Origin: Allobosea sp. AAP35
Lineage (GTDB): Bacteria; Pseudomonadota; Alphaproteobacteria; Rhizobiales; Beijerinckiaceae
NCBI RefSeq assembly: GCF_001295925.1
Contig: NZ_LJHQ01000010.1
Span: forward strand, 1-64,000
DNA length: 64,000 bases
Direction: 5' to 3'
A model generated the notes under the pieces. It was not told the origin of the DNA, made no database searches, and saw only the letters and a program-made list of their open reading frames with translations. The position numbers and the translations under genes were made by a program. Below, piece by piece: positions 1-64,000 of this stretch (its first letter is position 1; every line of letters begins with the position of its first letter).

Positions 1-16
1 CCCGGCTAAAACGCGA

Positions 17-45
17 GCGGCCCGCCTCCGGAGGAGGCGGGCCGC
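17..45 (-). terminator. Strong GC hairpin, probable terminator of the PRC-barrel gene
   Basis: A perfect 13-bp stem (17-29 with 33-45) closes a 3-base loop. Read on the minus strand it is followed by CGCGTTTT, so it fits an intrinsic terminator about 65 bases past the stop of the minus-strand gene ending at 110. The plus side has no T-run. Confidence 0.6.
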
Positions 46-109
46 GACGCACAGTCAAACGCAACTCACGTCGGCAATCAGTGGAGCAGACAACCGCCCC
101 TATGATGAC

Positions 110-754
110 TTAGCTGCCGGGATAGTTGACGGCCGGTGCGCTGGTAAGCTGCTCCTTGGTGAGCGTGATCTTCCCATGATCGGGATGCATCATCTGGGTG
201 CGCTGCGCGTTGGCATTGGCCGTGGCGTTGGTGTTCCCGGCCATCGTGCCGGAAGTGCCCGTCGCCACGCCGCCGGCCGGGGCTGCCGTGCCTGTCGCGG
301 GAGCTGTGCCGGCCGCTGTACCGGTACCGGTAGCCATGCCACCAGCGGGGGCTGCGGTGCGAGCTGCGGAGCCCGCATCCATCGGCCGATCGCTCCAGGT
401 AATCTGGCTGAACGGGATGGCAACGTCCTTCTGGCCGATGCCGAGGAATCCGCCGACGCCAACGGTGATCATCTCGACCTTGCCGTTGCGGTCGAACAGG
501 ACCTCGGTCACGTCACCGACCTTCTCGTTGTTGGTGCCGTAGATGTCGACGCCGATCAACTGGGTGGAGCGCCACATGCCCTGCCAGGAGGTATTGGCGG
601 GAGCGACCGTGGTCGCCGAACCGGCGGCTGGCGCAGGCGTTGCGGAGGGCGCCGTCGGAGCCGTGGTGGGGGCGGGAGCAGTGGTTTGAGCGATGGCGGT
701 CGCGCTCATCAGCGCAAAAGCCAACGATGTCGCGGCGATGTGACGTTTGAACAT
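110..754 (-). CDS. Secreted PRC-barrel domain protein
   Basis: A 214-residue exported protein. An N-terminal signal peptide (MFKRHIAATSLAFALMSA, cleavage near AIA-Q) is followed by a Pro/Thr/Ala-rich spacer. A PRC-barrel domain covers about residues 60-120, with the typical G-D-V-T-E-V-L-F-D and G-V-G-G-F-L-G-I-G-Q-K-D-V-A segments. A Gly/Ala/Thr-rich low-complexity tail ends in a short charged segment. The start is the ATG at 754, preceded by GAGGAGAAC; an in-frame extension upstream to 850 lacks signal-peptide logic. PRC-barrel proteins of this kind are common in the Rhizobiales envelope, but their exact role is unknown. Function beyond the fold cannot be assigned. Confidence 0.85.
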   Translation of the reverse strand: MFKRHIAATSLAFALMSATAIAQTTAPAPTTAPTAPSATPAPAAGSATTVAPANTSWQGMWRSTQLIGVDIYGTNNEKVGDVTEVLFDRNGKVEMITVGVGGFLGIGQKDVAIPFSQITWSDRPMDAGSAARTAAPAGGMATGTGTAAGTAPATGTAAPAGGVATGTSGTMAGNTNATANANAQRTQMMHPDHGKITLTKEQLTSAPAVNYPGS

Positions 755-1134
755 GAAGTTCTCCTCATAAATCGCGTTGCTGGGCATCCGCCTCAAATTC
801 GAGGCGGGATACTTGATCAACACCTCAAGGCCGGGATGGTTCACCGTCACGACGCAAAAAACGCGCGAGAATTGCGAACAGATGGCATGGCCGCGTCGGA
901 AATGGCGCGAGGCTTATTCGCTCGCGATCACGATCGAGGAGCGCCTGCGTGTCGGCAATCTGTGGCGGCCATCTGAACCTTCGGCGCATCTGCCGAGAGG
1001 GTGAGGCCAAATTCGGTACGCCGACTAAATATCTCGAACCGCGCTAATCGCTTCTATGGGGAACAGCTATGCGAGCTGCCGGGTTGGCGATGATATGGAC
1101 TTTTGAGCGAGCATCACAGCAGGAGATCTGAAGC
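755..1134. other. Intergenic region with no supported gene
   Basis: About 380 bases between divergent genes. It must hold the promoters of both the PRC-barrel gene and the small gene at 1135. Short ORFs here have no ribosome binding site and look like chance frames. No clear operator or hairpin was seen. Confidence 0.5.
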
Positions 1135-1350
1135 ATGACCGAAGCATCCGTCACGGTGATATTGACCGGTCCGCAGCAGGACGCGCTCGATGCCTATCGT
1201 CGATCTGCCAATCCCGTAATCAGCCGCGATGAGGCTCTGCAGTCGATCCTGTCGGAATGGCTGGCTCACCACACCATGTCGGCGTCGCCAGATGGTGAAG
1301 CCGACGAGGGTCTGAAGCCCGACGAACTCAATGCGAGCAACGACATCTGA
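1135..1350 (+). CDS. Small ribbon-helix-helix-like protein
   Basis: A 71-residue protein with a good site (CAGGAG, 10 bases before ATG). The N-terminal strand S-V-T-V-I-L-T-G, then a helix, then I-S-R-D-E-A-L-Q-S-I-L-S-E-W-L resembles the beta-helix-helix layout of Arc/MetJ/CopG-type ribbon-helix-helix proteins. The acidic C-terminal tail looks disordered. No toxin partner lies directly next to it on the same strand; two other tiny genes converge on it from the minus strand. The fold call is an inference from pattern alone, and the function is unknown. Confidence 0.55.
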   Translation: MTEASVTVILTGPQQDALDAYRRSANPVISRDEALQSILSEWLAHHTMSASPDGEADEGLKPDELNASNDI

Positions 1351-1383
1351 AGCGAGTGTCGCGGTTCGATGCCACGCCAGTCG

Positions 1384-1548
1384 TCAGTGGGTCTCGTCGA
1401 GCCTGAGCTGGAAGACCAGCAGGGCCTCGGCGATCGCCTGCAATTCGCCCTCTTTGTCGGGGCTGTCTGGCTCAGCCTGAAGCGCGGCAATGCGTTGCTG
1501 GGCAACCTGCCGTTCTTCCTCGGTCTGAATTGTGATCGGGCCGCTCAT
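1384..1548 (-). CDS. 54-residue helical protein resembling a HigA N-terminal segment
   Basis: This small ORF starts at the ATG at 1548 with GAGGGA six bases upstream and stops with TGA at 1384-1386. It overlaps the upstream minus gene by four bases (ATGA), so translation is probably coupled. The product reads MSGPITIQTEEERQVAQQRI, then A-A-L-Q-A-E-P-D-S-P and a C-terminal helix. The T-E-E-E...A..R-I.A-L....S-P...E-L-Q-A-I-A-E-A-L pattern resembles the region before the helix-turn-helix in HigA-type antitoxins, but the DNA-binding domain is absent. It also resembles its upstream neighbour. Function unknown. Confidence 0.55.
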   Translation of the reverse strand: MSGPITIQTEEERQVAQQRIAALQAEPDSPDKEGELQAIAEALLVFQLRLDETH

Positions 1549-1766
1549 GTCTTGTCCCTCCAGCGTGTCGCATCGTCATGGGAACGGTCCCAGCGCGCGA
1601 CCGCCTGCAGCAGCGCCTGTCTTTCGCGCTCGTCGGCCTCGGCTCGCGCGCAGGCGTCGAGGTCAGCGATCCGGCGCGTTGCCAGTTCATAATCCTCGAT
1701 CGTCTCGATCTCGAAATGGGAACGGTCGGCGCCGGTATGGGTCGCCTCTTCGATCGTGCTTCGCAT
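1545..1766 (-). CDS. 73-residue helical protein paired with the 54-residue gene
   Basis: The gene starts at 1766 behind a strong AAGGAAGG site. The product is predicted helical and charged, with the pattern I-E-T-I-E-D-Y-E-L-A-T-R-R-I-A-D-L-D followed by E-R-E-R-Q-A-L-L-Q-A-V-A-R-W. Its first part parallels the downstream 54-residue protein (I-x-T-x-E...A..R-I-A-x-L), suggesting a duplicated module. The stop overlaps the next start, so the two form a two-gene unit. It does not match a known toxin family by eye. Function unknown. Confidence 0.55.
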   Translation of the reverse strand: MRSTIEEATHTGADRSHFEIETIEDYELATRRIADLDACARAEADERERQALLQAVARWDRSHDDATRWRDKT

Positions 1767-1944
1767 AGCCTTCCTTTCGGGTCGTCGAACGATGGGGGTT
1801 GGGTCCGCCTCCGTGAACTACCCGCGATGGGGAGTTGGGTTCCGCGCCGGGCGCCGCCGCGCCTTAAAGCTTCGTCAAGGTTTCGATGGGTGATTCGATC
1901 GTCTGATGCCCGAGCCCATGAAGGCGGGGCAGGGAGCCCGCGCC

Positions 1945-2238
1945 ATGAAAACGTCCCCCTTCGGCAAAGCCTTCATCGCATTTTTGGTTGCGGGCGCAGG
2001 ATTCGTATCCGCAGAGCGCGCGCAGGCGTTCTGGCAGCGTTCGCAGGTGTCGATGTGCGCAGACGCCGTCTCGGAGAGGGAGCGCGCGCGCCATCGTTGC
2101 GACGAATTGAACGGCTTTGCCGATCCGGGCTGGCCGGCGTTGGGCCTTGGCGGCGCCGGTCACCGGTCTGGTCTGCACCTGTCGCCAGGCTACCGCGACA
2201 TCCCCGCCAATCGGCCACCCGTCCGCCGTCTAGGTTGA
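1945..2238 (+). CDS. Small secreted protein of unknown function
   Basis: A 97-residue protein with a clear Sec signal (M-K-T-S-P-F-G-K then a hydrophobic stretch, cleavage near AQA-F). The mature part has two cysteines (C-A-D-A-V and H-R-C-D-E-L) that could form a disulfide, and ends in a Gly/Pro-rich tail. The start at 1945 is chosen because it places the signal peptide at the N terminus; an ATG at 1906 in the same frame would add 13 residues. Not recognised. Confidence 0.6.
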   Translation: MKTSPFGKAFIAFLVAGAGFVSAERAQAFWQRSQVSMCADAVSERERARHRCDELNGFADPGWPALGLGGAGHRSGLHLSPGYRDIPANRPPVRRLG

Positions 2239-2277
2239 CCGGTCGCCAGAGAAGCCGCGCTGCGGAAGGGAATATGT

Positions 2278-2352
2278 TGGTGAGCGGGGTGGGTATCGAA
2301 CCCACGACCACATGATTAAAAGTCACGTGCTCTACCACTGAGCTACCCGCCC
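2278..2352 (-). tRNA. tRNA-Lys (anticodon TTT)
   Basis: On the minus strand a full cloverleaf is visible. The acceptor GGGCGGG pairs with CCCGCTC (one G-T). There is a TAGCTCAG D-arm start, an anticodon loop C-T-TTT-A-A and a T-arm GTGGG-TTCGATA-CCCAC. The terminal CCA is encoded (2278-2280). Confidence 0.95.
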
Positions 2353-2431
2353 TCACGGGGGCTGACATACGGATGCCTCGGCTGCGGGTCAACATTGTTC
2401 CGGCGCTGTCTTTCATGGCAGAAGCGCGGCC

Positions 2432-3583
2432 ATGCAGCGCACCGAACGCAATGGAGAGAGCCAGGGGGAGGCCGATCGCGGCCTCGACGATCCCCGTATT
2501 GCGTCCGAAACGCTTCAGGCAAGCGCCTGGCTGCTTTGGACGCGGTGGTTCGCCTTGGCCGCGCTGGCCTGCCTCTTGACCCTGTGGGGTTTTGCCGCGG
2601 CGCTCGATCCGTTCGGCCTGCGCGTCGGGCCCGGTCAGTCGCCGCGCCCGATCATGGATATCAACCAGCGCTTCATGTATCCGCAGCTGGTGCGGTCGGG
2701 CGGCTTCGATTCCGCCGTCTTCGGCACCTCGACGATGAGGCTGCTCGACCCCGCTACACTCTCGGACAGATTGGGCGGCCGCTTCGCAAATCTGGCGATG
2801 AACGCCGCCACGCCCTGGGAGCAGACGCAGATGGCGGAGCTGTTCACCCGCCAGGTGGCCGCCCCCAAACTGGTGCTCTGGGGCATCGACGGGACCTGGT
2901 GTGCGGCGGATGCGACCGACGCTGCCAAGCGGCTGACGCCGCGGCCGTTCCCGCCATGGCTCTATGACGAGATCGGCTGGCGCGACTGGCCGCAGCTGAT
3001 GAATCTGACGACGCTCGAGATCGCCGCGCGCCTGTTGGCCCATCGCCTCGGCCTGATGCCGGCGCGCATCCGCGGCGACGGTTACGAGGTCTTCACGCCG
3101 CCCGAGGCACTTTACGATCCTGCACGCGCCCGCCGGCATCTTTATGCCGACCGGGGCGGGGTTGCCCCCATTCAGGCGCCGCTCGTCCCACCGGAACCCG
3201 TCGCTGCGCAGACGCGGGCGCAGTGGCGCTCTCCCGCTCTGGCCTGGCTCGATCAGGCGCTTGGACGGCTGCCAACCGCGACCCGCATCATGCTCGTGCT
3301 GCCCCCGACCCATTACGCCACGCTGCCGCGCGAAGGCACGGCCGAAGGGCAGCGCTATGCAGCCTGCAAAAGCGAACTCGCCGCCGTCGCATCACGTCAC
3401 CGGGCGACGCTCGTCGATTACGCGCGGGCTTCCCCGATCACCAGTCGCGACGACAATTACTGGGACCCTTTGCATTTCCGTCTTCCGATCGCGCGGCGCA
3501 TCGAAACCGACCTCGCGGCCGTCATGGCCGGGCAGGCACCCACCGCCGACGGGTCCGTCGTCGTCAGCGGAGAGATGCGCTGA
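2432..3583 (+). CDS. Membrane-anchored SGNH-like protein
   Basis: A 383-residue protein. A cytoplasmic N terminus of about 33 residues precedes one membrane segment (about residues 36-58). The large outer part carries features of an SGNH/GDSL-type hydrolase: a serine block in F-G-T-S-T-M-R-L-L near residue 98 and a late W-D-P-L-H-F motif that could supply the Asp/His pair. Similar proteins sit near polysaccharide O-acylation genes in other bacteria, but no such partner is adjacent here; the neighbours are tRNA-Lys and ftsB. The substrate is unknown, and the hydrolase activity is inferred from these two motifs only. Confidence 0.6.
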   Translation: MQRTERNGESQGEADRGLDDPRIASETLQASAWLLWTRWFALAALACLLTLWGFAAALDPFGLRVGPGQSPRPIMDINQRFMYPQLVRSGGFDSAVFGTSTMRLLDPATLSDRLGGRFANLAMNAATPWEQTQMAELFTRQVAAPKLVLWGIDGTWCAADATDAAKRLTPRPFPPWLYDEIGWRDWPQLMNLTTLEIAARLLAHRLGLMPARIRGDGYEVFTPPEALYDPARARRHLYADRGGVAPIQAPLVPPEPVAAQTRAQWRSPALAWLDQALGRLPTATRIMLVLPPTHYATLPREGTAEGQRYAACKSELAAVASRHRATLVDYARASPITSRDDNYWDPLHFRLPIARRIETDLAAVMAGQAPTADGSVVVSGEMR

Positions 3584-3637
3584 AGCTCCGGCTCCGCGTT
3601 AACCAGTCTTCAACCAAGCCGACATAACGCTTCGGGC

Positions 3638-3949
3638 ATGGTCATCCGCCGTGGCGTCAGATCCGTCTTCATCACACTCGCGCTCTACCTCGTGTCGGGC
3701 GCGGTGGTGGCGTATTTCATGTTCCACGCGCAGCATGGATCGCGCGGCCTCGACGCCCGCGACACGCTGCAGGAAACGCTGCGCGAGACGGAAACCGAAC
3801 TGGCGAGCCTGAGCGCCGAGCGTAAACTGTGGGAACAGCGGCTCTCGCTGGTTCGCGATGAGGCCGTCGATCGCGACGTGCTCGAGGAACGGGCCCGCGA
3901 CAGCTTGGGCCGAACCCATCGCAACGATATCATCATCATGGGCCGCTGA
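3638..3949 (+). CDS. ftsB: FtsB/DivIC family septum formation initiator
   Basis: A 103-residue bitopic protein with a short cytoplasmic N terminus and one membrane helix (about residues 9-29). A coiled coil follows (about 40-75: L-Q-E-T-L-R-E-T-E-T-E-L-A-S-L-S-A-E). The C-terminal segment contains D-x-D-V-L-E-E-R-A-R-D-S-L-G, as in alphaproteobacterial FtsB-like proteins. FtsB works with FtsL and FtsQ in the division complex. Its position just before pdhA matches the arrangement seen in Rhizobiales. Identification rests on topology, size and position. Confidence 0.85.
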   Translation: MVIRRGVRSVFITLALYLVSGAVVAYFMFHAQHGSRGLDARDTLQETLRETETELASLSAERKLWEQRLSLVRDEAVDRDVLEERARDSLGRTHRNDIIIMGR

Positions 3950-4265
3950 CGGATCTTTGGTGGCCCCGGTCCCGGCGTTGTCCCGTTCAGATCGATTCCA
4001 TGCCGCAGCTGGAAAGCACCGCCTCTGGTCATGGCGGCCAAACCGCGGACGGCGCCGTCTTCATCTCACCGGCCTGGCGTTGCCGATCATGCCCTCGCTT
4101 ACGCCGGCAAATAGTCCCAGGCGTATCGATTAACTGAATTTCGGTTATTTCCGAGATTCTGTTTAATTCCAGTGGCTTGGTCGATGCTGCATTGCGAGAT
4201 AGCCTCCTCGCCAAGGGTTTTGCGATCCTCTACAACCAAGGTCGCATCTTCCTGGAGGACCGCCG
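3950..4265 (+). promoter_or_regulatory. Leader and probable promoter region of the pdh operon
   Basis: 316 bases without a supported gene. The stretch from about 4120 to 4175 is clearly richer in A/T than its surroundings, as expected for a promoter, and contains a short inverted repeat TCGG-TTATTT-CCGA (4141-4154). No regulator can be named. A SD-like GGAGG lies before the pdhA start. Confidence 0.4.
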
Positions 4266-5366
4266 ATGGCCGTTGCCGCGCGCAAGACGAACGCTCCCGC
4301 CGAAGCCAGGGTCGCCGCCAAGCCGGCGAAGTCCCGAGCCGCCAAATCCGTCAATGACAAGGGCGCCGGGGCCGCGCCGAGCAACATCCCGACCTTCAGC
4401 AAGGACGAGGACCTCCACGCCTATCGCGAGATGCTGCTGATCCGCCGCTTCGAGGAGAAAGCCGGCCAGATGTACGGCATGGGCCTCATCGGCGGCTTCT
4501 GCCATCTCTATATCGGCCAGGAAGCGGTCGTGGTCGGCATGCAGATGGCGTCCAAGGAAGGCGACCAGGTCATCACCGGCTATCGCGATCACGGTCATAT
4601 GCTGGCCTGCGGCATGGAATCGCGCGGCGTGATGGCGGAACTGACTGGCCGGCAGGGGGGCTATTCCCGCGGCAAGGGCGGCTCCATGCACATGTTCTCC
4701 CGCGAGAAGAACTTTTATGGCGGGCACGGTATCGTCGGGGCGCAGGTCTCGCTCGGCACGGGGTTGGGCTTCGCCAACTGGTATCGCGAGGATGGCCGGG
4801 TCTCGATGGCCTATTTCGGCGACGGCGCCGCCAACCAGGGCCAGGTCTATGAGAGCTTCAACATGGCTCAGCTCTGGAAACTGCCGGTCGTGTTCGTGAT
4901 CGAGAACAACCGCTACGCCATGGGCACCTCGGTCAACCGCGCCTCGGCGCAGACCGACTTCTCGCGTCGCGGCTTGTCCTTCGGCATTCCCGGCGAGCAG
5001 GTCGACGGCATGGATGTCCGCGCCGTGCGCGACGCAGCAACGCGAGCCATCGATCATGCACGCGGCGGCAAGGGGCCCTACATCCTCGAGATGCAGACCT
5101 ACCGCTATCGCGGCCACTCGATGTCGGACCCGGCCAAGTATCGCTCGAAGGACGAGGTCCAGCGCATGCGCGAGGAGCACGACCCGATCGAGCAGGTGAG
5201 GGGGCGTCTGAGCCGCGAGTTCAAGGTCGGCGAGGACGAACTCAAGGCGATCGACGCCAAGGTCCGTGAGATCGTCAACGACGCGGCCGAATTCGCGACG
5301 CATGATCCCGAGCCGGATGTGTCGGAGCTGTTTACCGACATTCTGCTGGAGCCGGCGAAGGCCTGA
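4266..5366 (+). CDS. pdhA: Pyruvate dehydrogenase E1 component, alpha subunit
   Basis: A 366-residue subunit of the thiamine-diphosphate-dependent E1 enzyme, which decarboxylates pyruvate and passes the acetyl group to lipoyl-E2. An Ala/Lys-rich extension of about 40 residues precedes the catalytic domain. Visible motifs are R-R-F-E-E-K-A-G-Q-M-Y-G, the G-H-G-I-V-G loop, the TPP motif G-D-G-A-A-N-Q-G...E-N-N, and Y-R-Y-R-G-H-S-M-S-D-P with the phosphorylation-loop-like segment. It is first in a pdhA-pdhB-pdhC run with short gaps. The ATG follows CTGGAGGACC. Heterodimeric E1 (alpha plus beta) is the usual alphaproteobacterial form. Confidence 0.97.
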   Translation: MAVAARKTNAPAEARVAAKPAKSRAAKSVNDKGAGAAPSNIPTFSKDEDLHAYREMLLIRRFEEKAGQMYGMGLIGGFCHLYIGQEAVVVGMQMASKEGDQVITGYRDHGHMLACGMESRGVMAELTGRQGGYSRGKGGSMHMFSREKNFYGGHGIVGAQVSLGTGLGFANWYREDGRVSMAYFGDGAANQGQVYESFNMAQLWKLPVVFVIENNRYAMGTSVNRASAQTDFSRRGLSFGIPGEQVDGMDVRAVRDAATRAIDHARGGKGPYILEMQTYRYRGHSMSDPAKYRSKDEVQRMREEHDPIEQVRGRLSREFKVGEDELKAIDAKVREIVNDAAEFATHDPEPDVSELFTDILLEPAKA

Positions 5367-5424
5367 GGCCTCCGTAAAGCCGCCTTAGTCCTTTCCGCCT
5401 CGTTCATTGACTCCGGGTGCGTTC

Positions 5425-6858
5425 ATGCCGATCGACATTCTCATGCCTGCCCTCTCGCCCACCATGGAGCAGGGGAAGCTCGCCAAATGGCTGAAAGCCG
5501 AGGGCGATAGCGTCAAGGCCGGCGACATCATCGCCGAGATCGAGACCGACAAGGCAACCATGGAAGTCGAGGCCGTGGATGAAGGCATCCTCGCCAAGAT
5601 CCTGATCGCCGACGGCACCGACAACGTCGCGGTCAACACACCCATCGGCATCATCGCCGCCGAGGGCGAGGATGTGAAGGCGGCTGCCAGCGGCGGCGCC
5701 GGCCAGTCCGACAAGCCTGCCGCCACCTCGCCGCAGGCCGCCCAGGCGGCCCCGCCGGCCGCGATGGGCGAGGCGCCCAAGGTCGCCGCCGCACCCAAGG
5801 CCGAATCAGCCGTCGCCAACCCGCCCGCCACCGCCAAGAGCTACGACGCCTCTTCGGAATTCCCGGCCGGGGCCGAGATCGTCAGCATGACCGTCCGCGA
5901 AGCCTTGCGCGACGCCATGGCCGAGGAGATGCGCCGCGACGGCGATGTGTTCGTCATGGGCGAGGAGGTCGCCGAGTACCAGGGCGCCTACAAGGTGACG
6001 CAGGGGCTGCTGCAGGAGTTCGGCGCCAAGCGCGTCATCGACACCCCGATCACGGAGCATGGCTTCGCCGGCATCGGCGTCGGTGCGGCCTTGACGGGCC
6101 TCAAGCCCATCGTCGAGTTCATGACCTTCAACTTTGCCATGCAGGCGATCGACCAGATCATCAACTCCGCCGCCAAGACGCTCTACATGTCCGGCGGTCA
6201 GATGGGCTGCCCGATTGTCTTTCGCGGCCCCAATGGCGCAGCCGCCCGCGTCGGCGCCCAGCACAGCCATGACTATGCCGCCTGGTACTCCAACGTGCCC
6301 GGCCTCAAGGTCGTCGCGCCCTACAGCGCGTCCGACGCCAAGGGCCTGCTCAAGAGCGCCATCCGCGACCCCAACCCGGTCATCTTCCTCGAGAACGAGA
6401 TCCTCTACGGCCGCTCCTTCGACGTGCCCAAGGGCGACGACATCCTGGTGCCGATCGGCAAGGCCAAGGTCGTGCGCCCGGGCAAGGACGTCACCATCGT
6501 CTCCTTCAGCATCGGCATGACCTATGCGCTGGCCGCCGCCGAGGCGCTGGCCAAGGAGGGCATCGACGCCGAGGTCATCGACCTGCGTACGATCCGCCCG
6601 ATGGACATCGAGACGGTCATCGCCTCCGTGCAGAAGACGCATCGCTGCGTCGCGGTCGAGGAGGGCTTCCCGCAATCGGGCGTCACCGCCGAGATCGGCA
6701 TGAAGATCATGGAAGCGGCGTTCGATTATCTCGACGCCCCGGTCGCCCGCGTCACCGGCAAGGACGTGCCGATGCCCTACGCCGCGAACCTCGAAAAGCT
6801 CGCTTTGCCGAATGTCGGCGAGGTCATCGCGGCGGCCAAAGCCGTCTGCTACCGCTGA
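5425..6858 (+). CDS. pdhB: Pyruvate dehydrogenase E1 component, beta subunit with N-terminal lipoyl domain
   Basis: A 477-residue protein. Residues 1-80 form a lipoyl domain with the modified lysine in [10 protein letters not shown]. An Ala/Pro-rich linker (about 85-145) follows, then the E1 beta transketolase-type domain ([14 protein letters not shown] onward) and the C-terminal part. Fusion of a lipoyl domain to E1 beta is a known alphaproteobacterial feature. The ATG at 5425 is preferred because the lipoyl domain begins directly [11 protein letters not shown]; a TTG at 5407 would add six residues. pdhC follows after 11 bases. Confidence 0.96.
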
Positions 6859-6869
6859 GAGGCTGACCG

Positions 6870-8240
6870 ATGGCAACCAACATCCTGATGCCCGCGCTCT
6901 CTCCCACGATGGAGAAGGGCAATCTCGCCAAGTGGCTGAAGAAGGAAGGCGACACCATCAAGTCCGGCGACATCATCGCCGAGATCGAGACCGACAAGGC
7001 GACGATGGAGGTCGAGGCCGTCGATGAGGGCATCCTGGCCAAGATCCTGGTCCCGGACGGCACGGCCGATGTCGCGGTCAACGAGATCATCGGCGTGATC
7101 GCCGCTGAGGGCGAGGATGTGAGCGCGGCTTCCGCCCCGGCCAAGGCCGAGGCGCCGAAAGCTGAGGCTCCCAAGACTGAAGTGCCCAAGTCTGAGGCTC
7201 CCAAGGCAGAGGCTCCCAAGGCCGATGCACCAAAGGCCGAGGCCGCTCCCGCGAAGCCGGCCGAAGCTGCGCCGACTTCGAGCGGCGACCGCCCCTTTGC
7301 CTCGCCCCTGGCCCGTCGTCTCGCCAAGGAGGCCGGGCTCGATCTCGCCAAGGTCCAGGGCTCGGGGCCGCATGGCCGCATTGTCGAGAAGGACATCGAA
7401 GCGGCCAAGGCGGGCGGCGGTGCCAAGGCTGCGCCTGCATCCGCCCCTGCGGCAGCGCCGGCAGCCGCAGCAAAGCCCGCCAGCGCTCCGCTCGCCTCCG
7501 GCATGTCGGACGAGACGATCAAGAAACTGTTCGCGCCGGGCTCCTATGAGGAAGTGCCCCATGACGGCATGCGCAAGACGATCGCGCGCCGCCTGCTGGA
7601 ATCCAAGCAGACGATCCCGCATTTCTACCTGACGATCGATTGCGAGCTCGATGCGCTCTTGAAGCTGCGCGCCGAGCTCAACGCGGCCGCCCCCGAAAAG
7701 GACGGCAAGCCGGCCTACAAGCTCTCGGTCAACGACATGGTCATCAAGGCGATCGCGCTCTCGTTGCGCGCCGTGCCGGACGCCAATGTGAGCTGGACCG
7801 AGAACACCATGCTCAAGCACAAGCATGCCGATGTCGGCGTCGCCGTCTCGATCCCCGGCGGGCTGATCACGCCAGTGATCCGCGACGCCTGCCACAAGAC
7901 GCTCTCGCAGATCTCCAACGAGATGAAGGACCTCGCGGCCCGCGCCAAGAACCGCAAGCTGAAGCCCGAGGAGTATCAGGGCGGCACCACGGCGGTCTCC
8001 AATCTCGGCATGTTCGGGGTCAAGGATTTCGCCGCGATCGTGAATCCGCCGCATGCGACGATCCTGGCGGTGGGCGCCGGCGAGCCGCGCGCGGTCGTCA
8101 AGAACGGCGCGCTCGCGGTCGCCACCGTGATGTCGGTGACGCTCTCGACCGACCACCGCGCGGTGGACGGCGCGCTCGGCGCCGAGCTGATGGCGGCGTT
8201 CCGTGGCTATATCGAGAAGCCGATGGCGATGCTGGTGTGA
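6870..8240 (+). CDS. pdhC: Dihydrolipoamide acetyltransferase, E2 of pyruvate dehydrogenase
   Basis: A 456-residue core subunit of the complex. Order: lipoyl domain (1-80, lysine in E-T-D-K-A-T-M-E-V), an Ala/Lys/Glu/Pro repeat linker (about 90-135), a peripheral-subunit-binding domain (F-A-S-P-L-A-R-R-L-A-K-E near 145-180), a second linker, and the CoA-dependent acyltransferase domain ending with the catalytic D-H-R-A-V-D-G. The lipoyl domain is nearly identical in sequence to that of the preceding pdhB, suggesting duplication or gene conversion. Dedicated to the pyruvate complex, given the adjacent E1 genes. Confidence 0.97.
   Translation: MATNILMPALSPTMEKGNLAKWLKKEGDTIKSGDIIAEIETDKATMEVEAVDEGILAKILVPDGTADVAVNEIIGVIAAEGEDVSAASAPAKAEAPKAEAPKTEVPKSEAPKAEAPKADAPKAEAAPAKPAEAAPTSSGDRPFASPLARRLAKEAGLDLAKVQGSGPHGRIVEKDIEAAKAGGGAKAAPASAPAAAPAAAAKPASAPLASGMSDETIKKLFAPGSYEEVPHDGMRKTIARRLLESKQTIPHFYLTIDCELDALLKLRAELNAAAPEKDGKPAYKLSVNDMVIKAIALSLRAVPDANVSWTENTMLKHKHADVGVAVSIPGGLITPVIRDACHKTLSQISNEMKDLAARAKNRKLKPEEYQGGTTAVSNLGMFGVKDFAAIVNPPHATILAVGAGEPRAVVKNGALAVATVMSVTLSTDHRAVDGALGAELMAAFRGYIEKPMAMLV
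7141..7255 (+). repeat. In-frame tandem repeat encoding the E2 linker
   Basis: Imperfect direct repeats with a period of about 15 bases encode K-A-E-A-P type units (K-A-E, K-T-E, K-S-E, K-A-D variants). This is the flexible swinging-arm linker after the lipoyl domain. Repeat number may vary between strains. Confidence 0.7.
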
Positions 8241-8249
8241 GGTCACGCC

Positions 8250-8735
8250 ATGGCAGGCGCAGACAGCGGGTCGTCCGGGGTCAATCGCCTGGCCATGGTG
8301 TCGGTCGTCATCGCGCTGATGTCGCTGGCTGCGGCTGTTCTGCAGAACGTCAATTACGCCCGCAGCATTGACAGTATCCAGCGCAACGTCCTGCGAGCGG
8401 AAAGTCTGCGGAGCTGCAAGGACATCATCGGTGTGTTCTTTGAGTTTCGGCTGAAAGCAGAGGCGGCCAACATGAGCGGATCGGCTGGCATGGCTGCCAT
8501 CGAACTCAGGACCCTTGCCTATCGCTTCGGCGCGCTGGGAACCTTCCTGGCCAACTTCCAGGAGCAGCCGGCGCGGGACCGCTACACCGCGCTGGCCTGG
8601 CATCTCGACCGGATCGCGGGAGAGGCTGCCAGCCTGCCAAAGACCGAATTCGACGCGCTGTTCAACGAAGCCGACAAGCAGTTCACCGCGATCAACAATG
8701 ATTGCGTCAGGGCAGCGACCGGCCATCTCCTCTGA
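8250..8735 (+). CDS. Single-pass membrane protein of unknown function between pdhC and lpdA
   Basis: A 161-residue protein with one N-terminal membrane helix (about residues 14-34, L-A-M-V-S-V-V-I-A-L-M-S-L) and an outer helical domain. That domain has two cysteines (S-C-K-D-I-I-G and N-D-C-V-R-A). It starts nine bases after pdhC behind GAGGTC and ends 27 bases before lpdA, so it is almost certainly co-transcribed with the dehydrogenase genes. I do not recognise a family. Its topology recalls small sensory or periplasmic helical-bundle proteins. Whether it serves the PDH complex is unknown. Confidence 0.7.
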   Translation: MAGADSGSSGVNRLAMVSVVIALMSLAAAVLQNVNYARSIDSIQRNVLRAESLRSCKDIIGVFFEFRLKAEAANMSGSAGMAAIELRTLAYRFGALGTFLANFQEQPARDRYTALAWHLDRIAGEAASLPKTEFDALFNEADKQFTAINNDCVRAATGHLL

Positions 8736-8762
8736 CATCACAATGACCGGGAGCGCCTGCTC

Positions 8763-10202
8763 ATGGCTGACTACGACATCATCATCATCGGCTCCGGCCC
8801 CGGCGGTTACATCGCAGCGATCCGGGCGGCACAGCTCGGCTTCAAGACGGCCATCGTCGAGCGCGAGCATCTGGCGGGCATCTGCTCGAACTGGGGCTGC
8901 ATCCCGACCAAGGCGCTGCTGCGCTCGGCCGAGATCCTGCATTACGGCCAGCACGCCAAGGATTACGGGCTGGTGCTGGAAGGCACGTTCAAGGCCGATC
9001 TGGAGGCCATCGTGAAGCGCTCGCGCGGCATCGCCGCGCGCATGAACAACGGCGTCCAGTTCCTGATGAAGAAGAACAAGGTCGACGTGATCTGGGGCGA
9101 GGCGACCCTCACAAAGCCCGGCACGATCTCGGTCGTGCCGACCAAGAAGCCGCCTGTCCAGCCGCAGGTGCCGCCGCCCAAGAACACCAAGGGCGAGGGC
9201 ACGTATACCGCCGACCACATCATCGTCGCGACCGGCGCCCGCCCGCGCGCGCTGCCGGGGCTGGAGCCCGACGGCAAGCTGATCTGGACCTATTTCGAGG
9301 CGATGATCCCGGCGAAGATGCCGAAGTCGCTGCTGGTGATGGGCTCGGGCGCGATCGGAATCGAGTTCGCCTCCTTCTACCGCACGATGGGCGTCGAGGT
9401 GACGGTCGTCGAGGTGATGCCGCAGGTGGTCCCCGTGGAGGACGCCGAGATCGGCGCCTTTGCGCGCAAGGCCTTCGAGAAGCAGGGCATCAAGATCCTG
9501 ACCTCGGCCAAGGTTACCAAGGTTGAGAAGGGCGCCGACAGTGTCACCGCCCATATCGAGGACGAGAAGGGCAGCAAGCTGACGATCACCGCCGACCGGA
9601 TGATCTCGGCCGTCGGCGTCGTCGCCAATATCGAGAATATCGGGCTGGAGGCGGTCGGCGTGAAGACCGATCGCGGCTTCATCGCCATCGACGGGCTCTG
9701 CCGCACCAATGTGAAGGGCATTTATGCCATCGGCGACGTCGCCGGCCCGCCCTTGCTCGCCCACAAGGCCGAGCATGAAGGCGTGATCTGCGTCGAGGCC
9801 ATCAAGGGCCTGCACCCGCACCCGATGGACAAGCTGATGATCCCGGGTTGCACCTATTGCCACCCGCAGATCGCCAGCGTCGGCCTGACCGAAGCCAAGG
9901 CCAAGGCCGCCGGCTACGAGCTCAAGGTCGGCCGTTTCCCCTTCGTGGCCAATGGTAAGGCGGTGGCGCTCGGCGAGGATTCAGGGCTCGCCAAGACGAT
10001 CTTCGACGCCAAGACCGGCAAGCTGCTCGGCGCCCATCTTGTCGGTCCCGAGGTCACCGAGCTGATCCAGGGCTTCGTCGTGGCGATGAACCTCGAGACC
10101 ACCGAGGAAGAGCTGATGCACACCGTCTTCCCGCATCCGACGCTGTCCGAGGTGATGAAGGAAAGCGTGCTCGACGCCTATGGCAAGGTGCTGAACGCCT
10201 GA
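8763..10202 (+). CDS. lpdA: Dihydrolipoyl dehydrogenase (E3)
   Basis: A 479-residue FAD flavoprotein that reoxidises dihydrolipoamide with NAD. The FAD motif is G-S-G-P-G-G-Y. The redox disulfide is C41-S-N-W-G-C46. An NAD motif G-S-G-A-I-G-I-E-F lies near residue 200. The second FAD motif is G-D-V-A-G-P-P-L-L-A-H-K-A, and the C-terminal catalytic pair is in F-P-H-P-T-L-S-E. A proline-rich insertion (about residues 120-145, with P-V-Q-P-Q-V-P-P-P) matches E3 proteins of related bacteria. It closes the PDH structural gene run. Confidence 0.97.
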   Translation: MADYDIIIIGSGPGGYIAAIRAAQLGFKTAIVEREHLAGICSNWGCIPTKALLRSAEILHYGQHAKDYGLVLEGTFKADLEAIVKRSRGIAARMNNGVQFLMKKNKVDVIWGEATLTKPGTISVVPTKKPPVQPQVPPPKNTKGEGTYTADHIIVATGARPRALPGLEPDGKLIWTYFEAMIPAKMPKSLLVMGSGAIGIEFASFYRTMGVEVTVVEVMPQVVPVEDAEIGAFARKAFEKQGIKILTSAKVTKVEKGADSVTAHIEDEKGSKLTITADRMISAVGVVANIENIGLEAVGVKTDRGFIAIDGLCRTNVKGIYAIGDVAGPPLLAHKAEHEGVICVEAIKGLHPHPMDKLMIPGCTYCHPQIASVGLTEAKAKAAGYELKVGRFPFVANGKAVALGEDSGLAKTIFDAKTGKLLGAHLVGPEVTELIQGFVVAMNLETTEEELMHTVFPHPTLSEVMKESVLDAYGKVLNA

Positions 10203-10235
10203 CATCGCATTGAAGTCTTGGTTCGGAAACACCTC

Positions 10236-10326
10236 GTCATCCCGGGCTTGCCCCGGGATCCATCATAGGACGCGACGGTGCCCTCCGATGGATCCCGGAG
10301 CCCCGCTTCGCTTCGTCCGGGATGAC
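10236..10326. repeat. Palindromic intergenic repeat, copy 1
   Basis: The outer ends are GTCATCCCGG and CCGGGATGAC. Inside are inverted GGGATCCATC and GATGGATCCC segments and a perfect small hairpin CCCGGG-CTTGC-CCCGGG. The same architecture occurs at 37151-37258 and 40007-40106, so this is a dispersed REP/BIME-like element. Here it sits between lpdA and a GlsB-like gene. Confidence 0.8.
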
Positions 10327-10387
10327 GGCGTGCGTCTGGCGCACAGAATGTGATGGCCGTCTGGACTTCGCGGCCGGCGATCCGCAT

Positions 10388-10735
10388 ATGCCCGCCATGG
10401 CGCCCCGCACCCGCAAACCCAAAGACCCCGACCGCGTCGTTCCCGACGAGAAGGTCGAGATCCTTCCGCCCGGCCGAGGCCTGCTGCTCGACTGGCGCGT
10501 CATCGTACCGACGGTGGCGCTAGGCACCGTCACGGGCTTCGCCGCCAGCCTCGTCGTCGGCGGGGGCGGGCTTGTGCGTCACGCCGTCGTTGGCCTGCTC
10601 GGCATGCTGGTCGGGCAGGGGCTCGTGCGGCTGACCGGCTGGCGCGTCCGCACCGGCTATCGCGGTCTCGATGACGCCGCCATGGCGGTGATCGGGGCGA
10701 TCCTCGTCGTGCTGCTGGCGCGCTTCATCGCCTGA
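10388..10735 (+). CDS. GlsB/YeaQ-like small membrane protein
   Basis: A 115-residue protein with a charged N terminus (about 40 residues) and three hydrophobic segments with Gly-rich motifs (G-F-A-A-S-L-V-V-G-G-G-G, V-G-L-L-G-M-L-V-G-Q-G-L, V-I-G-A-I-L-V-V-L-L). This three-helix glycine pattern resembles the transglycosylase-associated GlsB/YeaQ/YmgE family. The downstream gene has the same pattern, so the two may be paralogues. The start is ATG 10388 or ATG 10397. Members are often linked to envelope stress, but no function is proven. Confidence 0.6.
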   Translation: MPAMAPRTRKPKDPDRVVPDEKVEILPPGRGLLLDWRVIVPTVALGTVTGFAASLVVGGGGLVRHAVVGLLGMLVGQGLVRLTGWRVRTGYRGLDDAAMAVIGAILVVLLARFIA

Positions 10736-10828
10736 CAAGCAGGCTTGACGGAACCTTGGCCCGCCGGGCTTGTTTGAAGCGTGGTTCCGCCAGCAAGCGC
10801 TGCGCGGACGGCTTGGGGATATACGACG

Positions 10829-11107
10829 ATGGATACTGTTGCCGCCACCATGGCCCAGCCGGGCTATGGCTTCTTCGCCACGATCTTCATCGGCATGCTT
10901 GCCGGCTGGATCGCCGAGAAAATCACGTCGGCCGATCACGGCCTGTTCACGAACATGCTTGTGGGCGTCGCCGGCTCCTTCCTCGGCAGCCGCCTCGCCG
11001 AGTTGCTGGACATCCAGATCTTCGGTTTCTGGCGGACATTGGCGGCCGCAATCGCAGGCGCAGTCGTCGTGATCGTGATCTGGAACGCGGCACGCGGTCG
11101 CAAGTGA
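10829..11107 (+). CDS. GlsB/YeaQ/YmgE family stress-response membrane protein
   Basis: A 92-residue protein of three membrane helices with the family motifs G-M-L-A-G-W-I-A-E-K-I, N-M-L-V-G-V-A-G-S-F-L-G and A-A-A-I-A-G-A-V-V-V-I. The ATG at 10829 follows GGGGAT and removes an unlikely upstream extension. Located 93 bases after a similar small membrane gene. Known members are stress-induced inner membrane proteins of unclear function. Confidence 0.8.
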   Translation: MDTVAATMAQPGYGFFATIFIGMLAGWIAEKITSADHGLFTNMLVGVAGSFLGSRLAELLDIQIFGFWRTLAAAIAGAVVVIVIWNAARGRK

Positions 11108-11227
11108 CAGCGCTGGGGGCCCGAAAGGGCGCGCGGTCCGTGGGGCAGAGGTTGCCCTGCGCGGGCGAGGGGATTAGCTAGAGGGCGGGCGGCGGCCAGT
11201 GGGGCGCCGCAATGGACCCTATTCCCC

Positions 11228-12250
11228 ATGGCTCTCGTCCTCGACCTGCTCAATCGCGATCCGCGCCCCAATAGCGGCAATCCCCAGGATGCGGGCAACG
11301 CCCCGGGGACCAACGCCGAGTTGCCTGCGGAGCTGCGCCATCCAGAGAAGCGCAGGCGGCCGGAAAACCCGATCCTGCGCAAGCCCGACTGGATTCGCGT
11401 CAAGGCGCCGGGCTCGCCGAAATGGGCCGAGACGCAAAAGATCGTGAAGGCGGAGGGGCTGGTCACGGTCTGCGAGGAAGCCGGATGCCCCAATATCGGC
11501 GAGTGCTGGGAGAAAAAGCACGCCACCTTCATGATCATGGGCGACACCTGCACGCGGGCCTGCGCCTTCTGCAACGTCAAGACCGGCGTGCCGCAGGCGC
11601 TCGACCCGCTGGAGCCGGCGAAGGTCGCCCAGGCCGTCGCCAAGCTCGGGCTGGAGCATGTCGTGATCACCTCGGTCGATCGCGACGATCTCAAGGATGG
11701 CGGTGCCGAGCATTTCGCGCAGGTCATCCGTGCGATCCGCAGGGCGTCGCCGGGCACGACCATCGAGATCCTGACGCCGGATTTCCTGCGCAAGCCGGGC
11801 GCGCTCGAAGTCGTGGTCGCGGCCCGGCCCGACGTCTTCAACCATAATCTCGAGACGGTGCCCGGTAAATATCTGACGGTACGCCCCGGTGCGCGCTATT
11901 TCCACTCGCTGCGGCTGCTGCAGCGGGTCAAGGAGCTCGACCCGACGATCTTCACCAAATCCGGCATCATGGTCGGGCTCGGCGAGGAGCGGAACGAGAT
12001 CCTGCAACTGATGGACGATCTGCGCTCGGCCGATGTCGACTTCATTACGATCGGCCAGTATCTCGCGCCCTCGCGCAAGCACCACGCCGTGATCCGCTTC
12101 GTCACGCCCGAGGAGTTCAAGGGTTTTGAGGCCATCGCCTATGTGAAGGGCTTCCTGATGGTGTCCTCGACGCCGCTGACGCGGTCCTCGCATCATGCCG
12201 GCGAGGATTTCGCGCGCCTGCGCGCGGTCCGTGCCGCCAGGAACAGCTGA
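11228..12250 (+). CDS. lipA: Lipoyl synthase
   Basis: A 340-residue radical SAM enzyme that inserts two sulfurs into octanoyl-protein to make lipoate. The auxiliary cluster cysteines are in [12 protein letters not shown]. The radical SAM cluster is [10 protein letters not shown]. The C-terminal R-S-S-H-H-A-G-E motif is present. It lies directly downstream of the PDH genes, which need lipoylated E2 and E1 beta, so co-location is functional. coq10 follows after 16 bases. The N-terminal 50 residues are variable, as is usual. Confidence 0.97.
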
Positions 12251-12266
12251 GCGGAAACGCACCCCC

Positions 12267-12746
12267 ATGCCGATGTTCAACAACACCCGCCGGGTGAAGC
12301 ACAGCCCGGAGCAGATGTTCGCGCTGGTTGCCGATGTCGAGAAATATCCCCAGTTCCTGCCGCTTTGCGAGGGGCTGACGGTGCGCCGCCGCACGCCGCA
12401 GGAGGGCGGCGGTGAGGTGCTGCTGGCCGATATGAGCGTCGGCTACAAGGCGATCCGCGAAACCTTCAGCAGCCGCGTCACGCTGGATCCCGAGAACCTC
12501 AAGATTCTCGTCGAATATGTCGACGGCCCGTTTCGCTATCTGGAGAACCGCTGGACCTTCAAGCCGCACGCGACCGGTTGCGAGATCGGCTTCTTCATCT
12601 CCTATGAATTCGCCAGCCGGATGCTCGGCCTGCTGATGGGAGCGATGTTCGACAGGGCCTTCCGCAAATTCGCCGAGGCCTTCGAACGCCGGGCCGATCT
12701 CGTCTACGGCGATATGCCAACCAAGACCCCGGTGACGGCGCTTTAA
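12267..12746 (+). CDS. Coq10/RatA family START-domain protein
   Basis: A 159-residue protein of the polyketide-cyclase/START fold with the family segments F-A-L-V-A-D-V-E-K-Y-P-Q-F-L-P, G-Y-K-A-I-R-E-T-F-S-S-R-V and F-K-P-H-A-T-G-C-E-I-G-F-F-I-S-Y-E-F. Homologues bind coenzyme Q and support respiration (Coq10); RatA in E. coli was named as a toxin. Next to lipA in many alphaproteobacteria. The ATG at 12267 gives the family's normal N terminus; an earlier in-frame ATG overlaps lipA. Confidence 0.88.
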   Translation: MPMFNNTRRVKHSPEQMFALVADVEKYPQFLPLCEGLTVRRRTPQEGGGEVLLADMSVGYKAIRETFSSRVTLDPENLKILVEYVDGPFRYLENRWTFKPHATGCEIGFFISYEFASRMLGLLMGAMFDRAFRKFAEAFERRADLVYGDMPTKTPVTAL

Positions 12747-12788
12747 ACAGTTCTTGCCAAGGTGGTCCCGAGCGATTGGGGACTGTTC

Positions 12789-14903
12789 ATGGACGCGCCG
12801 ACGACACATGCCGATAGCCGGCGCGAAGCCCGCCGCCTCGCGACGACGCTGCCGCTCTATGCCGGCACCATCTTCCTCTCCGCCTTTCTGCTGTTCGGCA
12901 TTCAGCCGATGTTCGCCAAGATGGTGCTGCCGCGGCTCGGCGGCTCGCCCGGCGTCTGGTCGGTGGCCATGGTGTTCTTCCAGACCGTGCTGCTTGCCGG
13001 TTATGGCTATGCCCATCTCCTTGTCAGCCGTTTCACGGTGCGCCGTGCCGCGCTGATCCACATTGTGTTGATGGCTCTGGTGCTGCTGGTGGGGCTGCCG
13101 ATCGGCATCGCGGCCGGGTTCGAGCGGCCGCCTCAGCAGGGTGAGACGCTCTGGCTGGTCGCCTTGTTCACGGCGTCGGTTGGCCTGCCCTTCTTCGCGG
13201 TGTCCGCGAACGGTCCGCTGTTGCAGGCCTGGTTCGCACGCACAGGTCACGATCAGGCCGCCGATCCGTATTTTCTCTATGCCGCCTCGAATGTCGGCAG
13301 CTTCCTTGCCCTGATCGCCTATCCGTTTCTGGTCGAGCCCTTCCTGACCCTGTCGGTGCAATCGACGGCCTGGAGCTGGGGCTTCGGCCTCCTGCTCGCG
13401 GGTATTGCGGCTTGCGCTGGTCTCGGGCTGGCTCGCGCGCCGGCCGATGTCGCGATCGCTGCCGGGGGGCTGGCCCCCACGGCGATCCCGACACGGCAGA
13501 AGCTGGCTTGGGTGGCGCTGGCCTTCGTGCCTTCGGGGCTGCTGGTGGCGGTCACGGCGCATATCTCGACCGATGTGGCGTCGGTGCCGCTGCTCTGGGT
13601 CGTCCCGCTGGCGCTGTTCCTGCTGACCTTCGTCATCGTCTTCCAGCGCAAGCCGCTGCTGCGTGCGAGCTGGATGCTGAATGCGCAGCTCGTCTTCGTC
13701 GCGGCCTTCCTGGTCAAGATGGCGTTCCAGTGGAAGATCGGCTGGGGCGGAGAACTCGCCCTGCATCTCGGGCTGTTCTTCACCAGCGCGATGGTCGCGC
13801 ATGGCGAACTGGCACGTCGGCGGCCCGATGCCGCCAATTTGACCCAGTTCTATCTCTGGATGTCGGTGGGCGGCGTGCTCGGCGGTCTGTTCTGCGGCCT
13901 GATCGCCCCGACGCTGTTCAACTCGGTGGTCGAATATCCGCTGCTGATCGTGCTCGCGGTTCTATGCCGTCCCGGCTTCACGGCGATCCGATTGCCGCCT
14001 CTGGTCCGCGCCGGCCTTGCCGTCCTTGCACTGGCCAGCTTGGGCGCGCTGGTGGTTAAGGAACAACAGCGCACCGACTCCGTCCGCTCCTTCTTCGGCG
14101 TCAACAAAATCTACGATGACGAAGAGGGCCGCTTCCGCAGCCTCGTCCATGGCAGCACCGTCCACGGGGCCCAGCGACTGCGCAACGACGACGGCTCCCT
14201 CGTGACAGGCCGGCCCGAGCCGCTGACCTACTACTTCACGGGCGGCGCCATCGCCGACGGTATCGACGCGGTGCGCCAGGCACGTGGCGGCACCCTGGGG
14301 GCCGTCGCGGCAATCGGTGTCGGCACCGGGTCGCTCGCCTGCCAGACGCGCCCGGGCGAGGATTGGACATTCTACGAGATCGATCCGCAAGTCGTCCGCA
14401 TGGCGACGGACGCGACCCGATTCCGCTTCGTGAGCGACTGCGCGCCCGATGCGCGCTTCGTGCTCGGCGATGCGCGACTGACGCTCGGCGATGCGGAAGC
14501 CAGCTCGCTCGATCTGATTGTGGTCGATGCCTTCTCCTCGGACTCCATTCCGATCCATCTCATGACGAGCGAGGCCATCGCGCTCTATCTGGGCAAGCTC
14601 AAGCCTCACGGCGTCGTGCTCTTCCATATCTCCAACCGCAACATGGATCTGGGGCCGGTCGTGACGGCGACAGCCCATGCGAGGGGGCTGACCACCTGGC
14701 TGAGGCCCTCGCGCCAGACTCCCGAGTTGATGGCTCAGATGAAGTATTCCCCCCATGTCGCCATAGTTGCACGCAAAGCGCAGGATGTCGGGCTCGATCC
14801 TGCGCAAGGCTGGGTCCGGCAGGAGGGGCCCGGCACGGCCCGGGCCTGGCGCGATGACTACGCTGACGTGATCGGTGCGATCTGGCGCAAGCTTGCGCCG
14901 TGA
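12789..14903 (+). CDS. Polytopic membrane protein fused to a spermidine-synthase-like domain
   Basis: A 704-residue protein. About the first 420 residues form roughly ten to twelve membrane helices. The C-terminal third (about 480-690) is a Rossmann methyltransferase-like domain resembling spermidine synthase: G-V-G-T-G-S-L-A-C, E-I-D-P-Q-V-V-R-M-A, D-A-R-L and V-V-D-A-F-S-S-D-S-I-P. Such fused proteins are annotated as spermidine synthase-like or MFS proteins, but polyamine synthesis has not been shown for this architecture. ATG 12789 has GGGGA upstream. The last bases precede the convergent cinA gene closely. Confidence 0.8.
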   Translation: MDAPTTHADSRREARRLATTLPLYAGTIFLSAFLLFGIQPMFAKMVLPRLGGSPGVWSVAMVFFQTVLLAGYGYAHLLVSRFTVRRAALIHIVLMALVLLVGLPIGIAAGFERPPQQGETLWLVALFTASVGLPFFAVSANGPLLQAWFARTGHDQAADPYFLYAASNVGSFLALIAYPFLVEPFLTLSVQSTAWSWGFGLLLAGIAACAGLGLARAPADVAIAAGGLAPTAIPTRQKLAWVALAFVPSGLLVAVTAHISTDVASVPLLWVVPLALFLLTFVIVFQRKPLLRASWMLNAQLVFVAAFLVKMAFQWKIGWGGELALHLGLFFTSAMVAHGELARRRPDAANLTQFYLWMSVGGVLGGLFCGLIAPTLFNSVVEYPLLIVLAVLCRPGFTAIRLPPLVRAGLAVLALASLGALVVKEQQRTDSVRSFFGVNKIYDDEEGRFRSLVHGSTVHGAQRLRNDDGSLVTGRPEPLTYYFTGGAIADGIDAVRQARGGTLGAVAAIGVGTGSLACQTRPGEDWTFYEIDPQVVRMATDATRFRFVSDCAPDARFVLGDARLTLGDAEASSLDLIVVDAFSSDSIPIHLMTSEAIALYLGKLKPHGVVLFHISNRNMDLGPVVTATAHARGLTTWLRPSRQTPELMAQMKYSPHVAIVARKAQDVGLDPAQGWVRQEGPGTARAWRDDYADVIGAIWRKLAP

Positions 14904-14911
14904 TGCGCCGA

Positions 14912-15406
14912 TCAGCGCGGGGACGCTGCCTCGCGCAGCATGTCGAGCGCGGTCAGCACCGAAAGCCGCCGGATCTCGTCGCGCGACAGGGCACCAAAGC
15001 GCATTTCGCGATGCCTTGTCCCAGCGGGGCCACAGCAGGCGAAATGGACGAGGCCAACCGGCTTCTCGGCGCTGCCGCCGCCAGGTCCCGCGACGCCTGT
15101 GATGGAAACCGCGTATGTGGCCGACAGGGCTGATCGCCCACCGGCCGCCATCGCCCGCGCCACGGGTTCGCTGACGGCGCCATGGGCGGCGAGCAGCGCG
15201 CCCGGCACGTCCGCCAGAGCCGTCTTGGCCTCGTTTGAATAGGTGACGAGGCCACCCAGCACGACGTCGGACGAGCCGGCAATCGCGGTCAGCGCGCCGG
15301 CGACCAGCCCGCCGGTGCAGGATTCCACCGTCGCCGCGGTCGCGCCGGTCGCCCGGCAGGCTTCCAGGACAGCGGTGGCGAGGCGTGTCGTCTGCGCGTC
15401 GAACAT
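14912..15406 (-). CDS. CinA C-terminal domain protein (nicotinamide-nucleotide amidase, PncC-like)
   Basis: A 164-residue single-domain CinA family protein. Motifs are T-V-E-S-C-T-G-G-L-V-A-G-A-L-T, G-G-L-V-T-Y-S-N-E-A-K, H-G-A-V-S-E and S-I-T-G-V-A-G-P-G-G-G. The family deamidates nicotinamide mononucleotide to NaMN in pyridine nucleotide recycling. The start at 15406 lies four bases after the ispDF stop, so the two are one transcription unit. The N-terminal molybdopterin-binding domain of full CinA is absent, as in PncC. Confidence 0.92.
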   Translation of the reverse strand: MFDAQTTRLATAVLEACRATGATAATVESCTGGLVAGALTAIAGSSDVVLGGLVTYSNEAKTALADVPGALLAAHGAVSEPVARAMAAGGRSALSATYAVSITGVAGPGGGSAEKPVGLVHFACCGPAGTRHREMRFGALSRDEIRRLSVLTALDMLREAASPR

Positions 15407-15410
15407 GGCT

Positions 15411-16619
15411 TCAGCCCTTCGTTTCGGGCAGGCGGATGGTGGCGGTGGCGAGCGCCGCCAGCCCCTCCTTGCGGCCGGTGAACCCCAGGCGCTCCGAGGT
15501 CGTTGCCTTGATCGCGACCTTGTCGATCCCGATGCCGGCGGTCGTCGCAATGGCATTGCGCATCGCCTCGCGCTGCGGCCCGACCTTGGGCGCCTCGCAG
15601 ATGATCGTCAGGTCGAGAAAATCGATCCGCCCGCCACGGGCGAAGACTCGCTGCGCCGCAAATTCGAGGAAGCGCAGCGAGGTCGCGCCGCGCCATTGCG
15701 GGTCGCTCGGAGGGAAATGCGTTCCGATATCCCCATCCGCCAGCGCGCCGAGCAGCGCATCGGTGAGCGCATGCAGCGCGACGTCACCATCGGAATGGGC
15801 CAGCACGCCGCGCTCATGATCGATGCGCACGCCGCCAAGCCAGACATGATCGCCTTCGGTGAAGGCATGGACATCGTAGCCTGTGCCGACCCGCACGATG
15901 AAGGCGCGCTCCGTACCGCCGGCACGGACGAAATCCTCAGGATGGGTGAGTTTCACGTTGGCAGGGTCCCCCGGAAAGGTCGCGACGGAGTGGCCCGCCC
16001 ATTCCATTAGCGCGGCATCGTCGGTGAAGCCGTCCCGGCCCGCCGCGAAGGCGGCTTCATGCGCGGCCAGCAGCGGGCGGAAGGCGAAGGCTTGCGGCGT
16101 CTGGACACTGACGAGCCGGTCGCGTGGCGGCGTTTCGGCGATGACGCCATCGGCATCGATCCGCTTGATCGTATCAGTGACCGGCAAGGCGGGGATCGCC
16201 GCCACGCCATCCGGGCCGATCGCCGCGATGGCGCCCTTGACCAGGCTCGCGGAGACGAAAGGGCGCGCTGCATCATGCACCAGAACAACGCCGTCAAAGC
16301 CCGCTTCCGCGAGGGCGAGCAGGCCGAGCCGGACCGAATCCTGCCGGGTCAGGCCGCCCTGGGTCGGCGGCGCCAGCCGCTCGTCGACAAGATCGGCGAC
16401 CGCATCGGCATAGCGGGCCTCGTCGCCTGGCCCGATCACCACCGCAATGCGTGTCAGGACAGGCTGCGCCAAAAAAGGCGCCAGCGCGTGGCGCAGGACC
16501 GGCCGTCCGTCAAGCAGGCGATACTGCTTGGGCCCATCGCCGCCTGCCCGGAGGCCCCGGCCGGCGGCGACGACGAGAGCTGCGACCGATCGGCTGTTAT
16601 CAGGTGGTTCGGCGGGCAC
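15411..16619 (-). CDS. ispDF: Bifunctional IspD/IspF enzyme of the MEP isoprenoid pathway
   Basis: A 402-residue fusion. The N-terminal half is IspD (A-L-V-V-A-A-G-R-G, G-P-K-Q-Y, V-H-D-A-A-R-P-F), making CDP-methylerythritol. The C-terminal half is IspF (R-V-G-T-G-Y-D-V-H-A-F, A-H-S-D-G-D-V-A-L-H-A, D-I-G-T-H-F-P-P), cyclising CDP-ME 2-phosphate. The fusion is typical of alphaproteobacteria. The start is set at the GTG at 16619 with AGGA upstream; the frame stays open farther upstream, so the true start could be earlier. Divergent from dusB. Confidence 0.93.
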   Translation of the reverse strand: MPAEPPDNSRSVAALVVAAGRGLRAGGDGPKQYRLLDGRPVLRHALAPFLAQPVLTRIAVVIGPGDEARYADAVADLVDERLAPPTQGGLTRQDSVRLGLLALAEAGFDGVVLVHDAARPFVSASLVKGAIAAIGPDGVAAIPALPVTDTIKRIDADGVIAETPPRDRLVSVQTPQAFAFRPLLAAHEAAFAAGRDGFTDDAALMEWAGHSVATFPGDPANVKLTHPEDFVRAGGTERAFIVRVGTGYDVHAFTEGDHVWLGGVRIDHERGVLAHSDGDVALHALTDALLGALADGDIGTHFPPSDPQWRGATSLRFLEFAAQRVFARGGRIDFLDLTIICEAPKVGPQREAMRNAIATTAGIGIDKVAIKATTSERLGFTGRKEGLAALATATIRLPETKG

Positions 16620-16770
16620 GGCGCATGGTCCTGGCTGGAGTCCGGTGATAAGCGCCGCCGTCGCGATCGCCAAGCCCGAAAGGGTGCCGCGTGAAGCGGG
16701 GCGGTGATGCGCTGCACTATCTGAAGACAAGCACTTGCGCTCCTGCAGCAATGTCCAATAAATATGCATC

Positions 16771-17793
16771 ATGCCCGTTGCCTTAAATGCAGGCTCTGAC
16801 GTGACCGTCGCGCCATTTTCAGACCTCGCATCCCGCGCCTTCCTGGCGCCGATGTCCGGCGTGACCGACATCGTCATGCGCCGGATCGCCGCGCGCCATG
16901 GCGCTGGTATCGTCGTCTCCGAGATGGTCGCCTCCGACGAATTCGTCCGGGGAAGCGAGGAGGCGCGGCTGCGGGCGGAGGGCGCCGGCGTCTCGCCGCA
17001 TGTCGTGCAGCTCGCCGGCTGCGATCCGCACTGGCTCGGCGAGGCAGCGCGCCTGGCCGAGGCCAACGGCGCGGCGGTTGTCGACATCAACATGGGCTGC
17101 CCGGCCAAGAAGGTCACCGGAGGCTGGGCCGGCTCGGCGCTGATGCGCGATCTCGACCATGCCGTCACCCTGGTCGAGGCTGCGGTGTCCGCCGTCGAGA
17201 TTCCCGTCACCGTCAAGATGCGGCTGGGCTGGGACGATGCCTCGCGCAACGCGCCCGAGCTGGCGCGCCGCGCGGTCGCCGCCGGTGCGCGGCTGATCAC
17301 GGTGCATGGCCGCACGCGCCAGCAATTCTACAAGGGAACCGCCGACTGGGCCGCGATCCGTGCCGTGCGCGAGGCAGGGGATTTCCCCCTCGTCGCCAAT
17401 GGCGATATTCGCGACGTCGCCGATGCGCGGGCCTGCCTGGCGCAGGCGGGGGCGGATTTCGTCATGGTCGGCCGGGCGGCGCTGGGACGGCCTTGGCTGG
17501 TCGGCGCGATCGGCGCCGCTTTGGCAGGACGCACACCTGCGAGCCTGACGCTGCCGCAGAAGCTGTCCGTTGCCCTTGAGCATTATGAGGGGCTCCTGAG
17601 CCTTCTCGGCCAGGCGCATGGCGTGCGCCATGCGCGCAAGCATCTGGCCGCCTATGCCGATGAGGCGCTTGCCAGCGGCGGCACGGCCGATCCCGAGCGG
17701 CGGCGCGTCCTGCTCACATCGGATGATCCGCGCCAGGTGAGCATGGCGCTGGCGCAGCTGTTTTCCCCCGAGTCCAGCCGCGCTGCGGCTTGA
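16771..17793 (+). CDS. dusB: tRNA-dihydrouridine synthase (DusB/NifR3)
   Basis: A 340-residue flavoenzyme that reduces uridines in the tRNA D-loop. Motifs are [10 protein letters not shown] near the N terminus, [11 protein letters not shown] with the active-site cysteine, [15 protein letters not shown] and A-N-G-D-I. In Rhizobium and Rhodobacter relatives this gene (nifR3) precedes ntrB as here, with 16 bases to the ntrB start. A GTG at 16801 is a possible alternative start closer to the family's usual N terminus. Confidence 0.93.
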
Positions 17794-17809
17794 ACCAAAG
17801 GTGTTGCGT

Positions 17810-18952
17810 ATGACGATGGCGTTCGCCGAGAACGGCGGAAAGGGCAGGGACGAACTCCTGCTCGATCCGATCGAGATGCAGGCGCTGAATGTGCTGCCGA
17901 TGCCGGTGCTTGTCATCGGCGAGGGCCATCGCATCCTTTATGTGAACACCGCCGGCGAGGACTTCTTCCAGTCGAGCGCGGTCGTGCTCAAGCGCCAGCG
18001 CATCGACGACCTGATCGCCTTCGGCTCGCCCGTTCTGGCGCTCATCGACGAGGTTCAGCGTCGTGGTTCGAGCGTCAGCGAATACCGGCTTGATCTCGGT
18101 TCGCCGCGGCTCGGCGCTGATCGGGTGGTGGATGTTTTTGCATCGCCTTTGCCCAATCAGAGCGATAGCGTCGTGGTTATGCTGCAAGAACGAACAATTG
18201 CCGAAAAAATGGACAGACAACTGACCCATCGGGGGGCAGCCAGGTCCATTACAGCGCTGGGTGCCATGCTCGCCCACGAGATCAAAAACCCGCTCTCGGG
18301 CATTCGCGGCGCGGCGCAGTTGCTCGAAGCCACGGTTCCCGACGAAGAGCGCATCCTGACGCAGCTGATCTGCGACGAGACCGACCGCATCGTGAAGCTG
18401 GTCGAACGCGTCGAACTGTTCGGCGATGAACGTCCCACCGAACGTGATCCGGTCAATGTCCATGACGTGCTCGATCACGTCAAACGTCTGGCACAGTCGG
18501 GCTTTGCCCGGCACATCCGCTTCAACGAGATCTATGACCCCTCGCTGCCGCCGGTTTCAGGCAATCGCGACCAACTTGTCCAGGTCCTGCTGAACGTGAT
18601 GAAGAATGCGGCCGAGGCGATCGGGACGCATGCGATCGACGGCGAGATCACGCTGACGACCGCCTATCGCCCGGGCATCCGGATGCAGTTGGCAGGATCG
18701 TCGGGTCGGATCGCGCTGCCGCTCGAGATCGGCATCCGCGACAACGGCCCCGGCGTGCCCTCCGACCTGCTGCCGCACCTGTTCGATCCGTTCGTTACAA
18801 CCAAGGCTCAGGGCAGTGGCCTTGGACTTGCACTTGTCGCCAAGGTGATCGGGGATCACGGCGGCATCGTCGAGTGCGAGTCCGTCCCCCGCCGCACCAC
18901 GTTTCGAATTCTGCTGCCCCTGCATCAGCTTCGCGCAAGACAGGCAGTTTAA
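17810..18952 (+). CDS. ntrB: Nitrogen regulation sensor histidine kinase NtrB
   Basis: A 380-residue cytosolic kinase/phosphatase for NtrC, controlled by PII in the known system. It has an N-terminal PAS domain ([15 protein letters not shown]), then HisKA with [15 protein letters not shown], then the ATPase domain with N-A-A-E-A, D-N-G-P-G-V-P and G-S-G-L-G-L-A-L-V. No membrane segment is seen. The start at 17810 has AAAGGTG upstream; a GTG nine bases earlier is possible. ntrC follows after 20 bases. Confidence 0.95.
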
Positions 18953-18972
18953 GGCCTACAGGACCACAGTGA

Positions 18973-20421
18973 ATGCCGACCGGTAACATTCTCGTCGCGG
19001 ATGACGACGCCGCCATCCGCACCGTCCTCAATCAGGCGCTCGCAAGGGCCGGATATGAAGTTCGAACCACCGGCCAGGCGGCGACGCTCTGGACCTGGGC
19101 CGCGCAGGGCTTGGGCGATCTGATCATCACCGATGTGGTGATGCCGGACGGCAATGCCTTCGACCTGCTGCCACGCATAAAGCGCGTCCGGCCCGACCTG
19201 CCGATCATCGTCATGAGTGCGCAAAACACCTTCATGACCGCGATCAAGGCGTCTGAACGGGGGGCCTACGAGTATCTGCCCAAGCCCTTCGACCTGAAGG
19301 AACTGGTCGCGATCGTCGGCCGCGCCCTGTCGCGGCCCCGCGGCGATGGCGGTCGGGCGCTCGCAACCGAGCCCGACGACATTCCGCTGATCGGCCGCTC
19401 CCCGGCAATGCAGGACGTCTATCGCGCGCTCGCCCGCCTGATGCCGATCGACCTGACGGTGATGATCAACGGCGAATCCGGAACCGGCAAGGAGCTCGTC
19501 GCGCGGGCGCTGCATGACTACGGCAAGCGCAAGAACGGCCCCTTCGTCGCGATCAACATGGCGGCAATTCCGAAGGACCTGATCGAATCCGAGCTGTTTG
19601 GCCATGAGAAGGGCGCTTTCACCGGCGCGTTGACGCGCTCTTCGGGCCGTTTCGAGCAGGCCGAGGGCGGCACGCTCTTCCTCGACGAGATCGGCGACAT
19701 GCCGATGGAGGCCCAGACGCGGCTGTTGCGCGTGCTCCAGCAGGGTGAATACACCACCGTCGGCGGCCGCACTCCGATCAAGACCAATGTCCGCATCGTG
19801 GCGGCCACCAACAAGGACCTGCGTATCTCGATCGCGCAGGGGCTGTTCCGTGAGGATCTGTTCTTCCGGCTGAACGTCGTGCCGATCCGCCTGCCGCCCC
19901 TGCGCGAGCGCGTCGAGGACATTCCCGATCTCGCCCGCCATTTCTTCACGCTCGTCGAGAAGGAGGGGTTGCCGCGCAAGCAAATCGATTCGGAAGCGAT
20001 GGACGTGATGCGTCGCTACCGCTGGCCGGGCAATGTCCGCGAACTGGAGAACCTGGTTCGCCGGCTTGCAGCGCTCTATCCCCAGGAAACCATCACGGCG
20101 CCGATCATCGAGGCCGAACTGCAGCCGGCGAGCGCTTCGACCAGCTTCTCAGGAGGGTCGTCGCAGGAGCGCGCCGAGACCTTGTCGGGCTCCGTCGAGC
20201 GCCATCTCAACCAGTATTTCGGGGGCTTCGGCGACAATATTCCGCCGCCTGGCCTGTATCACCGGATCTTGCGCGAGGTCGAACCGCCGCTGATCGCAGC
20301 CGCGCTTGCAGCCACGCGCGGTAACCAAATCCGTGCCGCCGAACTGCTGGGCCTCAACCGCAATACGCTGCGCAAGAAGATCCGCGAGCTTGACATGCAG
20401 GTGGTCCGCTCGCCGCGCTGA
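18973..20421 (+). CDS. ntrC: Nitrogen regulator NtrC (sigma-54 activator)
   Basis: A 482-residue response regulator. Receiver with phosphorylated D54 ([10 protein letters not shown]), AAA+ domain with Walker A G-E-S-G-T-G-K-E and the sigma-54 contact loop G-A-F-T-G-A intact, Walker [10 protein letters not shown]. The Fis-type C terminus ([17 protein letters not shown]) binds DNA. The GAFTGA loop shows it can act with sigma-54, unlike some Rhodobacter NtrC proteins. Paired with ntrB. Confidence 0.97.
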
Positions 20422-20547
20422 CCAGGCAAAGGTCGGCCGCCGCCTTTCATATGTCATATTTTGACAACACCGTTGCGTCGGCGCATCAGTGCCGCGCTGT
20501 GACCGGACTCGCGTCGAGTTTCGGCCGCCCGGGAGTTGTTCGAGATC

Positions 20548-22839
20548 GTGTCAGCCTCAGCCAGTGACGTCAGGATCGTGCCGCGCGCCGAGGATACGCC
20601 GCGTCGCGTCTCGGGATGGCTTGGTGCGACCGTCGTCGTGTTTGCGCTCGTCTCCGCCCTCGTCACTTTTCTGGTGCTCTCGGGCGTCACTCCGGTTGTT
20701 CCTGTCCATGAGGTCGTCGTCGGCGTCTTCGTCCTGAACGGCTTCCTGATCTTGCTGCTGCTGGTGGTCGTCGCCTTCGAAGCGGCGGTGCTGATCCGGG
20801 CGCGGCGTGCGGGTGCAGCCGCGGCGGGGCTGCATGTCCGGATCGTCGGGCTCTTCAGCATCATTGCCGCGCTGCCGGCGATTCTGGTCGCGATCATCGC
20901 CACGGTGACGATCGAGCGCGGTCTCGAACCCTGGTTCTCGGACCGCATGCGCGACGCGATCTTCCGCTCGGTCGATGTCGCCGACGCCTATGCGGGCGCG
21001 CAGTGCCAATCGCTCGGACGGGAGATCCGCCTGCTGGCCGACGATCTGTCGCGTGCCAAGGCGGCCTATGATGTTGACCGCAAATGGTTCGAAACATTCT
21101 TGACCGCCCGCGCGACGGCGCTGGGCGTGCCGGTGGTCGCGATCCTGCAGCCGCCCGACAAGGTCCTCGTCCGCGCCAATATCGATGTGCTGCGCGGCGC
21201 CCCAAAGCCTGACGAAGCCGCGTTCGAGGACGCTCAGTCGTCCCCCGAACCGATTTGCGTCGTGCCCTCCGCCGGCCGCATCTTCGGTGCGCTGGTCAAG
21301 TTGCCGGCCTATGACAATGCCTTTCTGCACATCGCCCGCGAGGTCGATCCGCTTGCGGTCGAATTCCCGGCCGTGGCCCGGGCGGCGGCGGCGGAATATC
21401 TGTCGATCGATGCGCGTCGCAAGGGTGTCCAGATTGCCTTCGCCTCGATGTACGGGCTGATCGCCTTCATTCTGCTGCTCTCGGCGATCTGGCTCGGTCT
21501 ATCCTTCGCCAACGGCCTTGTGGCGCCGATCCGGCGCATGATCCATGCCACCGACCAGGTGTCGAGCGGCAATTTCTACGTTCAGGTGCCGATCCGCCGC
21601 TCGGAGGGGGACCTCGCCCATCTCGGCGAGACCTTCAACAAGATGACAGCCGAACTGCGCCGCCAGCGTGATGGTCTAGTCACGGCCAGCGAGGTCATCG
21701 ACCGCAGGCGGCGCTTCACCGAAACCGTGCTCTCGGGCGTCTCTTCGGGCGTACTCAGCCTGGATGCAGACGGGCACATCACCATCATCAACCGCTCGGC
21801 CGAAGCACTTCTGGCGACGGGCGGCCGGCTGCTGGGCGAATCGATCGCATTGGTCGCCCCCGAGATCGCGGCCTTCGTGACCGACGCCTTGCAGGGACGC
21901 CAGCGCCAGAGTTCCGGCCAGATCGCGATCACGCGCGGCGGGCGGGACCGCATGGTCAATGTCCGCGCCGTCCGCGAAGGCGAGGGCGTCGGGGCCGGGT
22001 TGGTGATCACGTTGGACGACATCACCGACCTCGTCTCGGCCCAGCGCACCGCCGCCTGGGCGGATGTGGCCCGCCGCATCGCCCATGAAATCAAAAACCC
22101 GCTGACGCCGATCCAGCTCTCGGCTGAACGCATTCGCCGCAAGTTCGGCCGCGTGATCGTCGAGGACAAGGACATCTTCGATCAGTGCACGGCAACGATC
22201 GTGCGCCAGGTCGAGGACATCCGGCGCATGGTCGACGAGTTTTCATCCTTCGCCCGCATGCCGAAGCCGTCGCTCATGCAGGACGACATCGCCGAGACCG
22301 TGCGCCAGATCATCTTCCTGATGCGCGTGGGCAACCCTGAACTCACGATCACGGAGAACCTGCCGGAGGGATCGGTCCCGGCCCGGTTCGACCGGCGGCT
22401 GGTGTCGCAGGCGCTCACCAATGTCATCAAGAACGCGACGGAAGCGATCGAGGCCGTGCCGATGGACCAGCGCGGCCCGGGTCGCATCGACGTTGTCTTT
22501 GAGCGGCGCGAGGATGGACGGCTCGTCATCGATGTCATCGACAACGGCAAGGGCCTGCCGGCAGACCAGCGCCAGAAGCTGCTGGAGCCCTACATGACCA
22601 CCCGCGAAGGCGGCACCGGGCTCGGTCTCGCCATCGTCGGCAAGATTCTCGAGGACCATGGCGGCGGGATCGAACTGCTGGATCGGCCCGATATGTCCGA
22701 GGGACGGCGCGGCGCGCGCGTCAGGCTCTGGTTCCCCGAAGGCGGGCCGCCGGCCGACGAGAACCCGGTGGGCAGCGGCGGCGACCAAGGGCATGGCGCG
22801 GCGGCAGGACGTGAAAAGCATGATGGGATACGGGCATGA
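20548..22839 (+). CDS. ntrY: Membrane sensor histidine kinase NtrY
   Basis: A 763-residue kinase. Several N-terminal membrane helices (about the first 110 residues) and another near 300 flank a periplasmic domain. HAMP, PAS, HisKA ([15 protein letters not shown]) and ATPase (N-A-T-E-A, D-N-G-K-G-L-P, G-T-G-L-G-L-A-I-V) domains follow. The NtrYX system links nitrogen, redox or respiratory signals in Rhizobiales and Brucella. A GTG start at 20548 is chosen over the TTG at 20536 because of spacing to GGGAG. Its stop overlaps ntrX by four bases. Confidence 0.94.
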   Translation: MSASASDVRIVPRAEDTPRRVSGWLGATVVVFALVSALVTFLVLSGVTPVVPVHEVVVGVFVLNGFLILLLLVVVAFEAAVLIRARRAGAAAAGLHVRIVGLFSIIAALPAILVAIIATVTIERGLEPWFSDRMRDAIFRSVDVADAYAGAQCQSLGREIRLLADDLSRAKAAYDVDRKWFETFLTARATALGVPVVAILQPPDKVLVRANIDVLRGAPKPDEAAFEDAQSSPEPICVVPSAGRIFGALVKLPAYDNAFLHIAREVDPLAVEFPAVARAAAAEYLSIDARRKGVQIAFASMYGLIAFILLLSAIWLGLSFANGLVAPIRRMIHATDQVSSGNFYVQVPIRRSEGDLAHLGETFNKMTAELRRQRDGLVTASEVIDRRRRFTETVLSGVSSGVLSLDADGHITIINRSAEALLATGGRLLGESIALVAPEIAAFVTDALQGRQRQSSGQIAITRGGRDRMVNVRAVREGEGVGAGLVITLDDITDLVSAQRTAAWADVARRIAHEIKNPLTPIQLSAERIRRKFGRVIVEDKDIFDQCTATIVRQVEDIRRMVDEFSSFARMPKPSLMQDDIAETVRQIIFLMRVGNPELTITENLPEGSVPARFDRRLVSQALTNVIKNATEAIEAVPMDQRGPGRIDVVFERREDGRLVIDVIDNGKGLPADQRQKLLEPYMTTREGGTGLGLAIVGKILEDHGGGIELLDRPDMSEGRRGARVRLWFPEGGPPADENPVGSGGDQGHGAAAGREKHDGIRA

Positions 22840-24203
22840 GCGCTGACATTCTGGTCGTCGATGACGAGACCGACATTCGCGAACTGGTCGCAGGCCTGCT
22901 CGAGGACGAAGGCTATCGCACCCGTAAGGCGGGTTCGGCCGACGAGGCGCTCGCCGCCATCGCTGCGCGACGGCCGAACTTGGTCTTCCTCGACATCTGG
23001 CTGCAGGGCAGCCGCCTCGACGGACTTCAGGTGCTGGAACTTATCAAGCAGGGCCATCCCGATCTCGCCGTCGTCATGATTTCCGGCCACGGCAACATCG
23101 AGACGGCGGTGTCCGCCATCAAGAGCGGCGCCTATGACTTCATTGAGAAGCCCTTCAAGGCCGATCGACTCGTGCTCGTTGCAGAACGTGCGCTCGAGGC
23201 GTCGCGGCTGCGCCGCGAGGTTCGCGAACTCAAGAAGGGCTCGGTTCAGGCCAGCCGCATCGTCGGACGTTCGACCACGGTCAACCAATTGCGGCAGACG
23301 ATCGAGCGCATCGCGCCGACAAATGCGCGCGTGCTGATCACGGGCGAGCCGGGCTGCGGCAAGGAACTGGCCGCGCGCACCCTGCATGAGGCCTCGACGA
23401 GGTCCTCGGGGCCCTTTGTCGTGATCAACGCCGCGACGATCACGCCCGAGACGATGGAGGAGGAGTTGTTCGGCGTCGAGGCCGGTGAGGGCCGCTCGCG
23501 CCGGGTCGGCGCGCTCGAGGAGGCCCATGGCGGCTCGCTCTATATCGACGAGATTGGCGACATGCCGCGCGAGACCCAGAACCGTATCCTGCGCGTGCTG
23601 GTCGACCAGAACTTCCAGCGCGTCGGCGGCGCAACCCGGGTCCATGTCGATGTCCGGATCATCTCCTCGACCAGCCGCGACCTGGCTCAGTTGATCGCCG
23701 ACGGGCAATTCCGCGAGGATCTCTATCACCGCCTGTCGGTGGTGCCGGTGAAGGTGCCGCCGCTCTCCGAGCGGCGGGAGGATGTGCCGGAACTGATCGA
23801 ATTCTTCATGGACCAGATCTCGGTTGCATCGGGCCTGCCCAAGCGCCGCATTGGACCGGACGCGATGGCGGTGCTGCAATCGCATGAATGGCCGGGCAAC
23901 GTCCGAGAGCTGCGCAACAATGTCGAGCGGCTGATGATCCTGACCAAGGGTGATCACACCGCCGACATCACGATCGACATGCTGCCAGCCGAGGTCGGCG
24001 CCATGGTCCCGACGACGCCGTCGGGATCGGGCGGCGAACGTCTGATGAGCCTGCCACTGCGCGACGCGCGCGAGATTTTCGAGCGCGAGTATCTGATCGC
24101 GCAAATCGCGCGCTTCTCGGGCAACATTTCGCGCACCGCCGAGTTCATCGGCATGGAGCGCTCCGCGCTGCACCGCAAGCTGAAGTCGCTCGGGGTGGGT
24201 TGA
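22836..24203 (+). CDS. ntrX: Response regulator NtrX
   Basis: A 455-residue NtrC-family regulator. Receiver with D53 (F-L-D-I-W-L), AAA+ domain with Walker A G-E-P-G-C-G-K-E and Walker B G-G-S-L-Y-I-D-E-I, and a Fis-like C terminus (T-A-E-F-I-G-M-E-R-S-A-L-H-R-K-L). The place of the sigma-54 contact loop reads F-G-V-E-A-G-E-G-R-S-R-R-V-G-A, so GAFTGA is missing. It therefore probably does not activate sigma-54, in line with other NtrX proteins. The ATG overlaps the ntrY stop (ATGA), indicating coupling. Confidence 0.95.
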   Translation: MSADILVVDDETDIRELVAGLLEDEGYRTRKAGSADEALAAIAARRPNLVFLDIWLQGSRLDGLQVLELIKQGHPDLAVVMISGHGNIETAVSAIKSGAYDFIEKPFKADRLVLVAERALEASRLRREVRELKKGSVQASRIVGRSTTVNQLRQTIERIAPTNARVLITGEPGCGKELAARTLHEASTRSSGPFVVINAATITPETMEEELFGVEAGEGRSRRVGALEEAHGGSLYIDEIGDMPRETQNRILRVLVDQNFQRVGGATRVHVDVRIISSTSRDLAQLIADGQFREDLYHRLSVVPVKVPPLSERREDVPELIEFFMDQISVASGLPKRRIGPDAMAVLQSHEWPGNVRELRNNVERLMILTKGDHTADITIDMLPAEVGAMVPTTPSGSGGERLMSLPLRDAREIFEREYLIAQIARFSGNISRTAEFIGMERSALHRKLKSLGVG

Positions 24204-24260
24204 AACCCTATTTCAGGCGCATTCTGCATGCGTGCCTGCGTGCAGCGCAGGCAATCGCTG

Positions 24261-24275
24261 CATTGCAAAGCAATG
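24261..24275. promoter_or_regulatory. Perfect palindrome upstream of hfq
   Basis: CATTGC-AAA-GCAATG is a perfect 6-bp inverted repeat in the 214-base gap between ntrX and hfq. Wider flanks (TGCA on both sides) extend partial symmetry. It has no T-run, so an operator is more likely than a terminator. The binding protein is unknown. Confidence 0.35.
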
Positions 24276-24417
24276 TTGCACTTGCGTTGTCGGCTGACTC
24301 GACGATCTAATGAACCGTCGGTGTCTCGAAGCGGCGGGCATTCGCCTGCGCCGCGAACGGGACGAAATGGATCGCGGGCTTGAACCCGATCAGCGATCCC
24401 AACAACAGGGGCTACCC

Positions 24418-24666
24418 ATGGCCGCAGAGCGGGCACAAAATCTACAGGACACGTTCCTCAACTATGTACGCAAGCAGAAGATTCCGCTCACCATCTTCCT
24501 CGTCAACGGCGTGAAGCTCCAGGGTGTCGTGACCTGGTTTGACAATTTCTGCGTGCTGCTGCGTCGCGACGGGCATTCGCAGCTCGTTTACAAGCACGCC
24601 ATCTCGACCATCATGCCCGGCCAGCCGGTGCAGCTGTTCGAGCCCGAGGAACAGGACAAGGCCTGA
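24418..24666 (+). CDS. hfq: RNA chaperone Hfq
   Basis: An 82-residue Sm-like protein that pairs small RNAs with mRNAs. Sm1 is N-L-Q-D-T-F-L-N...[11 protein letters not shown] and Sm2 is the [10 protein letters not shown] signature. The ATG at 24418 is preceded by AGGGG; the frame is open upstream but the Hfq N terminus [11 protein letters not shown] fixes the start. hflX follows after five bases, the common hfq-hflX pairing. Confidence 0.97.
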
Positions 24667-24671
24667 CCCCG

Positions 24672-26054
24672 ATGAGCGCCCGCAGCGATGCGGATGAGGC
24701 ACGGGCGGCTGTGAAGCCGCTCGATGCCATCGAACGCGAGATCGCCGCCAACACCCGCGCCTATGTGATCGGCCCCTACCAGCAGCGCCGCGGCGCCAGC
24801 GACGCCAACCAGCGCTCTTTTGCTGCGCGGCTCGACGAGGCGGTGGGGCTGGCTGCCGCCATTGATCTGACTGTCGTCGAGCCAATCCAGGTCATGCTCA
24901 CCGCGCTGCGGCCGGCGACTTATCTCGGCAAGGGCAAGGTCGAGGAGATCGCCGAGCGCATCAGGATCGAGGAGATCGGCCTAATCGTGATGGATTGCGC
25001 GCTGTCGCCGGTCCAGCAGCGCAATCTGGAGAAGGCCTTCGGCTGCAAGGTCATCGACCGCACCGGCCTGATCCTGGAGATCTTCGGCCGCCGCGCGCGC
25101 ACCAAGGAAGGCGCGCTGCAGGTCGAACTCGCCCATCTCAATTACCAGAAGAGCCGGCTTGTCCGGTCCTGGACCCATCTGGAGCGCCAGCGCGGCGGCT
25201 TCGGCTTTCTCGGCGGCCCCGGCGAAACCCAGATCGAGGCCGATCGGCGCATCATCCAGGAGCGCATGACCAAGATCGAGCGCGATCTCGAAGCGGTCAA
25301 GCGCACGCGCGGGCTCCACCGCGCCAGCCGCAAGCGCGTGCCTTATCCGGTGGTTGCGCTGGTCGGCTACACCAATGCCGGCAAGTCGACCCTGTTCAAC
25401 CGCCTGACCTCGGCGGAGGTCCTGGCGCAGGACATGCTGTTTGCCACGCTCGACCCGACCGCGCGCGCGCTCAAGCTGCCGCATGGCGCCAGGATCATGC
25501 TGTCGGACACGGTCGGATTCATCTCCGATCTGCCGACGCAGCTCGTCGCCGCCTTCCGCGCCACGCTGGAGGATGCGATCGAGGCCGACGTCCTGCTGCA
25601 TATCCGCGACGTCGCGCATGAGGACACGCAGGCGCAGGCTGCCGATGTGCAAGCGATCCTGCGCGATCTCGGGATCGACCCCGATGATGGCCAGCGTGTG
25701 GTCGAGGTCTGGAACAAATCCGATCTGCTGACCCCGGAGGAGCGAGAGCGCCAGCTCGGTCTGGCCGGGTTGAAGCCTGAAGTCTCGCGTCCGGTTCTGG
25801 TATCGGCGGTGACCGGAGACGGCATGGGGCGGCTGACCGACGCGATCGAGATGCGGATCGCCCGCAGCCGGCCGATCTACCGCCTGTCGCTGGCGCCCGG
25901 CGACGGGCAATCCTTGGCCTGGCTGCATGCCAATGGCGAGGTTCTCGACCGAAGCGATGCCGAGGACGGCGCCCTGGCCCTGCGGGTGCGGCTCCCGCCG
26001 GAGCGAGAAGGGGCCTTCGGGGCGCGATTCCCGCAAGCAGAACGCGACAACTGA
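24672..26054 (+). CDS. hflX: Ribosome-associated GTPase HflX
   Basis: A 460-residue GTPase that binds 50S subunits and splits stalled ribosomes in known cases. The N-terminal HflX domain contains [11 protein letters not shown] and a [15 protein letters not shown] segment. The G domain has Walker [18 protein letters not shown] and N-K-S-D. Directly downstream of hfq, with which it shares an operon in most proteobacteria. Confidence 0.96.
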
Positions 26055-26171
26055 AGCCTGCGCGAGGCGCCATCGGATAGCGGCGCGGCTTGCGGCAGCG
26101 CAATGCTGCCGGATGGGCGGCGTTCAATGATGATGTCGGCGCGGGCCCAGTGGCGAAGGCGAGGATGCAAG

Positions 26172-27707
26172 ATGGCCACGAGCCATGACGAGGTCGTTGC
26201 CTTCCTTAAAGCTGATGCCGAAGCTGGCGTTGCCGATGCCCGCACGATCATAACGCATATCTCGACCGTCCTGCTCATCGGCGAGCGGGCGTTCAAGCTG
26301 AAACGGCCCGTCGCGCTGCCTTATGTCGATTTCTCCACGCCGGAGAAGCGGCTGGCGGCTTGCGAGCGCGAATTGCTGCTGAACCGTCGCACAGCGCCGA
26401 TGCTCTATCTCGCGGTGCACCGCATCACTCGTGAAAGCAACGGGGGGCTGGCGTTCGATGGGGCCGGCCAACTCGTCGATGCCGTGGTCGAGATGGTGCG
26501 GTTCGATGGCAACGGGCTGTTCGACACGATGGCCGGGGAGGGCCGGCTCACACCCGCCTTGATGACGGCGCTGGCGCAGCGGATCGCAGCGTTCCATGCC
26601 GAAGCCGAGATCGACCGCAGCCGGGGCGGGGCGCGGGCGATGGCGGGCGTGCTGGACATCAATGCGCGCGGCCTCGCGCTGACGAATCTGTTTTCCGCCG
26701 AGGATGTCGCCACGCTAAACGGCGCCTGCCAGGCGGCGCTCATCGGCCATGGCGCGCTGTTGGACGCCCGGGGGCGCGAAGGCAAGATCCGTCGCTGCCA
26801 TGGCGATCTCCACCTGCGCAACATCTGCCTGGTCGATGGCGTTCCGACCCTGTTCGACTGCCTCGAATTCGACGAGGCGCTGGCGACCACGGATGTTCTC
26901 TACGACCTCGCCTTTGTGCTGATGGACCTCTGGCATCGGGGCCTGCAAGGCTGTGCCAACACGCTGCTGAACCGCTTTCTGGACGAGACGGGAGACGAGG
27001 AGGGCCTGCCGCTGCTGCCCTTCTTCATCGCCGTCCGCGCGACGGTACGGGCCCATGTCGTCGCACTGCAGGCGAGGGGCACAAGCGTTGACGCCGGAGC
27101 GCGGCGAGCTGAGGCGCAGTCCTATCTCGATCTGGCGCTGGCCTGCCTTTGGCCTTGCGAACCTCGGCTCGTCGCGGTCGGCGGCTTGTCGGGCTCAGGC
27201 AAGTCCTCGGTCGCGGCAGCTGTCGCGCCGGAGATCGGCCCGGTGCCCGGCGCGCGCATTCTCGCCAGCGACCGGCTGCGCAAGAGACGTTTCGGCGTGG
27301 CCGCCGAAACGCGGTTGGCGCCCGAGGCCTATCGCCCGGAGGTCTCCGCTGCCGTCTATGCGCAGATGAGCGAGGATGCGGCCCGAATCCTGCGCCTTGG
27401 CCATGGCGTCGTCACTGATGCGGTGTTCGACCGTGAGCCGGATCGCGAGCATATCGAAAAGGTCGCCATTCAGGCAGGAGTGCGCTTCCAGGGGCTGTGG
27501 CTCGAAGCCGGTCTCGACACACTGATCCGCCGCGTCGAGGCGCGTCGTCATGATGCATCCGATGCGACCGCCGACATCGTCCGCCAGCAGGCAATCCGGC
27601 GGCCCACGAGCGTCGGCTGGCCGCGGCTGGACGCCGAGGCGGGTCCCGAGGCGGTCTCCCGGGAAGCGCGCCACATCGTGGGGAGCCGGCCGCCGCGCCT
27701 GGCCTGA
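26172..27707 (+). CDS. Bifunctional phosphotransferase-like/ATP-binding (AAA kinase) protein
   Basis: A 511-residue two-domain protein. The N-terminal part (about 1-325) resembles aminoglycoside phosphotransferase or kinase folds: F-K-L-K-R-P-V-A-L-P-Y-V-D-F-S-T, then C-H-G-D-L-H-L-R-N-I and D-C-L-E-F-D. The C-terminal part (about 340-505) is a P-loop kinase (G-L-S-G-S-G-K-S-S-V-A). Such genes are widespread and often near oxygen- or stress-responsive loci, as here. The substrate is unknown. ATG 26172 gives the family N terminus. Confidence 0.82.
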   Translation: MATSHDEVVAFLKADAEAGVADARTIITHISTVLLIGERAFKLKRPVALPYVDFSTPEKRLAACERELLLNRRTAPMLYLAVHRITRESNGGLAFDGAGQLVDAVVEMVRFDGNGLFDTMAGEGRLTPALMTALAQRIAAFHAEAEIDRSRGGARAMAGVLDINARGLALTNLFSAEDVATLNGACQAALIGHGALLDARGREGKIRRCHGDLHLRNICLVDGVPTLFDCLEFDEALATTDVLYDLAFVLMDLWHRGLQGCANTLLNRFLDETGDEEGLPLLPFFIAVRATVRAHVVALQARGTSVDAGARRAEAQSYLDLALACLWPCEPRLVAVGGLSGSGKSSVAAAVAPEIGPVPGARILASDRLRKRRFGVAAETRLAPEAYRPEVSAAVYAQMSEDAARILRLGHGVVTDAVFDREPDREHIEKVAIQAGVRFQGLWLEAGLDTLIRRVEARRHDASDATADIVRQQAIRRPTSVGWPRLDAEAGPEAVSREARHIVGSRPPRLA

Positions 27708-27809
27708 CCCGATCCGAAACGGAGAGGACGCATTCGGCTCCTGACGCTCAGTTCGATCGCATGGTCGTGGATGCGTGACGCCACGAAAGCGCGCCCGGGA
27801 GCGGCTGGC

Positions 27810-27850
27810 TTGATCTTGCTCAAGGCTGACGTGCCGATACGCCCTATCAT
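27810..27850 (+). promoter_or_regulatory. FixK/FNR box with a class II promoter layout
   Basis: TTGA-TCTTGC-TCAA (27810-27823) matches the FixK consensus TTGA-N6-TCAA, and differs by one base from TTGAT-N4-ATCAA. A -10-like TATCAT lies at 27845-27850. A start point near 27857 would put the box centre at about -40.5, the normal class II position. A gene for a FixK-type regulator lies 1.5 kb away. Confidence 0.6.
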
Positions 27851-27876
27851 GCCCTTACATGCAGAAGGACGTTGTC

Positions 27877-27954
27877 ATGGGCATCAAGAGGAACGGCTCG
27901 CTCCGGCCCGCGACTCTCGTCTCGGCCGCGGCGGCCGGGCAGGCGGCGGCGTGA
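27877..27954 (+). CDS. Candidate 25-residue ORF behind the FixK box
   Basis: ATG at 27877 follows AGAAGGA by seven bases, a strong site, and the frame ends at TGA 27952-27954. The product would be M-G-I-K-R-N-G-S-L-R-P-A-T-L-V plus an Ala-rich tail. It could be a leader peptide, a remnant of a longer gene or a chance ORF. The predicted transcript start is only about 20 bases upstream. Confidence 0.3.
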   Translation: MGIKRNGSLRPATLVSAAAAGQAAA

Positions 27955-27988
27955 TCCTGCTGTCCCCCTGCCGGTGAGGAGCCTCGTG

Positions 27989-28516
27989 ATGCCAGTGGGC
28001 CACGCCATGCAAGGGGGGTATACCGTCGCGCCTCTGTCGCCGGAGACGAGCGACGCCGCCTTTCTGCTGGTCGGCGCGCTGGCGCCGGGGCTGGGGATCG
28101 CGCGCTGGCGGCGCTATTGCGATGGTCCGGACGCTGGCGCGGGCGCAAGCGAGCCCCGGCTTGAGGTTCGTGTCGCGATCAATCCACGCGGGCATGTGCA
28201 GGGCTTGTGCCTGTGGTCGCAGGCAAGGCACGCGGTTCATGGCCGCATTCTTGACGTTCCCATCTTCATCGTCGCCAGTGCCGCCGACGAATCCGGCGTC
28301 GCGGCGGCGCTCGTGGAGGATCTGTGCACGATCGCCGGCCGGCTCGACTGCGCGGCGCTGCGCATCCGCAGCGAAGCTTCGCCCCGGTTGCTCGCTCAGT
28401 TTCAAGTGCCCAAGCGGCGGGATGGCCGCAGCATCGCCCTGATTCTCGATCCCCACCCGCTTCTCGACGCGCCCTGGGGGCCGTCTCAGGACGACAGTTT
28501 GCCCGTGAAGACATAG
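27989..28516 (+). CDS. GNAT-like protein of unknown function
   Basis: A 175-residue soluble protein. The central region (V-R-V-A-I-N-P-R-G-H-V-Q-G-L-C-L, then L-D-V-P-I-F-I-V and A-L-V-E-D-L-C-T-I-A-G-R-L-D-C-A-A-L-R-I) follows the strand-helix order of GNAT acetyltransferases, but the acetyl-CoA loop is not clear. The ATG at 27989 has GAGGAG upstream. It is downstream of the predicted FixK promoter. Its 3' end overlaps the convergent response regulator gene by 31 bases. The fold call is tentative. Confidence 0.55.
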   Translation: MPVGHAMQGGYTVAPLSPETSDAAFLLVGALAPGLGIARWRRYCDGPDAGAGASEPRLEVRVAINPRGHVQGLCLWSQARHAVHGRILDVPIFIVASAADESGVAAALVEDLCTIAGRLDCAALRIRSEASPRLLAQFQVPKRRDGRSIALILDPHPLLDAPWGPSQDDSLPVKT

Positions 28517-29211
28517 CCGATGCCGCGCACCGACTTGATCAGGGTCGGCCGTTTCGGATCGGACTCGATCTTCTTGCGCAGCCGCGCGATCTGCGCGTCG
28601 ATCGTGCGGTCGAAGGCTTCGAGGCTGCGGCCATGGGTGAGATCCATCAGCACGTCGCGCGAAAACACCCGGCCAGGATAGCGCGCCAGCGCCGCCAGCA
28701 TCTCGAACTCGCCGGTGGTGAGAATGATTTCCCTGTTGTCGGCCGTGACGAGTTGCCGGCAGCCGAGATCCAGCCGCCACCCCTCGAAATGGATGGTTTC
28801 ATCCGCCGCAACGCGCGCCGGCGCCGCAGGCTGCCGGCGCCGCAGGACGGTCCGCAGCCGCGCCAGGACCTCGCGCAGGTGAAACGGCTTGGGGATGTAG
28901 TCGTCTGCACCGATCTCGAGACCGACGATCCTGTCGACGACGTCGTCGCGCCCGGTCAGCATGATGATCGGGACATCCGAGCGGGCGCGAACCTCGCGCG
29001 CCAGCATCAGGCCGTCCTCGCCACCGGGCAGGATGAGGTCGAGCAGGATGATGTCAATCGTCAGCCGCTGCAGACAGTCGCGCATCGCCGCGCCGTCGGC
29101 GGCGGCCGTGACGCGATAGCCTTCATCTTCGAAGTAGGAGATCAGCATCTGCCGAATGCGAACATCGTCATCCACGACCAGGATGTGTTCGTTGCGGGCT
29201 GGCTCGGTCAT
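28486..29211 (-). CDS. OmpR/PhoB-family response regulator (FxkR-like)
   Basis: A 241-residue regulator. Receiver with D58 (I-I-L-L-D-L-I-L-P-G-G-E), T and K positions in M-L-T-G-R-D-D and D-D-Y-I-P-K-P-F. The C-terminal winged helix has L-T-T-G-E-F-E-M-L, V-F-S-R-D-V-L-M, I-D-A-Q-I-A-R-L-R-K-K-I and S-V-R-G-I-G-Y-V-F. No classical kinase is adjacent, but it is divergent from fixK and a hybrid FixL. That arrangement recalls R. etli FxkR, the response regulator between hFixL and fixK. The start at 29211 is chosen over the ORF's first codon at 29259, which would run through the promoter repeats. Confidence 0.85.
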   Translation of the reverse strand: MTEPARNEHILVVDDDVRIRQMLISYFEDEGYRVTAAADGAAMRDCLQRLTIDIILLDLILPGGEDGLMLAREVRARSDVPIIMLTGRDDVVDRIVGLEIGADDYIPKPFHLREVLARLRTVLRRRQPAAPARVAADETIHFEGWRLDLGCRQLVTADNREIILTTGEFEMLAALARYPGRVFSRDVLMDLTHGRSLEAFDRTIDAQIARLRKKIESDPKRPTLIKSVRGIGYVFTGKLSS

Positions 29212-29244
29212 ATCGGGCCGTTCGATTCCTTCGCCGACATCCGC

Positions 29245-29260
29245 GTCACAAACCGTCACA
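29245..29260 (+). promoter_or_regulatory. Direct repeat GTCACA-N4-GTCACA, K-box-like operator
   Basis: Two identical GTCACA half-sites are separated by four bases, a ten-base period typical of OmpR-family binding. It lies in the divergent region between the response regulator and fixK, 91 bases before the fixK start. From memory, R. etli fixK promoters carry a K-box of the form GTTACA-N4-GTTACA bound by FxkR. A second pair of repeats, GTTACCG at 29275 and 29297 (22 bases apart), is nearby. Confidence 0.5.
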
Positions 29261-29310
29261 TTTTCGCACGGGCTGTTACCGTGGCGGCGTTCGGCCGTTA
29301 CCGGACTCGG

Positions 29311-29337
29311 TTCAATTCGGCACGTCGATCAATTGAA
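29311..29337. promoter_or_regulatory. Inverted repeat in the fixK leader
   Basis: TTCAATT (29311-29317) and AATTGAA (29331-29337) form perfect 7-base arms around 13 bases, just upstream of the fixK start at 29351. It could be an operator or a leader hairpin. It does not match TTGA-N6-TCAA. Confidence 0.35.
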
Positions 29338-29350
29338 GGATGACGCGCCG

Positions 29351-30103
29351 ATGCTTTCGCAAGCCACCATGTCACAGCCGCACGCGGCTGTCAGGCAATT
29401 CGCGACGGTTAAGCCCCGGGCCAGCCTCAACAGCCTGTTCGGCGGCCAGCCGATCGAGACCTTCGAGCCCGGTACCGCCGTGTTCTGGGAGGGCGACGAG
29501 GCGCGCCATGTCTTCGAGGTCGTGGAGGGCGTGCTGCGGGTGTTCCGCATTCTCAGCGACGGGCGCCGCGTCATCACCGGCTTCCTCTACCCCGGCGATC
29601 TGCTCGGGGTCTCGCTGAAGGAGCAGTACCTCTACACCGCCGAAGCCGTGACCCGCACAAAACTGCGGCGTTACGAGCATGGGCGCTTCCAGGACGAGAT
29701 CAACCGTTCCCCCGAGCTTCGCCCGCAACTCTTCGCCTGCCTCTGCGACGAGATGGCCGCGGCCCAGGACCAGATGGTCCTGCTCGCCCGCAAGAGCGCC
29801 GAGGAGCGCGTCGCGAGCTTTCTGCTTGTGATCGCGAGGCGGCTGCTGGGCGACGAGCGCCAGCCGGTGATCGAGATCCCGATGACGCGGCTCGACATGG
29901 CCGACTATCTCGGCCTGACGATCGAGACGGTATCGCGCACGATGACGCGGCTGACCAATTGCGGCGTCATCGCGCCCAGCAGCCGCCACGCGATGGTTGT
30001 GCGCAAACTCGGCAAGCTCGCCGTTCTTGCAGGGGAGGGTGATGCCGACGATAAATGCGCGGCCGGATTCGGCGGGGTCCAGCAGGCGGTCTGGCCGAAC
30101 TGA
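29351..30103 (+). CDS. fixK: Crp/Fnr-family regulator, FixK type
   Basis: A 250-residue transcription factor. It has a cyclic-nucleotide-like sensor domain (about 25-150, G-T-A-V-F-W-E-G-D...G-F-L-Y-P-G-D-L-L-G) and a helix-turn-helix with M-A-D-Y-L-G-L-T-I-E-T-V-S-R-T. The E-T-V-S-R recognition helix is that of proteins that read TTGAT half-sites. The N-terminal cysteine cluster of FNR is absent, so it should not sense oxygen itself, as in FixK. It stands directly before a FixL-type kinase. ATG 29351 has AAGGA twelve bases upstream. Confidence 0.85.
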   Translation: MLSQATMSQPHAAVRQFATVKPRASLNSLFGGQPIETFEPGTAVFWEGDEARHVFEVVEGVLRVFRILSDGRRVITGFLYPGDLLGVSLKEQYLYTAEAVTRTKLRRYEHGRFQDEINRSPELRPQLFACLCDEMAAAQDQMVLLARKSAEERVASFLLVIARRLLGDERQPVIEIPMTRLDMADYLGLTIETVSRTMTRLTNCGVIAPSSRHAMVVRKLGKLAVLAGEGDADDKCAAGFGGVQQAVWPN

Positions 30104-30130
30104 ACGAGAGCGTCGAGGTTTCGTCGAGAT

Positions 30131-32059
30131 ATGAGAGACACGACTGCGAGCGAGTTCAGCCTCGAGGATTTCGCGCGCATTCTCGACAGCGCCAACATCA
30201 TCGTCCACGGGTTTGACGGCGTCGTCACCCGCTGGACCAGCGGCTCGGAGGCGCTCTATGGCTGGTCGCGGGCAGAGGCGCTCGGCCAGATCGCCTTTGA
30301 CCTGCTCGAGACGGTGTTTCCGCAGCCGCTGGCGGACATCGCGGCGCATCTGCGCAAGGATGGCGTCTGGACCGGGGAGCTGACACAGCGCCGGAAGGAC
30401 GGCACGGTGATTTCTGTCGCCAGCCGTTGGGTCGTGACCGATTCGCGCGGGGGCGACGATTTCGCCATCGTCGAAACCAATGTCGACGTCAGCGATCTGC
30501 GCACGATGCAGGCCCATCTCGTCGCGCGCGAGGCGCATCTGCGCTCGATCCTGGACACGGTTCCCGAGGCGATGGTGGTCATCGACGACAAGGGCACCAT
30601 CACCTCCTTCAGTGCCGCGGCCGAGCGGCTCTTCGGCTACGACACCAGCGAAGCGGTCGGGCGCAATGTCCGCATGCTGATGCCGCAGCCGGACTGCGAC
30701 CGCCATGACGGCTACATGAACCGCTATCTCGACACCGGAGAGCGTCGCATCATCGGCTATGGCCGGGTCGTCACCGGTCAGAAGAAGGACGGCACGCATT
30801 TTCCGATGGAGCTGGCGATCGGCGAGGCGCGCGCCGCCGGCCGCCGGATCTTCACCGGCTTCATCCGCGACCTGACGAGCCGCCACAGGATCGAGGAGGA
30901 GCTGCGCCAGGCTCACAAGATGGAAGCCGTCGGCCAGCTCACCGGCGGCATCGCCCATGATTTCAACAACCTTCTCACCGTGGTCAGCGGCAATCTCGAG
31001 ATGATCGAGCGGCGCCTCACAGACGACCGCTCGCGCGCCTTGCTGCGCGAGGCGCAAAGCGCGGCCGAGGACGGCGCCAAGCTGACCGCGCAACTGCTCG
31101 CCTTCGGGCGCAAGCAGCCGCTCAACGCCAAGCTCGCCGATGTCGGCCAGCTCGTCTCGCAGTTCTCGCATCTGCTGCGCCGCGCACTCGGCGAGGCGAT
31201 CGAGCTGCGCACCATCGTGTCGGGCTCGCCGGGCACCGCGCTGGTCGATTCGTCGCAGCTCCAGAACGCCCTGCTCAATCTCGCGCTGAACGCTCGCGAC
31301 GCGATGCCGCGCGGCGGGCGCCTGACCGTCGAGATCTCGACCGCCCGGCTCGATTCCGATTATGCGAGCATGTATCCGGACGTCCGGACCGGCAGCTATG
31401 TGCTGATTGCCGTCACCGATACCGGCAGCGGCATGTCGGCCGAGGTCCGCCAGCGCGCTTTCGAGCCGTTCTTCACCACCAAGGGCGTCGGGGCGGGCAC
31501 CGGGTTGGGGCTCAGCATGGTCTATGGCTTCACCAAGCAGTCGGGCGGGCATGTCCAGCTCTATAGCGAGGTCGGGCAGGGGACGAGCGTGCGGCTGTTC
31601 CTGCCGGCGGCCAGCGCGGCGTTGCGAGACGTCCCGCCGACGGTGTCGGAGGGCCACGCGCCTCAGACAAGGCTGCCTGGTGGATCCGAGACGATTCTCG
31701 TGGTTGAGGACGATGCGCGGGTGCGGCGGGTCGCCGTCGCGCGGCTCGAGGATACCGGCTACCGCGTGCTGGAGGCAAAAACCGCCGCCGAGGCCCTGCG
31801 GATGCTGGCGTCCCACCCCGAGATCGCCCTGCTCTTCACGGATATCGTCATGCCCGGCGGCATGTCGGGCGACGAATTGGCGCGCGAAGCCCGCCTGCTG
31901 ATGCCTGCTCTCAAGATCATCATGACCTCGGGCTTTGCCGAGCCGAGTGTCGTGGTGCGGGAATTTGCGGCCGAAGCGAGCTGGCTAAAGAAGCCTTACA
32001 GCGCGATGGAACTGGCGGTCCGCATCCGCGATTTGCTCGACGAGCGCCCCGCCGCTTAG
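30131..32059 (+). CDS. fixL: Hybrid FixL-type oxygen-sensing histidine kinase with receiver
   Basis: A 642-residue soluble kinase. It has a first PAS (about 10-125) and a second PAS (about 135-255) with the FixL heme signature: H192 in D-R-H-D-G-Y corresponds to the proximal heme histidine, and R212 in G-Y-G-R-V-V-T-G to the distal arginine. Their spacing of 20 equals H200/R220 in Bradyrhizobium FixL. HisKA follows with H276 (I-A-H-D-F-N-N), then the ATPase domain ([15 protein letters not shown]). A C-terminal receiver has D571 (F-T-D-I-V-M-P-G-G). No membrane segments. A fused receiver marks the hFixL type, which needs a partner other than FixJ. Confidence 0.9.
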
Positions 32060-32649
32060 GCTTGCTTTGCGTCCTCCGGCTCGTCCGGCTCGGCCTGCGG
32101 CAGTGATCGCAGGCTGATAACATCGACGCCGGCATCTTGCAGGAGCGCACGGCCGCCCATCCCCTCGAGTTCGAAGACGAACATCGCCCTGTCGCAGGGG
32201 CCCCCGAGGCGGCGGATGAGCCTGATGGCGGCCAGTGCGGTTCCTCCCGTCATCAGGCAATCATCGACGATCGCCACGCGGCGCCCGTCGATCCGGCTTG
32301 CCCTGGAGATCGCCACGCCGTCGCCGAGTTCGTAATTCGCCATCAGGGTGCGGATCACCTCGACCCTGATCGAGCCGACCTTGCGAATATCGAGCAGACC
32401 AAGACCATTGCGATAGGCCAACGCGCCGGCGATCCCCAACCCGCCGACATCGAGGCCAGCGACGATCTCGCTGTCGTCCGCCATGCGCTCGCCCAGCGCA
32501 TCGACCAGCTCTCGTGTTGCGGCGGCGTCGGTGGCCAAGGGGGACAGATCGGGAAAATCGATCCCTGGTCCCGGATGGTTGCGCCAACGGCGGTATCGCA
32601 CCGAAACGCTGGTGCCGTCGGTGCGGTCGATGGTCGTGACACGTTCCAT
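32056..32649 (-). CDS. Phosphoribosyltransferase (Apt-like)
   Basis: A 197-residue type I phosphoribosyltransferase. The PRPP-binding motif is [14 protein letters not shown], preceded by [14 protein letters not shown], similar to adenine phosphoribosyltransferase. Divergence from canonical Apt leaves the base specificity open (adenine, xanthine or another). ATG 32649 is used; an earlier ATG is in a GC-rich stretch with no site. Its stop overlaps that of fixL (tail to tail) by four bases, so the genes are convergent. Confidence 0.75.
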
Positions 32650-32872
32650 GAAGCCCTGCGCCCCATCTCGCCGGTTCCCGCGCCTTCCTATGGCACGAGC
32701 GTCACCACGATCAACGGGCATGATGCAGCGGTAACGGAGCGCCGTCTTGCGGGCACGGCGCAGGAGACGCGGCACGCCGACCTTCGATGGCCCGCCCGGA
32801 AGTCATGGCTTGACATGAGCTGACGCATAGCCGACGCCTAGCCTCCACGCATCCTATTGAATGCACTAGCTT

Positions 32873-32889
32873 TTTTGAATTATTCCAAG
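32873..32889 (+). promoter_or_regulatory. Irr-box-like (ICE) sequence before exbB
   Basis: TTTTGAATTATTCCAAG matches 11 of 14 defined positions of the iron control element TTTAGAA-N3-TTCTAAA as I recall it. It lies just before, and partly overlaps, the AAGGAG site of exbB. An iron-responsive operator would suit a TonB system. The match is imperfect, so this is a candidate only. Confidence 0.35.
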
Positions 32890-32898
32890 GAGAAGGCG

Positions 32899-33975
32899 GT
32901 GACGTCCTTCAAGCTTCCGCGCTGGGTTTTGGCACGTTTTTACGCCGGCCCGCATCATGCGGCCATGGTGCTCGTCTGCCTGGCTGCGAGCCTGGCTCCC
33001 TTGCGGGCCCAGTCGGTTCCGCAGGCCCCGCCCGTGCTTCAGGGCGTGCCGATGACGGCGCTGCCGCCGGCTCCGCCTGCCGCCGGCATCGCGCCGCCCA
33101 GCGCCGCGCACCCCGCCGCACCGACAGTCATCCCGGTGCAAGCGCCGTCCGCCGTCCAGCCCGCCGTCCAGCCCGCCGCGCAACCGCCCGCCTTGCCGAC
33201 GTTGCCGCATGATCTGTCGCCCTGGGGCATGTTCATGGCGGCCGACATCGTCGTGAAGGCGGTGATGGTGGGGCTGGCCTTCGCTTCGGTGGTGACCTGG
33301 ACGGTCTGGCTTGCCAAGGCGCTCGAACTGGCGAGCGCCAAGTCCACTGCAGGACGCGGCGTGCGCCGGCTCCAATCCGCAGCCGACCTGCGCGAAGCGT
33401 CGGCGACCATCGCCGGCAAGGGCGGGCGGCTGCGCGGTGACGTCGGAGCACTGCTTTCAGCTGCACTCGACGAGACAGGGCGGTCTTCAGATCTGGGCGA
33501 AGACGGCATCAAGGAACGGGTCTCGATCGCACTGTCACGCATCGAGGCGCGGGCCGGGCGCTCCATGGCGCGTGGCACCGGTCTTCTGGCCACGATCGGC
33601 TCGACCGCGCCCTTCGTTGGACTGTTCGGCACGGTCTGGGGGATCATGAATTCCTTCGTCGCCATCAGCCAGTCCAAGACCACCAACCTCGCCGTGGTGG
33701 CGCCGGGCATCGCGGAGGCGCTGCTGGCGACCGCCATCGGGCTGGTTGCCGCGATCCCGGCGGTGATCATCTACAACGTGTTCGCTCGGGCGATCGCCGG
33801 CTACAGGGCGCTGCTCTCGGACGCTTCCGGTGAGATCCTGCAGCATCTGTCGCGCGATCTCGAGCGCCAGCGCCGCCAGATTGCCGCCGCAGCGATGCCG
33901 GCGCCAGCGCCGACGCGCGCGCCACTGCATGCGGTCGCGCCCGCCTCCGCGCTACCGCGCGTCCATGCGGAGTAG
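32899..33975 (+). CDS. exbB: TonB-system energiser ExbB
   Basis: A 358-residue MotA/TolQ/ExbB proton-channel protein. A signal-like N-terminal helix and a long Pro/Ala-rich segment (about 40-110) come before the channel part. The family core is G-L-L-A-T-I-G-S-T-A-P-F-V-G-L-F-G-T-V-W-G-I-M, followed by I-A-E-A-L-L-A-T-A-I-G-L-V-A-A-I-P. GTG 32899 lies six bases after AGGAG, which decides the start over a TTG at 32857. It precedes exbD by three bases. Together they couple the proton gradient to TonB. Confidence 0.93.
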   Translation: MTSFKLPRWVLARFYAGPHHAAMVLVCLAASLAPLRAQSVPQAPPVLQGVPMTALPPAPPAAGIAPPSAAHPAAPTVIPVQAPSAVQPAVQPAAQPPALPTLPHDLSPWGMFMAADIVVKAVMVGLAFASVVTWTVWLAKALELASAKSTAGRGVRRLQSAADLREASATIAGKGGRLRGDVGALLSAALDETGRSSDLGEDGIKERVSIALSRIEARAGRSMARGTGLLATIGSTAPFVGLFGTVWGIMNSFVAISQSKTTNLAVVAPGIAEALLATAIGLVAAIPAVIIYNVFARAIAGYRALLSDASGEILQHLSRDLERQRRQIAAAAMPAPAPTRAPLHAVAPASALPRVHAE

Positions 33976-33978
33976 ACC

Positions 33979-34446
33979 ATGGCCGTTTCCCTCAAGGACT
34001 CGCATGACGGCGATCTCGGCGAGGTCAGCGACATCAACGTCACGCCCTTCATCGACGTGATCCTCGTGCTGCTGATCATCTTCATGGTCGCCGCTCCGCT
34101 CTCCACGGTCGATGTCGCCGTCGATCTCCCGGTCTCGAATGCGCAGCCTCAGCCGCGTCCGGACGCCCCGATCTTCCTCACCGTGAAGAGCGATCTCTCG
34201 CTCACGCTCGGCAATGATGGCGTGCCGCGCGAGGCGCTGGGCGCCACTCTAGACCGCCAGACCAGCAACGACCGCGAACAACGCGTCTTCCTGCGCGCCG
34301 ACGGAGCCGTCGCCTACCGCGAATTGATGGGGGTGATGAACCTGCTGCGGCAGGCGGGCTATCTGAAGATCGGGCTGGTCGGCCTTGAGGACATGGGGCA
34401 GGGCGCTGACCAGGCAGCGCCCGCAGGCGGAGCGCTCCAGCAATGA
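33979..34446 (+). CDS. exbD: ExbD
   Basis: A 155-residue protein with one membrane helix near the N terminus containing the proton-carrying Asp (V-T-P-F-I-D-V-I-L-V-L-L-I-I-F-M-V). A periplasmic domain follows (F-L-R-A-D-G-A-V-A-Y-R-E-L-M). It partners ExbB. Its stop overlaps the tonB start by four bases (ATGA). Confidence 0.93.
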   Translation: MAVSLKDSHDGDLGEVSDINVTPFIDVILVLLIIFMVAAPLSTVDVAVDLPVSNAQPQPRPDAPIFLTVKSDLSLTLGNDGVPREALGATLDRQTSNDREQRVFLRADGAVAYRELMGVMNLLRQAGYLKIGLVGLEDMGQGADQAAPAGGALQQ

Positions 34447-35369
34447 AAACGCTCGCGGATACGGCCGGCCGCATGAACATTGCCGGCTCAAGGCTCTGGC
34501 CAGCCGTTCTGCGCTGGTCCCTGGCCATTCTTATCGTGGCCGGCGGACATGGTGTGGCTGGCTGGATGATCGTGACCTGGCAGCGCGCAGAGGCCGCCAT
34601 GGGAACGCCCCCCGCCGCCGTGATGATCGAACTGGCGCCGATGGCTGTCGCTCCAGAGGCGCCACCGCAGGAGGCCGCCCCCGGTCCCGAGATGGTCGAG
34701 GCCCAGCCCGAACCGCAGCCGGAACCCGTCATCGAGAAACCGCCGGAGCCGGACCCCCCGCCGCCTGAACCGGAACCTGTCGTCGAACCTCCGCCGGTCG
34801 AGCCGCCGCCGGTCGTCGAACCGCAGCCCGTCGCCCAGCCGGAACCGGAGATCAGGATCCCGGAACTGCCGATACTGCCTGATGCAGCCGCCGTGCTGGC
34901 TCCGCCGCCACCGCCTCCCAAGCCGCGCCCCAAGGTCGTGGAGCGCAAGCCGCCGCCCAAGCGTGTGGTTGAGCGCCGCAAGCCAGTCAACCAGGACAAG
35001 CCCCCGGCCGAGCGCACGAGTGCGCCCATCGCGCAGGCGCAGCCCGCGCCGGCCGCTGCAGCACCATCACGGGGCGCGTCATCGGCGACCTCGGCCTCGG
35101 CGGCGAGCTGGCGCGGGACGCTGCTGGCACATCTCAACCGGTACAAGCGCTTCCCCGACGGAGCCAACCCGGGCACCGTCCAGGTCTCCTTCAGCATCGA
35201 CCGTTCGGGCCGTGTGCTGGCCGCGCGTCTCGTCAGGAGTTCGGGCGATCGCGCACTCGACGACGAGGCGGTGGCGATGATCCGCCGCGCCAGTCCGCTT
35301 CCCGCCCCACCGGAAGGGCTGGGCGGCAGCGCGATCGCGCTCGCCGTGCCAGTGAAGTTTTCACGCTGA
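34443..35369 (+). CDS. tonB: TonB energy transducer
   Basis: A 308-residue protein with one N-terminal membrane helix (about residues 22-45) and a very long Pro/Glu/Val-rich rigid arm (about 70-190, P-E-P-Q-P-E-P and similar). The C-terminal TonB domain has Y-K-R-F-P-D-G, V-Q-V-S-F-S-I-D-R-S-G-R-V and A-I-A-L-A-V-P-V-K-F. It spans the periplasm to energise outer-membrane receptors. No receptor gene is next to it, so it may serve receptors elsewhere. Confidence 0.93.
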   Translation: MKTLADTAGRMNIAGSRLWPAVLRWSLAILIVAGGHGVAGWMIVTWQRAEAAMGTPPAAVMIELAPMAVAPEAPPQEAAPGPEMVEAQPEPQPEPVIEKPPEPDPPPPEPEPVVEPPPVEPPPVVEPQPVAQPEPEIRIPELPILPDAAAVLAPPPPPPKPRPKVVERKPPPKRVVERRKPVNQDKPPAERTSAPIAQAQPAPAAAAPSRGASSATSASAASWRGTLLAHLNRYKRFPDGANPGTVQVSFSIDRSGRVLAARLVRSSGDRALDDEAVAMIRRASPLPAPPEGLGGSAIALAVPVKFSR

Positions 35370-35442
35370 GGGTGATCTGTTGGACCGGCGGCGGCAGGCG
35401 CGCGCGACGCGGCCGCCTGATCGGTGAGATCGTCGACGCCAC

Positions 35443-35550
35443 AAAAAAAGGGCCGCGCGTGAGCGCAGCCCAAGTCTAGGGAGGAAACGCCCAAGGAGGG
35501 CGACGCAGCATCGCTGCTGCGGTGCACCAGACATAGGGAGGGCCTCCCCA
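35443..35550 (-). ncRNA. Candidate minus-strand small RNA with terminator
   Basis: On the minus strand the sequence ends with GGGCTGCGC-TCAC-GCGCGGCCC followed by seven T (35471 down to 35443), a textbook intrinsic terminator. Upstream of it, in order along that strand, are GGGAG-GCC-CTCCC, a 7-bp hairpin with a GCGA tetraloop, a CGCCC-TCCTT-GGGCG hairpin and a single-stranded GTTTCCTCCC. The exposed CCTCC and TCCTT motifs are anti-Shine-Dalgarno, as in several alphaproteobacterial sRNAs. The 5' end and promoter are not defined. Confidence 0.5.
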
Positions 35551-35562
35551 TTCGACAAGCGC

Positions 35563-35590
35563 AAAAGGACAGCATGCTTGTCCTATTTTT
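35563..35590 (+). terminator. Hairpin with T-run, possible terminator of the tonB operon
   Basis: AGGACA-GCATGCT-TGTCCT is followed by ATTTTT on the plus strand. It is about 200 bases after the tonB stop. On the other strand it has A/T flanks too, so it may overlap the promoter of the minus-strand RNA. Confidence 0.4.
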
Positions 35591-35904
35591 GGGCACGCAG
35601 GTAGATCGGTTACGGCTCCGCCCACGGACTGTGACATGGACGGCCGTAGGGCCCCCTGACCGCCCCTGCCGTTTCGCGGAGCTGCCGCTTATTGGCGCTT
35701 CACCGTTTCGTCCCGCTGCCTCGGGGACGCGCAATGCCTGCCGCTAATTCAGCGTTGACAGGGCTGCGGAGCGTCCTCAGTTTCATAGGCATACAAACGA
35801 ATTTGCTGGCTGACGCAAAGTCGATGGCATGCGACATCTGTCAGCGAACCAGTCCGTTGAAGAATCCTGGGGCACCCGCCACCGGGGCAGATAGGGGAAC
35901 AGCA

Positions 35905-37122
35905 ATGACGATCGACCGTCGGAGTCTTCTGGCCGGCGCTTCTGCCGGAGCCACGATGCTCGCCCTGCCAACATGGGCCGCCGCGCAGGGAGCCGGGCCC
36001 ATCAAGGTGGGTGAGATCAACAGCTATACCGCCCAGCCCGCCTTTCTGAAGCCCTATCGCCAGGGCTGGGAATTGGCACTGGAGCAGATCAACGCCGGGG
36101 GCGGCGTGCTCGGCCGCAAGATCGAGACGATCTTTCGCGACGATGGCGGCAAGCCGGAGGATGCCGTGCGCCACGCCGGCGATCTGATCAATGCCGAGAA
36201 GGTCGATCTGCTCTCGGGCGGGTTCCTCTCCAATGTCGGCCTCGCGATCGCCGACTTTGCCAACCAGAACAAGCGCCTCTATGTCGCCTCGGAGCCATTG
36301 TCCGATGCGCTCGTCTGGGCGCGGGGCAACCGCTACACCTTCCGCTTGAGGCCCTCGACCTATATGCAGGCCGCGATGCTGGTCGAGGAAGCCGCCAAGC
36401 TCCCGGCCAAGAAATGGGCGGTGGTTGCCCCGAACTACGAATACGGCCAGTCGGCCGTGAAGTGGTTCAAGGAACTGCTCAAGAAGGCCAAGCCCGATGT
36501 CGAGTTCGTCGCGGAGCAGTTTCCTGCGCTCGGCCGCATCGATGCCGGCGCCACCGTGCAGGCGCTGGAAGCTTCGAAGCCCGACGCCATCTTCAACGTC
36601 ACATTCGGCGGCGACCTGACCAATTTCGTGCGCCAGGGCAATACGCGCGGCCTGTTCGAGGGCCGCACCGTCGTCTCGATGCTGACCGGCGAGCCGGAAT
36701 ATCTCGATCCGCTCAGCGCCGAGGCCCCCGTGGGCTGGATCGTCACCGGCTATCCCCAGGCCGACATCAAGACCCCGGAACACGTCAAGTTCCGCGAGGC
36801 CTATATGAAGAAGTTCAATGATTATCCGCGCCTGGGCTCGGTGGTCGGTTTCGACACGATGAACTCGATCGCCGCCGCCCTGACCAAGGCCGGCTCGACC
36901 GACACCGAGAAGCTTGTCGAGGCGCTCAAGGGTCTGAAATTCCCCTCCGCCTTCGGGGCGGCCGAGTATCGCGCGGTCGATCACCAGTCGACGCTGGGCG
37001 CCTATGTCGGCAAGACCGCGCTCAAGGACGGCAAGGGCGTGATGGTCGACTGGCGCTATGCCGACGGGGCGAAGTATCTGCCGAGCGATGCCGAGGTGAA
37101 GGCGCTGCGGCCGGCGGGGTAG
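35905..37122 (+). CDS. Branched-chain amino-acid ABC transporter, substrate-binding protein
   Basis: A 405-residue periplasmic binding protein of the LivJ/type I family. The signal M-T-I-D-R-R-S-L-L-A-G-A-S-A-G may use Tat (paired arginines), with cleavage near A-A-A-Q. The mature protein begins G-P-I-K-V-G-E-I-N-S-Y and has the A-L-E-Q-I-N-A-G-G-G-V-L-G-R-K segment of the family. ATG 35905 follows AGGGG. It leads the permease and ATPase genes. Ligand: a branched-chain amino acid, an amide or a related compound. Confidence 0.9.
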   Translation: MTIDRRSLLAGASAGATMLALPTWAAAQGAGPIKVGEINSYTAQPAFLKPYRQGWELALEQINAGGGVLGRKIETIFRDDGGKPEDAVRHAGDLINAEKVDLLSGGFLSNVGLAIADFANQNKRLYVASEPLSDALVWARGNRYTFRLRPSTYMQAAMLVEEAAKLPAKKWAVVAPNYEYGQSAVKWFKELLKKAKPDVEFVAEQFPALGRIDAGATVQALEASKPDAIFNVTFGGDLTNFVRQGNTRGLFEGRTVVSMLTGEPEYLDPLSAEAPVGWIVTGYPQADIKTPEHVKFREAYMKKFNDYPRLGSVVGFDTMNSIAAALTKAGSTDTEKLVEALKGLKFPSAFGAAEYRAVDHQSTLGAYVGKTALKDGKGVMVDWRYADGAKYLPSDAEVKALRPAG

Positions 37123-37150
37123 GTGGTATCCCGATCGCAATCGAAACGCC

Positions 37151-37258
37151 GTCATTCCGGACAAGCCGCGTCAGCGGCGCCGCTCTGGAATCCATCGTAA
37201 GGCACGACAGCGCTCTATGATGGATTCCGGGTCGCAACTGCGCTGCGCCCGGAATGAC
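37151..37258. repeat. Palindromic intergenic repeat, copy 2
   Basis: The outer ends are GTCATTCCGG and CCGGAATGAC, with inner GGAATCCATC and GATGGATTCC. It has the same design as 10236-10326 with T/A changes at matching positions on both arms (compensated). It lies between the liv binding-protein and permease genes. Confidence 0.8.
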
Positions 37259-37286
37259 GCGAGAGCTTGGCCCAGGCGGTTTCTGC

Positions 37287-39176
37287 ATGATCGACCTCAT
37301 CCTCAACCAGACGCTCAACGGCCTGGCCTCCGCCTCGTCGCTGTTTCTCGTTGCCTCGGGGCTGTCGATCATCTTCGGCGTCACGCGGATCGTGAATTTC
37401 GCCCATGGCTCGCTCTACATGCTGGGCGCCTATCTTGCCTGGACGCTGGTTGGGCGCTTCGGCCCGGCCGATGCGCTCGGCTTCTGGGGCGGCGTGGCGC
37501 TCGCCGCCGTCCTGACCGGCCTCATCGGCGTGGTGATCGAGGTCCTGATCCTGCGCCGGATCTACCAGGCTCCGGAGCTGTTCCAGCTGCTCGCGACCTT
37601 TGGCGTCGTGCTGATGCTTCAGGACGTGACGCTCGCCGTGTGGGGAGCCGAGGATAAGCTCGGGCCGCGCGCGCCGGGCTTCAGGAGCTTCGTCGTCATC
37701 TTTGGCAACCGCTTCCCGACCTATGAGCTGTTTCTGATCGCCGTCGGGCCGATCGTGCTCCTGATCCTCTGGCTTTTGTTCCAGAAGACCCGCTGGGGCA
37801 CGCTGGTGCGAGCCGCGACGCAGGACCGCGAGATGGTCGGCGCGCTCGGTGTCAACCAGCGCCTGCTCTTCACCTCGGTCTTCGCCTTCGGTTCGATGCT
37901 GGCGGGATTGGGCGGCGCGCTCCAACTGCCGCGCGAGGCCGTGACGCTGCACATGGACCTCGCGATGATCTCGGAGGCCTTCGTGGTGGTCGTCGTCGGC
38001 GGGCTCGGCAGCGTCACGGGGGCCTATCTCGCCGCCGTGCTGATCGGTATCTTGCACGCCTTCGGCATCCTGATCTTTCCCAAGATCACGCTCGTCCTCG
38101 TCTTCCTGGTCATGGCGGTGGTGCTGGTGGTCAAGCCCTATGGACTGATGGGCAAGGCTCCCGTCGGGCACAGCCGCGCCCATGGTCCAGCCGAGCCGCT
38201 GCTCTTGCCTGCCGACGGCGCGACCAAGCTCGCGGGCCTGATCGGCCTGCTCATCCTGGCTCTGGCACCGCTGGCAACGCCCGACCATATCCTGGTCACG
38301 CTGACCGAACTGGTCATCTTCGCGCTCTTCGCCGCGTCCCTGCATTTCATGATGGGGCCAGGCGGCATGGCCTCCTTCGGCCACGCCGCCTATTTCGGCC
38401 TCGGCGCCTATGGCGCGGCGCTGGCGGTCAAATGGCTCGGCGCGCCGATGGAGCCGGCGCTGCTGATGGCGCCGTTCCTGGCGGGCATTGCCGGCGTCGT
38501 CTTCGGCTGGTTCTGCGTGCGGCTGTCGGGAGTCTATCTCGCCATGCTGACGCTGGCCTTCGCGCAGATCGCCTGGGCCACCGCCTTCCAGTCGGTCGAT
38601 CTCACCGGCGGCGACAACGGCATCCTCGGCGTCTGGCCCTCGGCCTGGGCGGCTTCCAAGACGGCGTATTACTATCTGACCCTCATCATCTGCGCGGCGG
38701 CGGTCCTGGCGCTGCGGTTCACGATCTTTTCGCCCTTCGGCTACGGCTTACGGGCGGCGCGTGACAATGCGCTGCGCGCCGAGGCGATCGGCCTCGACGT
38801 CGTTCGGATCCAATGGGTGGCGTTCGCGGTCGCGGCCTTCTGCGCCGGCATCGCCGGCGGGCTCTTCGCCTTCTTCAAGGGCTCGGTTTTCCCGACCTAT
38901 ATGGCGATCCCGCGCTCGGTCGATGCGCTCCTGATGGTGCTGCTGGGTGGCGTGCAGACCGTATCGGGACCGATCATCGGCGCGTTCGCCTATGCCGGGC
39001 TGCATGAGCAGCTCATGAAGGCCACGATGTACTGGCGCTTCGGATTGGGGCTGTCGATCGTCCTGCTCGTCGTGCTGTTCCCGCGCGGCCTCGTGGGGAC
39101 GGCGCTGGCCCTGCGCGAGCGCTGGGGCCGTGGCGGCTCTGAACGGACTGCGACGCTGGCGGAGGTCAAGCCGTGA
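37287..39176 (+). CDS. Fused LivH-LivM branched-chain amino-acid permease
   Basis: A 629-residue inner-membrane protein that joins both permease subunits. The first half (about 1-290) is LivH-like (G-L-S-I-I-F-G-V-T-R-I-V-N-F-A-H-G, R-A-A-T-Q-D-R-E-M-V-G-A-L-G). A cytoplasmic linker follows, and the second half (about 320-610) is LivM-like (G-P-G-G-M-A-S-F-G-H-A-A-Y-F-G, R-A-A-R-D-N-A-L-R-A-E-A-I-G, F-F-K-G-S). ATG 37287 gives the normal LivH N terminus. Its stop overlaps livG by four bases. Confidence 0.92.
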   Translation: MIDLILNQTLNGLASASSLFLVASGLSIIFGVTRIVNFAHGSLYMLGAYLAWTLVGRFGPADALGFWGGVALAAVLTGLIGVVIEVLILRRIYQAPELFQLLATFGVVLMLQDVTLAVWGAEDKLGPRAPGFRSFVVIFGNRFPTYELFLIAVGPIVLLILWLLFQKTRWGTLVRAATQDREMVGALGVNQRLLFTSVFAFGSMLAGLGGALQLPREAVTLHMDLAMISEAFVVVVVGGLGSVTGAYLAAVLIGILHAFGILIFPKITLVLVFLVMAVVLVVKPYGLMGKAPVGHSRAHGPAEPLLLPADGATKLAGLIGLLILALAPLATPDHILVTLTELVIFALFAASLHFMMGPGGMASFGHAAYFGLGAYGAALAVKWLGAPMEPALLMAPFLAGIAGVVFGWFCVRLSGVYLAMLTLAFAQIAWATAFQSVDLTGGDNGILGVWPSAWAASKTAYYYLTLIICAAAVLALRFTIFSPFGYGLRAARDNALRAEAIGLDVVRIQWVAFAVAAFCAGIAGGLFAFFKGSVFPTYMAIPRSVDALLMVLLGGVQTVSGPIIGAFAYAGLHEQLMKATMYWRFGLGLSIVLLVVLFPRGLVGTALALRERWGRGGSERTATLAEVKP

Positions 39177-39979
39177 GCGCCGTGCGACCAGCCCAGATCG
39201 CGACCGCAGCGTCTTCGAGCGAACCGGTGCTCGTCGTGCGCGATCTTGCCAAGGCCTTCGGCGGCGTGCGCGCTGTCGATGGCGTCTCCTTCTCGGTGTT
39301 GCCGGGCACGATGCTGGCGCTGATCGGCCCCAACGGCGCCGGCAAGACGACCTGCTTCAACATGCTCAACGGCCAGATCAGGCCCGATGGTGGCGAGGTG
39401 CTTCTGGCCGGGCGGCCGATCACGGGACTGAAGCCGCGCACCGTCTGGCGTATGGGCGTCGGGCGCACCTTCCAGATCACGGCGACCTTCACCTCGATGA
39501 CGGTGCGCGAGAACGTTCAAATGGCGCTGATCTCCCATGCCGGCGAAATCTGGAGCCCGCTCGGGCGCGCCCGCGACCGCCATCGCGACGAGGCCGACGC
39601 GCTGCTCGCCCAGGTCGGCATGTCCGCTCAGGCCGAGCGCGCCTGCGGCGTGCTGGCCTATGGCGACCTCAAGCGCGTCGAACTGGCGGTCGCGCTCGCA
39701 AACCGGCCCAGGCTCCTGCTGATGGACGAGCCTACCGCCGGCATGGCTCCGCGCGAGCGCATCGAACTGATGGCGCTGACTGCCGACATCGCCGCCGCCA
39801 AGGGCATCGCCGTGCTGTTCACCGAGCACGACATGGATGTCGTCTTCACCCATTCCGACAGCGTCATCGTGCTCGATCGCGGCCGCCTGATCGCTCATGG
39901 CACGGCGCAGGAGGTCCGCCAGGACCCCAACGTCCGCGCCGTCTATCTCGGCTCCGGTGCGACCTCGGGAGGGCACTAG
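39173..39979 (+). CDS. livG: Branched-chain amino-acid ABC transporter ATPase LivG
   Basis: A 268-residue ABC ATPase with Walker A G-P-N-G-A-G-K-T, a signature-like region L-A-Y-G-D-L-K-R-V-E, Walker B L-L-L-M-D-E-P and the H-loop F-T-E-H-D-M. GTG start inside the permease stop. Energises uptake with LivF. Confidence 0.94.
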   Translation: MSAVRPAQIATAASSSEPVLVVRDLAKAFGGVRAVDGVSFSVLPGTMLALIGPNGAGKTTCFNMLNGQIRPDGGEVLLAGRPITGLKPRTVWRMGVGRTFQITATFTSMTVRENVQMALISHAGEIWSPLGRARDRHRDEADALLAQVGMSAQAERACGVLAYGDLKRVELAVALANRPRLLLMDEPTAGMAPRERIELMALTADIAAAKGIAVLFTEHDMDVVFTHSDSVIVLDRGRLIAHGTAQEVRQDPNVRAVYLGSGATSGGH

Positions 39980-40006
39980 CGTGACCGTTTCGCGTGGAAA
40001 CTCCAC

Positions 40007-40106
40007 GTCATCCGGGACGACCGAAGGTCGTCCCGGGATCCATCGTCATGCTCGACGTCGCCCTGTGATGGATCCCGGCGCGCGCCTCCGCGATGGCCGG
40101 GATGAC
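40007..40106. repeat. Palindromic intergenic repeat, copy 3
   Basis: GTCATCCGGG...GGGATCCATC and GATGGATCCC...CCGGGATGAC form the same nested palindrome as copies 1 and 2. It sits inside the liv operon between livG and livF, where it would form a large RNA hairpin. Confidence 0.8.
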
Positions 40107-40141
40107 GGTGCGTTTTGCGGTCGGTTGATGGGAGGCCGGCG

Positions 40142-40852
40142 ATGACCGCCATGCTGGAGATCGCCGGGCTCGATGCCTATTACGGCCGCGCCCATATCCT
40201 GCAGGGTGTCAGCTTCGCGATGAACCGCGGCGAGGTGCTGGCGCTGATGGGCCGCAACGGTGCCGGCAAATCGACCACGATGAAAGCGATCATGGGTCTG
40301 GTGCCGCCGGCTGCCGGCTCCGTGACTTTCGAGGGGCAACGGGTCGACGGGCGCGAGCCCTTCGAGATCGCCCGGCTGGGCATCGGCTATGTGCCCGAGG
40401 ACAGGCGCGTCTTCTCCGAATTGACCGTGATGGAGAATCTATCGGTCGCCCAGCGGCCTGCCCGCAGCGACGCGCCGCACTGGACGCCGGAGCGGCTGTT
40501 TGCGCTGTTTCCCAATCTCGGGCGCATGCGCGACAGGCCGGGCGGCGCGATGTCGGGCGGCGAGCAGCAGATGCTCACGATCGCGCGCACGCTGATGGGC
40601 AACCCTCGGCTCGTCTTGCTCGACGAGCCTTCGGAGGGGCTGGCGCCGGTCATCGTCGAGGAGATGGCCCGCACCATCCTGGCGCTGAAAGGCGAGGGGC
40701 TGACCGTGCTGATCTCGGAGCAGAACCTGCATTTCGCCGGCAATGTCGCCGATCGTGCCGCGATCATCGAAAAAGGCATCATTCGCTTCACCGGCACGAT
40801 GGCCGAGTTGAAAGCCAATGACGCGGTCCGGACACAGTACCTCTCGGTATAG
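40142..40852 (+). CDS. livF: Branched-chain amino-acid ABC transporter ATPase LivF
   Basis: A 236-residue ABC ATPase. Walker A G-R-N-G-A-G-K-S, the LivF-type Y-V-P-E-D-R-R-V-F segment, signature M-S-G-G-E-Q-Q-M, Walker B L-V-L-L-D-E-P-S-E-G. ATG 40142 directly follows the repeat. The stop precedes the convergent rnd gene by 23 bases. Confidence 0.95.
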   Translation: MTAMLEIAGLDAYYGRAHILQGVSFAMNRGEVLALMGRNGAGKSTTMKAIMGLVPPAAGSVTFEGQRVDGREPFEIARLGIGYVPEDRRVFSELTVMENLSVAQRPARSDAPHWTPERLFALFPNLGRMRDRPGGAMSGGEQQMLTIARTLMGNPRLVLLDEPSEGLAPVIVEEMARTILALKGEGLTVLISEQNLHFAGNVADRAAIIEKGIIRFTGTMAELKANDAVRTQYLSV

Positions 40853-40875
40853 ACAAGCGTCCGGCTCGTCGCAGC

Positions 40876-42015
40876 TCAGCCGGCGACGACGCGTCCGCGA
40901 ACGATACGCAACCCCAATTCGCCGCTCTTCAGCGCCAGAGCCTTCTCGCCGAAAACGCCGCGGCGCCAGCCCTGCAGGGCCGGCACATCGGCCTCGTCAT
41001 CGGACGCGATCGCTTCGAGATCGTCGGAAGAGGCGATGATCTTGGGCGCGACGCGCTCGGCCTCCGCCACCGCCTTGAGCAGTACCTTGAGCAGATCGAG
41101 CACGGCGCCGTTTCCGCCACGCCCGCGCTCCCGCTCCAGCCGAGGCAGGGTCTTGGGGTCGAGCGCCATAGCGCGTTCGATCGCCGCGAGCACATCGCTG
41201 CCCGACCGCGAACGTTCGAAGCCGTTGGGCACGGAGCGCAGCTCCGCCAGCGCCTCGACGGAGCGCGGCGCACGCGCGACGATATCCATCAGCGCGTCAT
41301 CCTTGAGCACGCGCTGGCGTGGGACATCGCGGTGCTGCGCCTCGCGCTCGCGCCAGGCGCAGAGCTCGATCAGGGCGGCGAGTTCCTTCGGCTTGCGGAT
41401 GCGGCCCTTCAGCCGCAGCCAGGCGTTCTCCGGCTTGACCTCATAGGTGGCGGGCGAGTTCAGCACCGCCATCTCCTCGGCGACCCAGGCCTCGCGGCCG
41501 GTGGTTTCGAGATCGGCCTTGAGGGCCAGATAGATGTCGCGCAGATGGGTGACGTCGGCCTCGGCATAGACGAGTTGCGCCTCGTTGAGGGGGCGGCGCG
41601 ACCAGTCGGTGAAGCGCGAGGATTTGTCGATGCGCGCCTTGGCGAGGTCGTTGGCGAGTTGCTCATAGCCGACCGAGTCGCCATAGCCGCAGACCATCGC
41701 GGCGACCTGCGTGTCGAACAGCGGCGTCGGCAGCACCCGGCCGAGCATCCAGACGATCTCAAGATCCTGCCGGGCGGCATGGAAGACCTTGACCACGGCC
41801 TCGTCGGTCATGAGGGCAAAGAACGGCGCCAGGTCGAGATCGGGCGCCAGCGGATCGACCAGCACGGCCTCGTCGGGCGAGGCGAGCTGGATCAGGCAGA
41901 GCTTGGGATAATAGGTCGTCTCCCGCAGAAACTCGGTATCGACCGTGACGAAGGGGTGGCGGGCCAGCCGCGCGCAGGCGTCGGCGAGGTCGGCGGTGGT
42001 GGCGATCAGGTTCAT
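40876..42015 (-). CDS. rnd: Ribonuclease D
   Basis: A 379-residue 3'-5' exonuclease for tRNA and small RNA maturation. DEDD motifs are visible: [19 protein letters not shown] and Y-A-E-A-D-V-T-H-L. The C-terminal part contains the HRDC-like region (R-S-V-E-A-L-A-E-L). Convergent with livF and divergent from aspS, from which it is separated by about 150 bases. Confidence 0.95.
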
Positions 42016-42081
42016 GCTCCGGGCTTAGCGGAGCAAGGGCGGCGCCGTCGAGTCCACAACCGGCATATCACGCCTGAATCC

Positions 42082-42110
42082 TTGACAAGCCGCGCGCCCG
42101 CGTGTGCTTA
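42082..42110 (+). promoter_or_regulatory. Possible sigma-70 promoter of aspS
   Basis: A consensus -35 TTGACA (42082-42087) is followed after 17 bases by a weak -10 (TGCTTA, with an upstream TG). It is 60 bases before the proposed aspS start. The -10 is poor. Confidence 0.35.
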
Positions 42111-42169
42111 CGCGACGAGCATCGGCCAGCCGTGAGCGGGCCATTCGCGCCTTCAAAGAGAGCCGTTCC

Positions 42170-44065
42170 GTGACCTTGCATCGTTACCGTTCCCACACCT
42201 GCGGCGCCCTTCGCGAGGGCGATATCGGCTCCCAGGTTCGTCTCTCGGGCTGGTGCCACCGCATCCGCGACCATGGCGGCGTGCTGTTCATCGACCTGCG
42301 CGACCATTACGGCATGACGCAGGTCGTCATCGACCCGGACTCCCCGGCCTTCACTGAAGCCGAGGCGCTGCGCTCGGAATGGGTCGTGCGGATCGACGGC
42401 AAGGTCAAGGCCCGGCTTGCCGGCACCGAGAACGCCAATCTGCCCACCGGCGCGGTCGAGGTCTTCGCGACCGGCATCGAAGTGCTTGGCGCGTCGGCCG
42501 AACTGCCCATGCCCGTCTTCGGCGATCTTGAATATCCCGAGGACACGCGGCTGAAATACCGCTTCCTCGATCTGCGCCGCGAGAAGCTGCACAACAACAT
42601 CATGCTGCGCACCAAGGTCATCGATTCGATGCGCACGCGCATGAAGGCGTCGGGCTTCTCGGAGTTCCAGACACCGATCCTGACCGCCTCCTCACCTGAG
42701 GGCGCGCGCGATTTCCTGGTGCCGAGCCGCCTGCATCCCGGGAAATTCTACGCACTGCCGCAGGCGCCGCAGCAGTACAAGCAGCTCCTGATGATGGCGG
42801 GCTTCGACCGCTACTTCCAGATCGCGCCCTGCTTCCGCGACGAGGACCCGCGCGCCGACCGGCTGCCGGGCGAGTTCTACCAGCTCGACGTCGAGATGAG
42901 CTTCGTCGAGCAGGAGGATATCTTCGCCACGATGGAGCCGGTGATCTCCGGCATCTTCGAGGAGTTCGGCAACGGCAAATCCGTCACCAAGACCTGGCCG
43001 CGCATCCCCTATGCCGAGGCGATCGCGAAATACGGCTCCGACAAGCCCGATCTGCGCAACCCGCTGGTGATGCAGGACGTCTCCGAGCATTTCCGCGGCT
43101 CGGGCTTCAAGGTATTCTCGCGCATCCTCGAGGACGAGAAGAACCGCGTCTGGGCCATTCCCGGCCCCAAGGGCGGCAGCCGCGCCTTCTGCGACCGGAT
43201 GAACTCCTGGGCTCAAGGGGAAGGCCAGCCGGGGCTGGGCTATATCATGTGGCGCAATAAGACTGTCAGCACGATGGAGGACCCTGGCAACGGAACACCA
43301 GCGGACATCGAAGCTGCAAAAGCTCGTGCGGGCGCCAAGATGATTGCAGCGTTTGAAGATGGCGCTGGCAGCTACGAAGCCGTTGGCCCCATTGCTAACA
43401 ACATCGGTACCGAGCGTGCTGAGGCGATCCGAATTGCTATGGGCCTTCAGCCGGGCGATGCCTGCTTCTTCGCCGCCGGCAACCCCGACAAGTTCTACAA
43501 GTTCGCAGGAGCTGCCCGCAACAAGGTCGGCCAGGAACTCGGCCTGATCGATGAGAACGCGTTTGCCTTCGCCTGGATCGTCGATTTCCCGATGTACGAG
43601 TACAACGAGGACGAGAAGAAGGTCGATTTTTCGCACAACCCCTTCTCGATGCCGCAGGGCGGGATGAAGGCACTGACCGAGGAAGACCCGCTCTCGCTCA
43701 AGGCTTTCCAGTACGACATCGCCTGCAACGGCTTCGAGCTGGCGTCGGGAGGCATCCGCAACCACAGGCCCGAGGCGATGGTGAAGGCCTTCGAGATCGC
43801 CGGCTATGGCGAGGAGACGGTGATCGAGCGCTTTGGCGGCATGTATCGCGCCTTCCAGTATGGCGCCCCGCCGCATGGCGGCATGGCGGCCGGTGTCGAC
43901 CGGATCATCATGCTGCTCGCCGGGGCCAGCAATCTGCGCGAGGTCGCCCTGTTCCCGATGAACCAGCAGGCGGTCGACCTGTTGATGGGGGCGCCGGCCG
44001 AAGCCTCGCCGAAGCAGTTGCGCGAGGCGCATCTGCGCATCAACGCCCCCGAGAAGAACGGCTGA
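42170..44065 (+). CDS. aspS: Aspartyl-tRNA synthetase
   Basis: A 631-residue bacterial-type class II synthetase. An OB-fold anticodon domain ([14 protein letters not shown]) comes first. The class II motifs are R-F-L-D-L-R-R (region), [10 protein letters not shown] and G-A-P-P-H-G-G...G-V-D-R. The GAD domain in the middle carries an insertion of roughly 30 residues after G-Y-I-M-W-R (residues 363-405) with visibly different codon use. GTG 42170 with AAAGAGAG upstream gives the family N terminus; an earlier ATG at 42104 is unlikely. Confidence 0.94.
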
Positions 44066-44070
44066 TTTCC

Positions 44071-44442
44071 ATGACCGTCACGTTCCCCGCGCGATCGCTC
44101 GCGCTCGTCTGTGCCATGGCGCTGCCGCTGGGCGCTTGCGTCTCCGGCCCAACCAATCCCAGTGCCGCGCGCGCTGCCGAACTCGCCAGCCTGGTCTCGC
44201 GCTCGGTAGCCTGCCGGGCCGGGGCACCGCGGGCCAATACGCTGGATCGCTTCATCGCGTCGGAAAAGGCGCGCGGCGCGACGCCCGAACAGATCGCCAG
44301 CGCGCGCTCGACTTATGTCACGGTCTCGGAGGCCGAGACGATCAACCAGGGGATCAAGCCCCAGGCCTGCCCGCCCGAAGAGCGAGCGGCCGTGAGGGAG
44401 AAGATGAGCCTCGTGCGGGCCGGCGATTTCAGCGCGTTCTGA
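44071..44442 (+). CDS. Small lipoprotein of unknown function
   Basis: A 123-residue protein with a lipobox L-G-A-C after a hydrophobic signal, so it is probably lipid-anchored. The mature part has V-S-R-S-V-A-C-R-A-G and Q-A-C-P-P-E-E-R-A-A-V. The next gene has the same order of elements (V-S-R...C, P-x-A-C, E-R-x-x-V), so they look like diverged tandem paralogues. It starts five bases after aspS. Not recognised. Confidence 0.65.
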   Translation: MTVTFPARSLALVCAMALPLGACVSGPTNPSAARAAELASLVSRSVACRAGAPRANTLDRFIASEKARGATPEQIASARSTYVTVSEAETINQGIKPQACPPEERAAVREKMSLVRAGDFSAF

Positions 44443-44458
44443 GCCTCGCATCAACGTC

Positions 44459-44758
44459 ATGGCTCTGCCGAAACACCGCCTTGCCCTGCCGCTTCTGCTC
44501 GGGCTTTCCGCCTGCACGACCACGGCGCCGATGCCGGGCACGCCGGAATTTGTCGCAGCGCAGGTTTCGCGCGCCTATGATTGCGGCCTGAGGGTCGATC
44601 GCGGTCGGGTGGTGAGCCAGTTGTCGCGCGACGAGCGCTCGCGCTTCATGGCCGCCAACGCCGCCTTCGCGGTCAAATCCTACAAGGCGCCGCGCGCCTG
44701 CGACGGGGCCGAGCGCGTCCGGGTCCAGCGTGAGGTCGCTGCCCTGGCCAGGCGCTGA
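44459..44758 (+). CDS. Small lipoprotein, likely paralogue of its neighbour
   Basis: A 99-residue protein with a lipobox L-S-A-C-T. The mature part has V-S-R-A-Y-D-C-G and P-R-A-C-D-G-A-E-R-V, paralleling the upstream gene and suggesting a conserved disulfide. Function unknown. Confidence 0.6.
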   Translation: MALPKHRLALPLLLGLSACTTTAPMPGTPEFVAAQVSRAYDCGLRVDRGRVVSQLSRDERSRFMAANAAFAVKSYKAPRACDGAERVRVQREVAALARR

Positions 44759-44801
44759 ATTTCGCTTGCGTCCCCCGCGTCATCGCGGCCAAAAAGTGTC
44801 G

Positions 44802-45686
44802 ATGTCCGCCGCCAACCCGATCACCGCCATCGTCGTCGCCTATGACAGCGCCGAGGTCCTCCCGTCCTGCCTGGCGGCGTTGGCCGCCGAGGGCGTACCG
44901 GCCATCGTCGTCGACAACGCCAGCGGCGACGCCAGTGCGCAGATCGCACGCGCCCATGGCGCGACCGTCCTCGTCAACGCCCGCAACGAAGGCTATGGCC
45001 GCGCCAACAACCGGGGCGTTCTTGACTGCACGACGCCCTATGCGCTGATCGTCAATCCCGACGTCGAGATCAGGCCCGGCGCCGTCGCCGCGCTGCTGGC
45101 CGCAGCCGAACGCTATCCCGATGCCGGCCTGCTGGCGCCGCGCATCGTCGAACCCTCGGGCCGCGTCTTCCTGCAGCCGCGCTCGCTGCTCTCGCCGGCG
45201 CATCTCAACCGGGCAGGGGCAATGCCGATCCCCGAGGGCGATGCCTGCCTGCCCTTCCTGTCCGGCGCGTGTCTGCTGATCCGCCGCGAGCTGTTTGCAT
45301 CGCTCGGGGGCTTCGATCCGGCGATCTTCCTGTTCTACGAGGATGACGATCTCTGCCGGCGCCTGCGCGATGCCGGTCACGCGCTCATCCATGTCCATGA
45401 AGCCGAGGCCGGACATGGGCGGGGCCGCTCGACCGCGCCCTCGGCCGCACGCCGCTTCAAGGCGCGCTGGCACCTCGCCTGGTCGGAGGGCTATATCGCG
45501 ACAAAATATGGTCTGCGGCAGCCGGGCCTGAGTTCGCTATTCGAAAATCTTGCCAAGGCTGCCGGGTACGCCCTGCTGCTGAGGCGCGAAAAAACCGCTG
45601 CGCATGCCGGTTCGGCCGCAGGTGCGCTCGCCTGGCGACGCGGCCGCTCGGCCGTGGCGCGCGAAGGGCTGGAGGCGTCGCCATGA
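44802..45686 (+). CDS. Glycosyltransferase family 2 (rhamnosyltransferase-like)
   Basis: A 294-residue GT-A enzyme. It begins I-T-A-I-V-V-A-Y-D-S-A, with V-D-N-A-S-G-D, the metal-binding-type segment N-P-D-V-E-I and the F-F/Y-E-D-D-D-L-C-R-R-L motif typical of rhamnosyl- or galactosyltransferases (WbbL-like). Its stop overlaps the acyltransferase start by four bases. Donor and acceptor are unknown; a cell-surface glycan is likely from context. Confidence 0.85.
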   Translation: MSAANPITAIVVAYDSAEVLPSCLAALAAEGVPAIVVDNASGDASAQIARAHGATVLVNARNEGYGRANNRGVLDCTTPYALIVNPDVEIRPGAVAALLAAAERYPDAGLLAPRIVEPSGRVFLQPRSLLSPAHLNRAGAMPIPEGDACLPFLSGACLLIRRELFASLGGFDPAIFLFYEDDDLCRRLRDAGHALIHVHEAEAGHGRGRSTAPSAARRFKARWHLAWSEGYIATKYGLRQPGLSSLFENLAKAAGYALLLRREKTAAHAGSAAGALAWRRGRSAVAREGLEASP

Positions 45687-46738
45687 ACAGGCTGCGCGCC
45701 GTCACCATCGGCGAGGCCATGGCTCGGCCGCATAACAATTTCGGCCTGCTGCGTCTGGTTCTGGCGCTGGCGGTCGTCGTTTCGCATGCCTTCAGTGTCG
45801 CCACCGGGCGCGGCGAGGACGAACCCTGGTTTCAGACGACCGGGTTCACGCTGGGCGAGCATGCCGTCAACGGCTTCTTCGCGATCTCCGGTTTCCTCGT
45901 GACGATGAGCTATCAGCGACGTGGCTGGGGCGACTATGTGCTGGCGCGGGCGTTACGGATCGCGCCTGGGCTGATCGCGGCGACCTTGCTCGTATCGCTC
46001 GCGCTCGGCGCGGCGATGACGCGGCTCGATCTCGCAAGCTACCTCGCCGATCCGCGCCTCTGGCGCTTCGTCATCGGAACGCTGACCACCTTCAAGAGTG
46101 CGGCCGCCTTGCCCGGCGTGTTCGAGAACAACCCGCTGCCCTTCCCGATGGGCACGGTCTGGACGCTGAAATACGAGACGATCTGTTATCTTGGCGTGCT
46201 GGTGGCCGGCCTGGCCGGCCTGCTGCGCCAACGAAACCTCGCGCTGTGCATCGGCGGCGCCCTGCTGGCAGCCACGCTGTTGCGGGAGGTGGTCACGCCG
46301 GAGGGGCCCAAGGGCGTCGAGACGGCCCTGCGCCTGCCGCTGATCTTTCTGGCCGGCGGGTTGATGTATCTGTTTTCCGATCGTGTCCCGGTTTCGCTGA
46401 CGGGCCTGGCAGTGGCGCTGGTCGTGCTGCTTCTGCTGTCGCCGACACCGCTCTACAAGCCTGCGCTCTATCTGGTCACCGCCTGGGGTGCGATCGTCGT
46501 CGCGCTTGCTCCCGCGCTGACGCGCCGGCGCACCGAGCCGAAAGCCGATCTGTCCTATGGCGTCTATCTCTATGGCTGGCCTGTGCAGCAGGCGTGCCTG
46601 GCCCTGTTTCCGACGGCGGGGGCCTTCATGCTGTTCTGGCCGGGCCTGGCTGCGACGCTCATCGTAGCCTGGCTGTCATGGCATTTCGTCGAGAAACCGG
46701 CGCTTTCGCTCAAGCGCCGGTTTTTGCGAGAGTCCTGA
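45683..46738 (+). CDS. Acyltransferase 3 family membrane protein
   Basis: A 351-residue polytopic protein of the OafA/Acyltransferase-3 type. The N-terminal [18 protein letters not shown] contains the conserved histidine. [10 protein letters not shown] and the C-terminal [10 protein letters not shown] and H-F-V-E-K-P motifs complete the family pattern. These enzymes O-acylate envelope glycans. Coupled to the upstream glycosyltransferase. Overlaps the convergent gene by 29 bases. Confidence 0.9.
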
Positions 46739-47423
46739 TCGCTGCATCCAGGTCTTCGACCCGCTCCGACATGAGGAGCGGTATCAACGCGCCCACGGTC
46801 TTGCGGGGCAGATGCCACCAGCGGCTGGCGAGCAGCAGGGCGACCCGGCCCTCGTCGAAACGATGCCGTATGATCCGTGCCGGATTGCCCGCCACGATCG
46901 CGTAAGGGGGCACGTCGCGGGTGACCACGGCCCGCGCCGCGACCACCGCGCCGGTGCCGATGGTGACCCCCGACAGCACCATGCATTGCGAACCGAGCCA
47001 GACGTCGTGGCCGATGGCGACATCGCCTCGCGTCACATGGGCGCCTGAGATGCCCACCGCTTCCGGCCAGAGGCGGGGAAGTTCGGGAAACGGATATGTG
47101 GTCGACCAGTCGGTGCGGTGGTTGCCGCCGAGCAGGATCTCGACGCCATCGGCGATCGAGCCATATCGCCCGATCGTCAGCCGCGCGCCGCTTTCGGGGA
47201 AGCGGACCTTGGGCCGGCCATAGGTCCAGGCGCCGACCGCGACCCGCCCGGGATGTCGCGCTATCAGCTTCGCCAGATGCAGCCGGGTCTGGTTGTCGGG
47301 GTTGAACCGCTTGCGCAGCAGCCCGTTAGCAGCGGGCGCAAGCCCGGCCCACCACGCCACCAGCGGGCCAGGACGCCACGCTGCGTCGTCTGACGGCAAC
47401 GCAACCGCCGGATCGGGCGTCAT
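46710..47423 (-). CDS. CatB-related hexapeptide O-acetyltransferase
   Basis: A 237-residue left-handed beta-helix transferase. The hexapeptide run ([34 protein letters not shown]) and G-N-P-A are clear. A catalytic histidine is likely in G-G-N-H-R-T-D. It resembles xenobiotic/CatB-type acetyltransferases but may act on a surface sugar. The ATG at 47423 lies two bases after the upstream gene's stop. Confidence 0.85.
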
Positions 47424-47425
47424 GG

Positions 47426-49243
47426 TCAACGCGAATCGGCCTTGAGGTCGATCTTGTCGAGGATTTCCGTCGGATCGGTGATCGCGATGACGTCGGCCAG
47501 CCCCAGTCCTCCGGCCGATTTGGCACTGGCCTCCAGCGTCAGCGTCCCGGGACTGGCGACGAAGCGTGCGATGGCCGCCGTCAGCGTCTTGGCCGCATCC
47601 GAGGGACCCAGGATCGAGGCGAGCCCCAGGCTGGCGATCATCGCGTATTGTTGACGCATCTCCTCGGGCTTTCGGCCGGCCTTGCGTGCCTCATTGGCGA
47701 TCAGCTTCTCGACCAGTCCGAAATTCTCAAGCCTGATCGCAAGGCCGCGCGCCGTCGCGCCCAGCGCCGCGACCTGCGCCAGCGCTGTGTCGCTGGAAAA
47801 CAGATCGCGGGTGACATTGCCGAGCGTGCCCGAAAGATTGAGACGCGCCAGCCCGTCGCCGCCGAAGGCGATCTCGCGGATCGCCAGTTCGTTGCGTGCA
47901 GCCTCCCAGGCCAGGTCTATCCGGGCGGAAAGATCCAGCGAGCGGATGCCCATCGCCAGCAGGTCGCGGGCGGCGGGATTGCCGGTCCCGTCCACGATCG
48001 GCGCAACCAGCTTGTCGAGCGTCATGACGATGCTGGTGGGGATGCCGTTGAGCTGTTCGCCTGTCTTCATCTCGAAGCTGCCGAGCCCGACGCGGATCGG
48101 CTGGGCGCCAGGCTTCATGGCCGGAGCATCAATGGCCATGCCGGTGAGCCGCATCGTGCCGAGCGTCGGAATGTAGCGCCGCCAATCGATGCTGTCGGCC
48201 TCTGCCGTCGGCCGGGCGATATCCTCGCGCAGCGCCTTGATCACCGGCTCATAGGAAAAGCCGGAATAGCTGATCGACTCGACGACTCCCTTGCCGCCGC
48301 CGCCGGCGAAGGCGAGCCCTTCGAGCGACAAACCCGATTTCGCGGCGCTATCGCCGCCGTAGGCGATGCGCGCAATCCTGACCTCGACAGGCTCGGGCCT
48401 CGCGCCGGGCTTGCCCGGGCCTGTCTGGTCGACGACATTCATCGACAGGTCGCGAATTTCGCCGCTGCCGTAATCGACCCGGTCATAGAGGGCGAGCAGC
48501 GATTGGGCCTGGCGCTTCTGCGCCTCGCGCCGGGCGGGGTCGGCCTTCGCCGAGGCGGGAGGGACAACCTCCTCCGACAAGGCAACGACGCGGCTGAGGA
48601 CCTCGCCCAGCGGCTCCTCACCGACCGCGGCGGAAAACGCGCGCCCGATCATCTTGCCGAGGCTGATCTTGCCGGCCGCTCCCATGTCGATCGTGTAGCC
48701 GTCCTGCTCGAAGAGGCGCACCAGCGGCCGGGCGGGCTCCTGGCTGCCGGCCGGGGCGCGCTCGGTCATGACGCGCGCGATCTGGCGCAGATCGAGACCC
48801 TCGAAGGCCATGCGCTGCAGCGTGCCGGTGATCTTGCCCGATTGCGGGGAGGTGCTGGTCAGTGTGCCGCCGGCTGCCGAGCCGCGCCCGATGCCGCCAT
48901 CGCGGATCTCCCCGAAGCGCACATCGCGATAGGTCGTTGCCTGCGTCTGCTGGCCGAGACGGTGCTCGAAGACGAGTTCGGGGGCGGTGATCTCGGTCGC
49001 CATCAGGCGGTCGATGCGAGACACCGCGCTGTCGCCGCTCTTTGTGTCGAGCAGCGCACGGAACGCCTCGCGCTCCAGCGTCGCGCCCTTGACCAGAAGC
49101 GTCGGCGCCGAAACCACGACCGTTCCGAAATCGAGGCGGACATTGTCGAGTTGGAAGTCGGCGGCCGCTGCCGGCTGCGCGAACGCCAGGCCCGCCAAAG
49201 CGAGGGCGGCGCTGAGCCGGTGACGAAGGCGCGGGGCGGTCAT
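47426..49243 (-). CDS. Large periplasmic protein of unknown function
   Basis: A 605-residue exported protein: signal [13 protein letters not shown] with cleavage near A-A-A-D. The rest is alternating short hydrophobic strands with few cysteines, beginning [11 protein letters not shown]. Repeated phrases about layers of the type L-x-G-L/M-x-I suggest a beta-rich, AsmA- or DUF-like fold, but I cannot name the family. A good AGGAG site precedes ATG 49243. Two bases separate it from the acetyltransferase gene. Confidence 0.7.
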
Positions 49244-49426
49244 GACAGTCTCCTGTTTTGTGGCGGCGACCCTGCCGCAAGCCGGGCGGGAAGGAAAGCC
49301 GCCGATACTGGAGATGCTGACGAAAAGCTTGACCGCCAAGTGTGCCTCGAACGCTATCTGTCGCAGATTCGCCATCTGCGGCATCATAGGTTCGCGAGGC
49401 GCACACAGGCTTTGGAGACGAAAGCG

Positions 49427-49957
49427 ATGCAGGCTACCTCCCGTTTTTCCGCCGTCCGCGTCGCGGCGGTCTGCCTCGCGCTGGTCGCTGCCTTCGCCGG
49501 GCCATTGCCGGCTGCCTCGCAGACGTCGCAGCTCGTACAGGCTCCCGGCGGACCCGGGGCTGCGGCACCGGCGAGCGCGGCGCTGGAGACGCTTGCGATC
49601 GTCAGCGGCGACAAGCGCCATGGCTTCCAGGTCGAGGTGATGCGCACGCCCGAGCAGCGGGCGAGGGGGCTGATGCACCGTCGCTACATGCCGGCCGATC
49701 GCGGCATGCTGTTTGACTTCGCCCGTGTCGAGCCGGTCGCGATGTGGATGGAGAACACCTATATCCCGCTCGACATGCTGTTCATCCGGGCCGACGGGAC
49801 GATCGCGCGGATCGCCGAGAATACCGAGCCCTTGTCGCAGCGCACGATTCCCTCCGGGGAGCCGGTGCTCTCGGTGCTCGAGATCAATGGCGGCGTCAGC
49901 CGAACGCTCGGCATCAAGCCGGGCGATCGCATCGAGCACGCGCTGTTCAAGCGCTGA
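49427..49957 (+). CDS. DUF192 family secreted protein
   Basis: A 176-residue exported protein with an Ala-rich signal peptide. The DUF192 core reads F-Q-V-E-V-M-R-T-P-E-Q-R-A-R-G-L-M-H-R, F-D-F-A-R, M-W-M-E-N-T-Y-I-P-L-D-M-L-F-I and V-L-E-I-N-G-G. The biochemical role is unknown in the family. ATG 49427 has GGAG upstream; the frame remains open far upstream but antisense to the 605-residue gene. Confidence 0.9.
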   Translation: MQATSRFSAVRVAAVCLALVAAFAGPLPAASQTSQLVQAPGGPGAAAPASAALETLAIVSGDKRHGFQVEVMRTPEQRARGLMHRRYMPADRGMLFDFARVEPVAMWMENTYIPLDMLFIRADGTIARIAENTEPLSQRTIPSGEPVLSVLEINGGVSRTLGIKPGDRIEHALFKR

Positions 49958-50042
49958 GTTGTTGTGCTGAGCCCTTGCGGGCTTTCGCTTGCGGCGCGGG
50001 GGCGGGACGTGATAGCCAACGCCCACGCGTGGAATGACAAGT

Positions 50043-50119
50043 CGGGGTATAGCGCAGCCCGGTAGCGCATCTGCTTTGGGAGCAGAGGGTCCCAGGTTCG
50101 AATCCTGGTGCCCCGACCA
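50043..50119 (+). tRNA. tRNA-Pro (anticodon TGG)
   Basis: Acceptor CGGGGTA pairs with TGCCCCG, anticodon stem TCTGC/GCAGA with loop T-T-TGG-G-A, T-arm CCAGG-TTCGAAT-CCTGG, encoded CCA at the end. Confidence 0.95.
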
Positions 50120-50217
50120 TTCCGGGCGTGTCAGGGGTCGTGTCCAGCGGGCCGGACGTCGTCGACGAGCCGGCCGATCGGATCTGGCCAAGGTTTCAGG
50201 TGAGGCCCGAGGCAGCC

Positions 50218-50523
50218 ATGACCGCACGCATCTACCGCCCCGCCCGTACGGCCATGCAGTCGGGGACTGCCAAGACCGAGCGCTGGCTGCTGGAATACGA
50301 ACCCGAGCAGCCGCGCCAGATCGAACCGCTGATGGGCTGGACCTCTTCGGGCGACATGAAGAGCCAGCTGAAGCTCTGGTTTGACAGCGAGGCGGAGGCC
50401 GTCGCCTACGCCACGCGAAACGGCGTTCCCTACCGCGTCGAGCAGCCCAACGAGCCGGTGCGACGGACTGTTGCCTATTCGGACAATTTCAAGTTCTCGC
50501 GTCTGGGACAGTGGACGCACTGA
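50218..50523 (+). CDS. NDUFS4-like complex I accessory subunit (ETC complex I subunit)
   Basis: A 101-residue soluble protein of the NDUFS4/18-kDa family found in alphaproteobacterial complex I: A-R-I-Y-R-P-A-R-T-A-M-Q-S-G near the start, W-L-L-E-Y, W-T-S-S-G-D-M and Y-S-D-N-F-K near the end. It is not beside nuo genes here, which is normal. ATG 50218 is used; tRNA-Pro lies upstream and tRNA-Arg downstream. Confidence 0.9.
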   Translation: MTARIYRPARTAMQSGTAKTERWLLEYEPEQPRQIEPLMGWTSSGDMKSQLKLWFDSEAEAVAYATRNGVPYRVEQPNEPVRRTVAYSDNFKFSRLGQWTH

Positions 50524-50595
50524 TTTTTGGACTCACTGGATTTCTGGGACGCATCGAACGCATGAGACAGGCGGAGGTCTTCAACCTTCGCTTCA

Positions 50596-50672
50596 GGGCC
50601 CGTAGCTCAGATGGATAGAGCAGCAGCCTTCTAAGCTGCTGGTCGCTGGTTCGAATCCAGCCGGGCTCGCCA
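50596..50672 (+). tRNA. tRNA-Arg (anticodon TCT)
   Basis: Acceptor GGGCCCG pairs with CGGGCTC, anticodon stem GCAGC/GCTGC with loop C-T-TCT-A-A, T-arm GCTGG-TTCGAAT-CCAGC, then G and encoded CCA. Confidence 0.95.
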
Positions 50673-50864
50673 TTTCTTCGCCTTTTCAACCGCTTGCCGC
50701 GACGCAGCATGCGGCGTAAACCGCGCGGGCCGGCGCTTCTGCAAGCTGTGCCTTGATCGCGCCTGAAAAGCCCGCCATCGCGTCTGGCTTAAGGGGCCAG
50801 CCGATCCCGGCATCATTCGCCCTTCTTTGACAGGCGCGGCCCGCCGAGTCGCGAGGATCTCACC

Positions 50865-52553
50865 ATGCTGTCGCTCAGTCCCGTGCTCGACCGTCTCTCG
50901 ACCATGGCCTGTGCCAGCCACGCCCGCGCTTGCGCGTTCCTCGTCTTGCTGTCGCTGGCCGCCTTCCTGCCGGGCTTCCACACCCTGCAGCCGCTTGATC
51001 GTGACGAACCGCGCTTCGCCCAGGCGAGCAAGCAGATGCTTGAGACGCGCGACTTCGTCGATATCCGTTTCCAGGACGAGGCCAGACATAAGAAGCCCGT
51101 CGGCATTTACTGGCTGCAAAGCGCGGCCGTGGCGGCCGGCGAGGCGCTGGGCGTGCCGGAGGCTCGCACTCAGATCTGGCTCTACCGCATCCCCTCGCTG
51201 ATCGGCGCGATCGCCACTGTGCTGTTGAGTTACTGGGCGCTGCTGGCCTTCGTCGGCCCGCGTCAGGCCGTTCTGGGTGCGGCGCTGATGGCAGCCTGCG
51301 TGCTGCTTGGCGTCGAGGCCCGCATCGCCAAGACCGATGCCCTGCTGGCGGCCTGCGCGGTTGCGACCATGGGGGCGCTGGCGCGGGTCTGGCTCGACTG
51401 GACGCGTTCGCTTGCCTTTGTTCCGAGTTCTCGCAACTGGCTGGTGTTCTGGGGCGCCACTGCACTGGGGCTCCTGCTCAAGGGGCCGATCGTACCCATG
51501 ATCTGGGGGCTGGCCGTGCTTGTGCTCAGCCTGCGCGAGCGCAGCTTCCGCTGGCTGGCGCCCTTGCGCTTCGGCCGGGGTCTGCTGCTCTGCCTTGTGG
51601 TGGTCCTGCCCTGGTTCCTGCTCATCGCCTGGAAGACCGGTGGGAGCTTCTTTGCCGAAAGCGTCGGGCAGGACATGCTTGGCAAGGTCGCCGAAGGCCA
51701 GGAAAAGCATTGGGGGCCGCCGGGGCTCTACCTGGTCATTTTCTTTGGCACCTATTGGCCGGCGGCCGCGTTCGCGGCAATGGCCGTGCCCTTCGCCTTT
51801 GCCCGCAGGCGCGAGCCGCAGATCGCCTTCCTGCTGGCCTGGATTGTGCCGTCCTGGCTTCTGTTCGAAGCGGTGCCGACCAAGCTTCCGCATTACGTGC
51901 TGCCGCTCTATCCGGCGATCACGGCGCTTCTCCTGCTGGCGCTCGTCAATGGCGGGATCGATCGCTTTCGCCGCGGTTCGGTCGCGACGGCGCTGCTCGT
52001 GGTGCTGGTCCCTCTGGTCCTGATCGGCGTCATCCTCGGTGCGAATCGGTCGCTCGACGGCACGCTGCCCTACCAGGCGATGCCGTTCCTGCTACTGGCG
52101 CTGCTGATGACAGTCACCGTCGTCGCCGCTTTCCGACGCAGCGACTTCGAGGGCGCGCTCTGGCGAGGCGTCGTGGCAAGCCTGCTCCTGAGCAGCGGCG
52201 TCTACGGCTTTGCGGTCGAGAGCTTGCGGGCCTTCAAATTGTCGCCGCGCCTGGCCGAGGCGGCTCGTTCGATTGGCTGCGCCGACCCGGCGATCATGAC
52301 GGTCGGCTATCGCGAGCCCAGCCTGGTCTTTCTGACGGGCACAGATTTGGCGATGGGGGTCGACGGCGCGGCGGCGGCTGGGTTCCTGAACCAGCCGGGC
52401 TGCCGCATCGCCTTTGTCGAGGGACGCCATGCGACCGGCTTCGAGGCGGCGATCACGCAGATGGAGCTGACGCCGCGATTGATCACCACCATCACCGGCT
52501 TCAATCTCAATGGCGGCCGCCGGCTGGCGATCGCCGTCTATGCACGGCCTTGA
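50865..52553 (+). CDS. ArnT-like family 39 glycosyltransferase
   Basis: A 562-residue polytopic membrane protein of the GT39/PMT type. Near the N terminus lies the catalytic-loop motif L-D-R-D-E-P-R-F-A-Q-A-S, followed by H-K-K-P-V-G-I-Y-W-L-Q. The C-terminal third is soluble. Such enzymes transfer a sugar from a lipid carrier (undecaprenyl phosphate) to lipid A or another periplasmic acceptor. ATG 50865 has GAGGAT upstream. It is followed by a DPM-like and a LAB_N gene, a common set. Confidence 0.88.
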   Translation: MLSLSPVLDRLSTMACASHARACAFLVLLSLAAFLPGFHTLQPLDRDEPRFAQASKQMLETRDFVDIRFQDEARHKKPVGIYWLQSAAVAAGEALGVPEARTQIWLYRIPSLIGAIATVLLSYWALLAFVGPRQAVLGAALMAACVLLGVEARIAKTDALLAACAVATMGALARVWLDWTRSLAFVPSSRNWLVFWGATALGLLLKGPIVPMIWGLAVLVLSLRERSFRWLAPLRFGRGLLLCLVVVLPWFLLIAWKTGGSFFAESVGQDMLGKVAEGQEKHWGPPGLYLVIFFGTYWPAAAFAAMAVPFAFARRREPQIAFLLAWIVPSWLLFEAVPTKLPHYVLPLYPAITALLLLALVNGGIDRFRRGSVATALLVVLVPLVLIGVILGANRSLDGTLPYQAMPFLLLALLMTVTVVAAFRRSDFEGALWRGVVASLLLSSGVYGFAVESLRAFKLSPRLAEAARSIGCADPAIMTVGYREPSLVFLTGTDLAMGVDGAAAAGFLNQPGCRIAFVEGRHATGFEAAITQMELTPRLITTITGFNLNGGRRLAIAVYARP

Positions 52554-52641
52554 AACCGGCGTAGGGCACGGCGCTTGAAACTTCATTGCCCTGTCGGCGT
52601 CGCTCACGCAGGCGCAGGCCGCTTTTCCGGATGACCCTCTG

Positions 52642-53391
52642 TTGACCGATTCTTCTTCCGCTCCGCCGATATTGAGTATCGTCGTTCCTGTCCGCAACGA
52701 GGTCGGCAATGTCGGGCCCTTGCTCGCCGACATCGAAGCGGCCTGCGCGAGCCTGGCGACCTTCGAGATCATCTTCGTCAATGACGGCTCGAGCGACGGC
52801 ACGGCCGCGGCGCTCACAGCGCTCGCCAGGAGCCGCCCCTGGCTGCGGATCGTCACCCATGCGCAGTCCTGCGGCCAGAGCGCGGCGGTGCGCAGCGGCG
52901 TGCGTCATGCCCGGGCTCCGATCGTCGCCACGCTGGACGGCGACGGCCAGAACGATCCGGCCTTCCTGCCGGCCATGCTTGAAGCCCTGCAGCAGGCGGG
53001 GATGAAGGCCGGTCTCGTCCAGGGTCAGCGCGTCGGTCGCAAGGACACCGGCTTCAAGAAGCTGCAGTCGCGCATCGCCAATGGCGTGCGCGGGCGGCTG
53101 TTGCAGGACGGCACGCGCGATGCCGGCTGCGGGCTGAAATGTTTCCGGCGCGAGGCCTATCTGGCGCTGCCCTATTTCGACGCGCTGCATCGCTTCATGC
53201 CGGCCCTGATGGTGCGAGAAGGCTATGGCGTCGTGCATGTCGATGTGCGCGACCGGCCGCGCCTCACCGGCGTTTCGAATTACGGTTTCTTCGACAGGCT
53301 CTGGGTCGGCATCCTCGATCTTGTCGGCGTCTGGTGGCTGATCAGACGCCGCAGGCGCGTGCCGCAGATCGTCACGGAGGCCCAGTCGTGA
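52642..53391 (+). CDS. Polyprenyl-phosphate glycosyltransferase (DPM/ArnC-like)
   Basis: A 249-residue family 2 enzyme: I-V-V-P-V-R-N-E, N-D-G-S-S-D-G-T, D-G-D-G-Q-N-D-P and a C-terminal segment with R-L-T-G-V-S-N-Y-G and a hydrophobic stretch. It probably makes the lipid-linked sugar used by the upstream GT39 protein. TTG start at 52642. The stop overlaps the next start (GTGA). Confidence 0.87.
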   Translation: MTDSSSAPPILSIVVPVRNEVGNVGPLLADIEAACASLATFEIIFVNDGSSDGTAAALTALARSRPWLRIVTHAQSCGQSAAVRSGVRHARAPIVATLDGDGQNDPAFLPAMLEALQQAGMKAGLVQGQRVGRKDTGFKKLQSRIANGVRGRLLQDGTRDAGCGLKCFRREAYLALPYFDALHRFMPALMVREGYGVVHVDVRDRPRLTGVSNYGFFDRLWVGILDLVGVWWLIRRRRRVPQIVTEAQS

Positions 53392-53729
53392 TCATCTCGA
53401 TCGGCCATGCCATCTCCGACTACATCTACGACGTCTTCGTGCTGAAATTCGACTTCTGGCTCGCCTTCGGCATCGTCGCGCAACTGCTCTTCACCGCGCG
53501 CTTCCTGGTGCAGTGGCTCGCCAGCGAGCGCGAGGGCAAGTCGGTGATGCCGCTCTCCTTCTGGTATTTCTCGATGGGGGGCGGACTGATGACCCTGATC
53601 TACGGCATCGTCCGGCGCGAGCCGATCATCATCATGGGCCAGGCGCTGGCGATGGTGATCTACACGCGCAACCTGATCCTGATCTTCCGCAACCGTCGCC
53701 GCAAGACCGGCTCGGGCGACGCGATGTAA
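53388..53729 (+). CDS. Lipid A biosynthesis N-terminal domain (LAB_N) protein
   Basis: A 113-residue membrane protein: F-T-A-R-F-L-V-Q-W-L-A-S-E-R, V-M-P-L-S-F-W-Y-F-S, Y-G-I and a C-terminal G-Q-A-L-A-M-V-I-Y-T-R-N-L. This domain is found alone or at the N terminus of some LpxB proteins. GTG start overlapping the glycosyltransferase stop. Likely part of a small lipid A or glycan modification operon. Confidence 0.88.
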   Translation: MIISIGHAISDYIYDVFVLKFDFWLAFGIVAQLLFTARFLVQWLASEREGKSVMPLSFWYFSMGGGLMTLIYGIVRREPIIIMGQALAMVIYTRNLILIFRNRRRKTGSGDAM

Positions 53730-53736
53730 GCCATTT

Positions 53737-53807
53737 CATCGCGAGCGCAGCGCAGGCTTCCAGCTTTTGATTGTCCGGCTGGACTGCTTCGCTGCACTCG
53801 CAGTGAC
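53737..53807. repeat. Degenerate inverted repeat of a second intergenic family
   Basis: TCATCGCGAGCGCAGCG at the left pairs imperfectly with CGCTGCACTCGCAGTGA at the right. It recalls the widespread alphaproteobacterial GTCATTGCGAGCGAAGCG element. It lies between two convergent genes and may act as a terminator. Confidence 0.55.
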
Positions 53808-53821
53808 ATTCGTCCAGCGTC

Positions 53822-55012
53822 TCAGGCCGCCGCGCGCAGCCTCGCGAAGCCGGCGTCGAGATCGGCCTTGAGGTCGTCGAGATCCTCGAGGCCGATATGG
53901 ATACGCACGGTCGGTCCTTTGAAGGCCGGCGTCGTCACGGTACGATACGCTTTGCAGTCGAAGGGCAGGACCAGGCTCTCATAGCCGCCCCACGACGCGC
54001 CCATCCCAAACAGCGAAAGCCCGTCGAGCATCGCCGCCACCGCTGTCATCGAAACCGGCGCCAGTTCGATGCCAAACAGCGAGGAGGCGCCGGTGAAGTC
54101 GCGTTTCCACAGGGCATGGCCGGGATCGTTCGGCAATGCCGGGTGCATCACGCGCGCGACTTCGGGCCTGGCCGCCAGCCATTGCGCCATGGCAATGCCG
54201 GCCGGCATCTGCTCCTTGAGGCGCAGTGCCATGGTGCGCATGCCGCGCAGCGTCAGGAACGCATCCTCCGGCGCGATGATGATGCCAAGCTGTTCCCAGC
54301 TCTGGCGCAGCCTTGCATAGAGTTCGGGCGTGCGCGCCGAGACGGTGCCGATCAGCACATCGGAATGGCCGGCATAGTATTTGGTGCCGGCCTGGATGGT
54401 GATATCGACGCCGGCCTTGTGGCTGTCGAAAAACAAGGGCGTCGCCCAGGTGTTGTCCATCATCACCAGGATGTCGTGGACATGGGCGGCGGCGGCAATG
54501 GCGGAGATGTCCTGCATCTCGAAGGTCTGCGAACCGGGGGCCTCGGTCCAGATCGCCCGGGTGTTGGGCTTGAACAGGCTCTCGATCCCGGCGCCGACGG
54601 CAGGATCGTAATAGGTCGTCTCGATGCCCAGGCGTTTCAGCATCGTCTCGCAGAAATTGCGCGTCGGCCGGTAGACGCTGTCGGTCACCAGGACGTGATC
54701 GCCCGCCGACAGGAAGGCGAGGAAGGGCAGGGTGCAGGCCATCAGGCCCGACGGGGTCACCACCGTGCCGGCGCCGCCCTCGATCGTGTTGCACGCTGCA
54801 ACCAGCGCGTCGATCGTCGGATTGCCCTGCGTGCCATAGGTGTAGCGCGACCGGCGCGCCAGAAAGTCAGCCGTATTTGGGTAGACCACCGTCGAGCCGC
54901 GCACGATCGGCGGGTTTACGAAGCCATAGCTGTCTGCGGGGTCGCGACCGGCCAGGACAAGGCGGGTTCGCTCGTTCAGGCGAGCGAAATCGGATTCAGG
55001 CAGCTTTTTCAT
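53822..55012 (-). CDS. metC: Cystathionine beta-lyase
   Basis: A 396-residue PLP enzyme of the Cys/Met metabolism family that cleaves cystathionine to homocysteine. R-Y-T-Y-G-T-Q-G-N-P-T binds cofactor phosphate. The PLP lysine is in Q-A-G-T-K-Y-Y-A-G-H-S-D, with M-M-D-N-T-W-A-T-P upstream. The C-terminal S-L-F-G-M-G-A-S-W-G-G-Y-E-S-L fits beta-lyase rather than gamma-synthase. ATG 55012 is chosen over an upstream in-frame start in the intergenic region. Confidence 0.92.
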   Translation of the reverse strand: MKKLPESDFARLNERTRLVLAGRDPADSYGFVNPPIVRGSTVVYPNTADFLARRSRYTYGTQGNPTIDALVAACNTIEGGAGTVVTPSGLMACTLPFLAFLSAGDHVLVTDSVYRPTRNFCETMLKRLGIETTYYDPAVGAGIESLFKPNTRAIWTEAPGSQTFEMQDISAIAAAAHVHDILVMMDNTWATPLFFDSHKAGVDITIQAGTKYYAGHSDVLIGTVSARTPELYARLRQSWEQLGIIIAPEDAFLTLRGMRTMALRLKEQMPAGIAMAQWLAARPEVARVMHPALPNDPGHALWKRDFTGASSLFGIELAPVSMTAVAAMLDGLSLFGMGASWGGYESLVLPFDCKAYRTVTTPAFKGPTVRIHIGLEDLDDLKADLDAGFARLRAAA

Positions 55013-55270
55013 GCAATGGCAGCGCAGCTTCTTCGGAAGGGACAGGGGGTCAGGCTTGACCACCCCCACAAACTCGCATGTGATGTATGCAGTGGACAAG
55101 GGGCGGCGTCGGTTGACGCCCTTGCTTGACGCTCATGTAGCGCTCTGGCAATCGACAGTCGGGACGTCGCTCATTTCCTGTGCAATCGAACGGACCAAGA
55201 TCCGGCGGCCACGGAATTGGGCACGGTCTGCTGGCCATGGTCAGCGCATGACATTCAATGGGAGAGTTTG

Positions 55271-56296
55271 ATGAAAACATTCATGGCAGCGGCCGTAGCC
55301 GGGCTCGGGTTCGCAATCGCGGCGACGACGGCGTCCGCGCAGGCGCCTGCGACCCTGGCGCAGGTCAAGCAGCGCAACATGGTGAACTGCGGCTCCAACA
55401 CTGGTCTCGCCGGCTTCGGCGTCCCCGATGCTCAGGGCAACTGGGGCGGTCTCGACGTCGAATTCTGCCGCGCGGTCGCGGCGGCGGTCTTCAACGATCC
55501 GGCCAAGGTCAAGTTCATTCCGCTCTCGGCTAAGGACCGGTTCACGGCCCTGCAGTCGGGCGAAGTCGATCTCCTGGTCCGCAATTCGACCTGGACCATG
55601 ACGCGCGACGCCTCGCTCGGCATCGCCTTCACCGGCGTCAACTACTATGACGGCCAGGGCTTCATGGTCCGCAAGAAGCTCGGCGTGACGTCTGCGCTGC
55701 AGCTTTCCGGCGCCTCGGTATGCACCCAGCAGGGCACCACGACCGAACTCAACCTTGCCGACTTCTTCCGCGCCAACAACCTGAAATACGAGGTTGTCGC
55801 GTTCGCTTCGTCGGACGAGACGGTCAAGGCCTATGACGCCGGCCGTTGCGATGCCTTCACCACCGACGCCTCGGGCCTCTATGCCGAGCGTCTCAAGCTG
55901 ACGGCTCCCGACGACCACGTCGTTCTGCCCGAGATCATCTCCAAGGAGCCCCTCGGACCGTCGGTTCGCAACAATGATCCGCAGTGGTTCAACGTGGTGA
56001 AGTGGGTTCACTTCGCCATGATCAATGCCGAGGAACTCGGCGTGACCAAGGCCAATGTCGACGAGATGATGAAGTCCCCGAACCCCGAGATCAAGCGCCT
56101 GCTCGGCACCGAGGGCAAGTTCGGCGAGACCATCGGCCTGACCACCGACTGGGTCTACCGGATCATCAAGCATGTCGGCAATTACGGCGAATCCTTCGAG
56201 AGGAACGTCGGCCAGGGCTCGCTGCTGAAGATCGCGCGTGGCCAGAATGGGCTCTGGACCAAGGGCGGCCTGCAATACGCTCCGCCGGTTCGCTAA
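55271..56296 (+). CDS. aapJ: General L-amino-acid ABC transporter binding protein AapJ, copy 1
   Basis: A 341-residue periplasmic binding protein. It has a Sec signal (cleavage near A-S-A-Q) and the type II fold with N-C-G-S-N-T-G-L-A-G-F-G-V-P-D, F-C-R-A-V-A-A-A-V-F and Q-Q-G-T-T-T-E-L-N-L-A-D-F-F. The AapJQMP system of Rhizobium takes up a wide range of L-amino acids. A near-identical gene follows. GGAGAG precedes ATG 55271. A strong hairpin follows the stop. Confidence 0.93.
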   Translation: MKTFMAAAVAGLGFAIAATTASAQAPATLAQVKQRNMVNCGSNTGLAGFGVPDAQGNWGGLDVEFCRAVAAAVFNDPAKVKFIPLSAKDRFTALQSGEVDLLVRNSTWTMTRDASLGIAFTGVNYYDGQGFMVRKKLGVTSALQLSGASVCTQQGTTTELNLADFFRANNLKYEVVAFASSDETVKAYDAGRCDAFTTDASGLYAERLKLTAPDDHVVLPEIISKEPLGPSVRNNDPQWFNVVKWVHFAMINAEELGVTKANVDEMMKSPNPEIKRLLGTEGKFGETIGLTTDWVYRIIKHVGNYGESFERNVGQGSLLKIARGQNGLWTKGGLQYAPPVR

Positions 56297-56306
56297 CAAA
56301 CCCTTC

Positions 56307-56341
56307 GGCGGGCGCCGTGACACCACGGTGCCCGCCGCTTT
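56307..56341 (+). terminator. Hairpin after the first aapJ
   Basis: A 13-bp stem (56307-56319 with 56324-56336, one G-T) closes an ACAC loop, followed by GCTTT. It could terminate most transcripts or protect the 3' end of the first aapJ message. Confidence 0.65.
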
Positions 56342-56393
56342 CGACGTCACAGCGCCCTGTTGGGCCAGAAGAGGAAAGCCGGGCCGGCTTGCT

Positions 56394-56410
56394 TGGTCCA
56401 GGACTTGCTA
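56394..56410 (+). promoter_or_regulatory. Candidate sigma-54 promoter before the second aapJ
   Basis: TGGTCCAGGACTTGCTA has GG and GC ten bases apart, the sigma-54 -24/-12 spacing, with a perfect TTGCT at -12. The -24 element is TGGTCC instead of TGGCAC. A start near 56420 would give a leader of about 46 bases. Confidence 0.35.
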
Positions 56411-56466
56411 GTCACGCTAGCCATTGAGAACGGGCAGGAACCCGTTCCGCCAACAGGGGATTTTAC

Positions 56467-57489
56467 ATGCGAACTTTTCTAGCCGCGACCATCGTCGCTG
56501 CCGCCACAGCTTTTTGCGTCGGCGGGGCACAGGCGCAGACTGGGCTGTTGGCTCAGATCAAGAGCCGAGGCGTCCTGACCTGCGGCGTCGGCCCGGGGCT
56601 TGCAGGTTTCGGCATTCCCGATGCCCAGGGCGTCTGGAGCGGGCTCGATGTCGATCTCTGCAAGGCGATCTCGGCCGCGATCTTCAACGATCCCAACAAG
56701 GTCAAGTACATCCCGCTGTCCTCAAAGGACCGTTTCACGGCGCTGCAGTCGGGGGAAGTCGATCTTCTATCCCGCAACACCACCTGGACGATGTCGCGCG
56801 ACACGTCGCTGGGCCTGAATTTCGCGGGCGTGAACTATTACGATGGACAGGGCTTCCTGGTCCGCAAGAAGCTCGGCATCGATTCCGCGCTCAAGCTCGC
56901 CGGCGCCTCGGTGTGTACCCAGCAGGGCACCACGACCGAACTCAACCTTGCCGACTTCTTCCGTGCCAACAAAATGAAATACGAGGTCGTCGCCTTTGCC
57001 TCAGCCGACGAGACCGTCAAGGCCTATGAATCGGGCCGCTGCGATGCTTTCACCACCGACGCATCGGGCCTCTATGCCGAGCGCCTAAAACTGTCGGCAC
57101 CGGCCGACCACATCGTCCTGCCGGAGATCATCTCGAAGGAGCCGCTTGGGCCAGCCGTGCGCCATGGCGATGACAACTGGCTCGACGTGGTCAAGTGGAC
57201 CCACAACGCCATGCTCAACGCCGAGGAGCTCGGCGTCACCAAGGCCAATGTCGACGAGATGCTGAAGTCCGAAAATCCCGAGATCAAGCGGCTGGTCGGC
57301 ACCGAGGGCAAGTTCGGCGAGGCGATCGGCCTTCCCAATGACTGGGCCTATCGCATCATCAAGCATGTCGGCAATTACGGCGAATCCTTTGAAAGGAACG
57401 TCGGCGCCGGTTCGCTTCTGAAGATCTCCCGCGGCCAGAACGCACTCTGGACCAAGGGTGGACTGCAATACGCGCCGCCGATCCGCTGA
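56467..57489 (+). CDS. aapJ: General L-amino-acid ABC transporter binding protein AapJ, copy 2
   Basis: A 340-residue paralogue of the preceding gene, alike along its full length: signal with cleavage near A-Q-A-Q, C-G-V-G-P-G-L-A-G-F-G-I-P-D, Q-Q-G-T-T-T-E-L-N-L-A-D-F-F and a common C terminus. Differences concentrate in the signal and surface segments. This copy is directly joined to aapQ. The duplication may adjust ligand range or dosage. AGGGG-like sequence before the ATG. Confidence 0.93.
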   Translation: MRTFLAATIVAAATAFCVGGAQAQTGLLAQIKSRGVLTCGVGPGLAGFGIPDAQGVWSGLDVDLCKAISAAIFNDPNKVKYIPLSSKDRFTALQSGEVDLLSRNTTWTMSRDTSLGLNFAGVNYYDGQGFLVRKKLGIDSALKLAGASVCTQQGTTTELNLADFFRANKMKYEVVAFASADETVKAYESGRCDAFTTDASGLYAERLKLSAPADHIVLPEIISKEPLGPAVRHGDDNWLDVVKWTHNAMLNAEELGVTKANVDEMLKSENPEIKRLVGTEGKFGEAIGLPNDWAYRIIKHVGNYGESFERNVGAGSLLKISRGQNALWTKGGLQYAPPIR

Positions 57490-57590
57490 AGTGCCACGAC
57501 CGCTGGCGTGAAACGTCTGGGTTGTCCGGTGGCGGTTTTGCCGCCCCGGGCGCTCCAGTCGCAATGAGAATGAAAAAAAGGGCGTAACAG

Positions 57591-58784
57591 GTGTCGATCA
57601 ATCAGACCGGAACGGTCCCGTCGGGCAAAGTCTCGTTGTTCTACGATCCCAAGATCAGAGGCTATGTCTACCAGATCGCATTGCTGGCGATTGTCGGCTT
57701 CCTGATCTGGTCGGCGGCCTCAAATGCCCTCGAGAATTTGCGCGCTCAGAAGATCGCCTCGGGCTTCGGCTTCTGGAACAACGCGGCCGGCTTCGACGTC
57801 AACCAGAAGCTGATCCCGTTCAGCGCGTCGGGATCGACCTATGGCCAGGCCTTCTATGTTGGCCTGCTCAACACGCTGCTGGTCGCCGCGATCGGCATCG
57901 TGCTCTCGACATTCCTCGGCTTCTTCGTCGGCGTCTCGCGTTTGTCGAGCAACTGGGTGCTGTCGAAGCTTGCGATGATCTATGTCGAGGTCATCCGCAA
58001 CCTGCCGCTGCTGCTGCAACTGTTCTTCTGGTACAATGCGGTGCTGAAGCCTTTGCCCGATGCCCGCAACTCGATTGCGCTGCCGGGCAGCATCTTCCTG
58101 AACAACCGCGGCCTGATCATGCCCAACCCGCAGTTCGGGCCGGGCTTCCAGGCCGTGGTGGTTTCGTTCTTCATCGCGGTCGTGCTGGCAATCGCCTTCT
58201 ACACATGGTCGAAGAAGCAGCAGGAGCGGACCGGCACGCAATACCCCAACGGTTCGATCACCTTCGGAACGATCATCGGGCTGCCGCTACTGGTGTATTT
58301 CATCGTCGGCCAGCCGCTCTCGTTCGAACTGCCGCAGCAGGGTCGCTTCAACCTGACCGGCGGGCTGCAGATCTATCCCGAGTTTGTGGCGTTGCTGATC
58401 GGCCTGACGACTTACACCGCCGGCTTCATCGCCGAGGTCGTGCGCGCCGGCATCCTGGCCGTGTCCAAGGGCCAGACGGAGGCCGCCAATGCGCTGGGCC
58501 TGCGCGCCGGCCCGACATTGAAGCTGGTCGTGATCCCGCAGGCGATGCGCGTGATCATCCCGCCATTGACCTCGAACTATCTCAACCTGACCAAGAACTC
58601 CTCGCTGGCGGTCGCGATCGGCTATCCCGATCTCGTGCAGGTCTTCACCGGCACGGTGCTGAACCAGACCGGCCAGGCGCTCGAGGTCGTCGCCATCACC
58701 ATGGCGGTCTATCTGACGATCTCGCTCGTGACCTCGCTGTTCATGAACATCTACAACAAGCGCATGGCGCTGGTGGAACGGTGA
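57591..58784 (+). CDS. aapQ: General L-amino-acid ABC transporter permease AapQ
   Basis: A 397-residue inner-membrane permease. The His/Glu/Gln-type permease family region includes Y-V-E-V-I-R-N-L-P-L-L-L-Q-L-F-F and the ATPase-contact E-A-A-N-A-L-G-L. The N-terminal insert with F-G-F-W-N-N-A-A-G-F-D is typical of AapQ. GTG start. Spaced about 100 bases after aapJ copy 2. Confidence 0.94.
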   Translation: MSINQTGTVPSGKVSLFYDPKIRGYVYQIALLAIVGFLIWSAASNALENLRAQKIASGFGFWNNAAGFDVNQKLIPFSASGSTYGQAFYVGLLNTLLVAAIGIVLSTFLGFFVGVSRLSSNWVLSKLAMIYVEVIRNLPLLLQLFFWYNAVLKPLPDARNSIALPGSIFLNNRGLIMPNPQFGPGFQAVVVSFFIAVVLAIAFYTWSKKQQERTGTQYPNGSITFGTIIGLPLLVYFIVGQPLSFELPQQGRFNLTGGLQIYPEFVALLIGLTTYTAGFIAEVVRAGILAVSKGQTEAANALGLRAGPTLKLVVIPQAMRVIIPPLTSNYLNLTKNSSLAVAIGYPDLVQVFTGTVLNQTGQALEVVAITMAVYLTISLVTSLFMNIYNKRMALVER

Positions 58785-58794
58785 GGGCGCCACG

Positions 58795-60174
58795 ATGACC
58801 GACGCAACGCTCGAAAACGCGCCCCACGCCTTCGTCCGCAAGCAGACCCTCGAACAGGAGGTCGCGCCGCTGTCTGTCGCCGGCCCTGTCGCCTGGGTCC
58901 GGAACAACCTGTTCTCCGGGCCGGTGAACTCGCTGATGACGCTGGTCTGCCTCTACATCGTGGTGACCAGCGTGCCGGATCTCGTCCGGTTCTATCTGAT
59001 CGACGCGGTCTGGAGCGGAGCCAACCGCGATGCCTGCCTGGCCGACAAGATCGGTCGCCCGGTGGGCGCCTGCTGGGCCTATATCGCCGATCGTTACCAG
59101 TATTTCATCTACGGCTCTTATCCCGTGACCCAGCGCTGGCGCGTCAACATCGTTTTCGTGATGTTTGCGCTCGGCGTTGTCTGGATGCTCTGGGACAATG
59201 CGCCGCTGAAGAAGCTCGGTGCGTTCTTCTTCTTCGTGACCATGCCGATCTCGGCCTATCTGCTGCTGCTGGGTGGCGATGGCGCCGAGAGCTTCCTGCG
59301 TTTTCTGATCCTGCTCACCTTCGGGCTGGCGGTGCTTTATCTGGTCCTGTCCTTCGTCCCGAGCCTCGCGCGGCTCTGGATGCCGCCGGCGCTGCTCGAC
59401 GTCGAAATCGCGGCCACGCCCTGGGAACGGTTCTTCCAGCCCAAGCGCCTGATCCTGATGGCGCTCGTGATTTTCGGGCTGATCGCGGTGCTCGCTGAAA
59501 CCGCTGGCCTGCCGAGGGTCGATACGGGTCTGTGGGGTGGCATGATGGTTACCTTCCTGATCGCGGCGGTAGGTATCGTGTTCTCGCTGCCGCTGGGCGT
59601 GGTGCTGGCGCTCGGGCGCCGCTCGAAGCTGCCGATCATCCAGTTGATGTCGGTGATCTTCATCGAGTTCGTGCGCGGCGTGCCGTTGATCACCGTGCTG
59701 TTCATGGCCAACACCATGTTGCCGCTGTTCGTGCCGCAGGAGTATTCGCCCGACCGCCTGCTGCGCCCGCTCATCGGCGTCGCGCTGTTTGCCGCCGCCT
59801 ATATGGCCGAGGTCATCCGCGGTGGGCTTCAGGCTATTCCGAAGGGCCAGTACGAGGGCGCGATGTCGCTGGGTCTCGGCTACTGGCAGATGATGCGGCT
59901 GATCATCCTGCCGCAGGCCCTGCGGATCGTGATCCCGGGAATCGTCAACACCTTCATCGGGTTGTTCAAGGATACGACGCTCGTCACCATCGTCGGCATC
60001 TTCGACTTCCTGCGCACCATTGAAGCGACGCTGGTCGATCCGACCTGGTCGACGCCGACCACCCGCGCGACCGGCTATGCCTTCGCCGCGGTTTTCTATT
60101 TCCTGTGCTGCTGGGGGATGTCGCGCTACTCGATCGCGGTCGAGAAGCGGCTCGCCGCCGGTCAGAGACGTTGA
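58795..60174 (+). CDS. aapM: General L-amino-acid ABC transporter permease AapM
   Basis: A 459-residue permease, longer than usual because of an N-terminal extension with several membrane helices (about 40-230). The core has [14 protein letters not shown] and [14 protein letters not shown]. It pairs with AapQ. Ten bases after aapQ. Confidence 0.94.
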
Positions 60175-60188
60175 AAGGACCCACGATC

Positions 60189-60989
60189 ATGGCACTGGCA
60201 GACACAAAGGCGATCGATACCCGTCCCGCCGCTCTCAAACCGACCTCGCTCAACACACCGACGGCCGTCGAAATGGTTGGCGTCAACAAATGGTATGGCG
60301 AGTTCCATGTTCTGCGCGACATCAACCTCAAGGTCGAGCGCGGCGAGAAGCTGGTGATCTGCGGCCCGTCGGGCTCGGGCAAATCGACGATGATCCGCTG
60401 CATCAACCGTCTGGAAGAACACCAGAAGGGTTCGATCGTCGTCGACGGCACGGAACTGACCAATGATCTCAAGAAGATCGATGAGATCCGTCGCGATGTC
60501 GGCATGGTCTTCCAGCACTTCAACCTGTTTCCGCATCTGACGATCCTGGAAAACCTGACCCTAGCGCCGATCTGGGTGCGCAAGCTGCCCAAGAAGGATG
60601 CCGAGGAGATCGGCATGCATTACCTGAAGCGGGTCAAGATTCCCGAGCAGGCCCATAAATATCCGGGCCAGCTTTCGGGCGGCCAGCAGCAGCGCGTGGC
60701 GATCGCGCGATCCCTGTGCATGAGCCCCAAGATCATGCTGTTCGACGAGCCGACCTCGGCGCTCGACCCCGAAATGGTCAAGGAGGTGCTCGACACCATG
60801 GTGTCGCTGGCCGATGAGGGCATGACCATGCTCTGCGTCACCCACGAAATGGGTTTCGCCCGACAGGTGGCCGACCGCGTGATCTTCATGGATGCCGGGC
60901 AGATCGTCGAGATGAACAAGCCCGACGCGTTCTTCAAGAATCCGCAGCACGAGCGCACCAAGCTGTTCCTCAGCCAGATCCTGCACTGA
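60189..60989 (+). CDS. aapP: General L-amino-acid ABC transporter ATPase AapP
   Basis: A 266-residue ABC ATPase. Walker [10 protein letters not shown], signature L-S-G-G-Q-Q-Q-R, Walker [14 protein letters not shown]-loop V-T-H-E-M. ATG 60189 is used because the ORF extension overlaps aapM. Ends the aap operon. Confidence 0.95.
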
Positions 60990-61014
60990 TTGCAGACATC
61001 AAAACGGTGCCATC

Positions 61015-61053
61015 GACGCAGCCCGCCCTCGGGAGACCGGGACAGGCTGCGTC
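61015..61053 (+). terminator. Hairpin after aapP
   Basis: GACGCAGCC and GGCTGCGTC are perfect 9-base arms around 21 bases that include a further small stem. It has no T-run, so termination is uncertain. Confidence 0.35.
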
Positions 61054-61141
61054 CTCGCTAACCGAGCGGGCGGCAGCGATTGGTGCCGTTTGGGAACAAT
61101 TGAAGTGACCAAAGGTTCTCCTGCCAAACCGGAGGATGACC

Positions 61142-61411
61142 ATGAAGCTCTTTATTCCCGCCCTGTTGACCGCAATGATGGCCACCAGCGGCGCCTACGC
61201 CCAGTCGATTGGCATCGGTCCTGGCGGCATCCAGATCGACCCGCGCTCGCCGCGTGACCGCGCCATCGAGCGCGACATCCGGCGCGAGGATCGGGCCCGC
61301 GAGCGTTACCGCGACCAGCGCGTCCGCGGCCGTGGCGATTGCCGGACCGTGACGACGGTGCGCGAGACGCGCCGCGGCGAAGTCCGGGAGACGAGGCGCA
61401 TCTGCGATTGA
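61142..61411 (+). CDS. Small secreted arginine-rich protein
   Basis: An 89-residue exported protein with a signal peptide (cleavage near A-Y-A-Q). The mature part is highly charged (R-D-R-A-I-E-R-D-I-R-R-E-D-R-A-R-E-R) and ends with two cysteines (G-D-C-R-T-V and R-I-C-D). GGAGG six bases before ATG 61142 favours this start over the ATG at 61136, which touches the SD. Function unknown. Confidence 0.7.
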   Translation: MKLFIPALLTAMMATSGAYAQSIGIGPGGIQIDPRSPRDRAIERDIRREDRARERYRDQRVRGRGDCRTVTTVRETRRGEVRETRRICD

Positions 61412-61429
61412 TCGTTTTGGCTCCATAAC

Positions 61430-61465
61430 AAAAACCCGCCGCGCGATCTGCGCGGCGGGTTTTTT
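61430..61465. terminator. Bidirectional intrinsic terminator
   Basis: CCCGCCGCGC-GATCT-GCGCGGCGGG is flanked by five A and six T. It serves the small secreted-protein gene on the plus strand and the phosphodiesterase gene on the minus strand. Confidence 0.9.
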
Positions 61466-61489
61466 CATGAGAAGCGCTTGCGCCAGAGA

Positions 61490-62662
61490 TTACTTCCCGT
61501 CGCGCGCCTTGACGGCGATATCGGGGAAGTCGCTGAACAACCCGTCGATGCCCAACGCCAGGAAGGCCCGGTATTCGGCCACCGGATCGTCCTTGAAATC
61601 GGAGGCCAGGCGCTTGGGCTCGCTGCGGAAGGTCCATGTGTGGATCTGCAGCCCGGCGGCGCGGGCGTTCTTGATGACATCGGTCGGGGGCAGCAGCACC
61701 CGGTCGCGCTCGTCGATGGCGCCGTCCTTGTTGAGGTCCTGCGGCTTGCCATCGGCGCCGATCATCTGCTTGCCGGCCAGAAGATAGGGCTTCCATGGCG
61801 CCACACCGTCGGCATAGGTCGCGATCTCCTTGAGACCCTCGGCCGTCACCAGATCCTTGAAGGTCCGCTTGTCGCCGGTGACGACGAAGTCATAAGGCTT
61901 GTCGAAGGGAGCGGCGAGGACGATGCCGCCATCCTTGTCGACATCGTCGGCATCGACGAGTTGGAACAGGCGCACATTCGTCTTGCCGCGCAGATATTTG
62001 AGGTTGGCGGTCTCGAAGCTCTGGATGATGACGGGCGAGGTCTTCTCGGTCCAGCCGGCCGCCTTCAGCGCGTCGAGCAGACGGTCCTCGAGCGGCAGGC
62101 CGATCGCCGAATGGAAGATCGGATGCTTGGTCTCGGGATAGATGCCGATGGAGCGGCCGAGACGCGCGCTCTCCGATTTCGCCAGGTCGATGATATCCTG
62201 GAAGGTCGGGATCTCGAACTTGCCGTTATGCGACTGGTCGCGGTCGGCGAAGGCCTGCTTGGCGCGCAGGGTCTTGATTTCGGCCAATGTGAAATCGCCA
62301 GCAAACCAGTCGTTCGTGTCGACGCCATCGACCTTGCGGGTGGTCTTGCGGCTGGCGAATTCGGGCCGGGTGGAGACATCGGTGGTACCGCTCATCATCG
62401 GCTCGTGCCGCGCGATCAGGACCCCGTCCTTGGTCGCGACAAGATCGGGCTCGATGAAGTCGGCGCCTTGCTCAATGGCGAGCTTGTAGGCTTCCAGCGT
62501 GTGTTCGGGACGATAGCCGCTGGCGCCGCGATGGCCGACGATCAGCAGCTTCTGCGGAGCCACCGTCGGTACGGCCGTTTGCGCCAAAACCGGAAGAGGG
62601 GCGGCGACTGCCACCAGGAGGCCGATGGCCAGGCCGGCGGTCGGCAAAGTTTTCGTCAGCAT
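61490..62662 (-). CDS. glpQ: Periplasmic glycerophosphodiester phosphodiesterase
   Basis: A 390-residue exported enzyme that releases glycerol 3-phosphate from phospholipid headgroup diesters. It has a signal peptide (cleavage near V-L-A-Q), then [26 protein letters not shown] and H-E-P at the active site. A long GlpQ-type insert follows, and the C-terminal region contains a short D-x-N-x-D-G-x-I-D-E calcium-loop-like segment. ATG 62662 starts the signal peptide. Confidence 0.93.
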
Positions 62663-62760
62663 GAACGCATCCCTCGGTCTCGGCTCTACAGCGCAGACCT
62701 TGAGCGGGGCATGTGACACGCCGTTGAAGGCGCGCTGCAGGCAGGCGAAGCGCAAGCCTC

Positions 62761-62904
62761 TCAGCGGCGTCCGCTCTCGAGCGTCGTCTTCGCATCGAGA
62801 CGTTTGCCCGCCGGCGGTGTCAGGTCGGGTGCGGGCTGCGTGGCACAGGCTGCGAGCGCGAGCACCAGCAGGGAAGCGAAAGCAAAATGACCGGCGCGCC
62901 GCAT
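62761..62904 (-). CDS. Very small lipoprotein
   Basis: A 47-residue protein with a signal and lipobox L-A-A-C, followed by about 28 residues rich in Pro, Thr and Arg. ATG 62904 is preceded by AAAGG. Small entericidin-like lipoproteins have this form, but the family is not certain. Confidence 0.5.
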
Positions 62905-63086
62905 GGATCGGGACCTTTTGTTGAAGGAGGCGGTTGCCTCGTGTTTCAGCCTGTGGAAGGACCGCGTCAAGAGTATGTCATCAGGCGCGCCATGCCGGTG
63001 CGTCGTCGGCCGCGCCGCCCGATCCTGGAACTGGCGGCGACGGCACACAAGCTTTTGATCTTCGCCGATCCCGGATTTTTGCAGCC

Positions 63087-64000
63087 ATGACTCCTGCCGC
63101 CCGCATCAGCGCTGCCATCGAGGTGCTGGCCGATCTCATCGAGCGCAGGCGCCCGGCCTCCGACGCACTCAAGGATTGGGGCCTGTCGCGGCGCTTCGCT
63201 GGGTCGAAGGATCGCGCGGCGATCGCCTCGCTGGTCTATGACGCGCTGCGGCGCAAGGCCTCGAGCACCTTCGTCATGGGGGCGGAGACGCCGCGCGCTC
63301 TGGTGCTGGGCATGCTGGCGCGGGTGCGGGGCATGACATTGGAGGACATCGCAGCCCTGTTTTCGGGCGAGAACCACGCGCCAGAGCCGCTGGAGAGCGA
63401 GGAGGTGGACAGCCTCGTTTCGCTCTCGCTCGCCGGTGCGCCGGACTGGGCGCGCGCCGATGTTCCCGAATGGCTTTGGCCGGCCTTCGCCGCGGGCTTC
63501 GGCACCGATGCGGTTGCCGAGGGCGAGGCCCTTGCCGGTCGCGCGCCGATCGACATCCGCACCAACCGGCTGAAGACGACGCGCGAGGCGCTGTCGATCG
63601 AACTGGCCCATGCCGCGCCCGAGCCAGGGCCCTGGTCGCCGGATGCGCTGCGCTTCCATCCGGGTCCCGATGGGCGCGGCCCGTCGCTGCAATCGGAGGC
63701 TGCCTTCTTTGGCGGCGGCTTCGAGATCCAGGATGAAGGCTCGCAGCTCGTGACCCTGCTCGCAGGCGCCGCTCCGGGGCAGACCGTGATCGACCTTTGC
63801 GCCGGGGCCGGCGGCAAGACGCTGGCGCTGGCGGCTCTGATGGAGAACCAAGGGCGGCTCTTCGCCACGGACCTCGACGCCCGCCGGCTCGCGCCCCTGC
63901 ATGAGCGTCTGGCCCGCTCGGGGGCCTCGATCGTCGAGATCCGCATTCCGCGCTCGCGCGGGCACGAACCACTGGCCGATATCGAGGGCCAGGCCGACCT
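63087..64000 (+). CDS. RsmB/NOP-family rRNA cytosine methyltransferase (partial, runs off the window)
   Basis: The first 304 codons are present and the frame is open to the window end. An N-terminal NusB-like helical part is followed by the methyltransferase domain: F-E-I-Q-D-E-G-S-Q-L-V-T, then the SAM motif D-L-C-A-G-A-G-G-K-T and A-T-D-L-D-A-R-R. The catalytic cysteines lie beyond the edge. Members make 5-methylcytosine in 16S rRNA. The ATG at 63087 has no strong SD, so the exact start is tentative. Confidence 0.85.
   Translation, partial: MTPAARISAAIEVLADLIERRRPASDALKDWGLSRRFAGSKDRAAIASLVYDALRRKASSTFVMGAETPRALVLGMLARVRGMTLEDIAALFSGENHAPEPLESEEVDSLVSLSLAGAPDWARADVPEWLWPAFAAGFGTDAVAEGEALAGRAPIDIRTNRLKTTREALSIELAHAAPEPGPWSPDALRFHPGPDGRGPSLQSEAAFFGGGFEIQDEGSQLVTLLAGAAPGQTVIDLCAGAGGKTLALAALMENQGRLFATDLDARRLAPLHERLARSGASIVEIRIPRSRGHEPLADIEGQAD

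Follow-up and report, generated by a model that had tools for sequence, protein, structure and literature searches.

The window, i.e., the whole stretch of 64,000 nucleotides analyzed here, derives from a Bosea-group genome, and at 28486-32059 it carries a response regulator gene, fxkR, divergent from fixK, which is followed by hfixL (Table 1). The three open reading frames, coding for a regulator, a protein of CRP/FixK type and a hybrid kinase, lie at the positions and on the strands given in a preliminary description of this DNA, and the Pfam domains agree with the assignments made there. A further gene, orfX, whose start codon was picked from an alignment, converges on fxkR with an overlap of 31 bp; that description mentions neither this gene nor the K-box listed in Table 1.

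Table 1. Genes of the cassette and predicted elements of the fxkR-fixK intergenic region (positions refer to the window).
Feature	Position	Strand	Description
orfX	28007..28516	+	169-aa protein, predicted GNAT fold; proposed fourth cassette gene
fxkR	28486..29211	-	OmpR-type response regulator, FxkR clade; Response_reg and Trans_reg_C (Pfam)
K-box variant, half-sites 1 and 2	29245..29260	+	GTCACA-N4-GTCACA, between fxkR and fixK
Half-sites 3 and 4, extended operator	29265..29280	+	10-bp phase continued from the K-box
Fifth conserved GTNAC	29297..29301	+	upstream of the -10 element
Predicted -10 of the fixK promoter	29312..29317	+	TCAATT, conserved TNNANT; position from the Rlv3841 fixK9a start site
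fixK	29351..30103	+	CRP/FNR-family regulator, no N-terminal Cys cluster; cNMP_binding and HTH_Crp_2 (Pfam)
hfixL	30131..32059	+	PAS, heme-PAS (H192, R212), HisKA/HATPase_c, Response_reg (Pfam)

Sequence comparison of hFixL with a protein encoded on p42f of R. etli CFN42 showed 61.9% identity over 99% of the length. The residues H192 and R212, which we take to be the proximal histidine and the distal arginine of the heme-PAS domain, are numbered as in the preliminary description and are invariant in all 11 aligned proteins, S. meliloti FixL among them. The best matches of this PAS domain are the solved FixL heme-PAS structures 1d06 (residues 130-249, E 5.6e-45) and 1dp6 (residues 133-259, E 1.4e-43), and a receiver domain is fused to the C-terminus of the kinase (Response_reg at 522-632). 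FxkR is 67% identical both to the response regulator of R. etli p42f and to FxkR9, the FxkR encoded on pRL9 of Rlv3841, whereas its matches within the own genome reach at most 45%. FxkR9 was recognized by its start site and neighbors in the accessible part of PMC7888657 and R. etli FxkR by similarity; the p42f genes as a whole were identified by similarity and layout, the record holding no such gene names. A phylogeny of the regulator had been set as a check beforehand, and in a tree of 56 rows the window regulator falls within a clade of 44 FxkR rows (support 95), while the 12 paralogues lie on one side of a branch with support 99; the tree was built with a quick method without bootstrap, and the long paralogue branches were flagged. 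FixK shares 55% identity with FixK9b and 48% with FixK9a of Rlv3841 and 49% with the R. etli protein, as compared to no more than 38% for six other matches in the own genome. Its N-terminal part contains no cysteine, so that the FNR Cys cluster is absent. In the FixK tree the cassette FixKs are separated from other CRP proteins at a support of just 78, and R. etli FixKf groups apart with Rlv FixK9a as a long-branched pair.

As the preliminary description had stated, fixJ is missing from the window. A fixJ gene elsewhere, which that description had named as evidence against its reading if its product accepts phosphate from this kinase, was not detected above the family cut-off in this genome, for which a completeness of 99.97% is given: the highest score with the FixJ model, 197.6 bits where the cut-off is 255, comes from within a multidomain protein of 1561 aa. 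The candidate G000:C9:14938-15522, with 44% identity to S. meliloti FixJ, was rejected because it is the C-terminal module of this 1561-aa protein and scores below the cut-off. Cross-counting two genus-wide results over 67 genomes, the own one included, gave hFixL together with FixJ in 6, hFixL only in 13, FixJ only in 9 and neither in 39. The switch can thus be called FixJ-independent in this genome, but this is no rule in the genus, and mutual exclusion of hFixL and FixJ is ruled out by the six genomes carrying both. At the level of sequence, the gene content, the orthology and the absence of a FixJ above the cut-off are established, as are the operator and the linkage of orfX described below. 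The proposed assignment of the three genes to an hFixL-FxkR-FixK set is supported by orthology, the FxkR clade, the heme-PAS residues and the lack of a FixJ over the cut-off. Alternatively, the three genes might be neighbors by chance, coding for a PAS hybrid kinase and a CRP protein of general type and for an unrelated regulator of OmpR type. Such proteins are common, the kinase query having 41 matches in the genome and the regulator query 47, of which many share single domains; however, the identity gap to the paralogues, the FxkR clade, the K-box and a layout conserved across families leave this reading hardly any probability. It is therefore very likely that the window carries a genuine hFixL-FxkR-FixK oxygen-response cassette of a Bosea-group alphaproteobacterium with the mechanism proposed below, one more example of an already known pathway type.

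The K-box GTCACAAACCGTCACA precedes the fixK start by 90 bp, the distance in R. etli being 85 bp, and differs from the published GTTACA-N4-GTTACA by one base in each half. GTYACA-N4-GTYACA has one site in the whole 4.46 Mb genome (reversed-pattern control: 0), and a K-box with up to two mismatches was present in 77 of 77 loci with fixK directly upstream of hfixL. Conservation is seen across 23 aligned fixK upstream regions, three of them from R. etli and Rlv3841, and was quantified in 52 non-redundant promoters. Here, half-site 3 has A and C at offsets 23 and 24 in 51/52 promoters each, half-site 4 has A in 46/52 and C in 50/52 at offsets 33 and 34, and the GTNAC preceding the -10 element is kept at G in 46/52, T in 49/52, A in 51/52 and C in 50/52. 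The operator as conserved in sequence thus exceeds the 16-bp K-box and comprises four half-sites in 10-bp phase plus the GTNAC before the -10. Such a longer operator was not found in the searchable literature, and Zamorano-Sanchez 2012, with which work on FxkR began, and Reyes-Gonzalez 2016, on S. meliloti, may describe more of it. The full extended pattern with up to two mismatches occurs a single time in the genome, and FxkR therefore probably serves one intergenic region. An assignment of the GTNAC at 29297 to the divergent fxkR promoter is disfavored, since all 15 promoters lacking a divergent fxkR retain it; it is more likely an element of the fixK promoter. The TNNANT of the -10 element is conserved at T in 43/52, A in 42/52 and T in 48/52 promoters, and transcription of fixK would start near 29322, as transferred from the fixK9a start site of Rlv3841 given in the accessible part of PMC7888657. 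A strict anaerobox pattern was found in none of 21 fxkR-fixK intergenic regions; weaker anaeroboxes may occur there, since the same pattern missed the anaerobox placed between fixK9b and fxkR9 in that part of PMC7888657. The sole ccoN match of the genome has an anaerobox, TTGATCAATATCAA, at 81 bp ahead of its start.

Heme binding, phosphotransfer, oxygen response and FixK targets are carried over from known relatives. Following these, we propose that, when oxygen is scarce, O2 would leave the heme of the second PAS domain of hFixL and the kinase would be activated, that FxkR would receive the phosphate and bind the half-sites arrayed in 10-bp phase immediately before the -35 region of fixK, and that bound FxkR would switch on fixK-hfixL, with FixK then activating anaerobox promoters, e.g., the cbb3 oxidase promoter. 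Phosphate may take a less simple route, since the kinase core of hFixL is nearer to CckA than to FixL: its closest solved structure is CckA (5idj, 181 bits), as compared to at most 81 bits for FixL-kinase chimeras. Among the family models, all matched below their cut-offs, the general kinase family PRK13557 ranked first (430.5 bits), followed by CckA models with 337.8 and 313.8 bits, which is far under their cut-offs of 1000 and does not make hFixL a CckA, and by the FixL model, which has no receiver, with 280.6 bits. CckA-ChpT-CtrA is a phosphorelay, and CtrA is of OmpR type like FxkR. By analogy, phosphate could pass from the hFixL receiver (D571) to an unlinked HPt such as ChpT and on to FxkR rather than being transferred straight from H276 to FxkR, a wiring consistent with the invariance of H276, D571 and K621 in all 10 hFixL proteins. 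As hFixL-FxkR is termed a two-component system in the accessible part of PMC7888657, and no HPt gene came up incidentally among the neighbors of the cassettes, we consider such a relay rather unlikely.

The one-locus arrangement stressed in the preliminary description is indeed present here, but it is not distinctive. The divergent cassette occurs in 53 of 80 surveyed related loci, including five named families besides Rhizobiaceae, and the fixK-hfixL pair in 77 of 80; a clustered fxkRc-fixKc-hfixLc (RL1879-1881) is also described for the Rlv3841 chromosome in the accessible part of PMC7888657. According to the same text, fixKc and fxkRc were not significantly induced in bacteroids and the chromosomal intergenic region contains neither K-box nor anaerobox. 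Since this similar cluster without a K-box is not significantly induced, layout alone is no proof of an oxygen response, and the Bosea-group genes could be orthologous yet silent or constitutive, as considered for the Rlv3841 cluster. Contrarily, the Bosea-group locus, which shares the clustered genes, differs from that published description in having a K-box, within an intact operator that can be aligned to the promoters of R. etli and pRL9, and dN/dS values of 0.09-0.21 across fxkR, fixK and hfixL likewise speak against a silent or constitutive locus; a locus that does not switch is thus improbable.

A homologue of orfX occupies the same place in 37 of the 53 divergent cassettes and is kept there across six named families. 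All 30 loci fetched from 39 matches of the orfX family adjoin fxkR or a CRP/FNR gene, and for relatives outside the cassette all 19 loci that were fetched show an adjacent CRP/FNR gene. Judged by this linkage, orfX often belongs to the cassette. As a cassette gene it was not found in the searchable literature; PMC6515984 and PMC3751524 list GNAT entries in tables that, as far as accessible, hold no further information, and the reference list of PMC7020829 gives none either. The window protein has no Pfam and no NCBIfam match, and Acetyltransf_1 was detected in 9 of 38 family members at E values of up to 1 (best 0.001). Its AlphaFold model (pLDDT 82.8) nevertheless points to a GNAT fold: 49 of the 50 Foldseek matches shown are titled acetyl- or acyltransferases or their complexes, one title being uninformative (best E 3.6e-6, probability 1.00, TM about 0.5-0.6). 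The usual CoA-binding loop of GNAT proteins reads Q/R-x-x-G-x-G/A. In OrfX the corresponding loop, placed by eye ahead of helix 3 of the model, reads D-E-S-G-V-A and departs from the motif with D94, at least 90% conserved among 38 members, at the Q/R position.

From these observations we tentatively suggest that orfX encodes an unrecognized component of alphaproteobacterial oxygen control, perhaps without the usual acetyl-CoA binding, that is tied to FixK/FnrN-type regulators and modulates them by binding, modification or ligand synthesis, and, as part of the same tentative proposal, that the published K-box is merely the distal part of a multi-site FxkR operator. There is likewise some chance, if less than an even one, that orfX is a mere passenger and plays no part in the switch. 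It is absent from 16 of the 53 divergent cassettes, no convincing diverged orfX being found in those 16 with a relaxed profile run against all ORFs in the surveyed loci (converging ORFs were listed for 14 of the 16); no copy of it came up in the stretches fetched from R. etli and pRL9, and it evolves faster than the neighboring genes (dN/dS 0.24 and 0.46 with two relatives). Against a passenger speak its conserved position across families and, outside the cassette, its CRP/FNR neighbor; its distances correlate with those of FxkR at r = 0.82 (regulator-FixK 0.87, regulator-hFixL 0.89), values that shared descent alone could yield.

Compared to the R. etli CFN42 and Rlv3841 pathway, the Bosea-group locus shares the three proteins, the heme-PAS residues, the fused receiver and a near-equal distance between K-box and fixK, while it differs in its GTCACA half-sites and the presence of orfX; on R. 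etli p42f, moreover, the regulator gene lies about 20 kb from fixK-hfixL, whereas here all genes are together. In R. leguminosarum bv. trifolii TA1 the cassette is plasmid-borne: orfX, annotated as hypothetical protein, fxkR, fixK and hfixL are contiguous in the same orientations at about 46-50 kb of pRltTA1A, with 57% (regulator), 46% (FixK) and 59% (hFixL) identity to the window proteins. The FixLJ-FixK systems of S. meliloti and Bradyrhizobium have the heme-PAS type and FixK output in common with the Bosea-group cassette, whose genome by contrast has no FixJ over the cut-off and whose kinase has a core nearer to CckA and a fused receiver. By description, orfX may also be compared with BadL of Rhodopseudomonas palustris, a GNAT that targets a transcription regulator within a system under oxygen control; in the accessible part of PMC6191541 BadL is linked with BadM, a regulator of Rrf2 type, whereas orfX is linked to fxkR or CRP/FNR genes.

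Taken together, the pathway, so far described chiefly in legume symbionts, is extended to Bosea, Methylovirgula, Kaistia, Ancylobacter and Acidisoma. This wider spread questions the origin of the hFixL-FxkR pathway in an ancestor of the Rhizobiaceae, as proposed in the accessible part of PMC4999443, although transfer out of Rhizobiaceae may be an alternative. The sharper FxkR operator is usable for regulon mapping, and orfX represents a family of proteins with links to oxygen regulators of the FixK as well as the FNR type.

The coordinates that the preliminary description had assigned to the three ORFs were confirmed by the ORF list, and orfX is added here as a fourth gene. An ntrY-ntrX-hfq-hflX-like run was recognized by eye in the ORF list at 20536-26054 of the window.

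Features of the oxygen-sensing cassette and its converging neighbour
Feature	Position	Strand	Basis or remark
orfX	28007-28516	+	conserved uncharacterised gene, predicted GNAT fold, converging on fxkR
Response regulator (fxkR)	28486-29211	-	ORF list and domain scans concordant
FixK-type regulator (fixK)	29351-30103	+	ORF list and domain scans concordant
Hybrid kinase (hfixL)	30131-32059	+	ORF list and domain scans concordant

The heme-PAS residues H192 and R212 of hFixL are present as had been claimed and showed no variation among the 11 proteins aligned, S. meliloti FixL among them; moreover, a structure match showed that the PAS domain resembles solved FixL heme domains. The kinase shares 61.9% identity over 99% with an R. 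etli CFN42 p42f protein encoded directly behind a CRP-type gene and near ccoOQP genes, and by this layout the two R. etli genes are taken to be hFixL and FixKf. Within the window's own genome, the best-matching paralogue shared 42% identity across most of the protein and 52% across its kinase-receiver portion, and the hFixL of G027, a genome of the same genus, is 89% identical. Since CckA scores above FixL for the kinase core, the protein reads as a FixL-type sensor joined to a CckA-like hybrid kinase, and because of this core phosphate may be relayed via the receiver of hFixL itself and an HPt protein.

The FxkR of the window showed 67% identity both to the R. etli p42f regulator, by far the best of 14 p42f matches (next 33%), and to Rlv3841 pRL9 27191-27916, which is identified as FxkR9 from the start site and gene neighbours that PMC7888657 reports. 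The proposed grouping with FxkR was borne out by a 56-row phylogeny, calculated with a quick method without bootstrap and with long paralogue branches flagged: the window protein falls within a 44-row clade with the p42f and pRL9 regulators and 41 others (support 95), and a branch with support 99 sets apart 12 paralogues, of which 11 are encoded in its own genome and one on p42f. The reading of the cassette as hFixL-FxkR-FixK type is supported.

FixK of the window has no N-terminal Cys cluster; it shares 48-55% identity with the FixK proteins of Rlv and R. etli, while its six further matches in its own genome are all at or below 38%. The FixK tree, less clear than that of FxkR, separates cassette FixKs from other CRP proteins at support 78, with R. 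etli FixKf and Rlv FixK9a as a separate pair. Another CRP protein of this genome (L165:3169-3888) carries four N-terminal cysteines by eye, hence the genome probably possesses an FNR-type sensor as well. The sole ccoN match is preceded by an anaerobox, 81 bp ahead of its start. Genome-wide, 14 anaerobox-like sites were detected (reversed-pattern control, 1). ORFs were listed at all 14 and one was scanned at each of ten, eight of which gave Pfam matches: ccoN, Mn catalase, cyclopropane synthetase, Clp ATPase, an HWE/HisKA_2 kinase, a CRP protein, DUF3604 and a baeRF/host-attachment protein. On contig C9, a second FixK-like regulator (L166:4328-5158) lies near an ORF judged NosR-like by eye, which suggests denitrification control. 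The same contig encodes a 1561-aa protein (L167:6900-11585) with a C-terminal FixJ-like receiver-LuxR module (G000:C9:14938-15522) and N-terminal parts that are CheB/CheR-like by eye.

hFixL was found at E 1e-180 or better in 23 of 150 relatives, namely the window's genome itself, 18 of the genus's other 66 genomes and four that are more distantly related. Among the best 80 hFixL loci of the matches listed, a rule-based call placed fixK directly before hfixL in 77; the exceptions are L118, which is rearranged, L162, which is truncated by a contig end, and L163, where the genes are present but hFixL matches only in part. The best K-box had zero, one or two mismatches in 44, 32 and 1 of the 77 loci, and 53 carry a divergent regulator. 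The families named among the 80 are Rhizobiaceae, Alloboseaceae, Beijerinckiaceae, Kaistiaceae, Xanthobacteraceae and Acidocellaceae; Bosea, several Rhizobiales and one Alphaproteobacteria record have no family placement, and two related strains now stand under Allobosea at NCBI. Within Bosea, the cassette has at least two distinct genomic contexts. Two cassettes are present in one of the genomes of the genus (G017:C49 and G017:C42; L063, L069), and in rearranged forms from other genera of the family (L070 in G080, L071 in G076) regulator and kinase are near each other with fixK displaced. The Acidisoma sp. L85 record (L089, Acidocellaceae) contains the full cassette with orfX, and both its FxkR and its FixK are placed close to Bosea sequences in the respective trees; horizontal transfer is possible.

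An orfX homologue occupies the same place in 37 of the 53 divergent cassettes and was missing from 16 in the homologue search; four further loci (one a partial weak match) and R. leguminosarum TA1 also carry one, and none was detected in the R. etli and pRL9 stretches compared. At E 1e-4 or better orfX matched in 37 of 150 relatives, and 12 of the 13 strong matches (E 1e-15 or better) are in genomes with hFixL. Loci were retrieved for 30 of the 39 matches: 11 adjoin fxkR and 19 a CRP/FNR gene on the opposite strand, and 17 of the latter genes encode 4-6 cysteines within the 60 residues that precede the aligned part. Most of the 19 loci belong to one genus and are not independent, and most of them matched weakly (E 1e-7 to 1e-8). 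General GNAT similarity is nevertheless disfavoured, since even the weak matches all fall beside FNR-type genes. The one match inspected among the nine others, L229 (G008:C11:1142000-1157000), is likewise a distant relative opposite an FNR-type gene; a fixL-fixJ-fixK-like cluster lies a few kb away. With dN/dS of 0.24 and 0.46 (outside the overlap, synonymous sites half-saturated), orfX appears to be under purifying selection. Its distances track those of FxkR (Mantel r 0.82, 35 loci, 0 of 2000 permutations), as shared descent alone could also produce. The predicted structure (pLDDT 82.8) has a GNAT fold, an assignment for which sequence support is weak, and in the CoA loop a highly conserved Asp (D94) replaces Q/R.

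The K-box GTCACAAACCGTCACA (29245-29260) lies 90 bp before the fixK start, and the 4.46 Mb genome contains no other GTYACA-N4-GTYACA; in R. etli, GTTACACACTGTTACA lies 85 bp before fixK. Its place and uniqueness weigh more than the bare match, since with one mismatch allowed 12 of 100 shuffles of the window alone gave at least one match. An alignment of 23 upstream regions (the window, 19 other cassettes and three R. etli or Rlv promoters) revealed AC steps every 10 bp, invariant or nearly so. When 78 promoters were stacked without gaps on the K-box and thinned to 52 at 75% identity, AC stood at offsets 3, 13, 23, 33 and 55 in 52, 51, 50, 44 and 50 promoters (against 25 promoters at the next most frequent offset), where offsets 0-15 are conserved by construction and conservation beyond them, the new evidence, partly reflects shared descent. 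A TNNANT -10 follows at offset 67, so numbered in the stack. Half-site 4 stops a few bases short of the -35 region on its upstream side, judged on the Rlv3841 fixK9a start site in PMC7888657. Neither this extended operator nor orfX was described in the literature searched, the two founding papers lying outside that search. The extended pattern is kept in the 37 promoters with divergent fxkR as well as in the 15 without, and a genome search that tolerated two mismatches still gave a single occurrence, which indicates that FxkR probably has one target region in Allobosea sp. AAP35.
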